Below, piece after piece: positions 1 through 64,000 of a stretch of DNA of 64,000 nt. A program made the position numbers and the translations under genes. Numbering within the stretch: the stretch's first letter is position 1; each line of letters begins with the position of its first letter. The notes below the pieces were generated by a model, which saw only the letters and a program-made list of their open reading frames with translations, made no database searches and was not told the DNA's origin. The stretch is from Lentilactobacillus diolivorans DSM 14421 (lineage in GTDB: Bacteria > Bacillota > Bacilli > Lactobacillales > Lactobacillaceae): the NCBI RefSeq assembly GCF_001434255.1, contig NZ_AZEY01000109.1, forward strand, positions 1-64,000. The letters run 5' to 3'.

Positions 1-55
1 GCACGCCAAGAGTAGTTGGGGGATCGCCCCCTGCGAGGGTAGGACGTTGCCACGC
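1..55 (+). rRNA. rrf: 5S rRNA, 3' end (partial)
   Basis: The first 55 bases match the 3' part of a lactobacillus-type 5S rRNA: GAGTAGTTGGGG-like helix, GATCGCCCCCTGCGAGGGTAGGAC and the closing GCCACGC, from memory of the family. The 5' half lies outside the window, so an rrn operon probably ends here. An intrinsic terminator follows directly. Confidence 0.9.
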
Positions 56-65
56 TAAAATAGAA

Positions 66-104
66 AGTCTTCGATAGTGCAATAACTACCGAAGGCTTTT
101 TTAG
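66..104 (+). terminator. rRNA operon terminator
   Basis: A hairpin with arms 66-78 and 85-97 (one mismatch and one G-T pair) is followed by a T run. It lies 11 bases after the 5S end and would end the rRNA transcript. I see no gene between here and the tRNA at 358. Confidence 0.85.
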
Positions 105-357
105 TATCAATATTGGTGTAGATATCTTTAAATGAAAAAAATGAGCTACCGATAGGAACCAAAACCTACATGTTTCCGGAAATGGATACTAACGGTTAAA
201 CCCAGTATGTCTAGGATCTTTTTATCAGTATAGTAATTAATTAATTTAAAAAAGAGGATTAGGTGTTATTAATATTGGAAAATGATTGCTACACTCTCTA
301 ACTTTAATTTCTATTTCCCATATTGCGTGGAAATAAATGAAGTGGGATAATTAAAAT
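105..357. other. AT-rich gap, no gene seen
   Basis: About 250 bases between the rRNA terminator and tRNA-Thr. I see no coding frame with a ribosome site and no clear promoter with acceptable spacing. Confidence 0.5.
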
Positions 358-430
358 GCCGTTTTAGCTCAGAAGGTAGAGCATTTCCATGGTAAGGAAA
401 AGGTCCCGGGTTCAAATCCCGGAAACGGCT
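358..430 (+). tRNA. tRNA-Thr (anticodon GGT)
   Basis: A full cloverleaf can be drawn: acceptor GCCGTTT/AAACGGC, D arm AGCTC...GAGC, anticodon stem TTTCC/GGAAA with loop ATGGTAA (anticodon GGT), and T arm CCCGGGTTCAAATCCCGG. The discriminator base is T. CCA is not encoded. It decodes ACC and ACU threonine codons and stands alone after the rRNA end. Confidence 0.95.
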
Positions 431-454
431 TAAAAATAAAAAATCGTAAAGGTG

Positions 455-484
455 TTGTCTTGGAATACTGCTATTTGATATAAT
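455..484 (+). promoter_or_regulatory. Promoter of the interrupted gene
   Basis: TTGTCT (455-460) and TATAAT (479-484) are 18 bases apart, upstream of the ATG at 532 with its AAAGGAG site. This is a good vegetative promoter, so the left gene fragment is probably still transcribed into the insertion element. Confidence 0.6.
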
Positions 485-739
485 TCAGGTGAACATGTGT
501 TCCCTAAAAATTTAATTAAAGGAGCTTCCAAATGACATCTAAAATGCGTACTAAATTACGTGAAAAGGGAAGTAAGAATCGTTGCTACTTTTCAGGTGAA
601 TTTAAGAAATATGGCTTTAAGTATTCAGATCGAAACAAAAGTCACGCACTCCCAACGATTTTGCTAATGAATATAAAACTCTCCGAGGAGCGCTTCGCTT
701 TTCCTCGTAACCATCAATGAAAAGAACCGTCTTCCTTTG

Positions 740-905
740 TATAATATAGGTGAAGGCGGTTTCATTGTACATCGTTATCTTTTTGGTGCTAATAAGCCCG
801 AATATAAAACCGATGCCCTTCGGTCCTCGAGATTAACCCATTGTTGCTTCGAGCACGCTTATAAAATTTCATTCCTCAAGGCTGTAAGGTTAACCGCCAA
901 CTTTT
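740..905 (+). ncRNA. Candidate IS110 bridge RNA
   Basis: IS110-group elements encode a guide (bridge) RNA in the non-coding left end. Here a TATAAT (740-745) precedes a segment closed by a perfect 7-bp stem, GGCGGTT (755-761) with AACCGCC (892-898). Inside it, GTGCT (786-790) pairs with AGCAC (852-856) and AAGC (794-797) with GCTT (846-849), enclosing an internal loop. That loop holds GAATATAAAAC (800-810), identical to the target flank at 669-679 ending in the core C, followed by a hairpin CCGA/TCGG (810-813, 820-823). This is what a left target guide should look like. CTTATAAAA at 858-866 also equals the right flank plus core (2179-2187), but with the opposite polarity to the IS621 model. 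Ends are approximate and no -35 is obvious. Confidence 0.6.
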
Positions 906-926
906 ATTCTAAATGGAGGTGCTGAC

Positions 927-2096
927 ATGGATGTCATTACAGAGAAGTGTTGTGGAATCGACGTACACCAAAAGCAGATCACCCTCACCACTTTAATTGG
1001 TCGAGCTGATCAAAAGCCCCGGAAGAACAGTCGGCGTTACGGAACAACATCACCCGAATTGCGTCAATGCGCGAACTGGCCGTTAGAAAAGGGAGTTGAA
1101 GTCGTCTTAATGGAAAGTACCGGTCAGTATTGGCGGCCGGTTTGGCAAATTTTGGAACCTTATGGTTTCAAAATGGTCTTATGTAACCCCAGAATTATTA
1201 AAAATATTCCGGGTAAAAAGACTGATCAAAAGGATTCGGAATGGATCGCCGAATTAGCTCGGTTGGGATTAGTCGCTGCTAGTTTTATTCCACCACGGCC
1301 AATTCAAGAATTGCGCGAATCAACTCGTACACGCAAGTCCCTAACTGAAACGGCTACGAGTATTAAAAACAAGATTCATAATATCCTTCAACGGTCAAAC
1401 ATTAAGTTAACGACCTATGTAACGGATATTTTTGGTAGTTCTGGCCAGAAATTGTTAGCTTTATTAATCCAAGGAAAACCGATTAACCTGCAAACAGTTT
1501 CTAAATGTATGCACGCCAAGCTAAAAGCTAAACCGGAAATGATTGTCGCTGCTTTAGACGGCAGTCTGTCTCCTAGTGATCGCCAAATTTTAAAGATTGA
1601 ACTTGCATTATTGGCAGATGTTCAACAGGCAATTCATGCCTTGGAATTACTAATTGAAGAACAACTTCAACCACTTGAAGAATTGTATCTTCGGCTTCAA
1701 ACCATTCCAGGGATTAGTAAACACATTGCCCAAATTGTGATCGCCGAAGTTGGGACAGATGTAAGCCCGTTTCCGACCGCTCATCATTTGGCTTCTTGGG
1801 CTGGCCTATGTCCTGGAAATTATGAATCAGCTGGCCAATCCAAAAGCAGTCACATTTTGCATGGAAATGTTTATTTGAAAACTGCCCTGGTAACCGCAGC
1901 GCTAGGTGCGAAAAGACAAACCTGCTCTGGATTAAAAGACTTTTTCTATCGTTTAAAAGGTCATATGAGTGCGCAAAAGGCAGTAGTCGCATTAGCTCAT
2001 AAACTGCTTAGGATTACCTATGCCATGATTGAAACTGGTTCAAATTATCAAGAGTATAGAAAAGACCAACGAGCGAAAGCGCTCGTTGGTCAATAA
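927..2096 (+). CDS. IS110-family transposase (DEDD recombinase)
   Basis: A 389-residue RNA-guided recombinase of the IS110 family. The N-terminal RuvC-like domain shows the expected acidic residues: D12 (GIDVHQK), E63 (MESTGQYW), D100 and D103 (KTDQKD). The C-terminal Transposase_20 domain (about 255-345) has IPGISKHIAQIVIAEVG, SWAGLCPGNYESAGQ with the likely catalytic Ser301, and LHGN. The length is within the normal family range and no frameshift is seen. The start is ATG 927, behind GGAGGTG. The last codons form half of a 12-bp hairpin that spans the stop codon. Its copy number in the genome cannot be judged here. Confidence 0.95.
   Translation: MDVITEKCCGIDVHQKQITLTTLIGRADQKPRKNSRRYGTTSPELRQCANWPLEKGVEVVLMESTGQYWRPVWQILEPYGFKMVLCNPRIIKNIPGKKTDQKDSEWIAELARLGLVAASFIPPRPIQELRESTRTRKSLTETATSIKNKIHNILQRSNIKLTTYVTDIFGSSGQKLLALLIQGKPINLQTVSKCMHAKLKAKPEMIVAALDGSLSPSDRQILKIELALLADVQQAIHALELLIEEQLQPLEELYLRLQTIPGISKHIAQIVIAEVGTDVSPFPTAHHLASWAGLCPGNYESAGQSKSSHILHGNVYLKTALVTAALGAKRQTCSGLKDFFYRLKGHMSAQKAVVALAHKLLRITYAMIETGSNYQEYRKDQRAKALVGQ
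2064..2091. terminator. Perfect hairpin at end of transposase gene
   Basis: Arms GACCAACGAGCG (2064-2075) and CGCTCGTTGGTC (2080-2091) pair over 12 bp around an AAAG loop, just before the TAA stop. On the plus strand no T run follows. On the minus strand the hairpin is followed by TTTTCT, so it could stop antisense transcription entering the element from outside. The function is inferred. Confidence 0.45.
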
Positions 2097-2526
2097 AATA
2101 CTTTACCTAACTAAATTATACTAATTTTTTCGGTATTTGACTACCGTTAGGTTAGTATGTCCTTTTTTAGGTTACTTTCTTATAAAAGACGAACAACATC
2201 AATTACTAACAGACCATCTCTGGTTTAATGTAACAAAAGGATTTAGATCGTTGGGAATTTTACAGCTTGGCGATCAGGTTAGTTTTAATGGTCGAGTTAA
2301 GCCTTATAAGAAGGGCTATCAAGGTCGTCGAAAAGGGATTCAACGTGAAATTCAAATTGATTACAAGATTGATCGGCCGACACAAGTGAAGCTGATAGTA
2401 TCCGTACATAATTTTGAGCGAGATCAATTTTTATCCGAAAATTGGAAAATGTGCAATCAAATATATGAAATGTATAAGAGTGATTATCAACTTCGAGGGA
2501 TTCCATTGCCATACCCTGAATACTGA

Positions 2527-2852
2527 ATTAAAGATATGTGATTGGGGGTTGCAAATATGAAAAAAAGAAATTTTGTTCAATCTTTTTAAAGTTGTGATGC
2601 AATTACTACATATCTGAATCGAAATCTCAGCATTAATTGTAAAAAAAATTTAATTGAGAAGGAGTATGTACTAAGTAACTTGTCCAAAAAGTGTGTTGAT
2701 AGCCAAAAGCCTGTCAGAAATTCGGGGGAAAAGCTTGTTGGCATTAGGCATATCCCAAAACGTTCTCTGATTTTCTTGAAGTGATCTGTTATACTTATTT
2801 TTATATAATCTTATGAAAATATGATTAATACTTGAGGCAGTAGGAGAACGAG
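2527..2852. other. Gap with a possible decayed small reading frame
   Basis: A start at 2557 behind GGGGG reads MKKRNFVQSF and then TAA. The same frame then stays open for 64 codons to a stop at 2782-2784. It could be a broken small gene, but in AT-rich DNA this also occurs by chance. A TATAAT at 2804-2809 may serve the next gene, with no well-spaced -35. Confidence 0.25.
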
Positions 2853-3698
2853 ATGAAAAGTAATCACATTGGCTGGGTTTTTGTAGAGTTGTTTAGTTTG
2901 ATTGTTGGGTTGGTGCTTGGCGTTCAATCTCAGTCGGTTAATGCGCGTGCGGCAACGCCTGTGGAGATTTTAAATCAGCAAATCGTTGATTATCACACTA
3001 AAATTGGTCCCAATTTAAAACACAATTGTGGGATATATTCCTCTGGGGGCTATGGAACATCGCCGGATAATTTTGAACCAATTGCGTATGGACGGAAATT
3101 TCACGAGCAAGACGTTCATATTACCCGTGAAGAGCAAACTAACCAAGGTACTTGGCTAAAGTTTACTCATCACACGTTTACCGGTTGGATTCATCAAAAT
3201 GGGACAGTAAAGAGCAACTACCGATTAACTGCGCCATTGATCGCACAACGGCCAGAATTACCAACTGGTTGTGAAATAACGGCCGTTACTATGATGCTGC
3301 AGTTTGCCGGCCAACAAGTGACCAAATTACAACTGGCTAAAGAGATGCCACGAAGCCATAATCCTAACAAAGGATTTGTTGGCAGTCCTTATTCAAGGAA
3401 TGGCTGGTATGTTTATCCGGCTGGCTTAACCAAACTTGTGGCTAAACACGTTGGCACTTCAGTTAATATGACGGGAAAATCGCTTTCAGCAGTTAAAATG
3501 CAAATCCATCAAAATCATTTGGCTGTTGTATGGTTGGCAAACTTTGACGGGTTTGCAAATCATGCCGTTACCGTGACCGGCTATTCCAAGTCACGTATTT
3601 ATTACAATGATCCGTGGACGGTTAGAAGATCAAGTTTATCGAATCATACATTTCAAAAGCATTGGCGTTTAGATGCCTATCGAGCGTTGAGTTATTAA
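2853..3698 (+). CDS. Secreted C39-like cysteine peptidase family protein
   Basis: A 281-residue exported protein. Residues 1-33 form a signal peptide (hydrophobic VELFSLIVGLVLGV, then ...NARAA). Residues about 95-120 look like an SH3/GW-type wall-binding segment (GTWLKFTHHTFTGWIHQNG). The C-terminal half is a peptidase C39-like (YvpB-type) domain: Cys140 in ELPTGCEITAVTMML, His238 in NHAVTVTGY and Asp253 in YNDPW form the likely catalytic triad. The start is ATG 2853 behind GTAGGAGAACGAG. The NlpC/P60 gene follows at once, so the two probably work together outside the membrane on peptides or peptidoglycan. The substrate is unknown. Confidence 0.8.
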   Translation: MKSNHIGWVFVELFSLIVGLVLGVQSQSVNARAATPVEILNQQIVDYHTKIGPNLKHNCGIYSSGGYGTSPDNFEPIAYGRKFHEQDVHITREEQTNQGTWLKFTHHTFTGWIHQNGTVKSNYRLTAPLIAQRPELPTGCEITAVTMMLQFAGQQVTKLQLAKEMPRSHNPNKGFVGSPYSRNGWYVYPAGLTKLVAKHVGTSVNMTGKSLSAVKMQIHQNHLAVVWLANFDGFANHAVTVTGYSKSRIYYNDPWTVRRSSLSNHTFQKHWRLDAYRALSY

Positions 3699-3715
3699 TT
3701 GAGGGGTTAAGAAAA

Positions 3716-4654
3716 TTGATTAAACAAATAAAAGTTTGGGGATTAAGCTTGGCAGTGGTGGCCGTGTTTCTAGGAGGTCACATGGTTGCTCATGCGAATA
3801 CTCAAAACACTACCAGCTTTTTAGAGACCGAAGATAATAAATTATGGAGTGGGCAATCAACTGTCCCTTCTGTAAGCAGCAATCACCTTGATAAGGCGAA
3901 TAGAAAAGCAAAAGCATATCAAAACCCTAAACGCTACTATCAGGTTCAATCGCAGCAAATTAAACCATTTGGGCACATTGGTTATACCGTCAAAAGGCAT
4001 TTTGAAGGAATTAAGACTTGGCTTATTATGCGCAAAATGGGGACTTATACTGGGTACAACAATTATAACCAAGCAACCTTTAATGCTGTCAAACGATTTC
4101 AACGACGCCACGGGTTAAAGGTGACTGGCAATGTGAATGAAAAGACCTGGTTGAGAATGGGATTTACAAAACAGTCATGGACGGCAATTGATAGTTATGT
4201 TGCACCACTGAGAGCCAGTATTTGGCAAGGTCGTCAAGCACACATTCAGGCAATGATTAAACAGGCTTATCGTTATCTTGGTAATCCGTACTTAGTTGGT
4301 TCATCAAGTAGTCCCAAATATGGCACTGATTGTTCTGGGCTGGTAATACAGGCACTTTATGCAGGTGGAATTAATCCCGCACCGATCAGTGCAATTCATC
4401 ATGCTTATCCAGGTAATGAGTGGAACAGCCGCAATCTTTGGGCAAGTGAGAAGTTCAAGCACGTTGCCTATCATCACCGGCAACGAGGTGACCTCGTGTT
4501 TTATTATCAACCTGGGACTCATGTGATTTGGCATGTGGCAATCTACCTTGGAAAAAATAAAGTGATTGAAAGTTGGCCACCAAGAATTATGATCCAGCCA
4601 ATCAAGAATGGCCAACGATCTGATGTTGCTGGTATTGCGCGGCCATTTAATTAA
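3716..4654 (+). CDS. Secreted NlpC/P60 peptidoglycan endopeptidase
   Basis: I place the start at TTG 3716, behind GAGGGG (3701-3706), just after the previous stop; upstream in-frame codons lie inside the previous gene. The product is then 312 residues. Residues 1-28 are a signal peptide (...LSLAVVAVFLGGHMVAHA). Residues about 95-150 form a peptidoglycan-binding domain (NQATFNAVKRFQRRHGLKVTG). The NlpC/P60 domain begins near 175, with catalytic Cys206 in GTDCSGLV and His273 in WHVAIYLG. Such enzymes cut peptide stems in the wall. It is probably co-transcribed with the C39-like gene. A bidirectional terminator follows at 4817. Confidence 0.9.
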   Translation: MIKQIKVWGLSLAVVAVFLGGHMVAHANTQNTTSFLETEDNKLWSGQSTVPSVSSNHLDKANRKAKAYQNPKRYYQVQSQQIKPFGHIGYTVKRHFEGIKTWLIMRKMGTYTGYNNYNQATFNAVKRFQRRHGLKVTGNVNEKTWLRMGFTKQSWTAIDSYVAPLRASIWQGRQAHIQAMIKQAYRYLGNPYLVGSSSSPKYGTDCSGLVIQALYAGGINPAPISAIHHAYPGNEWNSRNLWASEKFKHVAYHHRQRGDLVFYYQPGTHVIWHVAIYLGKNKVIESWPPRIMIQPIKNGQRSDVAGIARPFN

Positions 4655-4816
4655 GCATAAGAGATAAAATTTTACCGTTTGTGTTTCAGCTTTTTACTTA
4701 ATCTGGAGCCTGACAGCAGAATAAGGATCGATTGGTTCGCAAAAAGCTTATTTATCATGATAATCTTAGAAAAATTGATTGCCAAACAATGAATAATATT
4801 GCTTTTCGATGGCACT

Positions 4817-4866
4817 AAAAAAGCTTCTGAATAATCTTAGTTTGAGATTATTCGGAAGCTTTTTAA
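4817..4866. terminator. Bidirectional intrinsic terminator
   Basis: Long arms (about 4817-4836 and 4845-4864, one mismatch) begin with an A run and end with a T run. It lies between the convergent NlpC/P60 and ndh genes and can serve both. Confidence 0.85.
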
Positions 4867-4908
4867 TTATCGTTCCAAATTAGACTGGATTGATTTATAA
4901 ATTAATAG

Positions 4909-6549
4909 TTATTTCTTGTAAACTGATTGTGGTACACCATACCTGGATTTGCCCCAGACACGTTGTAACCAAGGAACAAACCAATAGTCTAATCCAAATG
5001 AGCGACCTGAACCATTCATTAAGGCCAATGCGACAAAGATTACCCAAACAGTTGACCAAGTCAGCATGGCACTAAAGAAGAGTACGATGATTGCTAAATT
5101 AGCCAACCATGTTAAGAAGCCCAAGAAGATGAGTCCACCAATGATTAACTCACAGATTGCCAATTCTGGGTAACCGACGACAAGAAAACCACCGGAACCA
5201 TTCATATTGGCTAGACCGTCCAAGAAGAACGCCAGTCCAAAGAATAGTCGAAGTGGGACACTCCATAAAACGTTACTTCGACGTGCTGTATGACCACCAA
5301 AGACGGTTCGATCATTATCGACGCGGAAAAATTCATCTAAAATATATTGAAACATAAAATAACCGGAGCGAATACGCATGAAGTAGAGGATGTTGGTAAA
5401 ATGTTTCATAATTGTGGCAATCCAACCACGAATACGTTTGCCGCCAAAGACTTGGGCAATGCCGTAGTAAGCACCGAATGAAACAGTAAAGCCCTTATTA
5501 TCATCTTTAAATTCGGTATAATTCTGATTACCGTTGATATCGGCCGCCATATTGTCCGAAACAACCTTTGCTTCATTCTCGGCTTCCTGTGCTGTTTGAG
5601 GAACGGCTCTTTCGGCTCCTTGTTCAGTTGCGTTGGCATCATCACCGGCAACGTAAATACTTTTATCTTCGAACCCCTTTGCCTGCAAATACTGGTTAGT
5701 GATTAATCGGCCGCCACGGCCAGCATCGATGCCAAAATCATCAGCAATGTGATTCGTTTTGACACCCGCGGTCCAAATTAAAGTATGAGTTGAGATTGAA
5801 TCCTGATCCTTGATATCAACACTATCTGCGTTGACTTTAGTGATCATTGAAGATGGTCTGATATCGATATTATTTTTTTTGAAGTAGGCTTCAGCATGGG
5901 CAGCATTTGTCCGATCCAACATCTTGATAATAGCTGGTGCAGCTTCAACCAGAACAATCTTAATTTCATTAGGGTCAAGTTTATTTTCACGAGCTAAAAC
6001 TTTTCGATAATCAATTAATTCCCCAACGGTTTCGGCACCTGTAAATCCAGACCCACAAACAACCAGCGTCAACAGGGATTGACGTTTTGTTGGATCACGT
6101 TCAATCGCACCTTGCCGGATAATTTCACTGATATGAGCGCGTAGCCGCAGCGCATCTTCCATCGACCAAAGTGTAAATCCATTTTCTTTGACGCCGGGAG
6201 TCCCAAAATCGTTTGGTTCTCCACCTAAGCTAATTAATAGGCTATCAAATGGATAAGTGCCATGTTCGGCAATAACTTCCTTCTTGTCCTTGTCCACCTG
6301 GGTAACAGTATCTGTTACCAGTTGGACATTTTTTTGCTTGTGAAAGATCCGTTGCAAATCATATTGAATACTGTCTGGATCAACTCGTTTTGTGGCCACT
6401 TCATGTAGTCGCGTCATATAAGTGAAATAAGAATGACGATCAATTAAAGTAATTTTTACGTCGGAATTACTTTTGAACTGTTTAGCAAGTCGCTTTGTCG
6501 CGTAAACACCAGCAAAGCCAGCACCAATGACAACGATATTCTTTGACAT
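4909..6549 (-). CDS. ndh: Type II NADH dehydrogenase fused to DoxX-like membrane domain
   Basis: A 546-residue flavoprotein that should oxidise NADH and reduce quinone without pumping protons. Start ATG 6549 (MSKNIVVIGAGFAG) lies behind a strong GAGGGGGG site; upstream in-frame codons have none. Residues 4-400 hold the two Rossmann folds: FAD-binding VVIGAGFAGVYATKRL, NADH-binding VVCGSGFTGAETVGEL, and YVAGDDANA near 310. Single-domain enzymes usually end near 400-450. Here about 140 residues follow with four hydrophobic helices (from VPLRLFFGLAFFLDGLANM), resembling DoxX. The gene is divergent from cydAB, the likely quinol oxidase partner. Confidence 0.9.
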   Translation of the reverse strand: MSKNIVVIGAGFAGVYATKRLAKQFKSNSDVKITLIDRHSYFTYMTRLHEVATKRVDPDSIQYDLQRIFHKQKNVQLVTDTVTQVDKDKKEVIAEHGTYPFDSLLISLGGEPNDFGTPGVKENGFTLWSMEDALRLRAHISEIIRQGAIERDPTKRQSLLTLVVCGSGFTGAETVGELIDYRKVLARENKLDPNEIKIVLVEAAPAIIKMLDRTNAAHAEAYFKKNNIDIRPSSMITKVNADSVDIKDQDSISTHTLIWTAGVKTNHIADDFGIDAGRGGRLITNQYLQAKGFEDKSIYVAGDDANATEQGAERAVPQTAQEAENEAKVVSDNMAADINGNQNYTEFKDDNKGFTVSFGAYYGIAQVFGGKRIRGWIATIMKHFTNILYFMRIRSGYFMFQYILDEFFRVDNDRTVFGGHTARRSNVLWSVPLRLFFGLAFFLDGLANMNGSGGFLVVGYPELAICELIIGGLIFLGFLTWLANLAIIVLFFSAMLTWSTVWVIFVALALMNGSGRSFGLDYWFVPWLQRVWGKSRYGVPQSVYKK

Positions 6550-6893
6550 AACAATTCCCCCCTCAATTAATAGTGTAATAAGATTAGTAAATAAATATAC
6601 AAAATGACGAATGATTGCATTAATAAATCTTATCAACTATATTATAAAAGTCCTGTCGTGGATTGTCTAATGATAGCCATTACAATCTTTTAAGAGAGGC
6701 CAGACTGGGCTTGAGGTGACAAATTTGTTGCCGCTTCCAGATATTTCGGTTGGCTATTGGAGCCAGAACGGGGTTCTTATAAGCAAATGATGATATTTGA
6801 ATGACATTTTCATTTGAATATTCGCTCACATGTCGATACAATAGACCTATATGAGGAGAACTCATAATGTATTAGTTAAGGGGGGATACAACA
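6550..6893. promoter_or_regulatory. ndh-cydA divergent regulatory region
   Basis: On the plus strand, TTGAAT (6814-6819) and TACAAT (6837-6842) are exactly 17 bases apart and should drive cydA. ATTTGAAT occurs twice (6795-6802 and 6812-6819), overlapping the -35, and could bind a regulator. A small inverted repeat TATGAG/CTCATA (6850-6866) lies in the leader. No convincing coding frame is present. Confidence 0.6.
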
Positions 6894-8363
6894 ATGTTCA
6901 ATATTGGCTTATCAGTTTTAGGCTTGTCGCGGTTTCAATTTGCGATGACCACTGTGTTTCACTTCTTCTTTGTTCCGTTTTCAATTGGATTAGCATTTAT
7001 TGTAGCGATTATGGAAACGGTCTACGTTATTAAGAAGGATGATACCTACAAGAACATGGCAAAATTTTGGGGGAAGATTTTCCTATATAGTTTTGCAGTT
7101 GGTGTTGTTACTGGTATTATCCAAGAATTCCAATTTGGAATGAATTGGTCGGAATATTCTCGATTTATGGGGGACATTTTTGGTGCACCACTTGCAATTG
7201 AAGCGCTGGCCGCATTCTTCATGGAATCAACTTTTATCGGTCTTTGGATGTTTACATGGGATCGATTCAACAAGGTGATTCACTGTTTGTTTATCTGGTT
7301 AACTGCTTTTGGTTCAACATTGTCAGCAGTTTGGATTTTGGCTGCAAATAGTTTTATGCAAAACCCAGTTGGGTACGCAATTAACGCAAGTACCCATCGT
7401 GTTCAAATGACTAGCTTTTCAGCAGTTGTTAGTAACCGTCAATTGTGGAATGAATTTCCACACGTTATCTTTGGTGCTTTTCTAACGGCATCATTTGTTG
7501 TTGCAGGTGCTTCGGCATGGCGATTACTTAAGAAAGATCATGAACATTTCTACCGTAAGTCATTGAAAGTTGGCTTAATCATCGGTTTGTGCGCATGCTT
7601 AGGTTCTGTTTGGTCAGGTGATACCCAAACTCGTTACCTAATTAATAGTCAACCAATGAAATTCTCAGCAATGGAAGGATTGTACAAGAACTCAACCAAT
7701 AAAGGCGAGTGGGCTGCTGCTGCGGGGCTTGACACTAAGAATCATAAAACGACTTGGTCAATTGATATTCCTTATGTTCTGAATATTTTAAGTTATCATA
7801 AATTAAGTGGAACAATTAAGGGCCAAAATCAAGTTAACAAAGAGTTAAAAGCTAAATATGACAATACACGTCAAGGCCGAAATATTAAGAATTATTATGT
7901 ACCAACCAAGACGTTGTTCTGGAGCTTCCGTCTTATGGCAGTTTCGGCAGGGTTGTTCGGCTTGATTGCAATCATTGGTCTTTGGTTTAACCGCAAGAAG
8001 TCGCAAGCAATTATGAGACAGCGCTGGTTCTTATATGTTATGGGGATCTGTCTCTGGTTACCATTCATTGTGAATACCGCTGGTTGGTTCATCACAGAGT
8101 TTGGTCGTTATCCATGGGTTGTCTATGGGTTGTTAACGATCGCTGATGCGGTATCGCCAACATCAACAGTTGTCGGACTATTATTTACTAATATCGTTTA
8201 CTTCTTGATCTTTGCCGGATTAGGACTAGTGATGATTCTCTTGAGTCATCGAGTTCTCAAGGCTGGTCCAGATTCTGTAACGACTGATGGTTATTCAACC
8301 AAGCCTGACGAGACTTCTAAGAAAGTAGATCCATATGAAATGGGGGCGGCTCATAATGAGTAA
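6894..8363 (+). CDS. cydA: Cytochrome bd ubiquinol/menaquinol oxidase subunit I
   Basis: A 489-residue membrane protein carrying the haems of cytochrome bd, which reduces oxygen to water with quinol electrons. Characteristic features are the N-terminal LSRFQFAMTTVFHFFFVPFSIG (haem-ligand His), EFQFGMNWSEYSRFMGDIFGAPLAIEAL in the second to third helices, and GRYPWVVYG near 400, the GRxPW motif. The Q loop is of the shorter kind usual in Firmicutes. The start is ATG 6894 behind AAGGGGGG. The cydB start overlaps its end. Function in lactobacilli usually depends on outside haem; no haem biosynthesis gene is present here. Confidence 0.97.
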   Translation: MFNIGLSVLGLSRFQFAMTTVFHFFFVPFSIGLAFIVAIMETVYVIKKDDTYKNMAKFWGKIFLYSFAVGVVTGIIQEFQFGMNWSEYSRFMGDIFGAPLAIEALAAFFMESTFIGLWMFTWDRFNKVIHCLFIWLTAFGSTLSAVWILAANSFMQNPVGYAINASTHRVQMTSFSAVVSNRQLWNEFPHVIFGAFLTASFVVAGASAWRLLKKDHEHFYRKSLKVGLIIGLCACLGSVWSGDTQTRYLINSQPMKFSAMEGLYKNSTNKGEWAAAAGLDTKNHKTTWSIDIPYVLNILSYHKLSGTIKGQNQVNKELKAKYDNTRQGRNIKNYYVPTKTLFWSFRLMAVSAGLFGLIAIIGLWFNRKKSQAIMRQRWFLYVMGICLWLPFIVNTAGWFITEFGRYPWVVYGLLTIADAVSPTSTVVGLLFTNIVYFLIFAGLGLVMILLSHRVLKAGPDSVTTDGYSTKPDETSKKVDPYEMGAAHNE

Positions 8364-9369
8364 TCTGCAATTTCTCTGGTTTCTGTTGATTGGTGTGCTA
8401 TTCAGCGGGTTCTTCTTCCTTGAAGGATTTGACTTTGGCATTGGAATGGCAGTTCGCTTCTTCGCAAAGAATCGTGACGAACGAGATACCATTATTCAAA
8501 CGATTGGACCTCATTGGGATGGTAACGAGGTATGGCTGATTACCGCTGGTGGTGCCATGTTTGCTTCATTCCCAATGTGGTATGCTTCCTTATTCTCCGG
8601 ATATTATATCGTCTTATTCCTAATCCTGGTTGCCTTGATTTTCCGAGGTGTTTCCTTTGAATTTCGGGCAAATATGCAAACGGACCAATGGCGTAATTTC
8701 TGGGAATGGGCTGCAACAATTGGTAGTTTCTGTGCCGCATTCTTATTTGGGATGATGTTCACCAGTATGATTCAAGGTGTTCCAATGGATTCTCAAGGAA
8801 ATATTTTTGGTACTTTTACCACATACGTTAACTGGTTCTCATTAGTTGGTGGGGTTGCGGTTTCACTACTGTGCTTCATCCACGGACTCAATTTTATTCG
8901 ATTAAAGACCAGCGGCGAATTGCGTGACCGGGCTCAAAAATGGAGCAAGGTTCTTTACCCCGTTTTATTAGCAGGTGAGGTTGTCTTTGTTATTTTGCTC
9001 ATGATGTATACTGACTTCTTCAGTCGTAAACCAATCTCTACTTGGTCGATCTTAGTTGCTTTGGTTATCTTTACGTTAGCTGCATGGTGGGGTGCTCAGG
9101 CTCGGCATGATTGGGTATCGTTTATTTCAAGTGGCTTATCGCTGATTAGTGTTGTTGTGTTAATCTTTAACGGCCTATTTCCACGAGTCATGATTGCCAC
9201 AACCAATGCAAAATCAATTTTGATTAAGGATGCTTCAAGCTCACCCTATACGCTACACTTGATGACAATTTTGACATTTTCAATTTTGCCGATTGTGTTA
9301 ATTTACTTCGTTTGGAGTTACTGGGTATTTTATAAGCGTTTGAAATCACCAGCAGCTGCCAAAGAGTAA
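8356..9369 (+). CDS. cydB: Cytochrome bd oxidase subunit II
   Basis: A 337-residue partner of CydA with eight or nine hydrophobic segments. The N terminus (FLLIGVLFSGFFFLEGFDFGIGM) and WDGNEVWLITAGGAMFASFP are typical of the family. The start is ATG 8356, overlapping the cydA stop by 8 bases, with GGGGGCGG just upstream; the longer frame from 8335 would lie deeper in cydA. Translation is probably coupled to cydA. A terminator-like hairpin follows at 9411, which may reduce read-through into cydDC. Confidence 0.96.
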   Translation: MSNLQFLWFLLIGVLFSGFFFLEGFDFGIGMAVRFFAKNRDERDTIIQTIGPHWDGNEVWLITAGGAMFASFPMWYASLFSGYYIVLFLILVALIFRGVSFEFRANMQTDQWRNFWEWAATIGSFCAAFLFGMMFTSMIQGVPMDSQGNIFGTFTTYVNWFSLVGGVAVSLLCFIHGLNFIRLKTSGELRDRAQKWSKVLYPVLLAGEVVFVILLMMYTDFFSRKPISTWSILVALVIFTLAAWWGAQARHDWVSFISSGLSLISVVVLIFNGLFPRVMIATTNAKSILIKDASSSPYTLHLMTILTFSILPIVLIYFVWSYWVFYKRLKSPAAAKE

Positions 9370-9410
9370 GTTGATATTAGGTCTTATTAGAAGAATAAAT
9401 GGATTTTATA

Positions 9411-9456
9411 AAGAAACGAAATTAGGAACAAACTATTCCGGTTTCGTTTCTTTTTT
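9411..9456 (+). terminator. Terminator or attenuator between cydB and cydD
   Basis: AAGAAACGAAA...TTTCGTTTCTT with an inner GGAA/TTCC pair and a following T run. It lies 42 bases after cydB. Since cydDC on the same strand lack a clear own promoter, it may act as a partial terminator that lowers their expression. Confidence 0.75.
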
Positions 9457-9635
9457 ATATTGGTTATGAAAAATGTCATGCCAACAACACTGGGTGATTA
9501 TAGTCAGTTGTCGTCTTTTTTTACAATGATCGGCATGTGATTTCGTTCTTTTTTGAAGATGGCCTATTTCATTGTGTGCAATTTTTCTCTATACTAAACA
9601 TTGTAAGTATTTTTGAATATTGGGGAGTGAAGATT

Positions 9636-11366
9636 TTGATTGACAAAAGATTGTTCGCTTTACCGGGGATGCGACGATACGTCATCATTTTGGGGGTACT
9701 TGTCTTTTTTCAGGCAGTTGCGATTATCGTTCAGGCTCGTTATTTATCAATTGCGATTGTTGGTTTATGGAATTTACAATCATTTAAGGCGATTGTTGGT
9801 CCAACTATCATTTTTATGATTGCTTTTCTATGCCGCCATTTGCTCACGGTTTGGCAAAATCGGGTTTTCTTTCCGTACGTTGAAAAAACAAGTGGTCAAA
9901 TTCGCGAAAAATTGATGGCAAAAATATTCCGACTTGGACCGGCAGAGATTGAAAAACGCGGAACCGGTAACATCGTGACCATGGCACTTGAAGGTATTGA
10001 TAAAGTCCAAACTTATTTAATGTTGGTTATTATCAAGGTGTTGGATATGTCGATTACACCATGGCTGGTGTTGCTTTACATTTTGTTCCTTCGGTGGGAA
10101 CAGGCTATCTTTTTATTTATTATTTTTCCCGTCATTATTTTATTCATGATCATTCTGGGGTATGCGGCGCAGGCTAAGGCGGATCGCCAATATGAAGGCT
10201 ATCAGCGATTGTCCAACCACTTCGTCGATACATTACGGGGGCTCTCAACCCTCAAGCAATTAGGACTTTCTAAGCGTTACGCAGACAATGTTTACGAAGT
10301 TAGCGAGTCTTACCGAAAAGAAACAATGTCAACACTGAAGATTGCGTTGACATCCACCTTTGCACTCGATTTCTTCACAACGTTGTCTATTGCTGTCGTT
10401 GCCGTTTTCCTTGGGTTTGATTTGTTGGACGGCAAAGTAACTTTATTGCCAGCGCTCACAATCTTGGTGTTAGCACCAGAATATTTCATGCCAATTCGGA
10501 ATTTTGCCAACGACTATCATGCCACGTTAAACGGGAAAAATGCATTAACGGCAGTTTTGGATGTTTTAAATGAGCCGGAAATGAAGCAACGTGATGAATT
10601 GCCATCATTTAAGTGGGATAACCAATCTCAGTTGGTGCTTAGTCACGTTTCGTTGACCTACCCTGAGAGCAAGCAACCGGCTTTAAAAAATATTTCCATT
10701 AACATTCAGGGGATGAAAAAGATTGGGATCATTGGTGCATCTGGATCTGGTAAATCAACTTTGGTTAATCTGATTGGTGGTTTTTTGTCACCTGATCAAC
10801 CCGATCAAGTTGCGATTAATGGTCAAAAACTGCCCCATTTGAATCAGGAAGCTTGGCAGCAAAACTTTTTGTATATTCCACAAAATCCATATTTATTTCA
10901 TGCAACATTGGCGCAAAACATTGCCTTTTACGTGGATCATGCAACATCTGAATCGATTCGAAATGCGGCTGAGCGGGCAGGCCTTACTAAGTGGATCAAG
11001 TCGTTGCCGGCCGGATTGGAAACCATGATTGGTGAAGGAGCTCGAAGTGTTAGTGGGGGTCAAGCCCAACGAATTGCACTGGCGCGGGCATTTTTAGATA
11101 CCGATCGAAAAATTCTCTTGTTTGACGAACCAACTGCCCATTTGGATATTGAGACTGAGGCAGCGTTAAAAAAAGATATTTTACCCGTATTTGACAATCA
11201 TTTGGTTTTCTTTGCGACTCATCGGCTTCATTGGATTGGTGAAATGGACTATGTATTGGTTATGGATCACGGTCGGTTGGTTGAACAGGGGACGCCTCAA
11301 GAACTGGCAAATCAAAATGGCGATTATGTTAAATTACGTTCAGAAATGGAGGCGTCAGACTTATGA
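9636..11366 (+). CDS. cydD: ABC exporter half CydD (cytochrome bd assembly)
   Basis: A 576-residue fusion of six-helix membrane domain (about 1-320) and ATPase domain (about 335-570). The ATPase has Walker A GASGSGKST, signature SVSGGQAQRIALARA and Walker B ILLFDEPTAHLD. CydDC exports thiols such as cysteine and glutathione and is needed for cytochrome bd assembly in studied bacteria. I chose TTG 9636, 8 bases after GGGGAG (9622-9627), over the upstream ATG at 9537, which has no ribosome site. It overlaps cydC by ATGA, so the two halves are translated together. Confidence 0.9.
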   Translation: MIDKRLFALPGMRRYVIILGVLVFFQAVAIIVQARYLSIAIVGLWNLQSFKAIVGPTIIFMIAFLCRHLLTVWQNRVFFPYVEKTSGQIREKLMAKIFRLGPAEIEKRGTGNIVTMALEGIDKVQTYLMLVIIKVLDMSITPWLVLLYILFLRWEQAIFLFIIFPVIILFMIILGYAAQAKADRQYEGYQRLSNHFVDTLRGLSTLKQLGLSKRYADNVYEVSESYRKETMSTLKIALTSTFALDFFTTLSIAVVAVFLGFDLLDGKVTLLPALTILVLAPEYFMPIRNFANDYHATLNGKNALTAVLDVLNEPEMKQRDELPSFKWDNQSQLVLSHVSLTYPESKQPALKNISINIQGMKKIGIIGASGSGKSTLVNLIGGFLSPDQPDQVAINGQKLPHLNQEAWQQNFLYIPQNPYLFHATLAQNIAFYVDHATSESIRNAAERAGLTKWIKSLPAGLETMIGEGARSVSGGQAQRIALARAFLDTDRKILLFDEPTAHLDIETEAALKKDILPVFDNHLVFFATHRLHWIGEMDYVLVMDHGRLVEQGTPQELANQNGDYVKLRSEMEASDL

Positions 11367-13105
11367 AAGGATTGCGACAAACATTCGCACATGATACTTG
11401 GGTAATGCCGTATTTACGAAAATATAAGGGATTGCTCATCTTAGTCTTATTTCTTGGATTTATGACGTTCTTTTCCGGTGGCGCACTCATGTTTAATTCT
11501 GGCTATTTAATCAGTGAAGCTGCCCGGCGACCTTCAAGTATTATTTATATCTATGTTCCAGTTGTGCTGGCGCGGGCATTTGGGATTGCCCGGCCGTCGT
11601 TTAGATATGTTGAACGGCTTACCAGTCATAATTGGGTTTTAAAAATTGTTTCTGATTTTCGAAAGAAATTATATCAGTCTGTTGAGAAAAAAGCTTCAGC
11701 CATTCAGAGATCGCATCAGACAGGTGATATTCTGAGCATTTTGGTCGATGATATCGAACATATTGAGAATCTGTATTTACGGACGGTCTTTCCGATGGTG
11801 ATTGGTTGGCTCCTTTATGTGTTCATTGTGATCGCCATTGGTGCAATGAATTGGGTTGTTGGTATCTTATTACTGCTGTTGCTTGGTGTGATTATTATTT
11901 TAATGCCTTTAATTTCGGTTACGACTAATGGGGTTCGTGAATATCGTCAGCATCAAATCCAACATACTTTCTACACGAATTTAACTGATGAAGTACTAGG
12001 ATTGGGTGATTGGTTGATATCCGGCCGATATGACGATTTTATGGCTTTACAGAAGAAGCCAATTGAACAAATTGCCAAGTTACGTCGACATGATCATTAC
12101 TATCAATGGTGGCGTTCTTTCTTTGTTCAAGTAATGGTGTTGTTAAGTGTCCTGGTGTTGTTGGTATGGTCAGCATATTCGTTTACAGCAACCAAATCTT
12201 TGGCTAACTGGGTGGCTGCGTTTGCTTTGGCGATCTTTCCGGCTGTTTCACCTTTCTTAAATATTAGTCAGGGTGCCAGTGAGTGGCCGGTTTATCGTCG
12301 TTCAATCGAGCGGGTTAATCAGTTGGATGCTGGCGGGGATGGCCATCCTGTTAAACAAACAAGTTTGTCAGAACCATTTAAAGACCTTTCCATCAAACAA
12401 CTAAGTTTTCAGTACCCTGATGGTGATCGTAAAGTGGTCGATCATATTTCCATGACGATCCATCCAGGAGAAAAGGTGGCATTATTAGGACCTAGTGGAA
12501 CTGGTAAAAGTACGTTATTAAAGTTGATGGTTGGTGACTTAACTCCAGATGATGGGAGTGTTGAGATCAATGGTCAAAACATTCTTAGCTTACAGGATGT
12601 TCGATCATCATTGTTTGGAATTTTAGATCAACAACCTTACTTATTTGATACAACCGTTATGAATAATGTTCGATTGGGAAATACCAATGCTTCTGATGAT
12701 GCAGTCAAAGACGCAATTGCAGCCGTTGGTTTAAAAGATCTAATTGAGTCGTTACCGGCTCAGTACAACACTGAGGTGCAAGAGGCTGGTCAACGGTTTT
12801 CAGGCGGTGAAAGGCAGCGTTTGTCATTAGCAAGAATCCTTTTGCAGGATGCGCCAATTATTATTTTGGATGAACCGACAGTCAGTTTGGATCCAATAAC
12901 GGAGAAAAAGTTATTGGATAAGGTTTTTGAATTATTACATGATAAAACGATTATTTGGGTAACCCATCATTTAGCAGGAATTGCCCATGTGGACCAGGTC
13001 CGCTTCTTGGAACACGGTAATTTTGATATGCAGGGAACGCCGCAGGAATTGTACAAACAAGAAGCAAGATTTAGACAGTTGTATGATTTGGATCGGGGAA
13101 AGTAA
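11363..13105 (+). CDS. cydC: ABC exporter half CydC (cytochrome bd assembly)
   Basis: A 580-residue partner of CydD with the same layout: membrane domain to about 320 (GGALMFNSGYLISEAARRP and RPSFRYVERLTSHN are typical of CydC) and ATPase with Walker A GPSGTGKST, signature RFSGGERQRLSLARI and Walker B IIILDEPTVSLD. Its ATG at 11363 overlaps the cydD stop. It closes the cydABDC block; transcription then runs into a long hairpin repeat 6 bases past the stop. Confidence 0.92.
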   Translation: MKGLRQTFAHDTWVMPYLRKYKGLLILVLFLGFMTFFSGGALMFNSGYLISEAARRPSSIIYIYVPVVLARAFGIARPSFRYVERLTSHNWVLKIVSDFRKKLYQSVEKKASAIQRSHQTGDILSILVDDIEHIENLYLRTVFPMVIGWLLYVFIVIAIGAMNWVVGILLLLLLGVIIILMPLISVTTNGVREYRQHQIQHTFYTNLTDEVLGLGDWLISGRYDDFMALQKKPIEQIAKLRRHDHYYQWWRSFFVQVMVLLSVLVLLVWSAYSFTATKSLANWVAAFALAIFPAVSPFLNISQGASEWPVYRRSIERVNQLDAGGDGHPVKQTSLSEPFKDLSIKQLSFQYPDGDRKVVDHISMTIHPGEKVALLGPSGTGKSTLLKLMVGDLTPDDGSVEINGQNILSLQDVRSSLFGILDQQPYLFDTTVMNNVRLGNTNASDDAVKDAIAAVGLKDLIESLPAQYNTEVQEAGQRFSGGERQRLSLARILLQDAPIIILDEPTVSLDPITEKKLLDKVFELLHDKTIIWVTHHLAGIAHVDQVRFLEHGNFDMQGTPQELYKQEARFRQLYDLDRGK

Positions 13106-13110
13106 CCAGA

Positions 13111-13222
13111 GTGCAAAGCTAAGCGCTTAGCTCCCAGAATATAAGGCAAAAAGACGGATATCCCCGAATCTGGGATATCCGTCTTTTTGCTTTATATGGC
13201 CGGGAGTTGCTTAGGTTTGCAC
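13111..13222. repeat. Hairpin repeat, copy A
   Basis: An imperfect 112-bp palindrome running from GTGCAAAGC to its complement TTTGCAC. The outer shoulders contain CTCCCAGAATATAAG and TTATATGGCCGGGAG. The core is an almost perfect stem, AAAAAGACGGATATCCC with GGGATATCCGTCTTTTT, which on its own is a bidirectional terminator. It is nearly identical to copy B at 18858. Confidence 0.85.
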
Positions 13223-13380
13223 GTTTCGGCCAAGCAGCATCGGTGATTATGGTTAAGTAATCAAGAGATGCGTCATATATGGCCGGGAGCTGCTTGGCTT
13301 TGCACGTTTAGGCTCGGTTGACTTGAGCGCCGGATTCTGATTAAGGGGTTATATTCCGGGAGCTTAGGTTTGCACGTTTA
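13194..13380. repeat. Tandem copies of the right arm (82-bp period)
   Basis: TATATGGCCGGGAG(C/T)TGCTT... followed by TTTGCACGTTT occurs at 13194 as part of copy A, again at 13276 after 82 bases, and in degraded form at 13349-13380. The first unit also includes CGGTGATTATGGTTAAGTAATCA, itself an inverted repeat. The layout resembles that near copy B. Confidence 0.7.
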
Positions 13381-13667
13381 GAGATGAATCACAGTTAAGA
13401 AATTGAAGGGTTGTGCTGCATGTTTAAGCCAGATATCATCGATGTTAACGGGGTAAGAAACTGATGAGATCGGTGATTCCAACTTAAAAGGCAGGAAAAT
13501 GAAGGCCAAGTCCAGTCAGAATGAGACACAGGGCGGTTAACTTCCAGAGTACAATTGGATTATCCCAATATTCCGGGTGGTATCGGGTGGTATAGTGGGA
13601 TAATTCGGTTGTAGGTCAGGGAGTTGCCTTTTGTCTCACGTTTTTGCTTGGTAATAGCCGTGACTAC

Positions 13668-13713
13668 AAAAATGGAGCTGGACAAAATTACTTTTGTCCA
13701 GCTCCATTTTTAG
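13668..13713. terminator. Perfect 20-bp-arm bidirectional terminator
   Basis: The arms are 13668-13687 and 13692-13711 around a TTAC loop. They begin with AAAAATGGAGCTGGAC and end with its complement and a T run. Related GGACTGGACAAAATTAC hairpins occur near 19268 and, degraded, near 41153. Confidence 0.85.
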
Positions 13714-13905
13714 AACCGATCTTAATTGATAGATTCTGTGATCAAAAAACGGGAACGGCGAAACATACGCTTGCACCGGCCTCGTTACCGGTTAATTCTG
13801 TCCTCCCAAGGCACTTTTATGATACACCTAATTTAAATTTGAATTAACCTTTTTAAAAGTCTTTTCCAAATGATCGTCTGTAATTAAAATAAGTCGCACA
13901 GGTGA

Positions 13906-14883
13906 TTACTGATTTCTCGTCAGCAATAAACGGGTTAATTTTGTTAAATCCTGTTTTGCGGGTTGGTCTGGCAATTGCGTAATGAGGTCTAGTGCTTCAT
14001 TAGTTAGTCTATCGGCAATTTGATGTGCGCGTTTTAGGCCGCCAGACTCAACTACAATTCGTTGAATTTCAGAAATATCCTGATCAGATAAATGTTGTTT
14101 TTTATCTAGAAATGGTTTGAGCTGATTATGGGCGGTTTGTTGTGCCAAGATTAATGGTAATGTATAGACACCAGATTTGAGATCCTCCAAAACTGGTTTT
14201 TTTGTATTTTTAGTCGATCCACTGTAATCCAGAATATCATCGAGAATCTGGTAAGCTCGACCGATCGTAAGTCCAATCCGGCCGCCCAGTGCGACAATTT
14301 CCGCTGGCGCACTGGTTAGGATGGCACTTTGCTCAAAGCAGAGGCGAAAAAGTTCAGCGGTTTTACCCGTAATTTCATGAAAGTAATCGTCTTGAGTCAT
14401 TTCTTGATGGTAATTAAAAGTCATTTGATCTAACTCACCATTTAAAATAAATTGCATTGCATTAACGTGACGATGCATTTCCTGTGGATCTGATGTCGAT
14501 TTAAGGACTTGGGCAAAGTAACATGTAAACAGATAGTCGCCAGCGTAAATTGCGTTTTTCTGCCCATATTGCGTGTGAATCGTTGTAACGCCCCGACGAA
14601 GGGCTGATTCATCAATGACATCATCGTGGATTAGGGTTGCAACATGCAGTAATTCAACTGCCGCAGCTCCAGCTCGCAATTTAGCAGCATTGGTTTTCTC
14701 TCCGAATTCTGAAAATATGTAAAAGAAACCTGGCCGTAAGAATTTCCCCCCGGATTTAAGTAGTTCGGTAATTTTATGGTGGATTGGTCGATTAGACAGA
14801 TTTACGGCTTGGAGCAAGTATGGCTCAAGCCGAATTAATTTAAATTGTATGCGTGGAAATTGACGCCAAAGTTGATGAACCAT
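13906..14883 (-). CDS. Long-chain polyprenyl diphosphate synthase
   Basis: A 325-residue trans-prenyltransferase that joins isopentenyl units into a long chain, likely for the menaquinone tail or a related lipid carrier. Both aspartate-rich motifs are present: LIHDDVIDES near 80 and YQILDDILDYSG near 210, with GGKFLRPG near 45. I chose ATG 14883 (MVHQLWRQ), which has GAGG six bases upstream; the TTG at 14895 has a weaker site. It resembles HepT/HepS component II or octaprenyl synthase. Its place beside the respiratory genes suggests a quinone role, but the chain length cannot be read from sequence by eye. Confidence 0.85.
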   Translation of the reverse strand: MVHQLWRQFPRIQFKLIRLEPYLLQAVNLSNRPIHHKITELLKSGGKFLRPGFFYIFSEFGEKTNAAKLRAGAAAVELLHVATLIHDDVIDESALRRGVTTIHTQYGQKNAIYAGDYLFTCYFAQVLKSTSDPQEMHRHVNAMQFILNGELDQMTFNYHQEMTQDDYFHEITGKTAELFRLCFEQSAILTSAPAEIVALGGRIGLTIGRAYQILDDILDYSGSTKNTKKPVLEDLKSGVYTLPLILAQQTAHNQLKPFLDKKQHLSDQDISEIQRIVVESGGLKRAHQIADRLTNEALDLITQLPDQPAKQDLTKLTRLLLTRNQ

Positions 14884-15022
14884 GAGATACCTCAATCTTT
14901 AAGAAAATTTTAACTACATCATCTAAGATACAAATTCCCGAGACAGATGTCAATTGAACGAGATGGATTTATCAGCTAAGACTGGTAAAATAAGTGGGTA
15001 AATAGAAATTTGGGTGGTGAGA

Positions 15023-16552
15023 ATGTTGGTTGGCTTTGTCGATACGTTACTTAATCGAAAGGAATCGTTGCTTCAAGCGCTTGGGCAGCACTTGGAGATC
15101 TCGTTTTGGGCATTGCTGATTTCTGTGCTGATTGCGGTTCCACTGGCAATTTGGGTCCGGAAATATAAGAAAATTGCTGCTTTTTTCCTACAGATAACCG
15201 GAATTTTACAAACGATTCCTTCTTTAGCACTTTTGGGGTTGCTGATTCCTTTTGTTGGGATCGGTAAAGTTCCGGCAGTGATTGCCTTGGTTGTTTACGC
15301 ATTACTACCAATATTTCAAAATACATATGTTGGCCTAACAGAAATTGATCCATCTGTGGAAGAAGCTGCTGATGCGATGGGGATGTCGCTTCCCAGAAAA
15401 TTATTTCGGGTTGAATTACCAATCGCTATGCCGGTAATTATTTCTGGAATTCGAACCTCAATGGTCATGATTATTGGTACGGCAACATTAGCCGCACTGA
15501 TTGGGGCCGGTGGCTTGGGAAGCTTTATTTTGCTTGGAATTGATCGAAATAATACTGATTTGATTCTCATTGGGGCAATTTCAGCTGCTTTGTTGGCAAT
15601 TATAACGTCGTTTCTGATTGATTTCCTGCAAAAGATGGCCGGTAAGCATGCTCTTATTTTGTTGAGCTGCCTGGCAATTCTGGTTGGTGGTACCAGTGGC
15701 TACCACGCAATTACTCAGTTGAATGAGAAGGTTGTGATCGCTGGTAAATTGGGTGCGGAACCGGAAATTTTGATTAACATGTATCGAGATTTGATTCATG
15801 TACAGGATCCGAGAATGAGCGTTGAGCTTCAGCCCAATTTTGGTAAAACCAGCTTTTTGTTTAATGCGCTTAAAAGCAATCAAATTAACATTTATCCGGA
15901 ATTTACCGGGACTGTTTTAGAAACTTTAACGCACTCAAAAACAACGCCCAGCAACCCTTGGCAGATTTATCAGCTGGCTAAGCAGCAGTTAGCGACTGAC
16001 AATCAAATGACCTATTTGAAACCAATGAAATATAATAACACGTATGGAATTGCCGTTCGGACTCAGTTTGCAAAACGATATCATTTGAAGACAATTGGTG
16101 ATCTGCAATCGATTCAAGGGAAGTTAAAAGCCGGGATGAGTTTGGAATTTATGGACCGACCGGATGGCTTGAAAGCCATTAAACGACAATATCATGTGAA
16201 CTTTCCGGTCAAGGGAATGGAACCTGAGCTTCGCTATCGAGCCATTCATGAGGGAAAAGTCAATGTGATTGACTGCTATTCGACGGATAGTGAGCTGCGT
16301 CAATATCATTTAACGGTATTGAAGGATGATAAACGTGTATTTCCAACTTATCAGGGCGCGCCTTTAATGAAAACGAGCTTTGCCAAGCGCCATCCTGGGG
16401 TCGTTCATGCTTTGAACCGCTTAGCTGATCACATTACAGAGAAGCAGATTCAGCAAATGAACTATGAAGTAAATATCAAGAAGAAGTCACCAGCTTCGGT
16501 TGCACATCATTATCTCAATCAACATCACATGTTAAAGGGGGCTCCAAAATGA
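15023..16552 (+). CDS. Osmoprotectant ABC transporter permease-binding protein fusion
   Basis: About 509 residues. The N-terminal 210 form a BPD-type permease with several helices (WALLISVLIAVPLAIWV, and the EEAADAMGMSLPRKLFRVELP coupling loop). A further helix leads into an extracellular OpuAC-type binding domain (about 235-505) with IYPEFTGTVLETL, a motif typical of the choline, carnitine and betaine binding proteins OpuBC/OpuCC. The single-chain fusion anchors the receptor to the channel. The start is uncertain: ATG 15023 has GGTGGTGAG close upstream, and GTG 15014 or 15017 are alternatives. The ATPase gene overlaps its stop by ATGA. Confidence 0.85.
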   Translation: MLVGFVDTLLNRKESLLQALGQHLEISFWALLISVLIAVPLAIWVRKYKKIAAFFLQITGILQTIPSLALLGLLIPFVGIGKVPAVIALVVYALLPIFQNTYVGLTEIDPSVEEAADAMGMSLPRKLFRVELPIAMPVIISGIRTSMVMIIGTATLAALIGAGGLGSFILLGIDRNNTDLILIGAISAALLAIITSFLIDFLQKMAGKHALILLSCLAILVGGTSGYHAITQLNEKVVIAGKLGAEPEILINMYRDLIHVQDPRMSVELQPNFGKTSFLFNALKSNQINIYPEFTGTVLETLTHSKTTPSNPWQIYQLAKQQLATDNQMTYLKPMKYNNTYGIAVRTQFAKRYHLKTIGDLQSIQGKLKAGMSLEFMDRPDGLKAIKRQYHVNFPVKGMEPELRYRAIHEGKVNVIDCYSTDSELRQYHLTVLKDDKRVFPTYQGAPLMKTSFAKRHPGVVHALNRLADHITEKQIQQMNYEVNIKKKSPASVAHHYLNQHHMLKGAPK

Positions 16553-17511
16553 CACAACCAGTGATTGAATTTAAACACGTTGTCAAATCATTTGACGGTC
16601 ATCCGGTCATTACGGATTTGAATTTGAAAATCATACCTGGTGAATTTTTTGTTTTGGTTGGTAGTTCCGGTAGTGGTAAAACAACGACCTTGAAAATGAT
16701 TAATCGATTACTTCAGCCCAGTGATGGTGAGGTCTTGGTGTTTGGAAAAAACGTGCGTGATTATTCATTGCCAAAGTTGAGGTGGCAGATTGGATATGTC
16801 TTGCAGCAAATCGCACTTTTCCCAACAATGACGGTTGCAAAAAATATTTCAGTTGTCCCAGAAATGCAACATTTGCCTACCAAACAAATTCATCAACTGA
16901 TTAAACGTTTGTTAAAGGAGGTTGGCTTAGATCAGAGTTATCGTTTTCGGCTGCCAAATGAGTTATCGGGTGGTCAGCAACAGCGGATTGGAATTTTAAG
17001 AGCCCTGGCTGGAAATCCGGCGATCGTGTTAATGGATGAACCGTTTAGTGCTTTAGATCCGCTTGCTCGTGAATCACTTCAACAATTGGTATTGAAATTA
17101 CATCATCAATATCACAATACGATCGTTTTTGTTACTCACGATATGGACGAAGCACTGCGTTTAGGTGATCGAATTGGGATTATGAAGAACGGAAAATTAC
17201 TTCAAGTTGGATCACCAAAAGTCATTACAAATAATCCGACGAATCAGTTTGTCGCTGACTTCTTTAGTAAAAATAATTATTCCGATCTCAACAAAATTTT
17301 GGTTAGTCAAGTGATTGAGGCGGGCTTTCTGATTACACCTAAGCTGATTGTCAATCAGCGGAATGTACCATCCGTTGAGAAAACGTCGAATTTAAAAGAA
17401 GTCCTGAGAATTTTAGCATCCACTGCTTTAGTTGGCGTTATTGGTACTCATCAAGAGACCATTGGTTTTTTCAATAATGAAAGCATTATTCGTTTTTTAA
17501 GTACAATTTGA
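16549..17511 (+). CDS. Osmoprotectant ABC transporter ATP-binding protein
   Basis: A 320-residue ATPase of the OpuCA/ProV type: Walker A GSSGSGKTT, Q loop, signature NELSGGQQQRIGILRAL, Walker B IVLMDEPFSALD and the switch His in VTHDMDEA. The region after 245 is where OpuCA proteins carry CBS domains; here it is short and poorly matched, so ionic-strength sensing through a full CBS pair is doubtful. It is coupled to the preceding gene by ATGA overlap and forms a complete importer with it. Confidence 0.9.
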   Translation: MTQPVIEFKHVVKSFDGHPVITDLNLKIIPGEFFVLVGSSGSGKTTTLKMINRLLQPSDGEVLVFGKNVRDYSLPKLRWQIGYVLQQIALFPTMTVAKNISVVPEMQHLPTKQIHQLIKRLLKEVGLDQSYRFRLPNELSGGQQQRIGILRALAGNPAIVLMDEPFSALDPLARESLQQLVLKLHHQYHNTIVFVTHDMDEALRLGDRIGIMKNGKLLQVGSPKVITNNPTNQFVADFFSKNNYSDLNKILVSQVIEAGFLITPKLIVNQRNVPSVEKTSNLKEVLRILASTALVGVIGTHQETIGFFNNESIIRFLSTI

Positions 17512-17525
17512 GGGGGTTTTGAATC

Positions 17526-18854
17526 GTGAAAAGTTATGAAGTTGTTATTTTAGGCGGTGGTGTTGCGGGTGGCACACTTGCACACTTGCTGCGGCGTCAA
17601 AATAAAACTGTGGCAGTGGTTGAAGATAATTTATTTGGTGGGACGTGTCCTAATCGTGGCTGTGATCCCAAGAAAATTTTATTATCGGGGTTGGAAGTCA
17701 CTCAAACTGTTGATAATATGCAAGGAAATGGTATTTCTGGTCACGTCAGTGTTAACTGGCCAGACCTGATGCGTCATAAGAGGCAGTATACTGACCCAAT
17801 TTCAAACGCGATGCAACATTCGTTGGTTTCGGATGGTGTTGACACCTACCACGAGCACGCTGCCTTTACGGAAGATGGTTACTTGCAAGCCGGAAATAAT
17901 CTGTTAAGTGCCGATCAATTTGTGATTGCGACTGGTCAGCGGCCAAAAATTTTAGACATTGTCGGTAAAGAATTTTTTAAGACCAGTACTGATTTTTTGA
18001 ATTTGAATGAAATGCCCGCAGATGTCACATTTGTAGGTGGTGGTTATATCGGTTTTGAATTGGCAGGGATCGCCCATGCAGCAGGGGCCAAGGTCCATCT
18101 AATCCATCACAATAGCCATCCTTTAAAGCAATTTGATTCACAATTAGTAAATGAAGTTGTTGCCCATTTGCAAGCTATTGGCGTTGATGTTCAACTCAAT
18201 ACGGATGTTAACGCAATTGAAAAACAGGGGGATCGGTATTGTATAAGCGGCGATGATAAATTCAAACTAACGACTGATATGGTGTTTTGTACGGCAGGTA
18301 GAATCCCTAATATTGATACGATTGGTCTGGAAAATATGAGCATTGATGCTGATGCACACGGGATTATTGTCAATAATTATTTACAGTCGTCCAATCGAAA
18401 GGTCTTTGCTATGGGTGATGTTGTCAGCACTAGTCGCCCCAAACTGACACCAGTAGCCGGTTTTGAAGCCAATTACCTAGCCAAACATCTTAATGGAAAT
18501 TCTGGAAAAATCAATTTTCCCGAAATTCCAACTTTGGTGTTTGGTCAGCCTTCTTTGGCACAAGTTGGATTACCATCCAAAGTGGCGGATGATAATAAAC
18601 ATTATCTGTTAATCACAAATGATATGACTAAGTGGTACAGCTATCATCGTCTAAATGAGCCGCTTGCAAAGGCGAAAGTCGTCGTGGATCGGGATAATGA
18701 AACGGTTGTTGGGGCAACGGTTTTAAGTAATCACGCTGATTACTTAATCAATTTGTTTACATCAATGATTGATAACCAAATGAAAATTGATGATTTCAAT
18801 CAACAAATTTTAGCGTACCCAACGTTGGCAAGTGATGTGCAGTATTTAATTTAA
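17526..18854 (+). CDS. FAD-dependent disulfide oxidoreductase (glutathione reductase-like)
   Basis: A 442-residue class I flavoprotein disulfide reductase. FAD motif EVVILGGGVAGGTLAH, redox-active pair in GGTCPNRGCDPKK (Cys45 and Cys50 by count), NAD(P)H motif VTFVGGGYIGFELAG, and a second FAD motif VFAMGDVV. Pairing with FAD and NAD(P)H is clear; the substrate (glutathione, CoA or another thiol) is not. The C-terminal His-Glu pair typical of glutathione reductase is not obvious: the tail is QQILAYPTLASDVQ, with YPT where HPT is usual. The start is GTG 17526 behind GAGGGGG. It is probably in the osmoprotectant operon. Confidence 0.85.
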   Translation: MKSYEVVILGGGVAGGTLAHLLRRQNKTVAVVEDNLFGGTCPNRGCDPKKILLSGLEVTQTVDNMQGNGISGHVSVNWPDLMRHKRQYTDPISNAMQHSLVSDGVDTYHEHAAFTEDGYLQAGNNLLSADQFVIATGQRPKILDIVGKEFFKTSTDFLNLNEMPADVTFVGGGYIGFELAGIAHAAGAKVHLIHHNSHPLKQFDSQLVNEVVAHLQAIGVDVQLNTDVNAIEKQGDRYCISGDDKFKLTTDMVFCTAGRIPNIDTIGLENMSIDADAHGIIVNNYLQSSNRKVFAMGDVVSTSRPKLTPVAGFEANYLAKHLNGNSGKINFPEIPTLVFGQPSLAQVGLPSKVADDNKHYLLITNDMTKWYSYHRLNEPLAKAKVVVDRDNETVVGATVLSNHADYLINLFTSMIDNQMKIDDFNQQILAYPTLASDVQYLI

Positions 18855-18857
18855 AGA

Positions 18858-18969
18858 GTGCAAAGCCAAGCGCTTAGCTCCCAGAATATAAGGCAAAAAG
18901 ACGGATATCCCAGATTCAGGGATATCCGTCTTTTTGCCTTATATGGCCGGGAGCTGCTTGGCTTTGCAC
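18858..18969. repeat. Hairpin repeat, copy B
   Basis: A 112-bp palindrome almost identical to copy A, beginning 4 bases after the oxidoreductase stop. It has the same shoulders (CTCCCAGAATATAAG, CTTATATGGCCGGGAG) and the same core stem AAAAAGACGGATATCCC, but a different loop. Where arms differ from copy A, pairing is often better (for example GCCTTATAT here, GCTTTATAT in A). The core works as a bidirectional terminator. Confidence 0.85.
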
Positions 18970-19057
18970 GTTTCGGCCAAGTAGCATCGGTGATTACGGT
19001 TAAGTAATCAAGAGATTTGCCTTATATGGCCGGGAGCTGCTTGGCTTTGCACGTTTC
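18940..19057. repeat. Tandem right-arm repeat (83-bp period)
   Basis: TATATGGCCGGGAGCTGCTTGG...TTTGCACGTTTC occurs at 18940, in the hairpin, and again at 19023. The spacer contains CATCGGTGATTACGGTTAAGTAATCAAGAGAT, also present near copy A. So the whole module, not just the palindrome, is duplicated between the two gaps. Confidence 0.75.
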
Positions 19058-19337
19058 GACCGAGTAAGGTTTGGTAATTATCAAAAAGAAGCCATCAAGG
19101 GGGATTTGTCTTATTGGGGAGACGTTGAGACTATCCTTTATTTAAGCATCGCTAGGTCATTAAACATTTTTATTTTGTCAATACAGATCAATCGTCAAAC
19201 TTGATGCTGTCTTCGCATAGCTTTAGCCGCATGTCTTCACTCGGTAATACTCGTGATTACCCAAAACGGGACTGGACAAAATTACTTTTGCCTCAGTCCC
19301 GGCCATTACTTTTTAAATGCCAAATCAATGTTCCCAG
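19058..19337. other. Rest of repeat-rich convergent gap
   Basis: No gene is supported. GGGACTGGACAAAATTAC...CAGTCCC (19268-19300) forms a weaker hairpin related to the terminator at 13668, and is preceded by CTCGGTAATACTCGTGATTACC, similar to the sequence before 13668. Confidence 0.6.
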
Positions 19338-21647
19338 CTATCTTTTAATTGTTCGTTCAATTTTTACTCGACTGGTTGTTAATGACTGATCCGAGATTAA
19401 CGGCGTCACATCGCCAATACTAAGTAAAGTGAGGTGATGCATGGCTCTTGTAATGATGGTGTACAGCGTTCCCAGCAGGGTTTCATCCGGATAATTGTTT
19501 TCTGATGTGTCCCAAGCAATAACCGAATCAAATTCTAATCCCTTTGCCAAATAGATTGGAAGAACCAAAACGCCCTTGGGCAATGTTCGATCAGCGTCTT
19601 TTAATAAGGTTGCGTCCAGTTTACTATGAATTCGATCGTAAACTTGTTTGGCCTCCTCCATATTTTTTGTGAGGATTGCAACGGTGCCATAAGTGCTCCG
19701 TTGTTTAGGAACAATTTTTTCAAGCCGTTTAATGGCATTGTCAAAATTTGGTAACACGATTAGTTCGGGAAGATCCCCATCCCGATTAAACGCTTCGATA
19801 TCGTCGCCATTGGGTAAAATTGATTTGGCAAAGGTTGTGATTGGGTAAGTTGAACGGTAGGAACGTTTTAAGCTGATTAATCTTGAATGACGGACGTTGA
19901 AAGCAGCATTTAATTTATTAAGAATTTCCTTTGGCTGCTCAACATCTTTAAAGAGTGCCTGTTCACTGTCGCCCAAAAGTGTCCACTTGGTTTGAGGAAA
20001 CGCATACCGAAGATATTTTAATTGGGCTACCGAGTAATCTTGCATTTCGTCAACAAACAAATATTTCATTGTGTTGTTTTGACCACTGCTGCAGATATAA
20101 TCCCGCATGTAAAGAAGCGGTGCGCAATCATCTAATTTAATACTGTGAAATTCAATTGCATCATTAAATTCACTGGTAGCTTGCTGCCACTTCTTTTGAT
20201 CAATGTTTTGTGGCAGATCAACGGTCTTTAAGAAGTTGGCATATTGGAGATAAGGATCCAAAAAGTTGTTGTTGAAGATAGCGTCATAGACAACTTCCAA
20301 TCTGTCAGTAACAATTTTTTTGGCAATAAAGAATCGTTCATCATCTTCGTTTTGAAATTCGCCCAGTGCGTGACCGGCTAGCAAGTCATGATACTTTTCA
20401 TTACTTAGCTGGTCGATTTCATCGTTAACCCAGTCTTTACCAGTTTCATGGTTAATTCGCTTCTTTAAACGTTTGATCAGTTCGTTCTTGGTTTTAAAGA
20501 ACCGATCGGATACGGTAATGGCTTTTGGAAAGCCATCAAAGATTGAGCGGATTTCTTCTTTACTAAAGAAAACAGCTTCGTTAAAAATAATATCACTGAA
20601 GAAAATTTGGGAGGCGGATAAATGATTACAGTAATCTTTTACGTTATCCATAAACTTAGCTGATTCTTTAAATCCCCGAATCAGCTTTTGCTGAGGAGTT
20701 AATGCATCATCGGTTTCATAACGTTCAAATAAACTTTGCACGTTTAATCCCTTCAAACGATTGTCAATAAATTCGTCGAAGGTGACCTGGCGCATGTTAC
20801 GCTCACCCAAACTTGGCAGGACTTCGGAAATATAGTGACTAAAAAGTTTGTTGGGTGAAAATAGGATAATTTGATCAGCTTCCAGCGTATCGCGGCTGTG
20901 GTAAAGTAAGAACGCAATTCGCTGCAAAATTGCAGATGTTTTTCCTGAACCGGCAACCCCTTGAACAACAAGCAAATTACTCTTGGTGTCCCGGATAATA
21001 TCATTTTGCTCGTGTTGAATGGTTGCCACGATGTTTTGCATATAATCGTCGTTCTGCGCGCCTAATGCACTCTGAAGCATTTCGTCGCCCACAGTTTCAT
21101 TTGTGTCAAACATATTCCGGATCTGGCCATTGACAATTTGAAATTGACGCTTCTTTTTAAGGGTTGTTTTTTGTTCACCCATTGGGGTATCATAAGCCAC
21201 CTGGCCCAGCGTGCCATTATAATAAATACTCGAAATTGGGGCGCGCCAATCATAAACCAAGAATTCACCATCGGCGTTTTCAAATGATGCAATCCCAATG
21301 TAAAGGGTTTCGTCATCTGGTTGTCCATCATCTTGGATATCGATTCGACCGAAATAAGGTGATTTTTTTAAATCATGTAAGGTTGATAACTGGGTTTTAA
21401 GGATACTCTCGTTTTCTGTTAATCGAGAAACCAAGCCCCGTTGTTGTTGAAGTTCGGCACTGGTTTCAATTCGGTCATCGACTTCAAAATAGTTGACTGA
21501 AGTGTTATCAGAATAAGTCTGCTGAACCTTTTTGGTTTCTGTGTGGGCCCGGTCAAATTCATCTTTTGTACTGATAATTTTCTTGTCGATTTTTGAAACG
21601 ACCTTATCAACCCGTAACTGTTCTTTGTGCTGTTCTTTATTTTCCAA
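19338..21647 (-). CDS. helD: HelD-like RNA polymerase-recycling ATPase (UvrD/Rep superfamily)
   Basis: A 769-residue superfamily 1 helicase-like protein. The N-terminal 80 residues are charged and coiled, as in HelD, where this arm enters RNA polymerase. Walker A VVQGVAGSGKTSAILQR lies at about 228-243, the Walker B-like YLFVDEMQDYSVAQLKYLR near 515, and a UvrD-type C-terminal motif (VLPIYLAKGLEFDSVIAWD) near 700. In Bacillus, HelD frees stalled RNA polymerase from nucleic acid. It is often annotated as helicase IV. The start is ATG 21647 with GGAGG upstream. It stands alone and is divergent from the next gene. Confidence 0.85.
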   Translation of the reverse strand: MENKEQHKEQLRVDKVVSKIDKKIISTKDEFDRAHTETKKVQQTYSDNTSVNYFEVDDRIETSAELQQQRGLVSRLTENESILKTQLSTLHDLKKSPYFGRIDIQDDGQPDDETLYIGIASFENADGEFLVYDWRAPISSIYYNGTLGQVAYDTPMGEQKTTLKKKRQFQIVNGQIRNMFDTNETVGDEMLQSALGAQNDDYMQNIVATIQHEQNDIIRDTKSNLLVVQGVAGSGKTSAILQRIAFLLYHSRDTLEADQIILFSPNKLFSHYISEVLPSLGERNMRQVTFDEFIDNRLKGLNVQSLFERYETDDALTPQQKLIRGFKESAKFMDNVKDYCNHLSASQIFFSDIIFNEAVFFSKEEIRSIFDGFPKAITVSDRFFKTKNELIKRLKKRINHETGKDWVNDEIDQLSNEKYHDLLAGHALGEFQNEDDERFFIAKKIVTDRLEVVYDAIFNNNFLDPYLQYANFLKTVDLPQNIDQKKWQQATSEFNDAIEFHSIKLDDCAPLLYMRDYICSSGQNNTMKYLFVDEMQDYSVAQLKYLRYAFPQTKWTLLGDSEQALFKDVEQPKEILNKLNAAFNVRHSRLISLKRSYRSTYPITTFAKSILPNGDDIEAFNRDGDLPELIVLPNFDNAIKRLEKIVPKQRSTYGTVAILTKNMEEAKQVYDRIHSKLDATLLKDADRTLPKGVLVLPIYLAKGLEFDSVIAWDTSENNYPDETLLGTLYTIITRAMHHLTLLSIGDVTPLISDQSLTTSRVKIERTIKR

Positions 21648-21743
21648 AAGGGCTCCTCCATTCGTCTGCTATTCCGTCATCAATTCTGAACGCTTGCACA
21701 ATTTTAGATTGATTTTACTTTTCTGTCAATTCAATGGACCAGA

Positions 21744-21774
21744 TTGTTAATTTATTAGCGAATCATTGTATAAT
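21744..21774 (+). promoter_or_regulatory. Promoter of the 2-hydroxyacid dehydrogenase gene
   Basis: TTGTTA (21744-21749) and TATAAT (21769-21774) are 19 bases apart. The -10 is good, the spacing long. This placement makes upstream start codons (21734, 21776) unlikely and supports TTG 21812. Confidence 0.5.
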
Positions 21775-21811
21775 GATTGTAAAAATTAGCGATTCAGAAA
21801 GAAGAATTAAC

Positions 21812-22759
21812 TTGAAATTATTAAATTTATTTGAACTCAGTTCGGCTAATCGAAAGCAGTTAGCTCAGATTCCTGATTTAGAAATCATTGATCCTGAACA
21901 AGTGACACCGAGTTTAATCACAAAGATTTCGGCAATCTATGGTTGGAATCAATTGGGTACAGAAGTTTTGAATCAATCGACTCAACTTCGCTTTGTCCAG
22001 TCCAATTCCGCTGGTGTTGACTATTTACCATTAAAAACCTTTAAACAAAAGGGGATTTTGCTTGCTAATGTCAGCGGCATTCACGCGGAGCCAATTTCTG
22101 AAACAGTTATCGCTTATGTGTTGGCGTTTGTTCGTGGTGTCTTGGAAAGCGAGCATGCCAAGCAGCAGTCTAAATGGATCGGCGATCAGATTCGGCCAAC
22201 AATTACGACATTGCATCAAAAGGTGGCGGCCATATATGGAACTGGCCATATTGGTCAAGAGATTGCCAATAAATTAAAAGTGTTTGGTGTCAAGACAATT
22301 GGCATTAGTCGACATGGCCACCCCGCGGCCAACTTCGACCAAGTCTTTACGGATCATGATGCAATAAAGGCCACTGAAGCAGCAGACATCATTATTAATA
22401 TTATGCCACTGACGGAACAGACGCATCACTTTTTTGACCGGTCGTTTTTTGAAACGTTAACAAATCAGCCCTTGTTTATTAATGTTGGCCGGGGACCCTC
22501 GGTAGATACAGAGGCACTTGTCAGTGCACTTCAGGCTGGGAAGCTATCAGGGGCAGGCCTTGATGTTTACGAACAAGAGCCACTTGCAACTGATTCGCCT
22601 TTGTGGGGGATGGCAAATGTGATTATGACACCTCATATTTCTGGTGGCTTCGTTGAATATGGTGATGCAGCATTTGCAATTTTACGCGAGAATCTCAAGT
22701 CAATTTTGAAGAATGACCGGGTTGCCCGTAATCAGGTTGATTTAAGTGAGGGCTATTAG
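21812..22759 (+). CDS. D-isomer-specific 2-hydroxyacid dehydrogenase
   Basis: A 315-residue NAD-dependent dehydrogenase. Start TTG 21812 (LKLLNLFELSS) follows AGAAAGAAGA; the longer frame would begin inside the promoter. The nucleotide-binding domain shows AAIYGTGHIGQEIANKL, followed by INIMPLTEQTHHFF, INVGRGPSVDTEAL (catalytic Arg nearby), GLDVYEQEPL (Glu) and MTPHISGG (His): the full Arg-Glu-His set. The substrate is unknown; relatives include phosphoglycerate, hydroxyisocaproate and glyoxylate-type enzymes. No operon partner is evident: the T-box leader with its own promoter follows. Confidence 0.85.
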   Translation: MKLLNLFELSSANRKQLAQIPDLEIIDPEQVTPSLITKISAIYGWNQLGTEVLNQSTQLRFVQSNSAGVDYLPLKTFKQKGILLANVSGIHAEPISETVIAYVLAFVRGVLESEHAKQQSKWIGDQIRPTITTLHQKVAAIYGTGHIGQEIANKLKVFGVKTIGISRHGHPAANFDQVFTDHDAIKATEAADIIINIMPLTEQTHHFFDRSFFETLTNQPLFINVGRGPSVDTEALVSALQAGKLSGAGLDVYEQEPLATDSPLWGMANVIMTPHISGGFVEYGDAAFAILRENLKSILKNDRVARNQVDLSEGY

Positions 22760-22809
22760 TTAGTTCTGGGAAGTTTATCTAAAAGAAATGTTTCTTTATT
22801 AATAACTTT

Positions 22810-22838
22810 TTGACATTTAGACTATTAATAAGTAAAAT
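22810..22838 (+). promoter_or_regulatory. Promoter of the trpS T-box leader
   Basis: TTGACA (22810-22815) and TAAAAT (22833-22838) with a 17-base spacer, 50 bases after the previous gene. The transcript would begin near 22845 at the base of the T-box. Confidence 0.75.
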
Positions 22839-22844
22839 TAAAAT

Positions 22845-23037
22845 GTTATTAAGAAATGAGTAGAATCGTCGGCCAACAGAGAGATTGCATTAGCTGAAAG
22901 CAATCGTGACGAAACGAATTGGAAACGAATACGGGTGACTCCATATCGTCAAGAGCGGTAACTAAATACGATAGTTACAATTTAGGTGGTACCACGTTTA
23001 AGCGTCCTATTGTGAAGACAATAGGGCGCTTTTTATC
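22845..23037 (+). promoter_or_regulatory. T-box riboswitch (Trp) controlling trpS
   Basis: The conserved T-box AATTTAGGTGGTACCACG is at 22979-22996. It is followed by an intrinsic terminator with arms 23001-23013 and 23018-23030 and a T run. Upstream, stem I features are visible (AGAGAGATTGC...GCAATC, GCTGAAAG). The likely specifier is TGG at 22920-22922 in GAATTGGAAACGAA, matching tryptophan and the downstream gene. Uncharged tRNA-Trp should stabilise the antiterminator and raise trpS expression. Confidence 0.9.
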
Positions 23038-23153
23038 AATTTGATACGCGAACCCATTTCGTGTGTGTTGGTAATTGTAGCTTGGATACCGCTGGTTTGC
23101 CAATTATCCACAAGTACATGAGTAAATGACAGGTAACGAAAGGATGAATTTTG

Positions 23154-24170
23154 ATGACAAAAAAGATTATTTTAACAGGCGATCGCCCAACTGGAAAATT
23201 ACATATTGGCCACTACGTTGGGTCATTAAAAAACCGAGTTGAACTACAGAATTCCGGTGACTACGAGACATTTATTATGATTGCTGATATGCAGGCATTA
23301 ACCGATAATGCGCGTGATCCAGAAAAAATTCGACACAGTTTGATTCAGGTTGCGCTCGATTACTTAGCAGTGGGAATTGATCCCAAAAAGTCAACGATTT
23401 TAGTTCAGTCGCAAATTCCAGCGTTGAGCGAATTAACACAACATTATTCAAATCTGGTGACCGTTTCACGTTTAAATCGTAACCCAACTGTTAAGAATGA
23501 AATTAAACAAAAGGACTTTGGGCAAAGTGTTCCAGTTGGATTTGCCATGTACCCGATTAGCCAAGCTGCTGATATTACGGCATTTAAAGCAACAACGGTG
23601 CCCGTTGGCGATGATCAGGAACCGATGCTGGAGCAAACACGAGAAATTGTACGTTCGTTCAATACAATTTACCACGAAGATATTTTAGTTGAACCGGAAG
23701 GCTACTTCCCACCAAAAGGAATGGGTCGAATTCCTGGGCTGGACGGCAATGCCAAGATGAGTAAATCATTAGGCAATGCGATTTATCTTTCGGACGATGA
23801 AGATACGATTCAAAAGAAAGTGATGTCAATGTATACTGATCCAAATCACATTCACGTTGCCGATCCTGGTCAAGTTGAAGGCAATACTGTGTTCACTTAT
23901 TTGGATATTTTTGATTCAGACAAGGAGCAAGTTGCTGACCTGAAGGCACAATATCGTCATGGTGGGCTCGGGGATGTTAAAATTAAACGGTACTTAAATG
24001 ACGTTCTCCAGGCAGAGCTAAAACCGATCCGTGAACGACGTAATCGTTATGCGCAAGATGTTCAGAGTGTTTATGATATTTTGAAAAAAGGTAGCGAATA
24101 TGCTAATCAAGTTGCCAATCAAACTTTGAAAGAGGTTCGTGATGCAATTGGAATCAATTACTTTAACTAG
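23154..24170 (+). CDS. trpS: Tryptophanyl-tRNA synthetase
   Basis: A 338-residue class I synthetase that charges tRNA-Trp. The HIGH-type motif is [11 protein letters not shown] near 15, and the KMSKS loop is [12 protein letters not shown] near 195. [20 protein letters not shown] is the usual signature. The start is ATG 23154 with GAAAGGATG upstream; TTG 23151 is possible. It is controlled by the T-box leader and is the first gene of a run on the plus strand (ppx, mvaA and more) with no terminator directly after it. Confidence 0.96.
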
Positions 24171-24193
24171 TTTGTCCAGAAAGGATGGCAGGG

Positions 24194-25129
24194 ATGGAAA
24201 ACCTTGTAATTTTGGATATTGGTTCTAATTCGGTTAGAATGGCAATTAACCAAATTTTAAGTGATGGTTCTTATCGGGAAATTAAACGAATTAAAAGTGA
24301 CAGTCGTTTGTCGGAAGGGATGGGACGCGAAAAGATCCTTCAGCCCGAGGCCATGGAGCGAACGATCCGCGCTTTAGCCGATTTCAAAAAGATCTATACG
24401 GAATATGATGCTAAGCGAGTGATCGGAATGGCAACCGCTGCGGTACGTCAGGCAAAAAATCAAGACCAGTTTTTAGCAGGGGTCAAGTCTCGAATTGGGA
24501 TTACCATTAAAGTGCTTTCGGGAAATCAAGAAGCCTATTATGATTACTTAGGTGTGATTAACCGTCTGGGAATTCGAAATTGTTTGATTTTAGACATTGG
24601 TGGGGCGAGTTGCGAACTTATTCGGGTTAACCATGGTGAGAGCACAAATTTGACCAGTATTCCAATCGGTGCTGTTAATATTACGGAACGTTATCATTTG
24701 GACGACAATATTACCGGTGCTAATTTGTTTAATGCACAATTCAATATTCGAAAGCTCTATTCAAAAGTGAAGTGGTTAAGCCGTTCCCGTCATCAACCGC
24801 TGGTATTATTGGGTGGGGCGAATCGGACACTGGCCCGAATCAACCGGCGTCGTCAAAACATGATGCGCATTGATGCAATTCACGGTTATCATTTAACCTA
24901 TGAACAGGTTAACCGGACCTATTTAGGATTGTTGAAAGGAAATGTCAAGCGCCGGCAGCAAATTCAAGGCTTGGAAGTCGATCGAGCCGATATCATTGTC
25001 GGTGGTCTACTCCCTTTGATTGTCTTAATGGATAAGGTTGAAGCTAAAAAGGTTATTTTCTCGGAAAGTGGTGTCCGTGAAGGCGTTATCACGGAATACG
25101 TTGACCGTCATTATCATCGCAAAAAGTAA
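24194..25129 (+). CDS. ppx: Exopolyphosphatase/GppA phosphatase family
   Basis: A 311-residue ASKHA-fold phosphatase. MENLVILDIGSNSVRM is the phosphate-1 motif, LILDIGGASCELIRV the phosphate-2 motif, and GGANRTLARI lies near the adenosine site. Members cut terminal phosphate from polyphosphate or pppGpp; at about 310 residues this is the short form. I chose ATG 24194 because AAAGGATGG then has normal spacing; ATG 24185 sits inside that site. It starts 23 bases after trpS, so it probably shares its transcript. Confidence 0.88.
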   Translation: MENLVILDIGSNSVRMAINQILSDGSYREIKRIKSDSRLSEGMGREKILQPEAMERTIRALADFKKIYTEYDAKRVIGMATAAVRQAKNQDQFLAGVKSRIGITIKVLSGNQEAYYDYLGVINRLGIRNCLILDIGGASCELIRVNHGESTNLTSIPIGAVNITERYHLDDNITGANLFNAQFNIRKLYSKVKWLSRSRHQPLVLLGGANRTLARINRRRQNMMRIDAIHGYHLTYEQVNRTYLGLLKGNVKRRQQIQGLEVDRADIIVGGLLPLIVLMDKVEAKKVIFSESGVREGVITEYVDRHYHRKK

Positions 25130-25240
25130 TTTTCAATAAATGGTTTGAATACAGGGCTGAAATCAAGAGACGATCTTGGGAGAGGCCCTTTTGTGACCAA
25201 ATGTCATTATCTTGGATCCAGTTATCTTTGGAGGAAATCA

Positions 25241-26491
25241 ATGAATCAGCAATGGGATCACTTTTATAAAAAGACTTATCAGGAGCGATTACAGTTAATC
25301 GTGGCCAATGCTAAACTAGATGCTGCTCAATTTCAAAAATTACAGGCCGGGGCATCTGGTGTTTCCACTAATTTAATCGAAAATTATCTGACCGATTATG
25401 CGCTGCCGGAGGGAATTGTCACTAATCTTGTTGTTAACGATCAGCCATACTTGGTACCAATGGTCACTGAAGAGCCTTCTGTGATTGCAGCGGCCAGCAA
25501 TGGCAGTAAATTATTAGCGGACGGCAAGGGGGTCTCTGCGGCTGTTTTGGATCGGCTGGTGACTGGCCAGGTTGTGATCAAGACTAGTCAGTTTGAAAAG
25601 GTTAATCGGTTTATTCAACAGCACCAGGCCGAAGCCATTGAAGTGGCCAACAAAAGTCATCAACGGATTTTACAGTATAGTCGGGGTGCCCGTGAATTGG
25701 CCGTTCGGCAACTGGATTCTTCATTCGTATCCGTTGATCTGACAGTTGATACTGGTGAAGCCATGGGTGCCAATTTAATTAACACCATGTTGGAGGCTGT
25801 TGCGAATTGGCTTCGAGAACAATTACATGTTGAGATTACGATGGCTATTTTATCAAATTTTGCTGATGGCAGTCTGGTTCGAGTTTCCGGTTGTGTTAAT
25901 AGTGATAAATTAGCTACCCAAACAATGACTGGTCGGCAAGTGGCACAACGGATCGTTGATGCTAGTCGAGTTGCTCAGATTGACATTCATCGGGCAGCCA
26001 CCCACAATAAGGGTATTATGAATGGCATTGATGCTGCCGTGATTGCACTTGGAAATGATTCGCGAGCAGTTGAAAGTGCGGTTCACTCGTTTGCGGCCAG
26101 GGATGGCAGCTATCGTGGCGTTAGTCAGTGGCGAATTGATCATGATCAATTGGTTGGCGAAATGACGGTGCCGATGCCAATCGGATTTTTGGGTGGTGCC
26201 ACTAAAGTATTACCACTGGTGTCAGTCAATCAAGCAATTATGGGTGTTAAAAATGTTCATGAGGAAATGATGGTCATTGCAGCGGTTGGGTTGGCTCAAA
26301 ATTTAGCAGCATTGAAAGCCTTGGTAACTGACGGGATTCAACGTGGACATATGAATTTACAATTAAAATCATTGGCAATGGCAAACGGGACGACTGAAGC
26401 TGAATTACCAAAAATTTTGCCGCAACTGCGCCAATTAAAACAGCCGGATTCTTTAGCTGTTAAACGACTTTTAAATCAATTACGAAAATAG
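25241..26491 (+). CDS. mvaA: HMG-CoA reductase, class II
   Basis: A 416-residue enzyme that reduces 3-hydroxy-3-methylglutaryl-CoA to mevalonate, the committed step of isoprenoid synthesis in lactobacilli. ENYLTDYALPEGIVTNLVVN, the EEPSVIAAASNGSKLL block (catalytic Glu), VDTGEAMGANLINTMLE and GIMNGIDAAVIALGND are class II hallmarks. The start is ATG 25241 behind GGAGGAAATCA; the frame extends upstream to 25145 without a ribosome site. It supplies precursors for the prenyl synthase at 13.9 kb. Confidence 0.95.
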   Translation: MNQQWDHFYKKTYQERLQLIVANAKLDAAQFQKLQAGASGVSTNLIENYLTDYALPEGIVTNLVVNDQPYLVPMVTEEPSVIAAASNGSKLLADGKGVSAAVLDRLVTGQVVIKTSQFEKVNRFIQQHQAEAIEVANKSHQRILQYSRGARELAVRQLDSSFVSVDLTVDTGEAMGANLINTMLEAVANWLREQLHVEITMAILSNFADGSLVRVSGCVNSDKLATQTMTGRQVAQRIVDASRVAQIDIHRAATHNKGIMNGIDAAVIALGNDSRAVESAVHSFAARDGSYRGVSQWRIDHDQLVGEMTVPMPIGFLGGATKVLPLVSVNQAIMGVKNVHEEMMVIAAVGLAQNLAALKALVTDGIQRGHMNLQLKSLAMANGTTEAELPKILPQLRQLKQPDSLAVKRLLNQLRK

Positions 26492-26501
26492 GAGAATTTC
26501 A

Positions 26502-27476
26502 ATGAATAACGAAATTAATATCGAATTAAACGACAGTGTTCACAGTTTAATTGACGCTGTTAACAGTTTTTTCCCAGGGACGGTCACAGTAACGTTTATT
26601 GGTAAGCTTCAATCTGGTTATGTCCGCCATGATCAAGCCCAAGCAGTTCAGGATGGTAAGAACATCACGGTTCAAATTGCTGATTTAAGCGCGCCAAACT
26701 ATACAGCATCCCACGAGTTGCTCCATTTGCTGATGGTTCTACGAGGCTTTCCACAAGTCTTCTTTTCATTAACTACCGGTCAGGATCAGCTTGACGATCA
26801 GCTAAAAATGATGGGTACCGAATTGTATGATATTGTGTCTCATTTCGTTGTTGTTTCAGAACAGCGGAAACATGGTTTGATTAATGATGAAATTGAAAAG
26901 ATGTATCTTAAGGGAATTTATGCAACCATTAAGCCCGAACCTGATCCGGTAGACGATCAAATGACGTTACGATTAATGACTTTGTTGGATGCACTTGTGT
27001 TTTATGGTGACCATTTTGATTCTGTTGCTGATAAACTCAGCGGCGATTTTCCAATTTCATTGGCTGCTGCTAGGAACCTTTATAAGGTTATTACGGAGAA
27101 GCCGACTGATTCGCCATTTGGTTTGCGACGAAATGTTGTTAAACTATTTAAGGCATTTGATGAACAGTTGCGAAAGTGGGAGCTACCGCCTTTACACAAT
27201 GATGAATTCACAACATTAACGAGTGTCTTGTCAAAACGACAATTAGGGCTGCAGGTAAAACAATTATTTGAGGTGTACCATTCGGAACTAATCGAGGTTA
27301 GCAGCAACACGCGGGCATATGTTGGATTCAATCGGGTGGATGACCAAAACTCGTTCGTAATTGCTAATCCCAAAGGAAATCAAGATAATCCAGAATTTTT
27401 CAAGACGATTTACAATAAAACGGTGAAAGAGTTGTTTGATGAACTAAAAATGCCTTATATTGAACGTAAGTCATAA
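26502..27476 (+). CDS. Uncharacterised protein with HELLH zinc-peptidase motif
   Basis: A 324-residue protein of unknown role. SHELLH (residues 70-75) fits the HExxH zinc site of metallopeptidases, and Glu107 or His114 further on could be the third ligand. I see no signal peptide or membrane segment, so it is probably cytoplasmic. Lactobacillus proteins of this size are sometimes annotated as IpaB/EvcA family, a name that says little. The start is ATG 26502 behind AGGAGAATTTCA, 10 bases after mvaA, and the sir2 gene follows by 18 bases, so it belongs to the same operon. Proteolysis has not been shown. Confidence 0.6.
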   Translation: MNNEINIELNDSVHSLIDAVNSFFPGTVTVTFIGKLQSGYVRHDQAQAVQDGKNITVQIADLSAPNYTASHELLHLLMVLRGFPQVFFSLTTGQDQLDDQLKMMGTELYDIVSHFVVVSEQRKHGLINDEIEKMYLKGIYATIKPEPDPVDDQMTLRLMTLLDALVFYGDHFDSVADKLSGDFPISLAAARNLYKVITEKPTDSPFGLRRNVVKLFKAFDEQLRKWELPPLHNDEFTTLTSVLSKRQLGLQVKQLFEVYHSELIEVSSNTRAYVGFNRVDDQNSFVIANPKGNQDNPEFFKTIYNKTVKELFDELKMPYIERKS

Positions 27477-27494
27477 AAGTTGAGGAGGAATTCA

Positions 27495-28211
27495 ATGACT
27501 GCAATTGATCCTAAAATTCAAAGCGAATTTGATAATGCAAAACATATTGTTTTTCTAACTGGTGCCGGTGTATCAACGGCTTCAGGGATTCCTGATTATC
27601 GCTCTAAGAACGGTCTTTATACAAATGATAAATCTGATAAACCCGCGGAGTATTATTTAAGTACTGATTGTTTAAACAATGAACCTAAAGTTTTCTATCA
27701 GTATGAAAAATCAAATATGTATTATCCAGACGCCAAGCCAAACGTGATTCATGAAAAACAGGCTGCCTTTACCCAAAGACGTGGGGCAACAGTTGTGACC
27801 CAAAATATCGATAGTCTGTATCGAAAAGCCGGTACCAAAAACCTGATTGAGTTTCACGGGAATCTTTATAACGTCTACTGTCAGAAGTGTCGGAAAAAAG
27901 TTGATTATCACGAGTATTTGAAGAGCATGTATCATCGAAACTGTGGTGGTGTTTTACGACCCGACATTGTGTTGTACGGAGAAGGGCTTAATCCAAGTGC
28001 CATTTCAATGAGTGTGAGTGCTGTATCAAACGCTGATTTAATCGTGATTGTCGGCACGTCGTTTAGAGTTTATCCATTTGCTGGTTTAATTGATTATCGC
28101 ACCCAAAATGCTAAAGTCCTTGCAATTAACGAAGAGAAGTTAGACTTTGCATTTCCATTTACAATGATTAAGGAGAATGCCGTCGACTTTTTTGATCAAC
28201 TAAGCGTTTAA
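27495..28211 (+). CDS. Sir2-family NAD-dependent protein deacylase
   Basis: A 238-residue sirtuin that removes acyl groups from lysine using NAD. GAGVSTASGIPDYR (23-36), TQNID (102-106) and catalytic His121 in FHGN are all present. The zinc ribbon has Cys129-x2-Cys132 but then His147-x2-Cys150, where four cysteines are usual. The start is ATG 27495 directly after GAGGAGG; TTG 27480 lies upstream of that site. It lies between the HExxH gene and a DUF72 gene. Confidence 0.92.
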   Translation: MTAIDPKIQSEFDNAKHIVFLTGAGVSTASGIPDYRSKNGLYTNDKSDKPAEYYLSTDCLNNEPKVFYQYEKSNMYYPDAKPNVIHEKQAAFTQRRGATVVTQNIDSLYRKAGTKNLIEFHGNLYNVYCQKCRKKVDYHEYLKSMYHRNCGGVLRPDIVLYGEGLNPSAISMSVSAVSNADLIVIVGTSFRVYPFAGLIDYRTQNAKVLAINEEKLDFAFPFTMIKENAVDFFDQLSV

Positions 28212-28239
28212 TCATGGTTTATCAGAAAGGGGCAGACGC

Positions 28240-29088
28240 ATGATTACAATTGGTTTAACAACATTTTCAGAGCATCCGTCGTTGATTGATGGTCAGAAAC
28301 GAAAAGTCAGGCTGACGGAGTATAGTGCTCATTTTCCAGTTGTTGAGTTGGATACGCCATTTTATGCAGTTCCTAAAACTGAAGTGATCATTAACTGGCA
28401 ACAGCAAGTTCCGAATAACTTTCAATTTGTTTTAAAGGCGAATCGCGTGATGACGATGCATGATCAAGGCAGTTCGGATCCCGTGGGAAATGAAGAACGG
28501 CTTGAAATTTTTAATCGGTATCAACGGGCAATTGCCCCTTTGGTAGATGCGGGTCAGTTAAAAACAATTCTGTTTCAATTTCCACCCTATTTTGGCCGTA
28601 GCGTTGAAACAATTGAATATTTGCGTCGAATCAGCCAGTTGATGGTTGGGTATCCGATTGCAGTGGAATTTCGGAATGCCAGCTGGTTTGGCAAAGAAAT
28701 CACCCGGGATGTTTCGGGTTATTTACATGAATTGGGGATGACACTCGTTGCGGTCGATGAACCCCATACGACCAACATGGGAGTTCCATTTGAGCCAATT
28801 GTTACCAATGATCAGTTGAGTTTACTTCGACTGCATGGTAGAAATGTGAAAGGCTGGACGGAAAACGGCAGTGATTGGCGATCGAAGCGGACTCTTTATC
28901 GTTATTCAAAAGAAGAATTACAACAGTTTTGTAAAACCATTTTGGCCTTGCAAAAGCACTGTAAGGAAGTTTGCGTTATTTTCAATAATAATGCTGGCCG
29001 GGATGCGGCTGATAATGCTTTGCAGTTACAGAAGCTGTTGGGAATTTCGTTTGATCATTTATCGCCGTTACAGATGGATTTGTTTTAA
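28240..29088 (+). CDS. DUF72 family protein (YunF/YecE-like)
   Basis: A 282-residue protein with the DUF72 TIM-barrel pattern: YSAHFPVVELDTPFYAVP near the N terminus, FQFVLKANRVMT, ILFQFPPYF, AVEFRNASW, and a late LRLHGRN and NNNAGRDAADNA. The biochemical function is unknown; a nuclease or nucleotide link has been proposed for relatives. The start is ATG 28240 behind GAAAGGGGCAG. It is the last gene of the trpS run. No clear terminator follows, but metG has its own promoter. Confidence 0.85.
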   Translation: MITIGLTTFSEHPSLIDGQKRKVRLTEYSAHFPVVELDTPFYAVPKTEVIINWQQQVPNNFQFVLKANRVMTMHDQGSSDPVGNEERLEIFNRYQRAIAPLVDAGQLKTILFQFPPYFGRSVETIEYLRRISQLMVGYPIAVEFRNASWFGKEITRDVSGYLHELGMTLVAVDEPHTTNMGVPFEPIVTNDQLSLLRLHGRNVKGWTENGSDWRSKRTLYRYSKEELQQFCKTILALQKHCKEVCVIFNNNAGRDAADNALQLQKLLGISFDHLSPLQMDLF

Positions 29089-29218
29089 AGTGAATGGACT
29101 GGAATAATGGGGGATTAATCTTGGCGGCCCCAATCAATCAGTTGAAGATTTTCTGGTTGATGAAGTCGTTTAAACAAGCTTTCGTTCACCAAATTATCTC
29201 GCATACGATTACTTTTTT

Positions 29219-29227
29219 TGCTATACT
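29219..29227 (+). promoter_or_regulatory. Extended -10 promoter of metG
   Basis: TGCTATACT is an extended -10 (TGnTATACT) 48 bases before the metG start. No good -35 is seen. The same nonamer is found before murF at 52885. Confidence 0.5.
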
Positions 29228-29253
29228 GGATTGTAATTATTAAAGATTAATAA

Positions 29254-31302
<2,049 letters not shown>

Positions 31303-31657
31303 CAACATCGGCAGTTTTCGGATTAGAGCTGGTGATTGGGATTACCAATAATTACTGGGTCAATGGGCTTTGACGGCTATCTGTCGGGATTAAAAATAGT
31401 AGAATTGGTACGATTAGATCATAATTATGTATAATGAAGGGGCTGGGACAAAGCGTGATTTGTTCTGGTCCTTTTGTTGTCGCTGAGAAGCCTCCAGAGT
31501 TAGGCAATTTGGCAGCGTTTAAGTGAATGCCAAGTGATTTCGATTGCAACGGGAAAAAACAACCCATCAAAATACTGGGAGTTTAGTTATTTATCAGAAA
31601 TTATTGGTATGACCAGTCACCCATATTTTGTTGTAAGTGGTAATAACGAGGTAGATC
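31303..31657. other. metG-tatD gap
   Basis: A weak promoter, TTGGTA (31405-31410) and TATAAT (31430-31435), is followed by GGGGCTGGGACAAA...TTTGTTCTGGTCC (31440-31466), an imperfect hairpin like the GGGACTGGACAAA terminators at 13668 and 19268. The 72-codon minus-strand frame across it is not supported. Confidence 0.4.
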
Positions 31658-32431
31658 ATGAAAATTTTTGATTCACATACACATTTAAACGACGATGCAT
31701 TTTATTCAAACGTTGAAAAGTACGCGCAACATGCGAAAGCCCTGGGTGTTGTTAAATTGGCCAATGTCGGATCAAACCAGGTTTTAAACGATCGCTCACT
31801 GGCTTTATCAGCAAGATATCCAGATATGTATTCTATTATTGGTTGGCATCCTGAGGATTCGATTCACTACCATGACGAACAGGAAAAATTGTTGATTGAA
31901 CAGTTACAAAGCCCCAAAGTTGTTGCATTGGGAGAAATTGGGTTGGATTACTATCAGACAACGTCACCAAGAGCTGTTCAGAAACAAGTGTTCAAGCGGC
32001 AAATTGATATCGCCAAGCAGTTGCATCTTCCAATTTCTGTTCATAATCGGGATGCTTTTGAAGATACGTATGCCATCTTAAAAGAAATGAATGTTTCTGA
32101 TATCGGTGGTGTGATGCACAGCTTTAATGGTGATCCGGAGTGGCTAAAGAAATTTTTAGATTTAGGGATGTTGGTGTCTTACAGTGGTGTTGCCAGCTTT
32201 AAAAAGACGCGGGAGGTTCACGAATCAGTCCGGCAAACCCCGTTTGATCGGATGTTAGTGGAAACAGATGCACCGTATCTAGCTCCTGAGCCTTTGCGGG
32301 GCAAACAAAATGAACCGGCTTATACACTGTATACGGTTGAAGCAATTGCTCGGTTCTGTGATGTTAATCCTGATGATATTGCTGCTCATACTTATGCGAA
32401 CGCATTGCGACTATTTGGAATTGAGGACTAG
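31658..32431 (+). CDS. tatD: TatD-family metal-dependent deoxyribonuclease
   Basis: A 257-residue TIM-barrel hydrolase. Metal-binding residues appear in FDSHTHLND (3-11), ALGEIGLDYYQ (Glu), SVHNRDA (His), MHSFNG (His) and VETDAPYLAPEP (Asp). Relatives act as 3'-5' exonucleases on DNA and RNA. The start is ATG 31658 with AACGAGGTAG upstream. It is followed within 5 bases by rnmV. Confidence 0.93.
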   Translation: MKIFDSHTHLNDDAFYSNVEKYAQHAKALGVVKLANVGSNQVLNDRSLALSARYPDMYSIIGWHPEDSIHYHDEQEKLLIEQLQSPKVVALGEIGLDYYQTTSPRAVQKQVFKRQIDIAKQLHLPISVHNRDAFEDTYAILKEMNVSDIGGVMHSFNGDPEWLKKFLDLGMLVSYSGVASFKKTREVHESVRQTPFDRMLVETDAPYLAPEPLRGKQNEPAYTLYTVEAIARFCDVNPDDIAAHTYANALRLFGIED

Positions 32432-32436
32432 ATTTG

Positions 32437-33003
32437 ATGAAGAAAATTAAAGAAGTGATTGTGGTTGAAGGTAAAGATGACACTAAGCGAATTTTACGGG
32501 CAGTGGACGCTGATACGATTGAAACTCGCGGATCGGCAATTCCGGATGAAACGATGGCCTTAATTAAAAAATTGGCCAAGACTCGTGGTGTGATTGTTTT
32601 CACCGACCCGGATTTTTCCGGCGAGAAGATTCGCAAAACAATTGCGGCCGAAGTTCCCAACGTAAAACATGCTTTTATTACTAAGAAGCAGGGGGCTCCT
32701 AAACGTTCTGAGGGGTCGCTGGGTGTTGAACACGCCAGCGTTGAAAGTATTAAGGATGCGCTCCATCGAGTCTATACCGAGGATCAATCGGCCGAGGAAT
32801 TGATTTCCCGGGAAGAGTTGATGACCGACGGTTTAATGGGAAATCCTCAATCCAAACAACGTCGTCAGCAGCTGGGGGAGCTGTTGCATATCGGGTATGT
32901 CAATGGTAAGCAACTCCAACATCGGTTACGAATGTTTGGAATTACGCACACTCAATTCGTAGATGCGGTCAAGAAAATTGATAAGGACGGTAAAAATGAC
33001 TGA
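32437..33003 (+). CDS. rnmV: Ribonuclease M5
   Basis: A 188-residue enzyme that matures 5S rRNA. The Toprim core is clear: VVEGKDDTKRI near 10 and IVFTDPDFSGEKIR near 60. The C-terminal part binds the 5S precursor with ribosomal protein L18 in Bacillus. The start is ATG 32437; TTG 32434 is equally placed behind GAGG. Its last 8 bases overlap rsmA. A 5S gene lies at the left edge of the window. Confidence 0.93.
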   Translation: MKKIKEVIVVEGKDDTKRILRAVDADTIETRGSAIPDETMALIKKLAKTRGVIVFTDPDFSGEKIRKTIAAEVPNVKHAFITKKQGAPKRSEGSLGVEHASVESIKDALHRVYTEDQSAEELISREELMTDGLMGNPQSKQRRQQLGELLHIGYVNGKQLQHRLRMFGITHTQFVDAVKKIDKDGKND

Positions 33004-33886
33004 TTATCCAGCAATTGCAAGTCCAGCACGAACCCAAGCGATCCTTAACCGGTATCGCTTGTCGGCCAAGAAGAGTCTTGGTCAGAACTTTTTAACAGAT
33101 CTTAATATTTTGAACCACATTGTTGAAGCTGCTCAAATTACAAAAGCAGATAATGTGATTGAAATTGGACCTGGAATTGGCGGCTTGACTGAACAATTGG
33201 CCAAGGCTGCCCACCAAGTATTAGGTTTTGAAATTGATCAAAACTTATTACCAGTCTTGGAAGAAACTCTGTCGCCATATGATAATATTACGATTATTAA
33301 TCAGGATATTTTGAAGGCTAATCTGCCCGAGGTGATCGGACAATATTTTGAACCAAATCGGCCGGTAAAAGTGGTCGCTAATTTGCCATATTATATTACC
33401 ACGCCAATTGTCATGGATTTATTGTCAGATCAAATCGACTTTGAAGCAATTGTGGTAATGATGCAAAAAGAAGTTGCTGATCGGTTGAATGCCGAGCCAA
33501 GCACTAAGCCTTATGGGTCATTGTCAGTAATTGTTCAAGAATCAAATCATGTCGAAATTCCGTTTATTGTTCCGCGGACTGCATTTATTCCTCAACCCAA
33601 AGTTGACTCTGCCATTGTTCGGTTAACAAAGAAAACACGCAAAGAGTCGGTACCTTTTGACCAAAAACGGTTTGTCGGTTTTGTCAGGGGCTGTTTTATG
33701 CATCAACGGAAGACACTTTGGAATAATTTACAAGGCATCTTCGGCAAAACAACTGAGACTAAGGCAGAAATGAAAGCAATCTTGGCTACTCTTAACATTG
33801 ACCCAGGTGTTCGACCTGAACAATTAACAGTGGATCAGTTTGTCATGTTAGGTAATGAGTTTCATAAACGAGGTATCTTAAACTAA
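32996..33886 (+). CDS. rsmA: 16S rRNA dimethyladenosine transferase
   Basis: A 296-residue methyltransferase (KsgA) that dimethylates two adenines near the 3' end of 16S rRNA. KKSLGQNFLTD (SAM entry), VIEIGPGIGGLTEQL (motif I) and VANLPYYITTPI (motif IV) are all present. The start is ATG 32996 behind AAGGACGG, overlapping rnmV, so translation is coupled. It lies upstream of veg, as in many Firmicutes. Confidence 0.96.
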   Translation: MTDYPAIASPARTQAILNRYRLSAKKSLGQNFLTDLNILNHIVEAAQITKADNVIEIGPGIGGLTEQLAKAAHQVLGFEIDQNLLPVLEETLSPYDNITIINQDILKANLPEVIGQYFEPNRPVKVVANLPYYITTPIVMDLLSDQIDFEAIVVMMQKEVADRLNAEPSTKPYGSLSVIVQESNHVEIPFIVPRTAFIPQPKVDSAIVRLTKKTRKESVPFDQKRFVGFVRGCFMHQRKTLWNNLQGIFGKTTETKAEMKAILATLNIDPGVRPEQLTVDQFVMLGNEFHKRGILN

Positions 33887-33932
33887 TCTTTATTATTTTT
33901 GTGTTGATAGATAAAGCGAAATGTGGTAAAAT

Positions 33933-33961
33933 TTGCGTTTCTGTTCCTCACATGCTATAAT
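33933..33961 (+). promoter_or_regulatory. Promoter of veg
   Basis: TTGCGT (33933-33938), 17-base spacer, TATAAT (33956-33961) with the TG extension (TGCTATAAT). This is a strong vegetative promoter 22 bases before the veg start, matching the high expression known for Bacillus veg. Confidence 0.75.
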
Positions 33962-33983
33962 GATTTATTGTGAGGTGAATATA

Positions 33984-34232
33984 ATGCCAATTACACTGTC
34001 TGTGATCAAACATAAAATGGATGATCATATTGGGCAACACGTTTTAGTGACTTCTCAAATCGGACGAAGAAAGACCACCAAGCGCCGAGGCGTTTTGAGA
34101 GAGACTTTTCCTGCAGTTTTTGTTGTGGAGTTAGATCCAGGGAAATCTAATTTTGAACGAGTTTCATATAGTTATACTGATATCTTAACTAAAAACATTG
34201 AAGTCGATTTTGACAATGTGCAAGCCGAATAA
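33984..34232 (+). CDS. veg: Veg family protein
   Basis: An 82-residue protein that matches Veg throughout: MPITLSVIKHKMDDHIGQHVLV, GRRKTTKRRGVLRETFPAVFVVELD and SYSYTDILTKNIEV. In Bacillus it promotes biofilm matrix gene expression; the mechanism is not settled. The start is ATG 33984 behind GTGAGGTGA, in preference to the frame's opening at 33933, which lies in the promoter. A hairpin with T run follows. Confidence 0.92.
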   Translation: MPITLSVIKHKMDDHIGQHVLVTSQIGRRKTTKRRGVLRETFPAVFVVELDPGKSNFERVSYSYTDILTKNIEVDFDNVQAE

Positions 34233-34249
34233 GATGCTTACCTATTTCT

Positions 34250-34285
34250 GGGGCCATGGAGGCCTTTTTGTTTTGGCCATTTTTT
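34250..34285 (+). terminator. Terminator after veg
   Basis: Two overlapping short hairpins use GGCC repeats (34252-34255, 34261-34264, 34275-34278), each followed by a T run. Stem strength is modest. Confidence 0.55.
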
Positions 34286-34362
34286 CACTGGATTCGCTGA
34301 CAATTAATAAATAATTTAGTATACTTTTGTTATTAAGCAGCCGATGAGGAGAGGTGTGGGCC

Positions 34363-35223
34363 ATGAAGATGATTGTTCGAGCACCAGCAAAATTAAACTT
34401 AGGGCTTGACTCACCTTTTGTGCACCCCGATGGTTCAATTGAGTGGCGGATGGTGATGACTTCAATTGGTTTGGTCGATTATGTCCAAGTTGAGACAATC
34501 CAATCAAGTGCAATTAAGATTAGGTCGGATGCCGGCTTTTTGCCAAATGATCGCCGAAATCTTGCTTACCAGGCTGCAAAACTTTTTTTAAATCTGACTC
34601 ACATTAAAGCTGGAATTATCATTTCAATTGAGAAACATATTCCGGTTGCCGCTGGACTTGGCGGTGGTTCCTCGGATGCAGCTGCAGTATTGAGAGCCCT
34701 CAATGAAATGTTTCAAACGGGGTTATCGCAAAAGCAACTGGCAATGTTAGGGCTCCAAGTTGATTCTGATGTGCCTTATTGTATCTACGGTCGCACAGCA
34801 TTGGTGGAGGGACGGGGAGAGATCGTGACACCACTTAAAAAATTACCTAAAATGTGGTTTGTATTGGCTAAGCCTAATGTTAGCGTATCGACTCCCCGAA
34901 TTATTAGACGAATGGTGCATACGAAAATTGATCATCCCAATATTGACGCGCTTTTAAGTGGTATTCAGAATGATCATTATTCCCAAATTGTTAATAACAT
35001 GGGGAATGCATTGGAGTCAATCACAATTGCAAATCATCCCCAAATCTCAACGATCAAAGAACGTCTTTTAAAATATGGCGCTGATGGATCGGTGATGAGT
35101 GGCAGTGGACCGACTGTTTTTGGTATCTGTCCTAATGAAACGCGGGCTCGTCGGGTTTTTAATAGTATTTCAGGATTTTGTAGCGAGGTTTATTTGACGC
35201 AACCCGAGTGTTCGATGGACTAA
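34363..35223 (+). CDS. ispE: 4-diphosphocytidyl-2-C-methyl-D-erythritol kinase
   Basis: A 286-residue GHMP kinase. APAKLNLGL opens the protein and PVAAGLGGGSSDAAAVLRAL (near 95) is the ATP loop; MSGSGPTVFGI lies near the end. IspE belongs to the methylerythritol phosphate pathway, yet mvaA at 25.2 kb belongs to the mevalonate pathway. Many lactobacilli keep ispE as an orphan in this locus, so its present role is unclear. The start is ATG 34363, 9 bases after GAGGAGAGG; GTG 34354 touches that site. Confidence 0.92.
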   Translation: MKMIVRAPAKLNLGLDSPFVHPDGSIEWRMVMTSIGLVDYVQVETIQSSAIKIRSDAGFLPNDRRNLAYQAAKLFLNLTHIKAGIIISIEKHIPVAAGLGGGSSDAAAVLRALNEMFQTGLSQKQLAMLGLQVDSDVPYCIYGRTALVEGRGEIVTPLKKLPKMWFVLAKPNVSVSTPRIIRRMVHTKIDHPNIDALLSGIQNDHYSQIVNNMGNALESITIANHPQISTIKERLLKYGADGSVMSGSGPTVFGICPNETRARRVFNSISGFCSEVYLTQPECSMD

Positions 35224-35557
35224 GTGAGTTCAATTGGGCACGGATGTCGGTGTAAGAAAAATAACTGTTCATTTTGTTAAACAATCAACAAGTCATTGGC
35301 GATTATTAATACTTCGATCTAACATCATTTTTACTGTCGGATCGGGGTATTTTTGATTTTTGCATGATTAAACAAGCCTTTAACACTTATAACGGTAGCG
35401 GTGGTTGTAACGGATCATGAAAGCGTGGACTTAACAGGAAACTATCTTTAAAATAGTCGATCAGTGATCTATTTTGACATCAACATGACTGATAAATTTA
35501 GGCGCCGAGACAGGCACGGATTAAGGTGATATTGAAGCAATTTATGCATAACGGTAA
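35224..35557. other. ispE-adcC gap, left part
   Basis: No gene is supported. A weak CGATC/GATCG hairpin with T-rich tail (about 35310-35357) may end the ispE transcript, and AAAATA...GATC-AGT-GATC...TATTTT (35450-35475) is another small inverted repeat of unknown role. Confidence 0.35.
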
Positions 35558-35602
35558 TTGACAAAATCTCAATTTACTTTAAACTAAAACAGTAATAATT
35601 AC
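35558..35602 (+). promoter_or_regulatory. adcCB promoter with Zur-type operator
   Basis: TTGACA (35558-35563) and TAAACT (35580-35585) are 16 bases apart. The palindrome GTAATAATTAC (35592-35602) lies over the expected transcription start. It matches the centre of the Bacillus Zur box (GTAATnATTAC) exactly. A zinc importer follows, so repression by zinc-loaded Zur is the natural reading. Confidence 0.75.
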
Positions 35603-35628
35603 TTTTTACATACATTGGAGGCTTTCAT

Positions 35629-36312
35629 TTGAGTGAAACATTAATTTCTGTTGAAAATTTGTCACTAAGTTTTCCTAACCATCCAGTTCTCACTAACTTA
35701 AGCTTTAAGGTTAACCGGGGCGAGTTCTTAGGGGTGATCGGTGAAAATGGGGTCGGAAAAACAACGCTTGTTCGAATTATTTTAAATCAACTACGTCCCT
35801 CAAGTGGCGAAGTCCGTTTAAAAGACGGATTGAAAATTGGTTACGTTCCTCAGTTTAGAAATGTTGACATCGAATTTCCGTTATCAATTAAGGATTTTAT
35901 CGCGCTTAATTTTACCGGTATTAAGCTGCCTTGGTTATCGAAAAAAGAGAAAGCGCGCATAAAAAAAGTGATCGAACTGGTTGGCTTGACTGACATCGCT
36001 AACCGGCCACTTGGTTTAGCATCCGGTGGTGAAAAGCAAAAAGCATATTTGGGTCAAGCTTTGGTGAATGATCCTGATTTATTGATTCTGGATGAATCAA
36101 CTGCCAGTCTTGACCCGAATACGAAGCAGGAATTACTGGATGTCGTTCTTCGGCTGAATAAGCAATTGGGGCTAACGATCCTTTTTGTCTCGCACGACAT
36201 GCAGCTGATTCATAAATACCCAGATCATTATCTGTGGCTGAGAAAGGGGAAATATACAACAGGCGCTATGAGTGACCTGCACAATGAAAATCAGGAGGGA
36301 CAATATGTTTGA
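35629..36312 (+). CDS. adcC: Zinc ABC transporter ATP-binding protein
   Basis: A 227-residue ATPase of the AdcC/ZnuC group: Walker A GENGVGKTT near 38, signature LASGGEKQKAYLGQAL, Walker B LLILDESTASLD, and switch VSHDM. The zinc assignment rests on the family, the partner gene and the Zur-type operator. The start is TTG 35629 behind TTGGAGG. The permease overlaps its last 8 bases. No metal-binding lipoprotein gene is adjacent, so AdcA must be encoded elsewhere. Confidence 0.87.
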   Translation: MSETLISVENLSLSFPNHPVLTNLSFKVNRGEFLGVIGENGVGKTTLVRIILNQLRPSSGEVRLKDGLKIGYVPQFRNVDIEFPLSIKDFIALNFTGIKLPWLSKKEKARIKKVIELVGLTDIANRPLGLASGGEKQKAYLGQALVNDPDLLILDESTASLDPNTKQELLDVVLRLNKQLGLTILFVSHDMQLIHKYPDHYLWLRKGKYTTGAMSDLHNENQEGQYV

Positions 36313-37108
36313 GCTAGAGTTTATGCGAAATGCCTACTTTGCAGGTACATTAATTGCGATTGTGAGTGGGATGATGGGAGTCTTTGTCATTGCGAGGGAT
36401 ATGCCTTTTATGGCTCACACATTGTCTGAAATTGGATTTGCGGGCGCTTCCTTTGCCGTTTTCATCGGTTGGCTGCCATTAAACGGGATGCTAGCTTTTA
36501 CCACTGTTAGTTCAGTTTTGGTCGGTGAATTGAGTGGGTCTGTCCAATCTCGTCGGGAGGCTGTGATTAGTGCAATCTCCGGGCTCTTTATTGGGATGGG
36601 CATTCTGTTTTTATCGCTTTCAAGCAAAAATTCCAGTTATGCAACCAGTATTTTATTCGGAAGTGTGATTGGCATCAGTCATCATGAAGTGATTCAAATG
36701 ACCTTTTTATCGGGTGTCATTTTATTAATCTTATTAATGATTTATCGGAATTTAAAAGATGATTCTTTTGATTCAGTTGGGGCTAATACGAATCATATTC
36801 ATCGGTCACTCATTTCGATTGTTTTTTTAGTGATGTTGGCTTTTAGCGTGAGTGTTGCCGCCCAGATTGTTGGGTCGCTGTTGATTTTTGTGCTATTAAC
36901 ACTACCGGCTGCCAGTGCAAAGTATTATGTTCATACGGTTGCTAAAATGATGGGATTAGCCGTTGGTTTTGCTTTGTTTGGTGTTTGGGTCGGCCTTTAT
37001 CTTGGATATTTAACAAATTGGCCGGTTACATTTTTTATTGCAACGATTGAAGCAGTTATTTATGCCTTGGCATTGGTATTTAATGCGGTAAGAAAGACGA
37101 GTTTATAG
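36305..37108 (+). CDS. adcB: Zinc ABC transporter permease
   Basis: A 267-residue membrane protein of the ABC-3 family with about eight helices. EFMRNAYFAGTLIAIVSGMMGVFVIARDMPFMAHTLSEIGFAGASFA is the typical N terminus, and LLIFVLLTLPAASA lies near 205. The start is ATG 36305 behind AGGAGGGACA, within adcC, giving coupled translation. It forms the channel for AdcC. Confidence 0.9.
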   Translation: MFELEFMRNAYFAGTLIAIVSGMMGVFVIARDMPFMAHTLSEIGFAGASFAVFIGWLPLNGMLAFTTVSSVLVGELSGSVQSRREAVISAISGLFIGMGILFLSLSSKNSSYATSILFGSVIGISHHEVIQMTFLSGVILLILLMIYRNLKDDSFDSVGANTNHIHRSLISIVFLVMLAFSVSVAAQIVGSLLIFVLLTLPAASAKYYVHTVAKMMGLAVGFALFGVWVGLYLGYLTNWPVTFFIATIEAVIYALALVFNAVRKTSL

Positions 37109-37240
37109 CACCTTTCACCTTAATTAACCGGGTTGGTTTAGCGGCCGATTTCTTGTGTTACCCCCAAATAAACATGAATCTTTGGTTGGTTAAAATCGTA
37201 AATCATTTCGAAAACATTATATTTTGATATAGAGCCCCCA

Positions 37241-37253
37241 AAAGCCGAACATT
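37241..37253 (+). promoter_or_regulatory. Candidate PurBox upstream of purR
   Basis: AAAGCCGAACATT matches the AWWWCCGAACWWT PurBox remembered from lactococci in 12 of 13 positions. It lies about 45 bases before purR, beside possible -10 hexamers (37254-37264). It suggests autoregulation by PurR. A second, inverted box is not clear; ATTTCGAAAACATT at 37205 is only a loose match. Confidence 0.5.
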
Positions 37254-37298
37254 TATGATAAAATCAAATAGATATTACATAAACTAGAGGTGGGATTT

Positions 37299-38117
37299 TT
37301 GAAGATACGAAGAAGTGATCGATTGATCGATATGACTCGATACTTGTTGGAACGGCCACATACACTTGTGCCGTTGACATTTTTTGCGGATCGTTACGAC
37401 TCAGCCAAATCATCAATCAGTGAAGATTTAACGATTTTAAAACGAACATTCCAAGCCCGTGGAACGGGGTTACTTGAAACAATTCCCGGCGCTGCTGGTG
37501 GTACCAGATTTTTACCATACATGTTAAAGGAAGAAGCCCAAGATGTCGTTAGCCAGCTAATCGAAGAAATGTCTTCAGATACAAGATATCTTCCTGGTGG
37601 TTATGTTTACATGTCTGATTTATTGGGAAACCCAGCCACGTTACGCCAAATTGGTAGAATTTTTGCGACCCAGTATCTCAATCAAAACGTGGATGCTGTG
37701 ATGACGATTGCAACTAAAGGGGTTCCAATTGCCCAAAGTGTTGCTGACTTCTTAAATGTGCCATTTGTGATTGTTCGACATGATACGGAGATCACTGAAG
37801 GATCAACGGTTAATGTGAACTATGTTTCTGGATCGTCAACCCGGATCGAAAAAATGTCATTGTCAAAACGGAGCTTAAAACCGGATTCAAACGTATTGAT
37901 TGTTGATGATTATATGCGTGGTGGTGGCACCGTTGGTGGTATGATTTCTATGGTTGATGAATTTGATGCTAATTTAATTGGTGTTGGTGTTGTGGCTGAA
38001 AGTACTGCTCCAAATGGCCGATCAGTTGGTGATTACACGTCGTTGATGAGAGTAGATGCTGAAAATAACACCGTTATTTCACAACCAGGTAATTATTTGG
38101 AAAAGATATTTAATTAG
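37299..38117 (+). CDS. purR: Purine operon repressor PurR
   Basis: A 272-residue regulator. Residues 1-75 form a winged-helix DNA-binding domain ([25 protein letters not shown]). The rest is a phosphoribosyltransferase fold with PRPP loop [17 protein letters not shown] near 200, where PRPP binding releases DNA in Bacillus. The start is TTG 37299, 6 bases after AGAGGTG; GTG 37290 is part of that site. It lies beside prs, which makes PRPP, its effector. Confidence 0.94.
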
Positions 38118-38137
38118 AACGCATTGGGGAGACATTT

Positions 38138-39517
38138 ATGATGGCAACAAAGAATACAATTATCTTGGCTGCAGGCAAAGGGACTCGGATGAAATCAAAA
38201 CTATATAAGGTTTTACACCGACTCTGTGGGAAGACAATGGTCGATCACGTTTTAACACAAGTTCAAAAAGCAAATATGAACAATATTGTGACAGTTGTTG
38301 GCTTTGGTGCGGACGCCGTTCGCGAGAATCTTGGTAACCGAACCAAATACGTTGTCCAGGAAAAGCAGTTAGGAACTGGGCATGCCGTTCTTCAGGCCGA
38401 AAAGCTTTTAGGAGACCTTGATGGGATGACGATGGTGGTTAGTGGGGATACACCGCTGTTCACAACTAAAACATTTGAAAATTTGTTCACTTATCATCAA
38501 AACAAAAAAGCCAAAGCAACAATTTTGACTTCCAAGGCACCTGATCCAACAGGTTACGGTCGGATTGTTCGCAATGATTTGGGAATTGTTGAAAAGATTG
38601 TTGAACAAAAAGATGCGACGACTGAAGAACAAGCTATTGACGAAATCAATACGGGTGTTTACGTATTTGATAACCGCTCATTGTTTGAAGCACTGCATAA
38701 AATCAATAATCATAACGCTCAAGGAGAATATTATCTAACGGATGTCATTGAAGTTTTGAAGCAGGAAGGCGAGACAATTGCTGCATACAAAATGGACGAT
38801 TTCAATGAGTCAATGGGTGTCAACGATCGGATTGCCTTAGCTGATGCCACTCGGATTATGCAGGAGCGGATTAATCGCCAACATATGGCTGACGGTATTT
38901 CAATGATTGACCCACAACGGACGTATATTGATGCCGGTGTCAAGATTGGATCGGATACCATTATTGAACCAGGTGTCCAGCTTAAGGGTAATACGGTGAT
39001 CGGTAACGATTGTTATATTGGGGCCAATTCTGAAATTCGGAATTCGGTTATTCATGATCACGTGACTGTCACATCTTCACTGATTGAAGAGTCAGAAATG
39101 CTGGATCACTCAGACATTGGACCAAACAGTCACTTGCGACCACACGCATTGATAGGTAAGCACGTTCATTTGGGGAACTTCGTTGAGGTAAAGAAAGCCT
39201 CGATTGGTGAAGGAACCAAGGTTGGTCATTTAACATATGTTGGTAATGCAAAACTTGGTAAAAATATTAATGTCGGCTGTGGCGTTATTTTTGTCAATTA
39301 TGATGGTGCTCATAAGCATGAAACGACAGTTGGCGACGATTCATTTATCGGCAGCAACTCGAATTTAATTGCGCCGCTTGATATTCAAGATCATTCATTT
39401 ATTGCCGCTGGTTCAACAATTAATCGGCCTGTTAACCAGTATGACATGGCAATTGCCCGTTCACGACAGACAAATAAGCCTGGCTATTTCAAAAAATTAC
39501 CATATCAGAAGGATTAA
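38138..39517 (+). CDS. glmU: Bifunctional GlmU (UDP-N-acetylglucosamine synthesis)
   Basis: A 459-residue enzyme. The N-terminal uridyltransferase (1-230) has [11 protein letters not shown] and [14 protein letters not shown]. The C-terminal half is a left-handed beta-helix acetyltransferase with hexapeptide repeats (for example [46 protein letters not shown]). It acetylates glucosamine-1-phosphate and couples it to UTP to feed murA. The start is ATG 38138, behind TTGGGGAG; ATG 38141 is possible. Confidence 0.97.
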
Positions 39518-39589
39518 CAATAATTTTCTAATAAAACATTGTATAATTAGGTTAGAAATGAGTTAACAAAAAATAAATTGGAGGATCAT

Positions 39590-40570
39590 ATGGCTCAGCA
39601 ATATTTTGATTCTAAACTTAAAATTTTCGCGCTAAATTCAAATCGTCCATTAGCCGAAAAAATCGCAGAGACTGTCGGCGTGCCTTTGGGTAAAACATCT
39701 GTTGATCGTTTTAGTGATGGTGAGATTCGGATTAATATCGAAGAAAGTATCCGTGGCGACAATATTTTTATTATTCAATCAACATCTGCTCCAGTTAACG
39801 ATAATTTGATGGAATTATTGATCATGGTTGATGCGTTACGAAGAGCAAGTGCTGGGACCATCAATGTTGTGATTCCGTATTACGGTTATGCACGACAAGA
39901 TCGCAAGGCCCGTTCACGTGAACCAATTACCGCTAAATTAGTGGCTAATATGATTCAAAAAGATGGTGTCGATCGGGTGGTAACATTGGATCTTCATGCG
40001 GCTCAAATTCAAGGATTCTTTGACATCCCCGTTGACCATCTAATGGGTGCACCACTGTTAGCTGATCATTTTATCAAGCAGGGATTTGGTAGCAATGATG
40101 TCGTTGTTTCACCTGATCATGGCGGTGTTTCAAGAGCTCGGGCATTGGCAGAGTTTTTGAAGGCACCAATCGCAATTATTGATAAACGACGTCCTGAAGC
40201 AAACGTTGCTGAAATTATGAATATCATCGGCGATGTTAAGGGTAAACGCTGTCTGATGATCGATGATATGATTGATACAGCCGGGACCATCACGCTAGGC
40301 GCCCAAGCGCTCGTTGATGCCGGTGCCACTGAAGTCTACGCTTGTTGTACGCACCCCGTTTTGTCAGGACCAGCAATTGATCGGATTAAAAAATCGCCAA
40401 TTAAACAATTGGTTGTGACTGATACAATTCAGTTACCAAAAGAAAAGCATCTTGATAAGATTCAACAAGTTTCGGTTGGTCCATTGATTGGTGATGCCAT
40501 TAAGCGGATTAATGAAAACAAACCAGTTAGCCCATTATTTAATAATCGATTTCGTGGTGATCAGGATTAA
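39590..40570 (+). CDS. prs: Ribose-phosphate pyrophosphokinase
   Basis: A 326-residue PRPP synthetase. [39 protein letters not shown] (ATP loop), [17 protein letters not shown] (metal site) and [15 protein letters not shown] (PRPP loop) are all present. The start is ATG 39590 behind TTGGAGGATC. A good -10 (TATAAT, 39542-39547) lies upstream, so it may also have its own promoter. Its product is the effector of PurR, encoded two genes upstream. Confidence 0.97.
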
Positions 40571-40941
40571 TGAAGGCTCTGTATAAAACCCATTTATCAT
40601 TTATCTGGATCATTATCGTTGCTTTATTTAATGCGATTTGGTTATTAATAAGTGGTTCGTCAGGATTGATGTTTTTAGGAAACCTTGATTTTCTGATCGG
40701 GCTTGCATTACTGGTGATTGCTTCGATCTTTATTGTGGGATCTGGTCACCTGTTTACCGGCTGGCGATTTTCATTTCGAAAAAAGTCTGATTTGGAATCA
40801 GAAAATGGGCCTAAGTATCCTAAAGCCAAAGAAGTGGCGTCAATTAAAAACCAGCCAATTAAAGTTAATCGGTATGCCCGCTTTTGTTTATCTGTTGGTA
40901 TTTTTATGATTGGTCTGGGAATTGTTTTGACTAGTATTTAA
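40570..40941 (+). CDS. DUF3899-type small membrane protein
   Basis: A 123-residue protein with three hydrophobic helices (HLSFIWIIIVALFNAIWLLI, FLIGLALLVIASIFIVG, LSVGIFMIGLGIVLTSI) and a conserved-looking cytoplasmic stretch SGHLFTGWRFSFRKK. I recall this pattern from DUF3899 proteins; the function is unknown. The start codon overlaps the prs stop (TAATG), so it is translated with prs. The next feature is a hairpin repeat. Confidence 0.7.
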   Translation: MKALYKTHLSFIWIIIVALFNAIWLLISGSSGLMFLGNLDFLIGLALLVIASIFIVGSGHLFTGWRFSFRKKSDLESENGPKYPKAKEVASIKNQPIKVNRYARFCLSVGIFMIGLGIVLTSI

Positions 40942-40992
40942 AAGAACACTGTGAGACGAAAACGGATAGTCTCCGATCGTGTTGGAAACAGA

Positions 40993-41110
40993 GTGGGCCA
41001 GCAAGCGGTTAGATCTCAGAATATAAGTCCCCTAACTTAATATTTCCGACTTTGGAATGTTAAGTTAGGGGACTTATATGGATGGCCGGGGGTTGCTTGT
41101 TGGTCCCCAC
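40993..41110. repeat. Hairpin repeat, copy C (different core)
   Basis: A 118-bp palindrome from GTGGG to CCCAC. It has the same shoulders as copies A and B (TCTCAGAATATAAG on the left, CTTATATGGATGGCCGGG on the right), but an unrelated core: TCCCCTAACTTAATATT with its complement AATGTTAAGTTAGGGGA. It lies in another convergent gap. After it, CTCAGTAATCATCGTG and ACTGGGCAAAACAATTG resemble the trailing modules near copies A and B. Confidence 0.75.
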
Positions 41111-41323
41111 GTCTCTACTCAGTAATCATCGTGTTTACACTCATAGAAACTGGGCAAAACAATTGTTGTTCCATTCTCAATTTCATAGTACGACTGAGGG
41201 TTGCTTTTCGTGCCCTTTTTTATTTGGCAATAATCAAGATTAAATTAAAGAAAATAGGACAAAATTAATTTTAAACCGGTCTCGTCATTTAATATAAATA
41301 ATTCTTTCTGAGAGTATAATCAG
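41111..41323. other. Rest of convergent gap, no gene seen
   Basis: Between repeat C and the hairpin at 41324 I see only degraded repeat-module sequence (41120-41180) and AT-rich DNA. Confidence 0.5.
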
Positions 41324-41368
41324 GCCCCCATAAAACCAAGTTTCTAAAGAAGTTGGTTTTATGGGGGC
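41324..41368. terminator. 16-bp perfect hairpin after HAD gene
   Basis: GCCCCCATAAAACCAA (41324-41339) pairs fully with 41353-41368. It lies just past the end of the minus-strand HAD gene. Neither side has a long T run, so termination is likely but not textbook. Confidence 0.6.
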
Positions 41369-41381
41369 TTGATTATTGAAA

Positions 41382-42188
41382 TTATTTAATAAATCTATTT
41401 AAGGCATATGCAACCCCATCTTCAGAGTTGGGCTTTGTGATAAATGACGCGGCAGCTTTCACTGTATCAATACCATTTCCCATTGCAACGCCACAGCCGG
41501 CATATTCGACCATAGTGAGATCATTGCCTTGATCACCGATTGCCATGACATTATCGGCGGACATCCCAAGTTGAGTGGCTAAATCACTCAGCGCATTTCC
41601 CTTGCTGGCTTGTTTGTTCATCAACTCAATAAAGAATGGTTCGCTTTGAACCACGTATAATTGATCACGAAGTTGTTGAGGAAGGTTCTGATTGGCCTTG
41701 GTGATCAGATCCGGAAAATCGACAAACATTGCTTTTGAAATGACCATGTGTTGATTGATCTCTTCCGGGGATCTAAATTTAACCGGTAATCGAACCAAAT
41801 AGCTTTCGCCAATACTATAAGGGCTTAGGTCACGGTTAAATGCATAAATACTATCCATTGTTTCAAACTGATAATGAACCCCTAATTTTCTGGCAATCAT
41901 TTCGGTTTCCAAAAAGTCGTTATAAGTTAGCGTGTGATGTGCCATGACATGACCTTCGAGATCCTGTGCCATGGCGCCGTTAAAGGTGATGGCATATTCA
42001 GTCGCACCACTGATGCTTAATTTGTCCAAGTAAGGTTGAACCCCACTTAAAGGCCTTCCAGTACAAAGTACCACTTTGATTCCTTTTTTGCGAACTGAAG
42101 TAATAGCATCAATTGTTGCCTGAGCAAGCTCGTTATTTTCATTTAAAAGGGTCCCATCGATGTCGATTGCGATTAACTTGATAGTCAT
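41382..42188 (-). CDS. Cof-type HAD sugar phosphatase
   Basis: A 268-residue HAD-IIB phosphatase. Catalytic aspartates lie in IAIDIDGTLLNENN (motif I), TGRPLSG carries motif II, Lys215-region SKGNAL motif III, and MAIGDQGNDLTMVEYA motif IV. Relatives (YidA, YwpJ) remove phosphate from sugar phosphates or cofactors. The start is ATG 42188 behind AAAGGAGTAACGG. It is the last gene of a three-gene minus-strand operon, 4 bases after the HD gene. Confidence 0.88.
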   Translation of the reverse strand: MTIKLIAIDIDGTLLNENNELAQATIDAITSVRKKGIKVVLCTGRPLSGVQPYLDKLSISGATEYAITFNGAMAQDLEGHVMAHHTLTYNDFLETEMIARKLGVHYQFETMDSIYAFNRDLSPYSIGESYLVRLPVKFRSPEEINQHMVISKAMFVDFPDLITKANQNLPQQLRDQLYVVQSEPFFIELMNKQASKGNALSDLATQLGMSADNVMAIGDQGNDLTMVEYAGCGVAMGNGIDTVKAAASFITKPNSEDGVAYALNRFIK

Positions 42189-42192
42189 TCCG

Positions 42193-43539
42193 TTACTCCT
42201 TTGGGTCGTTTATTAATTGGTCGTTACGAATGTGATTTTTAAATTCATCATATTCGGGTTGAAAAAGATCAACATTTTCTTCAGGTCTAAGAATCTCTCT
42301 TGGGAAGAAAAAGCGGTTGTCACCGGTTTGCTTGTCAGAAATTGCTTTAACAATGGGGCTGACTGTTGAAAGTTCAACCAGAGTACCATCATTTTGCATC
42401 AATTCAATTTGTTTTTTACCCGGACGATAAGCATCATAGGGTAAATCAAAGCTATTGTCTGTTGAGGTGTAATAATCAGGATTAAAACCGGATTGTTCGA
42501 TAATTTGTCGTAGCCTTGGTAATAATTCTTTAGTGTTAGCATTAAATTTAACGGACTTTAACGGTTTTCGGTCGATGAAGCGACTGGCCAGATTACTTAA
42601 AATATCATCTGGATAGCGTTTCCAGTGAATAAAGTAAGTATTTAAAACGCCATCGTCAAGCTGCAGATAATCGGCCAAATTAAAATCACCTTGGAAGAAT
42701 GGTAACAGTAAATAAGGCGTTTGTGGATCTTTATGCGTTGGCGTGCTAAAGATGAATTTGGCCCGCTGCAATAGCCGGTTTAGGATAACTTCCATCGATC
42801 GGGAAACAGGGTGAAAATAAACCTGCTGATACATTTGAAATCGACTAACAATGTAATCTTCGACAGCGTGCATGCCACTCATTTCAAAGCAGATACCATC
42901 TTGATATGGTCGCATTACTTCTAGAATTCTTGAAAGATCAAATGTCCCGTATTTAACACCAGTATTGTAAGCATCCCGTAATAAGTAATCCATTCGATCC
43001 GCATCAAGTTGACTGGAGATCATTTCAACAACTTGTTTGTTAGGATAAGTTTTGTTAATCACACTTGCTACTTTTTCAGGGAAATCCGGGCTGACTTTTC
43101 TGAGCACATGATTAATTTCGGTTGAATCTGATGTAATAATTGCCTGGGTAATTTTTTCATGATTTGTACCGAAAATATGTTCAAAAGTATGCGAATAAGC
43201 ACCATGACCAATATCGTGTAGTAGGGCTGCACAAAGGGTGACTAGTTTTTCGGAATCATCCCATAAGCCGTCACCTGGTTTTTGCGATGGAAAGTTCTTT
43301 TGAAATGATTCAATAATTCGCCGGGCAATTTCGTAAACACCCATTGAATGAGAGAAACGGGAATGTTCAGCGCCGTGAAAAATTAGTGATGTTGTGCCTA
43401 ATTGATGAATTCGGCGTAACCGTTGGAACTCACTTGTGTTAATCAAATCAAGAATGACCTGATATTTTACGTAGACGTAGTTATGAACCGGATCACGAAA
43501 TACCTTTTCTCTTTTTAGTTGTTGATGTGCGTAATCCAA
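42193..43539 (-). CDS. HD-domain hydrolase (dGTPase-like, YwfO type)
   Basis: A 448-residue metal-dependent phosphohydrolase. HSRFSHSMGVYEIARRI carries the first His, LLHDIGHGAYSHTFEH the HD pair, and MISSQLDADRMDYLLRD the last Asp: the usual set of dNTP triphosphohydrolases. Relatives in Enterococcus and Bacillus hydrolyse dNTPs under allosteric control. The start is TTG 43539 behind AAGGAG. It lies between LipL-like and HAD genes, an order I recall from other Firmicutes. Confidence 0.87.
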   Translation of the reverse strand: MDYAHQQLKREKVFRDPVHNYVYVKYQVILDLINTSEFQRLRRIHQLGTTSLIFHGAEHSRFSHSMGVYEIARRIIESFQKNFPSQKPGDGLWDDSEKLVTLCAALLHDIGHGAYSHTFEHIFGTNHEKITQAIITSDSTEINHVLRKVSPDFPEKVASVINKTYPNKQVVEMISSQLDADRMDYLLRDAYNTGVKYGTFDLSRILEVMRPYQDGICFEMSGMHAVEDYIVSRFQMYQQVYFHPVSRSMEVILNRLLQRAKFIFSTPTHKDPQTPYLLLPFFQGDFNLADYLQLDDGVLNTYFIHWKRYPDDILSNLASRFIDRKPLKSVKFNANTKELLPRLRQIIEQSGFNPDYYTSTDNSFDLPYDAYRPGKKQIELMQNDGTLVELSTVSPIVKAISDKQTGDNRFFFPREILRPEENVDLFQPEYDEFKNHIRNDQLINDPKE

Positions 43540-43551
43540 AAAATTATCTCC

Positions 43552-44379
43552 TTAGATTCTTGGCAGTTGTTCATTTCGTAATTGCATTTTTCGCAACTGC
43601 TTTTTTTGTTGTAATAGGTACTCATCTGATGCCAATAATTCCTGATAACCGGTTAAGTCGAGTGAAATGCCCTCCTTACTGACACTTGCTAAAAATTTAT
43701 TCTCAACATCCTTCAGCGTAACGGTCGGCATCCCCAGTTGTTGAATGGTGGTCATCGTTGTTTTGTCGACAACAGGAAACTTCCAGTCCGTTTGTGAATA
43801 AGCGTCGCCTGCATTGTAAAAATCAGTGACAACGTCGCTTCGGTGATCTTGATCGCCGGAAACACTGAGATACAGCATGAGGACGATGGCATCATGAGTT
43901 CGGCGTTGGGCAATACCGGCAATCTTTTGACCATTGACGCTTAGGTCATACTTGCCTGGGCAATAAGAATGTTCAATCTCGTAGCTGGCAATGTCCAGTT
44001 GTGGGAAACACATGCTAATTAATCCCTTGATAATTTCGTAAGCATCGTCAACTGTATAAATTACTGTTTCCTGGGGGATAAACAACGAAATATTTAGGAT
44101 ACCCAAGTCACTAATGACAGCCAATCCGCCAGAGTTTCGGAGAAAGTAATCGTATTTATTAGCAACTAGGCTTTGCAAGGCCTGGTTTAAGCGAGGCAGA
44201 TGGCGGTCGTTAATACCTAAAATTAGTGTTGGTAATGCCGTTGTCCAAAAATGAATAAATGGCCGCTGATATGTGCCACAAAGTTCCAGTAAGGCGTTGG
44301 TATCAGCAAAAGCATCTAATTTATTGCTGCCGTCATAAGTTTGATCGATGACAGTAATTGGTTCATTTGTAAAGGGCAT
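43552..44379 (-). CDS. lipL: LipL-like octanoyl/lipoyl amidotransferase
   Basis: A 275-residue protein of the BPL/LplA/LipB family. YFLRNSGGLAVISDLGILNISLF is the lipoyl-binding loop, and HSYCPGKYDLSVNGQKIAGIAQRR places the catalytic Cys (CPGxYD) as in Bacillus LipL, rather than the LplA pattern. It should move an octanoyl or lipoyl group between carrier proteins such as GcvH and 2-oxoacid dehydrogenase E2. The start is ATG 44379 behind GTGGAGG. It heads the minus-strand operon. Target proteins are not in this window. Confidence 0.8.
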   Translation of the reverse strand: MPFTNEPITVIDQTYDGSNKLDAFADTNALLELCGTYQRPFIHFWTTALPTLILGINDRHLPRLNQALQSLVANKYDYFLRNSGGLAVISDLGILNISLFIPQETVIYTVDDAYEIIKGLISMCFPQLDIASYEIEHSYCPGKYDLSVNGQKIAGIAQRRTHDAIVLMLYLSVSGDQDHRSDVVTDFYNAGDAYSQTDWKFPVVDKTTMTTIQQLGMPTVTLKDVENKFLASVSKEGISLDLTGYQELLASDEYLLQQKKQLRKMQLRNEQLPRI

Positions 44380-44601
44380 ATTAAACCTCCACTTGTTATT
44401 GAATAAACAGCTATCCTAATTATAACAGAAAGTGTCCCAGGACAAGTGGGCAAAGTCAAAGAGATCAGCTTGGGTTTGCTTGAGCAATAATTCTCTTAAA
44501 TATGGTAATGAAGGACTGAATTAAATTCAAAACACTTGTACTTGCGATGAATTCTTCATATAATTAATTAGTTAGATAAGTCCCAGTAAAGAAGGTGCAT
44601 T

Positions 44602-45036
44602 ATGGACAACTTAGCAACTGGCGTACCCGCGCAAATTCATTTGGAAACTAGTATTGTTCAGGATGGTAAAACGTCTGATTTTATGTTTGACGTAACCGGA
44701 CAACTGGTTAAAATGGGTACCAGTATTTATATTCGTTATAATGAGGATGCTGATGAAGGACCAGTCCCCGTCACAATTAAAATTATGGAGAATGGGGATG
44801 TTAAATTAACCCGTTCTGCTCAAAATAGATTACAATTGCTGTTTAGTGATGGCAAACGAGTCGCTGCCCGATACCGAACACCGTATGGCAATTTAGATAT
44901 TCAAACTGTGACGTCTTCCTTGAATATGGAAATTTTAAATCAGCCGCTTCGGGGAAATATAGAAATTGATTATTTGTTGTACGCAGGAAATGAATTACTA
45001 GGTAAGTATCATATTCGATTGCAATTTACAATTTAA
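44602..45036 (+). CDS. DUF1934 (YwiB-like) beta-barrel protein
   Basis: A 144-residue protein with alternating beta strands (AQIHLETSIVQDG, SIYIRYNED, VPVTIKIMENGDVKLTRS, RYRTPYGNLDIQT, GNIEIDYLLYAGNELLGKYHIRLQFTI), the pattern of DUF1934. The function is unknown. The start is ATG 44602 behind AAAGAAGG. In lactobacilli and Bacillus it is often near argS or rpoE; here rpoE follows by 44 bases. Confidence 0.82.
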   Translation: MDNLATGVPAQIHLETSIVQDGKTSDFMFDVTGQLVKMGTSIYIRYNEDADEGPVPVTIKIMENGDVKLTRSAQNRLQLLFSDGKRVAARYRTPYGNLDIQTVTSSLNMEILNQPLRGNIEIDYLLYAGNELLGKYHIRLQFTI

Positions 45037-45080
45037 TCGGGTATAGTAGTTTTTAGACTGTTGAAAGGACGTGTACCAGT

Positions 45081-45719
45081 TTGGAATTAGAAGTCTTTAA
45101 AGGCCAAAACAAAAGTGAACTATCGATGATCGAGGTTGCCCACGCAATCTTAGCCCAACGTGGCGACACGATGCCATTTGCCGATTTGGCTAATGCTGTG
45201 CAGGGTTACTTAGGCGATAGTAACAAGGAAATTAGAGAACGATTGTCGCAATTTTATACTGATTTGAACATTGACGGTAGCTTTATTTCGCTTGGCGATA
45301 ATCTTTGGGGCTTGCGAACATGGTACCCATACGAATCCATTGATGAAGCCACTGTTCATGCGGAAGATGAAGATGAGGATCGTCCTAAGCGTAAGAAACG
45401 ACGCAAGGTTAATGCTTTTCTTGCCGATGCTTCCGATGATGACGATGTCATTGATTACGATGATGATGATCCCGAAGATCAAGACGACGAAGATCTGGTG
45501 GATGACGACGATGATGAAGACTCAGACGATGAGAGTGGTGAAGATCTTGGTAAGTACAATAAAGATCTTCAAGACATTGATGATGACACCGACGATCCTG
45601 ATGATACCGATTTACCGGATGGGATTGAAGGCCAGTTAAATGAATTGAATGATGACGATGATGATTCATTCGACGATGACGATGACGACGATGATTTCAA
45701 CTCAAAAGATGGTCATTAA
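45081..45719 (+). CDS. rpoE: RNA polymerase delta subunit
   Basis: A 212-residue protein with a folded N-terminal HARE-HTH domain ([31 protein letters not shown]...[20 protein letters not shown]). A basic patch follows (RPKRKKRRK near 104-112), then a tail of about 95 residues made almost only of Asp and Glu. The acidic tail lowers nonspecific RNA polymerase binding to nucleic acid. At 212 residues the tail is longer than in Bacillus (about 173). The start is TTG 45081 behind AAAGGACG. Confidence 0.95.
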
Positions 45720-45722
45720 TCC

Positions 45723-45765
45723 TTGACTAAAGTTGAGAATGTATGTATTATGTTTTTTGGGCTCC
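45723..45765 (+). promoter_or_regulatory. pyrG promoter and GGGCTCC start site
   Basis: TTGACT (45723-45728), 17-base spacer, TATTAT (45746-45751), then GGGCTCC beginning at 45759, eight bases after the -10. In Bacillus pyrG, transcripts starting GGGC gain extra G residues by reiterative addition when CTP is low. The same start sequence sits here in the right place. Confidence 0.8.
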
Positions 45766-45803
45766 TTGAAGTTTTCAAGGACATCTGAACGATGATTAAA
45801 ATG

Positions 45804-45835
45804 TTCCCTATTCACTTTTGGATAGGGATTTTTTT
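45804..45835 (+). terminator. pyrG leader attenuator
   Basis: TCCCTAT (45805-45811) and ATAGGGA (45822-45828) pair, followed by seven Ts, 46 bases before the pyrG start. The 5' arm holds CCCTAT, which an added 5' G tract could bind, freeing transcription. This fits the CTP-sensing model known for Bacillus pyrG. Confidence 0.8.
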
Positions 45836-45856
45836 ATTTGTGAATTCCCCGGCTAA

Positions 45857-47497
<1,641 letters not shown>

Positions 47498-47506
47498 TTT
47501 CAATCT

Positions 47507-47546
47507 ACAAAAAGGAGTCAGGCCAAGGCTTGACTCCTTTTTGTGT
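47507..47546 (+). terminator. Terminator after pyrG
   Basis: ACAAAAAGGAGTCA (47507-47520), a short GGCC inner stem, and TGACTCCTTTTTGTGT form a strong bidirectional terminator 10 bases after the pyrG stop. Confidence 0.85.
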
Positions 47547-47675
47547 GTCTTCAGGAATTGTTTTAATTGTTACAAATTGTATAATTCAATTGAAGGTATT
47601 GTATTTTGCAGTTATTTTCTATAATATGTTTCTTGACATGAAAAATGTTCGAATGTAAAAGTGAGGAAAGTTTCG

Positions 47676-48956
47676 ATGAGTAAATTAATAATAAATGGTG
47701 GGAACCGTCTTTCTGGAGAGGTGTCAATTGGCGGTGCTAAGAATAGTACTGTTGCCTTAATTCCAGCGGCCATTTTAGCAGATACGCCTGTTAAATTTGA
47801 CTCAGTCCCAGACATTTTAGATGTTCATAATTTAATGTTAATCTTAAAATCAATGAATGTTTCATCAGTGTTTAAAGGTGATGTTTTGACGATTGATCCA
47901 ACGAATATTGTCGAAGCACCATTGCCAAGCAAAGCGATTAAAAGCTTGCGAGCTTCCTATTACTTTATGGGGGCATTACTCGGTCGGTTTCAACGGGCGA
48001 CTGTCAGTTTTCCTGGTGGCGACAATATTGGTCCCCGGCCGATCGATCAGCATATTAAGGCGTTTAAAGCACTGGGGGCACAAGTGAGTGAACATGATGG
48101 TACCGTTTCGATTACCACGGGGCCAAATGGGCTTCATGGTGCTCAGATATTTTTAGACATGGTGTCGGTTGGCGCCACTATTAACACAATTTTGGCATCT
48201 GTTAAAGCACCGGGAACAACGGTGATTGGCAACGCCGCCAAGGAGCCGGAAATTATTGATATTGCCACTTTCCTCAATAATATGGGCGCTAACATTCGAG
48301 GTGCGGGCACTGATGTTATTCGAATTGAAGGTGTCCCAACCCTGCAGGCTAAAAATACACATACGATTATTCCAGACCGAATTGAAGCTGGTACTTATTT
48401 ATCACTTGCCGCCGCAGTCGGTGACGGTATTTTAATCACTAACATTATTCCTGAACATTTGGAAGCGTTTGTTGCCAAATTAGAGGAGATGGGATGTGAT
48501 TTGACGGTTTATGAAGACAGCATCTATGTTGGCCCTTCGAATCATTTAAATCCTATTCGCATCAAAGTGATGCCATATCCTGGGTTTGCAACCGATTTGC
48601 AACAACCTGTCACACCATTGCTGTTCAAAGCTCAGGGGCGTAGTATTATTATTGATACCATTTATCCTCAACGAATTAAACATATTTCTCAGTTAACTAA
48701 ACTTGGTGGTAAGATCAAGTCGGAAGATACTGAAGAAGGCATTATTGTTGTTGATAATTCACCCCATCTAGTTGGAGCAAAAGTTGATGCTGGCGAAATT
48801 CGTGCTGGTGCATCGTTGTTAATCGCCGGACTAATGGCTAAGGGAACTACAGAAATCTCACATGCCGAAAATATTTTGCGTGGCTATGGCAACATTGTTG
48901 ACAAGCTCACAGGCATTGGTGCTAATGTTAAATTGGAAATTGAAGAAAGAGTTTAA
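47676..48956 (+). CDS. murA: UDP-N-acetylglucosamine 1-carboxyvinyltransferase with Asp active site
   Basis: A 426-residue enzyme that transfers enolpyruvate to UDP-GlcNAc, the first committed step of wall synthesis. [33 protein letters not shown] and GATINTIL are typical. The loop that carries catalytic Cys115 in E. coli (PGGCTIGARPVD) reads [12 protein letters not shown] here: the residue is Asp116, codon GAC at 48021-48023. Asp in this place is known from mycobacteria and chlamydiae and makes MurA insensitive to fosfomycin. The start is ATG 47676 behind GTGAGGAAAG. A second MurA copy, common in Firmicutes, may lie elsewhere. Confidence 0.95.
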
Positions 48957-49059
48957 TTGTTATTGATTGAATATTTCTTTTATGGTAAACTAACAAGGTT
49001 GACTAATCGATAATCTCTGGATCATCAGATTGGTTCAGGGCAAAGGAGCGATATATATT

Positions 49060-49311
49060 ATGAAAAAGGGAATTCATCCAGAATACCATCAAGTTGTGTT
49101 TCAAGATTCAAGTACCGGTTTTAAATTTTTATCAGGTTCTACTAAGGGTTCTGACGAAACAATTAAGTGGGAAGATGGCAACACCTACCCATTAATTCGT
49201 GTTGAAATTTCATCTGATTCTCATCCATTCTATACTGGTAAGCAAAAGTTTACACAGGCCGATGGTGCCGTGGATCGTTTCAACAAGAAATATGGTCTTA
49301 CAAACAACTAG
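49060..49311 (+). CDS. rpmE2: Ribosomal protein L31 type B
   Basis: An 83-residue large-subunit protein: [30 protein letters not shown], then [26 protein letters not shown] and [12 protein letters not shown]. It lacks the CxxC zinc site of type A L31, so this is the zinc-free form. The start is ATG 49060 behind CAAAGGAGCG; the upstream frame to 49030 has no site. A hairpin with T run follows. Confidence 0.96.
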
Positions 49312-49435
49312 CATCACTTTTAGCGGGACACTTGGTGCCTCGCTTTTTTGTTGGCTTTTTAACTTTCTTTTGGGGGAATGTATTTGTTATGCAATGATGT
49401 GAACTGGGGATGGTGGATTATTTGGCGAAAATAAA

Positions 49436-49479
49436 GCGTTCAAAGCACCATAGTGGTTTGAACGCCTCCTGTCTTTTTT
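49436..49479. terminator. Bidirectional terminator, rpmE2 and MFS gene
   Basis: GCGTTCAAA (49436-49444) and TTTGAACGC (49457-49465) with an inner CAC/GTG pair, followed by a T run on the plus strand and an AT-rich tail on the minus strand. Confidence 0.7.
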
Positions 49480-49499
49480 AAACTAAGTGGTTAAAGAGA

Positions 49500-50717
49500 T
49501 TATACGCGAGCTTTTCTCATTGCTCGGGTGTTAAAATAAACCATTGTCAGGTTAACGACAACTAAAAGGGCGGTTGAAATGAAGACACCAGCATAGTCGA
49601 ATTCAGAAGAAACCACCGATCCAATCATTGGACCGGCAACGTTTCCCATTGCTTGGAACGATTGGTTCCAACTGAATACCCGACCGGTTACGTGTGGTGG
49701 GGTGTTTTTTGCCAAAATTGCTTGAACGGCAGGTAGCATCGAAGCATTGGAAATTCCAATTAGGAATCTCAAAGCAATTAGTTGCCAAACATTGGTTACA
49801 AACGCCATTGGGACATAAACGACCATTGCTAAAATTAAACCGGCAATCAGAATTTTGTCTGTTCCCAGTCGGTCTCCCAGGCGCCCCAGTAACGGTGCGG
49901 CAAATAGGGTCGCAATTCCGGGAACTGCAGCAACAATTCCACTGTAAAAAGTTGTTGCGGGACTATTATGCATAATTTGTCTGACATATAGCGCCAAGAT
50001 GGGAACAATTGAGTTGTTAGCTGCTTGGATGATCATTGTTGTAACAAACATTCCAAAGACAAGTTTAGCGTTTGACAATTCGCCAATGACATCTTTAGTG
50101 TTTAACATTTTGGATTTTAAAACAGGTTGAAAATCTTCGTGAACCATAAATGTTGTGATTAGGAATACGATTAGAAAAAGAAAACCTGTAATAAAAAAAG
50201 TGACTCGATAAGTAAAGATGGAAGCGAGTGTTCCACCAAGTAAAGGGCCAAGCAAGGTTCCTGACACGTTGCCAGTAACTAATGTTCCCAATGCCTGGCC
50301 GCTTTTTCTCTTAGGCACTTGAGTTGCAATTAAAGCGTTAGCATTGCTAATATAACCTGAGAAGACACCTTGTAGTAATCGAAGACCAATGAGCTCCCAG
50401 ACATTTGTGACGAGCCCCATTAAGATGAAGACGATGGCCATGCCTGCCGAGGCACGGACCAGCATCAATTTACGTCCGGTTCGATCTGCCAATTTCCCCC
50501 ATAGTGGGGAGGCTAAGGCCGTCACAAAATAACTTGCTGCAAAGGCAAGGCCACTGTACAAACTCAACTCATCATGAGTAAAGTTGCCTAATGAGTCGAC
50601 ATAGAGTGACAGAAATGGCATAATTTCGCTAAAGCCAACGCCGGCCATGAAAGTTCCAAACCATAGCACTGCTAAATTCTTTCGCCATGAGTTTGGATTG
50701 GCACTATTTGTAGCCAA
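49500..50717 (-). CDS. MFS multidrug-type exporter
   Basis: A 405-residue carrier with 12 hydrophobic helices in two halves. FAASYFVTALASPLWGKLADRTGRKLMLVRA holds the conserved loop 2-3 motif (GxLaDrxGrkxxl), repeated in the second half as FAAPLLGRLGDRLGTDKIL. ALGTLVTGNVSGTLLGPLLGG is the drug:H+ antiporter motif C of 12-helix exporters. The substrate is unknown; MdtG and tetracycline-type carriers are near relatives. The start is TTG 50717 behind AGGAGGAAG. It has no operon partner. Confidence 0.87.
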   Translation of the reverse strand: MATNSANPNSWRKNLAVLWFGTFMAGVGFSEIMPFLSLYVDSLGNFTHDELSLYSGLAFAASYFVTALASPLWGKLADRTGRKLMLVRASAGMAIVFILMGLVTNVWELIGLRLLQGVFSGYISNANALIATQVPKRKSGQALGTLVTGNVSGTLLGPLLGGTLASIFTYRVTFFITGFLFLIVFLITTFMVHEDFQPVLKSKMLNTKDVIGELSNAKLVFGMFVTTMIIQAANNSIVPILALYVRQIMHNSPATTFYSGIVAAVPGIATLFAAPLLGRLGDRLGTDKILIAGLILAMVVYVPMAFVTNVWQLIALRFLIGISNASMLPAVQAILAKNTPPHVTGRVFSWNQSFQAMGNVAGPMIGSVVSSEFDYAGVFISTALLVVVNLTMVYFNTRAMRKARV

Positions 50718-50771
50718 TTGTTTTCTTCCTCCTAACTAATTTTGTAGTATTAATGCAGATGAGGGTTAACC

Positions 50772-51491
50772 ATGAAAAAAAATGTGTTTTTTAAAATAAC
50801 TATTAATATTGTGTTTATCTTACTCGTTTTAGTAGCGCTTGTAATGATTTTTAATCGGCCAATTAAAAATCAAATTATCAATTCTTACCATCCTAAAGTA
50901 TCCAGGAGGGTCGTTCTTCGTGCTGAGCAAAGACAAAGGCAAGATACGAAACGACATCGTCATAATGTCAGCTACAACTTTAAAAAAGTGAAGTCACTTG
51001 ACTTTGAAACAGCGGTCAAAGCAAGAATGGCTAGTAATCAAATTGAAATGGTCGGTCAAATATTAGTTCCTAAGTCTGGTATTCATTTGCCCATTGGGTT
51101 GGGTGTTTCAAATACAACCCTGGCGTTAGCTGCCGGAACGATGAGACCAGATCAGAAAATGGGAACGGGAAATTATCCGCTGGCTGGCCACCACATGGTG
51201 AATCATTATGTTCTGTTCGGTCCCTTATATTTCAAGACCAAAGTTGGTGATCGGATCTTTTTAACTGATATGAAAACGATTTATCAGTACCAAGCCTATC
51301 AGCGTAAATTTATTGCTGCTAATCGAGTAGACGTTGTTGATCAAACGAGAAAGCCAATTGTTACTTTAGTTACTTGTGATGCAACGGGTGCTGGCAGACT
51401 GATGATTAGAGGGAAACTGGTCAACAAGTATCCCTTGAATACTGCAACGCCAAAATTAAAGCGAGCCCTTTTGAGGCCCGCTAATAATTAA
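50772..51491 (+). CDS. srtA: Class A sortase
   Basis: A 239-residue transpeptidase that anchors LPxTG proteins to the wall. There is one N-terminal membrane helix (ITINIVFILLVLVALVMIF), then a basic stretch and the sortase barrel from about 85. The catalytic His lies in YPLAGHHMVNHYVLFGPLY, Cys in VTLVTCDATGAGRLMIRG, and Arg in the same strand. The start is ATG 50772 behind TGAGGG. Its 3' end overlaps the convergent phosphatase gene by 4 bases. Confidence 0.93.
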   Translation: MKKNVFFKITINIVFILLVLVALVMIFNRPIKNQIINSYHPKVSRRVVLRAEQRQRQDTKRHRHNVSYNFKKVKSLDFETAVKARMASNQIEMVGQILVPKSGIHLPIGLGVSNTTLALAAGTMRPDQKMGTGNYPLAGHHMVNHYVLFGPLYFKTKVGDRIFLTDMKTIYQYQAYQRKFIAANRVDVVDQTRKPIVTLVTCDATGAGRLMIRGKLVNKYPLNTATPKLKRALLRPANN

Positions 51492-51955
51492 TTGAAGTTA
51501 GTTTCCACGTAAGCCAACCACTTTGGCAAGGAACGTGAAAGTTGTGCGTATGTCCTGCCAAACTTATGGTCGTACCAAGGATCGGGAATGTCTTGGCCAG
51601 CTTCGTCTGGCAAAATATCCAAACAAAGATGAATCTTTGCTTGATCGGCTTTTGGAGCCATCTGTTTAAGAAAATAAACATTTTGACTATCCATACCAAT
51701 AATTAAATCGGCCCAAGTAAAATCTTCGTTAGTTATTGGACGAGAAATCATTCTGGAAATATCGATGCCATGTTTTTTCATTTCTGCTTGTGCACCAGGA
51801 TGAGGGGAGTTTCCCTCTTCTTCATTACTAATTCCTGCTGAATCAATGTGAATTTGATTTTCCAAATTATCATTTTTAACCATCTGATCGAACATTGCCT
51901 CTGCCATGGGTGAACGACAGATGTTTCCAAGACAAACAAATAAAACGTTAGTCAT
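51488..51955 (-). CDS. Low-molecular-weight protein tyrosine phosphatase
   Basis: A 155-residue phosphatase. The P-loop VLFVCLGNICRSPMAEAM (CX5R, Cys9 by count) is at the N terminus and the general acid Asp lies in DIPDPWY near 125. The start is ATG 51955 behind GATGAGGTTACG; the longer frame from 52000 has no site. No tyrosine kinase or capsule gene is next to it. The substrate is unknown. Confidence 0.93.
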   Translation of the reverse strand: MTNVLFVCLGNICRSPMAEAMFDQMVKNDNLENQIHIDSAGISNEEEGNSPHPGAQAEMKKHGIDISRMISRPITNEDFTWADLIIGMDSQNVYFLKQMAPKADQAKIHLCLDILPDEAGQDIPDPWYDHKFGRTYAQLSRSLPKWLAYVETNFN

Positions 51956-52104
51956 TTTCGTAACCTCATCATTATATTGAATTAATAACAATGGTACCAA
52001 TTATTTAACCAAAGGGCAAACTTATGGTTTTTTAAGTTAATTGGGGACAGATGGCATGAACGAGAGTACAATAAAACTAGAACTTGATATGAGGAAATGA
52101 AACT

Positions 52105-52872
52105 ATGAAGGGCAATTTCATTTTTATAAACACAAATCCAATCTCCAATATGATTTTATCCTCGGGAATTAGTGCCGCTGATTATATTAACGGTTTAGAG
52201 GAGTTGCCGGATAACATCATACTTTTGAATAATGATGACCAAGGGGCAAATGGCTATAATTCTCATTCTAAATTTAATTTGATTACGGGTTCATCTGAGA
52301 TTAAACGTTATCTTTTGAAAAATCCAAATGAACAGAAGAAGTTTATTGATTTCGATACAGAAGATAGTGTAAATAATCTTTCGCCCTATGAGATTGCGGA
52401 ATTATTGTATCTGGCACATATGGGAACGCCATTGGGACGACCATTTTCTTCCAAGTTATTAAATCATTATATCTATCTAACTCAAAACGATCATACGACA
52501 CGCACTTATTATCGTCGATTCTCTGATTTTAATCATGTGCTGGAGATCGCACTCAAACGAAATTTGCGTGATACACACAATACCTTGCGAGTCTTTTTGA
52601 GACCGTTAGCCGTTAAAGACGTTGACAACTCAATCTTGATTGATTTAATAACAAAGGCAAATGATGGCCTTTTTATCCTGTTTGGGTCGTTGCACGAGCG
52701 TAACCGAACTTATCATATCCCTTTGCGGATTTTAAAAAATCCGGATCAAGCGTCAATTATTTTAAGAACTAAAACAGTTGTTGAGAACACCGACTATGCG
52801 GGTGATCTTACATATAATTTGCAAAAATCTGAATGGCATCTGGATTGGCAGAATCAAGCGGCGCATGTTTAG
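52105..52872 (+). CDS. Unrecognised 255-residue protein before murF
   Basis: I do not recognise a domain. It is a soluble-looking, charged protein with no signal peptide, starting MKGNFIFINTNPISNMILSSGISAADY. Features seen include SPYEIAELLYLAHMGTPLGRPFSSKLLNHYIYL, which suggests a helical region, and repeated arginine-rich strands. The start is ATG 52105 behind TGAGGAAATG. It lies 56 bases before murF, and a promoter-like extended -10 lies between them. I recall similar unnamed lactobacillus genes here but no function. Confidence 0.7.
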   Translation: MKGNFIFINTNPISNMILSSGISAADYINGLEELPDNIILLNNDDQGANGYNSHSKFNLITGSSEIKRYLLKNPNEQKKFIDFDTEDSVNNLSPYEIAELLYLAHMGTPLGRPFSSKLLNHYIYLTQNDHTTRTYYRRFSDFNHVLEIALKRNLRDTHNTLRVFLRPLAVKDVDNSILIDLITKANDGLFILFGSLHERNRTYHIPLRILKNPDQASIILRTKTVVENTDYAGDLTYNLQKSEWHLDWQNQAAHV

Positions 52873-52884
52873 CCGTTTGTTTTT

Positions 52885-52893
52885 TGCTATACT
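52885..52893 (+). promoter_or_regulatory. Extended -10 promoter of murF
   Basis: TGCTATACT (TGn plus TATACT), 35 bases before the murF start, in a T-rich context. It is identical to the nonamer before metG. No clear -35. Confidence 0.5.
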
Positions 52894-52928
52894 TTGAGGT
52901 AGCTAATAAAAATTGGAGCGCAATACTA

Positions 52929-54311
52929 ATGAAAATGACGATTGGTGAGATTGCAAAAGCAATCAATGCCGACACAACTGATATTTTAGATGATTCTTTA
53001 AACACCGAAGTTAGTGGTGTTTGTTTTGACACTCGAAAGATGTTGCCTGGTAAACTATTTATCCCACTTGCCGGTGCACATGATGGACATGATTACATTG
53101 ATCGTGCGATCACCAGTGGTGCAGCTGCGACATTATGGGCAACTGACCATGTTGATCGATTACCATTAAAGATTCCCGCACTGGTTGTTGATAATCCGTT
53201 AAAAGCATTTCAAAAATTAAGCAAATATTATTTGGCCAAAATCAACCCGCGTGTTATTGCAATCACCGGCAGTAATGGTAAGACAACTACCAAAGATATG
53301 ATTGCTTCAGTTCTTGCCAGCACATTTAATGTAACGAAGACCCATGACAATTTTAATAATGAAATTGGTGTCCCATATACCTTGTTGCAAATGGAGTCAA
53401 ATACTGAATTCCTAGTTGTTGAAATGGGAATGGATCGACCAGGCCAGCTTGATTTTTTGTCGAAATTAGTTGAACCGGATGTGGCGGTTATCACAATGAT
53501 TGGTGAGGCCCACATAGAGTTTTTTGGAACTCGGGATAAAATTGCGGATGCCAAAATGGAAATAACCCATGGATTAAAAGACGATGGTTACTTCGTTTAT
53601 GATGGAGATGAACCATTACTGATTGATCGAGCAAAACAGGTTTCGGTGGCTAAATCCACATTCGGTCGGAACCATAATAATGATATTTATCCGATTAGCA
53701 CCAGTGATGGTCAGTACCAAACAACGTTTAATGTTAACTTATGGCCGGATGAAGATGTCACTATTCCAATGATTGGCGACTATAATGTGAATAATGCTTT
53801 GGCGGCAATTGCAGTTGCTCAAATTTTTAGAATTCCCAAATTGGCAATTATTAATCGACTTAAAAAATTTGATCTGACCAAGAATCGAACAGAATGGTTG
53901 ACTGGAAAAAATGGTGAAAAGATCTTAAGTGATGTTTATAATTCAAACCCCACGGCCGCTAAAGAAGTATTGGCTGCATTTAGCCGGACCAAAACAGCAG
54001 GTCGGCGAATTGCTGTTCTAGGTGACATGCTGGAATTGGGCACTAAATCTAAGCAAATGCATGCCTCGCTCTCAGAAAATATTGACTCAAGTGAAATTTC
54101 CGAGGTTTATCTAATAGGCGAAGATATGGTAGCATTGTTTGATCGGTTGAAGCCGTTTTTTGCGCCTGAAAATCTTCATTATTATCACGCCAGCCAGCTC
54201 CAGGATTTGACGACAGATTTGGCAAGCGACTTAAAAGCTGATGACGAAGTGTTACTAAAGGCTAGTCATGGCATTCATTTGGAAAATGTTGTTGCTGCTA
54301 TTAGGGGTTAG
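52929..54311 (+). CDS. murF: UDP-MurNAc-tripeptide-D-Ala-D-Ala ligase
   Basis: A 460-residue Mur ligase adding D-Ala-D-Ala to the wall precursor. The N-terminal substrate domain has VCFDTRKMLPGKLFIPLAGAHDGHDY, the ATP loop is VIAITGSNGKTTTKDM near 115, DNFNNEIGVPYTLL follows, and the C-terminal domain has DVYNSNPTAAKEVL and AVLGDMLELG. The start is ATG 52929 behind TTGGAG. The alanine racemase that supplies D-Ala lies 2.3 kb downstream; ddl is not in the window. Confidence 0.97.
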   Translation: MKMTIGEIAKAINADTTDILDDSLNTEVSGVCFDTRKMLPGKLFIPLAGAHDGHDYIDRAITSGAAATLWATDHVDRLPLKIPALVVDNPLKAFQKLSKYYLAKINPRVIAITGSNGKTTTKDMIASVLASTFNVTKTHDNFNNEIGVPYTLLQMESNTEFLVVEMGMDRPGQLDFLSKLVEPDVAVITMIGEAHIEFFGTRDKIADAKMEITHGLKDDGYFVYDGDEPLLIDRAKQVSVAKSTFGRNHNNDIYPISTSDGQYQTTFNVNLWPDEDVTIPMIGDYNVNNALAAIAVAQIFRIPKLAIINRLKKFDLTKNRTEWLTGKNGEKILSDVYNSNPTAAKEVLAAFSRTKTAGRRIAVLGDMLELGTKSKQMHASLSENIDSSEISEVYLIGEDMVALFDRLKPFFAPENLHYYHASQLQDLTTDLASDLKADDEVLLKASHGIHLENVVAAIRG

Positions 54312-54558
54312 GAGACGATTTGTGCGCGATTAATCATAAACTGTTTTGGGTAACAGGGAACAGGTATTGTTGAACAAATAATTTAGCAGTTTAACCCGCC
54401 TATTCATTTCTCTTGCTAAATAAGGATAAACGGTGTAGACTAAAAAAGTTATTTTGTAATAAATGATTTATGGTCAAGTGGCTGACGCATCACGAAAAAC
54501 GGATTTTTTTCTAGTTAGCTGTGGAACCTTAATTGTTTCAATTTAGGAGGAAACATAT

Positions 54559-56067
54559 TTGAAGTTTAGTGAATTAGGATTATCAGACCGCTTACTAACA
54601 GCTATTTCCAATAGCGGTTTTGAAGAAGCAACACCTATCCAGGCTGAGACCATTCCTATGGTCCTTAAAGGTGAAGACGTTATCGGCCAAGCCCAAACGG
54701 GTACTGGAAAAACGGCCGCATTTGGATTACCAATCTTGCAAAATATTGATTTTGACAATCCCAATGTTCAAGCTCTGATTATTTCGCCAACTCGTGAGCT
54801 TGCGATTCAGACACAAGAGGAAGTTTATCGTTTAGGTAAGGATGAAAAGGCAAAGGTTCAAGTGGTTTATGGTGGGGCAGATATTCGCCGCCAGATCAAT
54901 GCCTTAAAGGGGCACCCACAGATTGTGGTTGGAACTCCGGGCCGAATCCTTGATCATATTCGACGACATACATTAAAGCTTGAACACATTAAAACTTTAG
55001 TGTTGGATGAAGCTGATGAAATGTTAAATATGGGATTTTTAGATGATATTGAATCAATCATCAAACAAACTCCTAAGGATCGTCAAACCCTGTTGTTCTC
55101 TGCGACAATGCCAGCTCAAATTAAGCGGGTTGGGGTTCAATTTATGAAAGATCCCCATCAGGTTAAGATTAAAGCAAAAGAATTAACAACTGACTTAATT
55201 GATCAATATTATGTTCGAGTTAAAGAATATGAAAAATTCGATGTCATGACTCGTTTCTTTGATGTTCAAGATCCAGAAGTTACGATCGTCTTTTGCCGAA
55301 CTAAGCGTCGGGTAGACGAAGTTTCTAAGGGCCTTGAAGCCCGTGGTTACAAAGCCGCTGGGTTACACGGAGACTTAACGCAAGCTCGTCGAACGCAAAT
55401 TATGCAGCAATTTAAGCAAGCTAAGATTGATATTTTGGTTGCTACTGATGTTGCTGCCCGTGGTATTGATATTTCCGGGGTAACGCATGTTTATAATTAT
55501 GATATCCCTCAAGATCCTGATGGTTATGTTCATCGGGTTGGTCGTACAGGTCGTGCCGGTCAACATGGTGTTTCCATTACATTTGCAACGCCAAATGAAA
55601 TGGATTATCTTCGAGAGATCGAAAAATTAACCAAGGTGCGAATGCTCCCATTGAAGCCACCAACAGAACAAGAAGCGTTTGTTGGTCAGCTTAACTCAGC
55701 TGAGAGTGACATTGCTAAGTTAATCAAGCATACTAATACTGGTAAATACGAAAAAATGGCTGATAAGCTACTTGATGAGTATGAAGCCACTGATTTGGTT
55801 GCGGCGTTGCTGAACGATATTACCCGTGACAATGTGAAGGTTAAAATTACACCTGAGCGACCGTTATCACGTCACCATGGCGGTGGCCGGCGAAATGGCG
55901 GTGGTGGTCATCGTGGCGGTGGCCATTGGAATGGTTCTCGGAACCGTCGTAATGGTGATCGGAACTCAAGTCACAATCGGAGTCGGCATGATGGTGGTAA
56001 CCATGATCGGAAACGTAACGATCGATCAAATAATAAAAAGCGTCGTTTTACCATTAAAAATTCGTAA
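54559..56067 (+). CDS. cshA: DEAD-box RNA helicase CshA
   Basis: A 502-residue helicase. Q motif FEEATPIQAETIPM, motif I AQTGTGKTAAFG, motif II VLDEADEML, motif III SATMPAQ, motif VI HRVGRTGRAG. The last 80 residues are a Gly-, Arg-, His- and Asn-rich tail (HHGGGRRNGGGGHRGGGHW...), as expected for CshA, which joins the RNA degradosome and acts in cold growth and ribosome assembly. The start is TTG 54559 behind TAGGAGGAAAC. About 245 bases of leader precede it, which may hold cold-shock control; none was proved. Confidence 0.95.
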   Translation: MKFSELGLSDRLLTAISNSGFEEATPIQAETIPMVLKGEDVIGQAQTGTGKTAAFGLPILQNIDFDNPNVQALIISPTRELAIQTQEEVYRLGKDEKAKVQVVYGGADIRRQINALKGHPQIVVGTPGRILDHIRRHTLKLEHIKTLVLDEADEMLNMGFLDDIESIIKQTPKDRQTLLFSATMPAQIKRVGVQFMKDPHQVKIKAKELTTDLIDQYYVRVKEYEKFDVMTRFFDVQDPEVTIVFCRTKRRVDEVSKGLEARGYKAAGLHGDLTQARRTQIMQQFKQAKIDILVATDVAARGIDISGVTHVYNYDIPQDPDGYVHRVGRTGRAGQHGVSITFATPNEMDYLREIEKLTKVRMLPLKPPTEQEAFVGQLNSAESDIAKLIKHTNTGKYEKMADKLLDEYEATDLVAALLNDITRDNVKVKITPERPLSRHHGGGRRNGGGGHRGGGHWNGSRNRRNGDRNSSHNRSRHDGGNHDRKRNDRSNNKKRRFTIKNS

Positions 56068-56106
56068 TTTGACGACCATGATCTTCGGAATTTAAACTTA
56101 ATAAGG

Positions 56107-56154
56107 GACGGCTTGACATAAAACTTTTGTTTTGTGTTCAAGCCGTCTTTTTTT
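56107..56154 (+). terminator. Terminator after cshA
   Basis: GACGGCTTGA (56107-56116) and TCAAGCCGTC (56138-56147) with an inner AT stem and a seven-base T run. Confidence 0.9.
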
Positions 56155-56197
56155 GTGTTATTATATACTGTAACTTTTTATTTGTGAGGACACGCTA

Positions 56198-56557
56198 ATG
56201 ATTGCTGGAATTGGAATTGATGTTACTGATATTTGTAGAATAAAAAAAGCTGTAGAACGTAATCGTCATTTTATTAACAGAATTCTAACTTCAGAAGAGA
56301 TTAATCAACTTGATTCGCTTTCTGAAAAACGTCGCTTTGAATATATTTCCGGTAGGTTTTCTGCAAAAGAAGCTTATTCAAAAGCAATGGGATCCGGATT
56401 AGGCCCGATTGTTAAGTTTCACGATTTAACAATTATCAATAATGAGGACGGCAAGCCGATTGTTTCCCATCACCCATTTGATGGGAATGCCTTTGTCTCC
56501 ATATCGCATACGGATGAGATTGTTGTTACTGAAGTTATTTTAGAGAATCGAGGATAA
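56198..56557 (+). CDS. acpS: Holo-acyl-carrier-protein synthase
   Basis: A 119-residue enzyme that moves phosphopantetheine from CoA to acyl carrier protein. MIAGIGIDVTDICRI (metal Asp) and RFSAKEAYSKAMGSGLG (Glu and Lys) are the two family motifs, and VSISHTDEIVVTEVIL closes it. The start is ATG 56198 behind GTGAGGACAC. It is followed by alr after 4 bases, the usual Firmicute order acpS-alr-mazEF. Confidence 0.96.
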   Translation: MIAGIGIDVTDICRIKKAVERNRHFINRILTSEEINQLDSLSEKRRFEYISGRFSAKEAYSKAMGSGLGPIVKFHDLTIINNEDGKPIVSHHPFDGNAFVSISHTDEIVVTEVILENRG

Positions 56558-56561
56558 GCAG

Positions 56562-57686
56562 ATGGTGATTGGAAAACTTCGGAATGCACAGCTAGTCATT
56601 AATCAAGAAGCACTTTATGAAAATATTCGACATGCAAAAGAATATGCTGAGCCAGGCACGGACGTATTTGTTGTTTTAAAAGCTAATGGTTATGGTCACG
56701 GGGCTATTCAAGTAGCTCGAGTTGCTGAAAAAGCAGGTGCAAATGGATTTTGTGTCGCACTTCTTGATGAGGCACTCGAATTACGTGATGCCGGATTTAC
56801 TCAGCCAATTTTAGTCCTTGGCATTACGGACCCCACTGATACTCCAATCGCGAGAGACAACCAAATTTCACTAACGGTTGGTTCGAGTGAGTGGTTAGAG
56901 CAAGCAGATCAAATTTTGAGTGCGTCAAAAACAGCATTAAAACTCAACGTTCATTTAGCCTTGGACACCGGGATGGGGCGGATTGGATTTCAAAAACCCG
57001 ATGAGTTGAAATCAGCTCTCGCTTATTTGAATCAACAAGCTGACATCTTTGGTTTTGAGGGAATCTTTACTCATTTTGCGACGGCTGATAGTAAAGATGA
57101 ATCGTATTTTAAATATCAATATCAGAACTTTCGTGATTTTATGGCAGTTATTGATCATCGGCCAAAATATGTCCATGTTGCTAATTCCGCTACTAGTTTA
57201 TGGCATAAAAAATGTGAAGGCAATCTTATTCGTTTGGGGATTACGACTTATGGGTTGAACCCTTCTGGAAACGAAATAACTAAGTTGCCATATCAGCTTA
57301 AACCCGCTATGACATTTCAATCAACACTCATTTATGTTAAATTGGTTCAAGCCGGTAAATCAATTGGCTATGGTGCGACCTATCAGACGACTGATAATGA
57401 GTGGATTGGGACTGTTCCGGTGGGATATGCAGACGGTGTGCCAAGAAAGATGCAAGGCTTCTCGGTGTTAGTTGATGGCCATTTTTGCCCAATTGTTGGT
57501 CGTGTTTGCATGGATCAATTTATGATTAAATTGCCCAAAAAATACCCTTACGGAACCCAAGTTACCATTATTGGTACATCAGGTGCGGAAAAAATCACTA
57601 CTGAAGATATGGCAAATTATCTTGGAACTATTAATTATGAAGTTGTGTGTGGTTTTAGTTCCCGTTTAAACAGAAAATATGTTTAA
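56562..57686 (+). CDS. alr: Alanine racemase
   Basis: A 374-residue PLP enzyme converting L- and D-alanine for the wall and teichoic acids. The PLP lysine is Lys40 in VVLKANGYGHGA. The second catalytic base, Tyr, lies in SIGYGATYQT, and VGRVCMDQFMI is the usual late motif. The start is ATG 56562, just after acpS (probably translated with it). Confidence 0.97.
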   Translation: MVIGKLRNAQLVINQEALYENIRHAKEYAEPGTDVFVVLKANGYGHGAIQVARVAEKAGANGFCVALLDEALELRDAGFTQPILVLGITDPTDTPIARDNQISLTVGSSEWLEQADQILSASKTALKLNVHLALDTGMGRIGFQKPDELKSALAYLNQQADIFGFEGIFTHFATADSKDESYFKYQYQNFRDFMAVIDHRPKYVHVANSATSLWHKKCEGNLIRLGITTYGLNPSGNEITKLPYQLKPAMTFQSTLIYVKLVQAGKSIGYGATYQTTDNEWIGTVPVGYADGVPRKMQGFSVLVDGHFCPIVGRVCMDQFMIKLPKKYPYGTQVTIIGTSGAEKITTEDMANYLGTINYEVVCGFSSRLNRKYV

Positions 57687-57760
57687 GCCTACTGCTTTCT
57701 GCTTGGTTTCATGGTATATTAGATATTAAAGTAATCTTGAATAATATAGGGGAATTAACG

Positions 57761-58045
57761 ATGGAAAAAGCAACTTATCAAAAGCATTTTTCAGTTATCA
57801 TCAATGATCGAATTGCCGATCGATTGGCGCAATTTTGTTCAACAGTTGGAATATCCGAAAATGCAGCGGTTGAGATTGCAATGAATTATTTCTTTGATGA
57901 TCCGCAAATTGTTAACGGATTAATGAAGGGCTATCGTGAAATGGCGAACTTAAATCGTGAAATTAGTCATGACTTTTCCTGTTGTGAAGAAGACGCTGAT
58001 TTTCACTTAACTCAGTATCGTCAAAGATTACAGAATTTCCATTAG
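57761..58045 (+). CDS. mazE: MazE-like antitoxin
   Basis: A 94-residue protein. The N-terminal 50 residues look like a ribbon-helix-helix DNA-binding domain ([37 protein letters not shown]), and the acidic C terminus ([21 protein letters not shown]) would wrap the toxin. In Bacillus the equivalent is NdoAI/EndB. The start is ATG 57761 behind TAGGGGAA; the frame from 57737 lacks a site. It has the mazF gene 31 bases downstream. Confidence 0.8.
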
Positions 58046-58076
58046 CTTTTTAGATTCAACAATGGGAGGTGTGAGG

Positions 58077-58433
58077 GTGACTGACGTTATTTTTAAACGT
58101 GGAGACATTTTTTACGCTGATCTATCACCCGTTGTCGGTTCCGAACAAGGTGGGATGCGACCAGTATTGATTATCCAAAACGATATTGGCAATCACTACA
58201 GCCCAACCGTTATTGTTGCTGCAATTACCGCAAGAATTTCAAAGCCAAAAATGCCGACACACGTTGGAATATCGGCAGGAAATGGCATTGAAAGGGATTC
58301 AGTTATCCTATTGGAGCAGATTAGAACGATTGATAAGCAAAGGCTAAGGGATAAAGTCACCCATCTTGATAATTCGACAATGAATAAAGTCGATAAGGCA
58401 ATTAAAATTAGCTTGGGACTCGGCAAGGGTTAG
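58077..58433 (+). CDS. mazF: MazF-type endoribonuclease toxin
   Basis: A 118-residue mRNA interferase. [31 protein letters not shown] is the family start, with the catalytic Arg in GGMRPVL and the Thr in [10 protein letters not shown]. It cuts mRNA at short motifs, and its cut specificity cannot be read here. The start is GTG 58077 after GGGAGGTG (58063-58070), not the ATG at 58062, which precedes that site. It forms a toxin-antitoxin pair with mazE. Confidence 0.93.
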
Positions 58434-58596
58434 TGAAAGATCAGAAATACATAAGATATCTTCTGTTAGCTTAAACAGTAGGAATGATGACGTGGTAATA
58501 CCATAATAGTGGCATTAATTATCTGCCAATTAAATTAATGATTTGGCAGCCCAGTTGAGCTATGTCTTGCTATGCTCAGGCTGATAATTAGTAGTA

Positions 58597-58650
58597 AAAA
58601 AGAGTTCCAAGAGCAATAAAAATTGCCCTTGAAACTCTTTTTCTTTTGGA
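58597..58650. terminator. Bidirectional terminator, mazF and CBS gene
   Basis: AAAAGAGTT-C-CAAG-A-GCAA pairs with TTGC-C-CTTG-A-AACTCTTTTT. It serves the convergent mazF and minus-strand CBS gene. A second, weaker inverted repeat (CAGCC...GGCTG, about 58551-58583) lies just upstream. Confidence 0.8.
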
Positions 58651-58686
58651 TCAGATCAAAAGACGAGTAAGTAAAAAGAAAATAAA

Positions 58687-59331
58687 CTATTTATTTTCTT
58701 CTTTTAAATTTTCGACTTCTGGGACTCTAAATTCTTTTCGCTCCAAAGCAGCAATAATTCGATTTAATCGATCTTGATCAACTTCTGCCGGAAGGGTAAA
58801 CATAATTCGATGAACTAGCTCACCTTCCTGTGCATCTAATGAAATAACACTGGCAATGGAGGTGTACTTCGTAATGATTTTAGCGATTTCTTCTAGGTCA
58901 CCACGTTCGCCGCTGGCAACAACGGTTAAGACATAGCTGCCGACGTTGACATTCCAGGATTGAGAAAGCATGTCTAACAAACGAGTGTGTGTTAAAATAC
59001 CGTAAAAGTGATTTTGAGCATCAAGAACTGCAATATACGGTAAATCTTTAATTGAAAAGAACACTTGGAAAAAAGCTGAGTTAACATTAACGAACTTGGT
59101 TGCATTTTTTAAGAGTGTCGTGACGGGTAAGGACATATCACCACCACGGGATTTATGGCGATAAATATGCATTTTATAAATGTTTCCTCTAAAAATTGTT
59201 CCGGTTTCATCTAAGATTGGCACACATCGGTATCCGGAATCTTCCAAAGTGGTTAGTGCTTCTTCAAGGGTTGCATCCTCTTTGACAGTCACTAAGCGTT
59301 CTTTAGGTTTCACAAGTGTTTTTAATAACAT
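58687..59331 (-). CDS. cbpA: CBS-ACT protein, c-di-AMP-binding type
   Basis: A 214-residue protein. Two CBS motifs (about 12-65 and 75-135) are followed by an ACT-like domain (YVLTVVASGERGDLEEIAKIITKYTSIASVISL). This CBS2-ACT layout matches CbpA, a c-di-AMP receptor described in Listeria; CbpB has only the CBS pair. Ligand binding is inferred. The start is ATG 59331 behind TGGAGGAAAATAA. It lies downstream of ldh on the same strand, separated by a hairpin repeat. Confidence 0.75.
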   Translation of the reverse strand: MLLKTLVKPKERLVTVKEDATLEEALTTLEDSGYRCVPILDETGTIFRGNIYKMHIYRHKSRGGDMSLPVTTLLKNATKFVNVNSAFFQVFFSIKDLPYIAVLDAQNHFYGILTHTRLLDMLSQSWNVNVGSYVLTVVASGERGDLEEIAKIITKYTSIASVISLDAQEGELVHRIMFTLPAEVDQDRLNRIIAALERKEFRVPEVENLKEENK

Positions 59332-59459
59332 ATTTATTTTCCTCCAGTTAAACTGTATACCTTATAATAACATAGCCCGATTTAGAAGAGTATAGGATAA
59401 AGGCCTTAATTTTAATAATATTGCAAGAAGATGAGAGAGGTATGCCGGATGTTGGCTAA

Positions 59460-59561
59460 ATCCCAGAATATAAGGATGCACTGGGATACGTTTTAGTTTG
59501 GAAGCGATCAAAGTATGTTTAATTTTGTAAAAAACAGCTTTCGTATCCTTATATCTGGGAT
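59460..59561. repeat. Hairpin repeat, copy D (third core type)
   Basis: ATCCCAGAATATAAGGAT on the left is matched by ATCCTTATATCTGGGAT on the right. GATACG/CGTATC also pairs further in. The left shoulder CCCAGAATATAAG is the same as in copies A-C; the core is different again and longer-looped. It lies in the ldh-cbpA gap at the 3' side of ldh. Confidence 0.65.
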
Positions 59562-59644
59562 CGAGTGTTTACCAAAGTAAAAAGCCAAAACAAAATCGAG
59601 TTTTGCTTTGGCTTTCAAGATAAATTAAATTAAAATTAAACGAT

Positions 59645-60604
<960 letters not shown>

Positions 60605-60628
60605 CTATTTCATATTTAGTCCGATTAA

Positions 60629-60657
60629 ATTATACCACAGAGAAGTGTGCGCTTTCA
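60629..60657 (-). promoter_or_regulatory. ldh promoter with cre-like site
   Basis: On the minus strand TGGTATAAT (extended -10; TATAAT at 60629-60634) is preceded by TGAAAGCGCACACT (60644-60657). The latter matches 12 of 14 positions of the remembered cre consensus TGWAANCGNTNWCA. CcpA binding is plausible; position near -35 could mean repression or activation. Confidence 0.5.
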
Positions 60658-60810
60658 CAAAATCGCTTGACTTGTAATGAATTTCTCATTTTAATCGGGA
60701 TTAAATGCAGGAGGAGATTAATATGATATAATTTGTACGTTAAGTTAAACTAGACACGAGCTGAACGAAATTCGTTCGGCCTTTTGTTGTTGAAAAAAGA
60801 GGATAAATAA

Positions 60811-61374
60811 ATGATAAAAATGATTGTTGGTTTGGGAAACATTGGCCCCCAGTATGAGCAAACTCGGCACAATACTGGTTTTATGATTGTTGAACAGTTT
60901 GCTAAACACCATGACCTTAAAATAAAAACACGCAAGATGAATGCTAAAATGGGCTCAACCTTTATCAACGGAGATAAAGTACTAGTTGTTGAACCAACCA
61001 CATTTATGAATGATTCTGGAATCGCTGTAAAACCCCTAAAAGATTATTTCGGTGTGTCGACGGAAAATATTGTCGTGGTTCACGATGATATGGATTTACC
61101 GATCGGAAAGATTCGAATTAAAGATAAAGGGTCTGCTGGTGGTCATAATGGTATCAAGAGTTTGATTAACAATCTCGGGACTGAAGCCTTCACTCGGATT
61201 CGAGTTGGTATCGCTCATCCGGATAAAAGCAATACGGTTGTTAATTATGTTCTGGGAAGATTCTCTAAAGATCAGTTGCCACTATTCAAGCGGGCCGGGG
61301 ATGATGCAGTAAATGCACTTGACGACTGGCTTGAAGGGATGACCATCTCTGATCTTGAAAATCGTTACAACTAA
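60811..61374 (+). CDS. pth: Peptidyl-tRNA hydrolase
   Basis: A 187-residue enzyme releasing peptides from tRNA dropped by ribosomes. IVGLGNIGPQYEQTRHNTGFMIV (catalytic His and Asn), PTTFMNDSG and VVHDDMDLPIGKIRIKDKGSAGGHNGIKSL are the family signature. The start is ATG 60811 behind AAGAGGATAA. It is followed by mfd, as in most Firmicutes. Confidence 0.97.
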   Translation: MIKMIVGLGNIGPQYEQTRHNTGFMIVEQFAKHHDLKIKTRKMNAKMGSTFINGDKVLVVEPTTFMNDSGIAVKPLKDYFGVSTENIVVVHDDMDLPIGKIRIKDKGSAGGHNGIKSLINNLGTEAFTRIRVGIAHPDKSNTVVNYVLGRFSKDQLPLFKRAGDDAVNALDDWLEGMTISDLENRYN

Positions 61375-61391
61375 ATGAAAGGACGATGGAT

Positions 61392-64000
61392 GTGCAACTA
61401 GATCAATTGCTAACCAAGATTCCGCAGTATGACCAAATTGTATCCGGGCTTACGCCTAAAAGTCGGCAACTAGTGACTGGAATTGGCGGTTCTGCCAGAA
61501 CAGTATTGATCGATAATTTAATCCATTCAACTAGTCGGCCCATTGTCGTTGTGGTTGATACACTATTTCATGCGGATCAATTGATAAATGATCTGGGCAA
61601 TTTATTGCCGGATGATCAATTGTTTGAGTTTCCGGTTGAGGAGCTTGGCGCTGCTGAATTAGCCACCAGTTCGCCTGAATATAAGGCCCAGCGCGTTTTG
61701 GCTTTAGACAAATTAGCGAGTGGGGAACCAGCTGTTATTGTAACGTCGGTTTCTGGAATTCGACGACTGATTCCTGCAAAGAGCCAGTTTTTAAAGTCAA
61801 AATTAACACTTAAAATTGACGGTGATTATCATTTGGAAGCATTGAAGTTAAAACTCCATCAAATGGGGTATGTCTTTCAAAAACTTGTTGCAGCGCCTGG
61901 TGATTTTTCAATCCGTGGATCAATTCTTGATATTTTTCCACTAAACCATCAGGATCCGGTACGAATTGATTTTTTTGATACAGAAGTGGACTCAATGCGA
62001 CTTTTTGATGTCGGTAACCAGCGAAGTATTAAAAATATTGATCAAATTCAAATTTTACCAGCTACTGATTTGTTAATAACCGATGAGCAACGAAAGAAAA
62101 CGGTTAAACAACTTAGAGCACGTTTGACGAGGGAGCAAAATGAACTTGAAGGCGAGGGTGCCAAGAAACTTGCCGGAAATATCGAGCCGCAAATTATGGA
62201 TCTTGATAATGGGTTAAGCGATCCACGGTGGTTATTATTTGCCGATATTATTTATGACAACCATTATTCATTGTTGGATTACCTCGCTCCCAGTGGGGTT
62301 GTGGTATTTGATGATTATTCACGGATTAACGAGTCGGTTCGCCAGTTAAGCAGTGATGACGATGAGTGGCTTCAAGATAAAATTAAAAATCTGGAAGTCT
62401 TAAAATCAACCAGCTATACAAACGATTTTAAGAAGGCTTTTCAAACTAATCAACACGCAACAATGATTATTTCTTTATTTCAGAAGGGATTAGGTCGAAT
62501 GCGGCTCGATGGAATTGAAGACATTACGATTCGACCAATGGAACAATTTTTTTCTCAAATGCCAATGCTGCGGACCGAAATTTTAAGATGGCAAAAGCAA
62601 AAACAAACTGTCATCATTATGATTCAGGATGAAAAACGGATGCAAAAAGTTGCCCAAACGCTAAGTGATTTTGAAATTCCAGTAACCCAAACTGATAGGA
62701 ACCAATTGTTACCGCAGAAAGTTCAAATGATTTCTGGAAATTTGGATAATGGGTTTGAACTACCATCTGGTAATGTTGTGATTATTACCGAAAAGGAAAT
62801 GTTTGGGACAGTTGTTAAGAAGCGACCTCGGCAAACGACGTTTAATAATGCTGAACGGATTAAAAGCTATACTGATTTAAAACCCGGTGATTACGTTGTT
62901 CACGTTAACCATGGGATTGGTCGTTACGAGGGTATGAAAACGATGGAAGTTGATGGTAAACATCAAGACTACTTGACAATTTCATACCGTGACAATGCCA
63001 AACTATTCATTCCGGTCACGCAACTAAACTTGATTCAGAAGTATGTTTCCTCTGAAGACCGGCATCCTCGGATTAATAAATTAGGTGGCAGCGAGTGGAT
63101 CAAAACTAAGCGTAAAGTTGCCGCTAAAATTGAAGACATTGCTGATGAATTGATTGATTTGTATGCGAAGCGAGGTTCCGAAAAGGGCTACGCCTACCCG
63201 CCAGATGATTCCTTGCAGGCTGAGTTCGAGGCTAATTTTCCATACACCGAAACGCCAGATCAATTGCGAAGTGTTACTGAAATCAAGCGGGATATGGAAC
63301 AATCACAACCAATGGACAGGCTTTTAGTCGGTGACGTTGGCTATGGAAAAACAGAAGTGGCACTAAGAGCTGCCTTTAAAGCAATTGAAGTTGGCAAACA
63401 GGTTGCGTTCCTAGTTCCCACGACCATTTTGGCACAGCAACATTATGAAACGATGTTGGATCGTTTTGGCGAGTACCCGATAACTGTTCGAGTTTTATCA
63501 CGTTTCCAAACTCAAAAACAAGTTAAAGAAACCTTGACAGGGTTAAAAAACGGTACAGTGGATGTTGTGGTTGGTACCCATCGCTTACTATCTAAAGATG
63601 TTAAATTTAACAACTTGGGATTGTTAATTATTGATGAGGAGCAACGGTTTGGCGTTAAGCATAAGGAAAAGATTAAGGAAATGCGTTCGGACGTTGATGT
63701 TTTAACATTAACAGCAACGCCAATTCCAAGGACCCTGAACATGTCCATGATGGGCGTTCGTGACCTATCCGTAATTGAAACCCCACCATCCAATCGCTAC
63801 CCTATTCAGACGTATGTCATTGAACAAAACGCCGGGACGATCCGAGAGGCAATTGAACGAGAAATGTCTCGGGGTGGTCAGGTGTTTTATCTGCACAACC
63901 GGGTTGAAGATATTGAGCGAACGGTTGAGCAAATTCATTCGTTAGTTCCAGACGCAAGGGTTGCGTACATTCATGGTCAGATGAGTGAGAATCAAATGGA
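61392..64000 (+). CDS. mfd: Transcription-repair coupling factor Mfd (5' part)
   Basis: A frame of at least 869 codons, open to the right edge. Residues 1-300 match the UvrB-like N-terminal domains (VVVVDTLFHADQLINDL, GDFSIRGSILDIFP). The RNA polymerase-binding region follows (LKPGDYVVHVNHGIGRYEGM), then the RecG-like motor with Walker A LLVGDVGYGKTEVALRA near 650 and IIDEEQRFGVKHKEKIK. Mfd removes RNA polymerase stalled at DNA damage and brings in UvrA. The start is GTG 61392, 8 bases after AAAGGA; ATG 61386 is too close to it. Confidence 0.95.
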   Translation, partial: MQLDQLLTKIPQYDQIVSGLTPKSRQLVTGIGGSARTVLIDNLIHSTSRPIVVVVDTLFHADQLINDLGNLLPDDQLFEFPVEELGAAELATSSPEYKAQRVLALDKLASGEPAVIVTSVSGIRRLIPAKSQFLKSKLTLKIDGDYHLEALKLKLHQMGYVFQKLVAAPGDFSIRGSILDIFPLNHQDPVRIDFFDTEVDSMRLFDVGNQRSIKNIDQIQILPATDLLITDEQRKKTVKQLRARLTREQNELEGEGAKKLAGNIEPQIMDLDNGLSDPRWLLFADIIYDNHYSLLDYLAPSGVVVFDDYSRINESVRQLSSDDDEWLQDKIKNLEVLKSTSYTNDFKKAFQTNQHATMIISLFQKGLGRMRLDGIEDITIRPMEQFFSQMPMLRTEILRWQKQKQTVIIMIQDEKRMQKVAQTLSDFEIPVTQTDRNQLLPQKVQMISGNLDNGFELPSGNVVIITEKEMFGTVVKKRPRQTTFNNAERIKSYTDLKPGDYVVHVNHGIGRYEGMKTMEVDGKHQDYLTISYRDNAKLFIPVTQLNLIQKYVSSEDRHPRINKLGGSEWIKTKRKVAAKIEDIADELIDLYAKRGSEKGYAYPPDDSLQAEFEANFPYTETPDQLRSVTEIKRDMEQSQPMDRLLVGDVGYGKTEVALRAAFKAIEVGKQVAFLVPTTILAQQHYETMLDRFGEYPITVRVLSRFQTQKQVKETLTGLKNGTVDVVVGTHRLLSKDVKFNNLGLLIIDEEQRFGVKHKEKIKEMRSDVDVLTLTATPIPRTLNMSMMGVRDLSVIETPPSNRYPIQTYVIEQNAGTIREAIEREMSRGGQVFYLHNRVEDIERTVEQIHSLVPDARVAYIHGQMSENQM

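What the first reader, a model, noticed from the sequence alone, without database searches (positions are those of the whole stretch)
740..905. Bridge RNA candidate whose guide matches this insertion site
The non-coding left end contains GAATATAAAAC (800-810), identical to the target flank 669-679 up to and including the C of the CT core. It sits in a loop enclosed by complementary stems (786-797 with 846-856) within an outer 7-bp stem (755-761/892-898). In IS110-group elements a left target guide is expected to have just this identity to the top strand. An 11-base match within about 250 bp is unlikely by chance even in AT-rich DNA. The right target guide is not clear: CTTATAAAA (858-866) matches the right flank, but in the same rather than the complementary sense.
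Basis: partly seen in the sequence, partly recalled or inferred. Interest (0 to 1): 0.8.

Follow-up and report, generated by a model that had tools for sequence, protein, structure and literature searches.

The report
Mirrored bridge RNA of lactobacillus insertion element
A small jumping gene in a lactobacillus carries, just before its enzyme gene, an RNA whose eight-letter guide spells out the place where it jumped in; in related elements guide and landing site change together, and the guides are arranged in the reverse order to the best-studied example.

Summary
An IS110-type element (about 679-2187) carries a bridge-RNA gene (start inferred near 752) upstream of its transposase, and 802-809 is the left target guide. 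Of 78 related RNA rows, 74 had a recognised left end; over their 55 distinct guide-flank pairs, guide and left flank agree at 4.44 of 5 variable positions, against 2.45 when guides are dealt to other sites (0 of 20,000). Agreement stops sharply outside the guide.

Three details change. (1) The core is not CT: the exchange lies in an A-tract, shown by a gap-free junction of the re-joined host gene against an intact homologue. (2) CTTATAAAA (858-866) is the left donor guide, matching the element's own right end (2179-2187). (3) The right target guide is the 5' side of the same loop (775-784): supported over 24 guide classes (0 of 10,000), but weakly or not in several, and not in G450.

The order, right guide then left, is the one published for IS1111 elements, yet the RNA lies where IS110 elements carry it. 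I call it a new variant of a known kind. Expression and activity were not tested; the right donor guide was not resolved.

The parts
669..678 (+). left target flank GAATATAAAA; 671-678 (ATATAAAA) is the 8-nt left target, the A-tract 675-678 holds the crossover
   Evidence: identity with 800-809; agreement limited to 8 target positions in the panel; empty-site fit
679..2187 (+). IS110-type element (one copy of the ambiguous AAAA counted in it)
   Evidence: joining 678|2188 gives an ORF that aligns without a gap at the junction to intact homologue L050, score 522; a CT join needs a 3-residue gap, score 510
684..707 (+). left-end hairpin (CGAGGA/TCCTCG) between the right-donor start and the promoter; role unknown
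   Evidence: read by eye; hairpins of other sequence at the same place in relatives, by eye
717..722 (+). -35-like ATGAAA, 17 nt before the -10
   Evidence: best hexamer in the allowed range, no shuffle control
740..745 (+). -10 TATAAT, 6 nt before the RNA model start
752..905 (+). bridge-RNA gene; 5' end inferred from the promoter, 3' end not determined (outer stem closes at 898)
   Evidence: covariance model R1 and pair counts; fold
755..761 (+). outer stem, 5' strand (pairs with 892-898)
770..815 (+). target-binding loop: stem 770-774/811-815, inner hairpin 785-790/795-799
   Evidence: pair counts
775..784 (+). right target guide (5' side of the loop, TTATCTTTTT); pairs in part with core AA and right target GACGA on the top strand
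   Evidence: 24 guide classes, 40 sites, 0 of 10,000 permutations (22 classes); partial in the window, 3.5 of 5
802..810 (+). left target guide ATATAAAA (802-809) plus C810, which matches the element's first base rather than the target
817..889 (+). donor-binding loop: closing stem 817-831/875-889, inner hairpin about 842-857
   Evidence: cognate duplex -12.3 against -7.9 kcal/mol permuted, 0 of 20,000, 30 RNAs; fold of the window RNA
859..866 (+). left donor guide TTATAAAA, identical to the element's right end
   Evidence: 7.9 of 8 against 5.96 permuted, 0 of 20,000, 20 rows; best same-sense place in the scan, z 7.7
927..2096 (+). transposase, 389 aa, DEDD (D12, E63, D100, D103) and candidate catalytic serine S301
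   Evidence: Pfam and NCBIfam IS110; alignments to IS621 8wt6 and ISCro4 9t56; positions
2180..2187 (+). left donor TTATAAAA = right terminus of the element
   Evidence: homologous ends in multi-copy relatives
2188..2195 (+). right target flank GACGAACA
532..678 (+). 5' part of the interrupted host ORF (plasmid-type hypothetical protein)
2188..2526 (+). 3' part of the interrupted host ORF

Best explanation
An IS110-family element encodes, in its left end under its own promoter, a two-loop bridge RNA bound by the DEDD/serine transposase (inferred). The target loop carries on its 5' side the right target guide (775-784, pairs with the top strand) and on its 3' side the left target guide (802-809, pairs with the bottom strand). 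The donor loop carries the left donor guide (859-866) on its 3' side. The recombinase brings the circular element (right end joined to left end) to the target and exchanges strands within a shared AA of an A-tract, giving GAATATAAAA|CTCTCC on the left and CTTATAAAA|GACG on the right. C810, next to the left guide, fits the incoming donor base rather than the target and may act like the handshake bases of IS621 (inferred). Shown by sequence comparison: boundaries, structure, and agreement of the left target, left donor and right target guides with DNA. Inferred: transcription, protein binding, catalysis, the exact core dinucleotide and the right donor guide.
For: Left target guide: 4.44 of 5 variable positions against 2.45, 0 of 20,000; one site per guide 4.17 against 2.38, 0 of 20,000; the two positions beyond the guide are at chance, 0.47 of 2 against 0.50; perfect over the 8 target positions in 49 of 74 rows and 34 of 55 distinct pairs. 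Scan of all RNA columns, 40 distinct RNAs: left target z 13.5 at column 61, next best 3.0 same-sense and 3.7 complementary; left donor z 7.7 at column 129, next best 3.8, 18 RNAs. Right target guide: 2.81 of 5 against 1.90 over 24 classes and 40 sites, 0 of 10,000, also without wobble and without the best three classes; same-sense control 2098 of 5000. Left donor guide: 0 of 20,000. Structure: pair counts, donor-loop stem, outer stem. Promoter. Empty site. Right ends of multi-copy relatives diverge just after the left-donor sequence. Transposase family and active site.
Against: 25 of 74 rows have an imperfect left guide, 11 of them with 2 to 5 mismatches; a few of these have deletions or misaligned loops. 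Right guide: the window scores 3.5 of 5, L009, L141 and one G418 site 1 to 1.5, L005, L142 and L147 about 2, most G407 kinds 1 to 3; the eight G450 right flanks fit their own two guide types no better than two random types (2.00 against 2.23). In the scan the right-target peak at the predicted place is the best complementary one but only z 3.1, and an unexplained same-sense peak of z 4.0 lies at column 159; right-donor scans gave scattered peaks up to z 6.5 in both senses, which I read as relatedness of the sequences, so z values of that size alone prove little. Only the window, L008, L023 and L033 of the nine folds printed show the whole two-loop fold as minimum-energy structure, by my reading. 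Stem P1 (752-757/816-821), which pairs in 94% of cells, overlaps the other stems. No expression data.
Confidence: 0.88

Rival explanations
1. Standard IS621-like layout: CT core, left guide on the 5' side and right guide on the 3' side.
For: CT stands at 679-680 and at 2179-2180; the RNA is upstream as in IS110 elements.
Against: The CT join leaves a 3-residue insertion against the intact homologue; L006 and L007 have no CT at the corresponding place of the right end; right ends of multi-copy relatives extend through the A-tract; the left guide is on the 3' side of the loop closed by the covarying stem.
Confidence: 0.05
2. The identity is a side effect of A-rich targets and an A-rich RNA, not guiding.
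For: Nearly all guides end in A-rich sequence; 11 of 74 rows have two or more mismatches.
Against: Permutation of guides among classes keeps the A-richness and never reaches the observed agreement; guides with other bases match flanks with the same bases, for example CTAGGAAA in L116, CGGGAAAA in L139 and GGGACAAA in L121; agreement ends at the eighth target base.
Confidence: 0.02
3. The right target guide is elsewhere, and the 5' loop signal is chance or an A-tract effect.
For: Modest scan peak (z 3.1); poor pairing in several classes; no signal in G450; the register rule was set after seeing pairs.
Against: 0 of 10,000 permutations in all settings, also without skipping A bases, without wobble, and without G483, G685 and L121; all four G483 sites carry GAG after the A-run as predicted, the two G685 sites TTCGA and TTTGA.
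Confidence: 0.15

Closest known systems
IS621 bridge RNA (IS110 group; Durrant 2024 PMC11208160, Hiraizumi 2024 PMC11208158; passages read)
   Same: DEDD plus serine recombinase, RNA upstream of it in the left end, target loop and donor loop, left guides pair with the bottom strand and right guide with the top strand, left target guide of about 8-9 nt, short right guide
   Different: guide order inside the target loop is mirrored (right guide 5', left guide 3') and the left donor guide is on the 3' side of its loop; exchange in an A-tract instead of CT; predicted promoter wholly inside the left end instead of split across the circle junction
IS1111-group seekRNA (ISEc11, ISPa11, ISKpn4; Siddiquee 2024 PMC11187229; abstract, sections 6, 12, 13, 14 and passages read)
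   Same: the top-strand match precedes the bottom-strand match in the RNA
   Different: IS1111 RNAs usually lie downstream of the transposase and those elements have subterminal inverted repeats; here the RNA is upstream, and inverted repeats were not searched for
ISEc21 seekRNA (IS110 family; same paper)
   Same: upstream RNA, IS110-type transposase of near size
   Different: in ISEc21 the bottom-strand match comes first; here it comes second

Membership tests
IS110 family element | DEDD_Tnp_IS110 and Transposase_20 domains | tested here: met
   Pfam E 2.8e-25 and 2.5e-18; NCBIfam NF033542 249.4 bits, cut-off 140
IS110 family element | DEDD residues and C-terminal serine | tested here: met
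   D12, E63, D100, D103, S301, matched by eye in alignments to IS621 8wt6 and ISCro4 9t56
IS110 group | long non-coding left end upstream of the transposase | tested here: met
   248 bases (679-926) before the transposase, 91 after it
bridge RNA | conserved two-loop structure | tested here: met
   minimum-energy folds of several relatives differ
bridge RNA | left target guide co-varies with insertion site | tested here: met
bridge RNA | right target guide pairs with top strand of right target | tested here: met
   over the panel; weak in the scan and absent in G450
bridge RNA | left donor guide identical to element right end | tested here: met
   partly circular for single-copy elements
bridge RNA | right donor guide pairs with left end | tested here: inconclusive
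   only scattered peaks
bridge RNA | expressed RNA bound by the recombinase and needed for recombination | not testable with these tools
   only a promoter prediction
IS621-type bridge RNA | left guide on 5' side of the loop | tested here: not met
   left guide is on the 3' side
IS621-type bridge RNA | CT core (second T nearly invariant) | tested here: not met
   A-tract exchange
IS1111 group | RNA downstream of the transposase | tested here: not met
   RNA is upstream
IS1111 group | long subterminal inverted repeats | not tested
   no search run

The most novel reading that the evidence does not exclude
A clade of IS110 elements in Lactobacillales uses an upstream bridge RNA with mirrored guide order, an A-tract core and an own internal promoter. 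It breaks the published link between RNA position and guide order, and its left guide carries one extra base that reads the donor, so the RNA fits the integrated left junction better than the empty target.
Probability: 0.6. Interest if true: 0.65.

Novelty: new variant of a known kind. Interest (0 to 1): 0.55.

Why it matters
Bridge recombinases are being developed as programmable DNA insertion tools. A clade with reversed guides and an A-tract core would show that the guide layout is not tied to where the RNA lies in the element, give a natural set of re-targeted guides (24 distinct left guides here), and offer a different core. It also shows how element ends go wrong when the crossover lies in an A-tract: a misplaced end turns a donor guide into an apparent odd target guide.

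Tried and rejected
CT core and right flank TTATAAAAG: tried first and dropped after the multi-copy right ends and the empty-site fit. A same-sense right guide at 858-866: rejected, it is the left donor guide. Right donor guide: CCTCGAGATT against the left end by eye, and a scan, were inconclusive. Rfam: in 300-2700 only the tRNA and a sub-threshold U12 match at 2035-2202; in 1-3000 at gathering thresholds only the tRNA. A viral-contig scan found no relative. Plasmid collection: no DNA match; 661 records with protein matches, all below 60% identity. The RNA model found nothing in 11 more distant loci (11 of the 15 distant loci L034-L048). Three plasmid loci (L214-L216) were fetched but not analysed.

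Prior reports were sought (open-licence papers only). In the listings, abstracts, passages and sections that I saw there is no statement of an upstream RNA with this guide order, but figures are not held and the six diverse RNAs of Durrant Fig. 6 could not be seen, so novelty of the order is not proven.

Rows dropped before counts. Of 78 RNA rows, 4 had no recognised left end (L145, L146, one of two L111 hits, L119), leaving 74; left-end start motifs were chosen by hand and all begin with C, so agreement at the last of the 11 positions is nearly by construction. The scans used 40 distinct RNAs whose guide ends in C, 19 with a right flank and 18 with a right end; there L111 was given the right flank of L115, which has the identical RNA. 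The right-target table was put together by hand. (22 classes, 34 sites) left out L006 (right end altered), L019 (end ambiguous), G441, G450 and several G407 kinds, and held a one-base slip for L145. One search repeated it with the slip mended and L019, G441 and all G407 kinds in (24 classes, 40 sites), and tested G450 apart, where the result was negative. The fixed register and the skipping of up to two A were set after seeing the pairs. The left-donor table has 20 hand-picked rows; in single-copy elements the right end was recognised partly by likeness to the guide, so it is independent only for multi-copy relatives and the window. Promoter hexamers are best picks in a range without a control.

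Full report
What was checked. GAATATAAAAC stands at 669-679 and 800-810 and nowhere else in the window; the flank suffix appears in 3 of 20,000 shuffled left ends. The element between is IS110-type by Pfam and NCBIfam, with DEDD residues and a serine aligned to IS621 and ISCro4. It is the only full copy in its genome; the two other DNA matches are short and belong to apparent, more distant IS110 relatives (L002, L003). The genus is Lentilactobacillus by inference: G016 contig 5 has the same length, 783,724 bases, as the L. raoultii contig.

Relatives. DNA searches of 24 genus genomes and 397 family genomes gave 3 and 18 genomes with a match, own genome included. Fourteen left-end RNAs were aligned and folded; 12 were used for a curated structure and a covariance model R1. 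Of 21 pairs, 8 show changes on both sides and 93.6% of cells pair against 87.6% in shuffles, 0 of 500 as high; the count of further pair types is not above shuffles (86 of 500). R1 hit 14 of 397 family genomes and 24 of 395 order genomes, own genome included in both. 78 RNA rows from 77 sources were aligned.

Left target guide. In the 74 rows with a recognised left end, the 3' side of the target loop agrees with the left flank: 49 rows perfect, 14 with one mismatch, 11 with two to five. Among 55 distinct guide-site pairs, matches by position are 14, 12, 44, 44, 50, 51, 55, 55, 52, 53, 51: agreement begins sharply at the third of these positions. The last position is the C that is both the element's first base and the base after the guide, so the target part is 8 nt. 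Permutation of guide classes never reaches the observed agreement (0 of 20,000). Genomes with several copies show it directly: all 8 left flanks fetched from G450 end in ATAAAAAAC with guide ATAAAAAAC, all four of G483 in ACAAAAAAC; in G407 eight copies have AACTAAAAC in guide and flank, while the ninth has AACAAAAAC in both. In G622 three of five fetched copies match perfectly and two have two mismatches.

Element ends. Right ends of multi-copy relatives (matches: G407 13, G450 8, G483 4, G418 2) that could be aligned are alike up to ...TTTTCAAATAAAA and then differ. In the window the corresponding end is after CTTATAAAA (2187). Joining 678 to 2188 gives an ORF aligning without a gap at the junction to an intact homologue, L050 of G016, score 522; the CT join needs a three-residue gap, score 510. 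So the crossover lies in AAAA; that the core is AA is inferred.

Donor guide. The RNA's TTATAAAA (859-866) equals the element's right end (2180-2187). In 20 rows the agreement is 7.9 of 8 against 5.96 permuted, 0 of 20,000; forms include AAACAAAA, GTATAAAA, ATGAAAAA and AATAAAAA. In a scan over all RNA columns it is the best same-sense place, z 7.7, 18 RNAs.

Right target guide. The 5' side of the target loop, read as its reverse complement in a fixed register (three bases, AA core, then right target), fits the right flank better than permuted guides: 2.81 of 5 against 1.90 over 24 classes and 40 sites, 0 of 10,000; the same without wobble (2.43 against 1.59), with up to two extra A allowed (3.05 against 2.20), and without the best classes G483, G685 and L121 (2.79 against 1.95) (first form, with a same-sense control at chance). 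It is strong (3.5 or more of 5, A-skipping allowed) in L007, L008, L014, L121, L131, L148, G441, G483, G685, three of four G622 sites, one of eight G407 kinds and the window; low (2 or less) in L005, L009, L141, L142, L147, one of two G418 sites and two of eight G407 kinds. L141 would fit with a one-base shift that the rule does not allow. The eight G450 right flanks do not fit their two guide types better than random types (2.00 against 2.23; 3535 of 5000). In the scan the predicted place has the best complementary score, but only z 3.1, and a same-sense peak of z 4.0 elsewhere is unexplained. The right guide thus seems real over the panel but loosely kept.

Right donor guide. Scans of the left end against the RNA gave scattered peaks up to z 6.5 in both senses; I draw no conclusion from them.

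Fold and promoter. The window RNA folds into an outer stem (755-761/892-898), a target loop (770-774/811-815) and a donor loop (817-831/875-889). Donor-loop and outer stems are supported by cognate-against-permuted duplex energies: -12.3 against -7.9 (30 RNAs) and -10.8 against -7.1 kcal/mol (42 rows), 0 of 20,000 each. Minimum-energy folds of several relatives differ. TATAAT lies 6 nt before the RNA start with ATGAAA 17 nt further up; 34 of 49 rows listed have a -10 with at least 5 of 6 matches, a -35 with at least 4 and a spacing of 16-17, my count, no control. In IS621 the promoter is split across the circle junction (PMC11208158, passages).

Comparison with the literature. Durrant et al. 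[quoted passage not shown] Siddiquee et al. (PMC11187229, abstract, sections 6, 12, 13, 14 and passages) find the top-strand match first in IS1111 and second in the one IS110 element they tested, with the RNA usually downstream in IS1111. Here the RNA is upstream and the top-strand match comes first. The TIGR-Tas paper (PMC12045711, passages) showed nothing on guide order in what I saw. Whether the mirrored order is already drawn in a published figure I could not check.

Verdict. A bridge RNA by structure and by agreement with target and donor; function untested. A new variant of a known kind, with moderate confidence in the novelty of the layout.

Noticed in passing
window 1-60 and 358-430: The contig starts in what looks like the 3' end of a 5S rRNA gene (recalled; no Rfam match there), followed by a tRNA-Thr (GGT) gene; the element sits just downstream.
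   Followed up: partly
window 532-678 and 2188-2526: The interrupted host gene resembles hypothetical proteins on Ligilactobacillus salivarius plasmids (best hits about 51-53% identity over 58-59% of the query).
   Followed up: partly
L002 427 onward and L003 about 1953 downward: Two other, near-identical IS110-like elements of the same genome carry guide GAGAGACAAAC and sit at GTGAGACATAC flanks, inside what looks by eye like a repeated gagtgggaca-type sequence; L002 is partly masked.
   Followed up: partly
L103-L110 (G407): Seven of these eight copies sit near the end of the same repeated, terminally inverted sequence (by eye), as if the guide had settled on a repeat.
   Followed up: no
L195, L197, L201 (G407 contig 11): Three element right ends lie in tandem 434 bases apart.
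   Followed up: no
L111 501-863: Two bridge-RNA copies 244 bases apart at one site.
   Followed up: no
window 752-757 and 816-821: A covarying stem that overlaps the outer and donor-loop stems; possibly an alternative fold.
   Followed up: no
L163, L167, L169, L171, L173-L176 (G450): Eight right flanks that do not fit the genome's two right-guide types.
   Followed up: partly
window 2853-3698 and 3662-4654: C39-like peptidase with GW domain, and an NlpC/P60 protein with a peptidoglycan-binding domain.
   Followed up: partly
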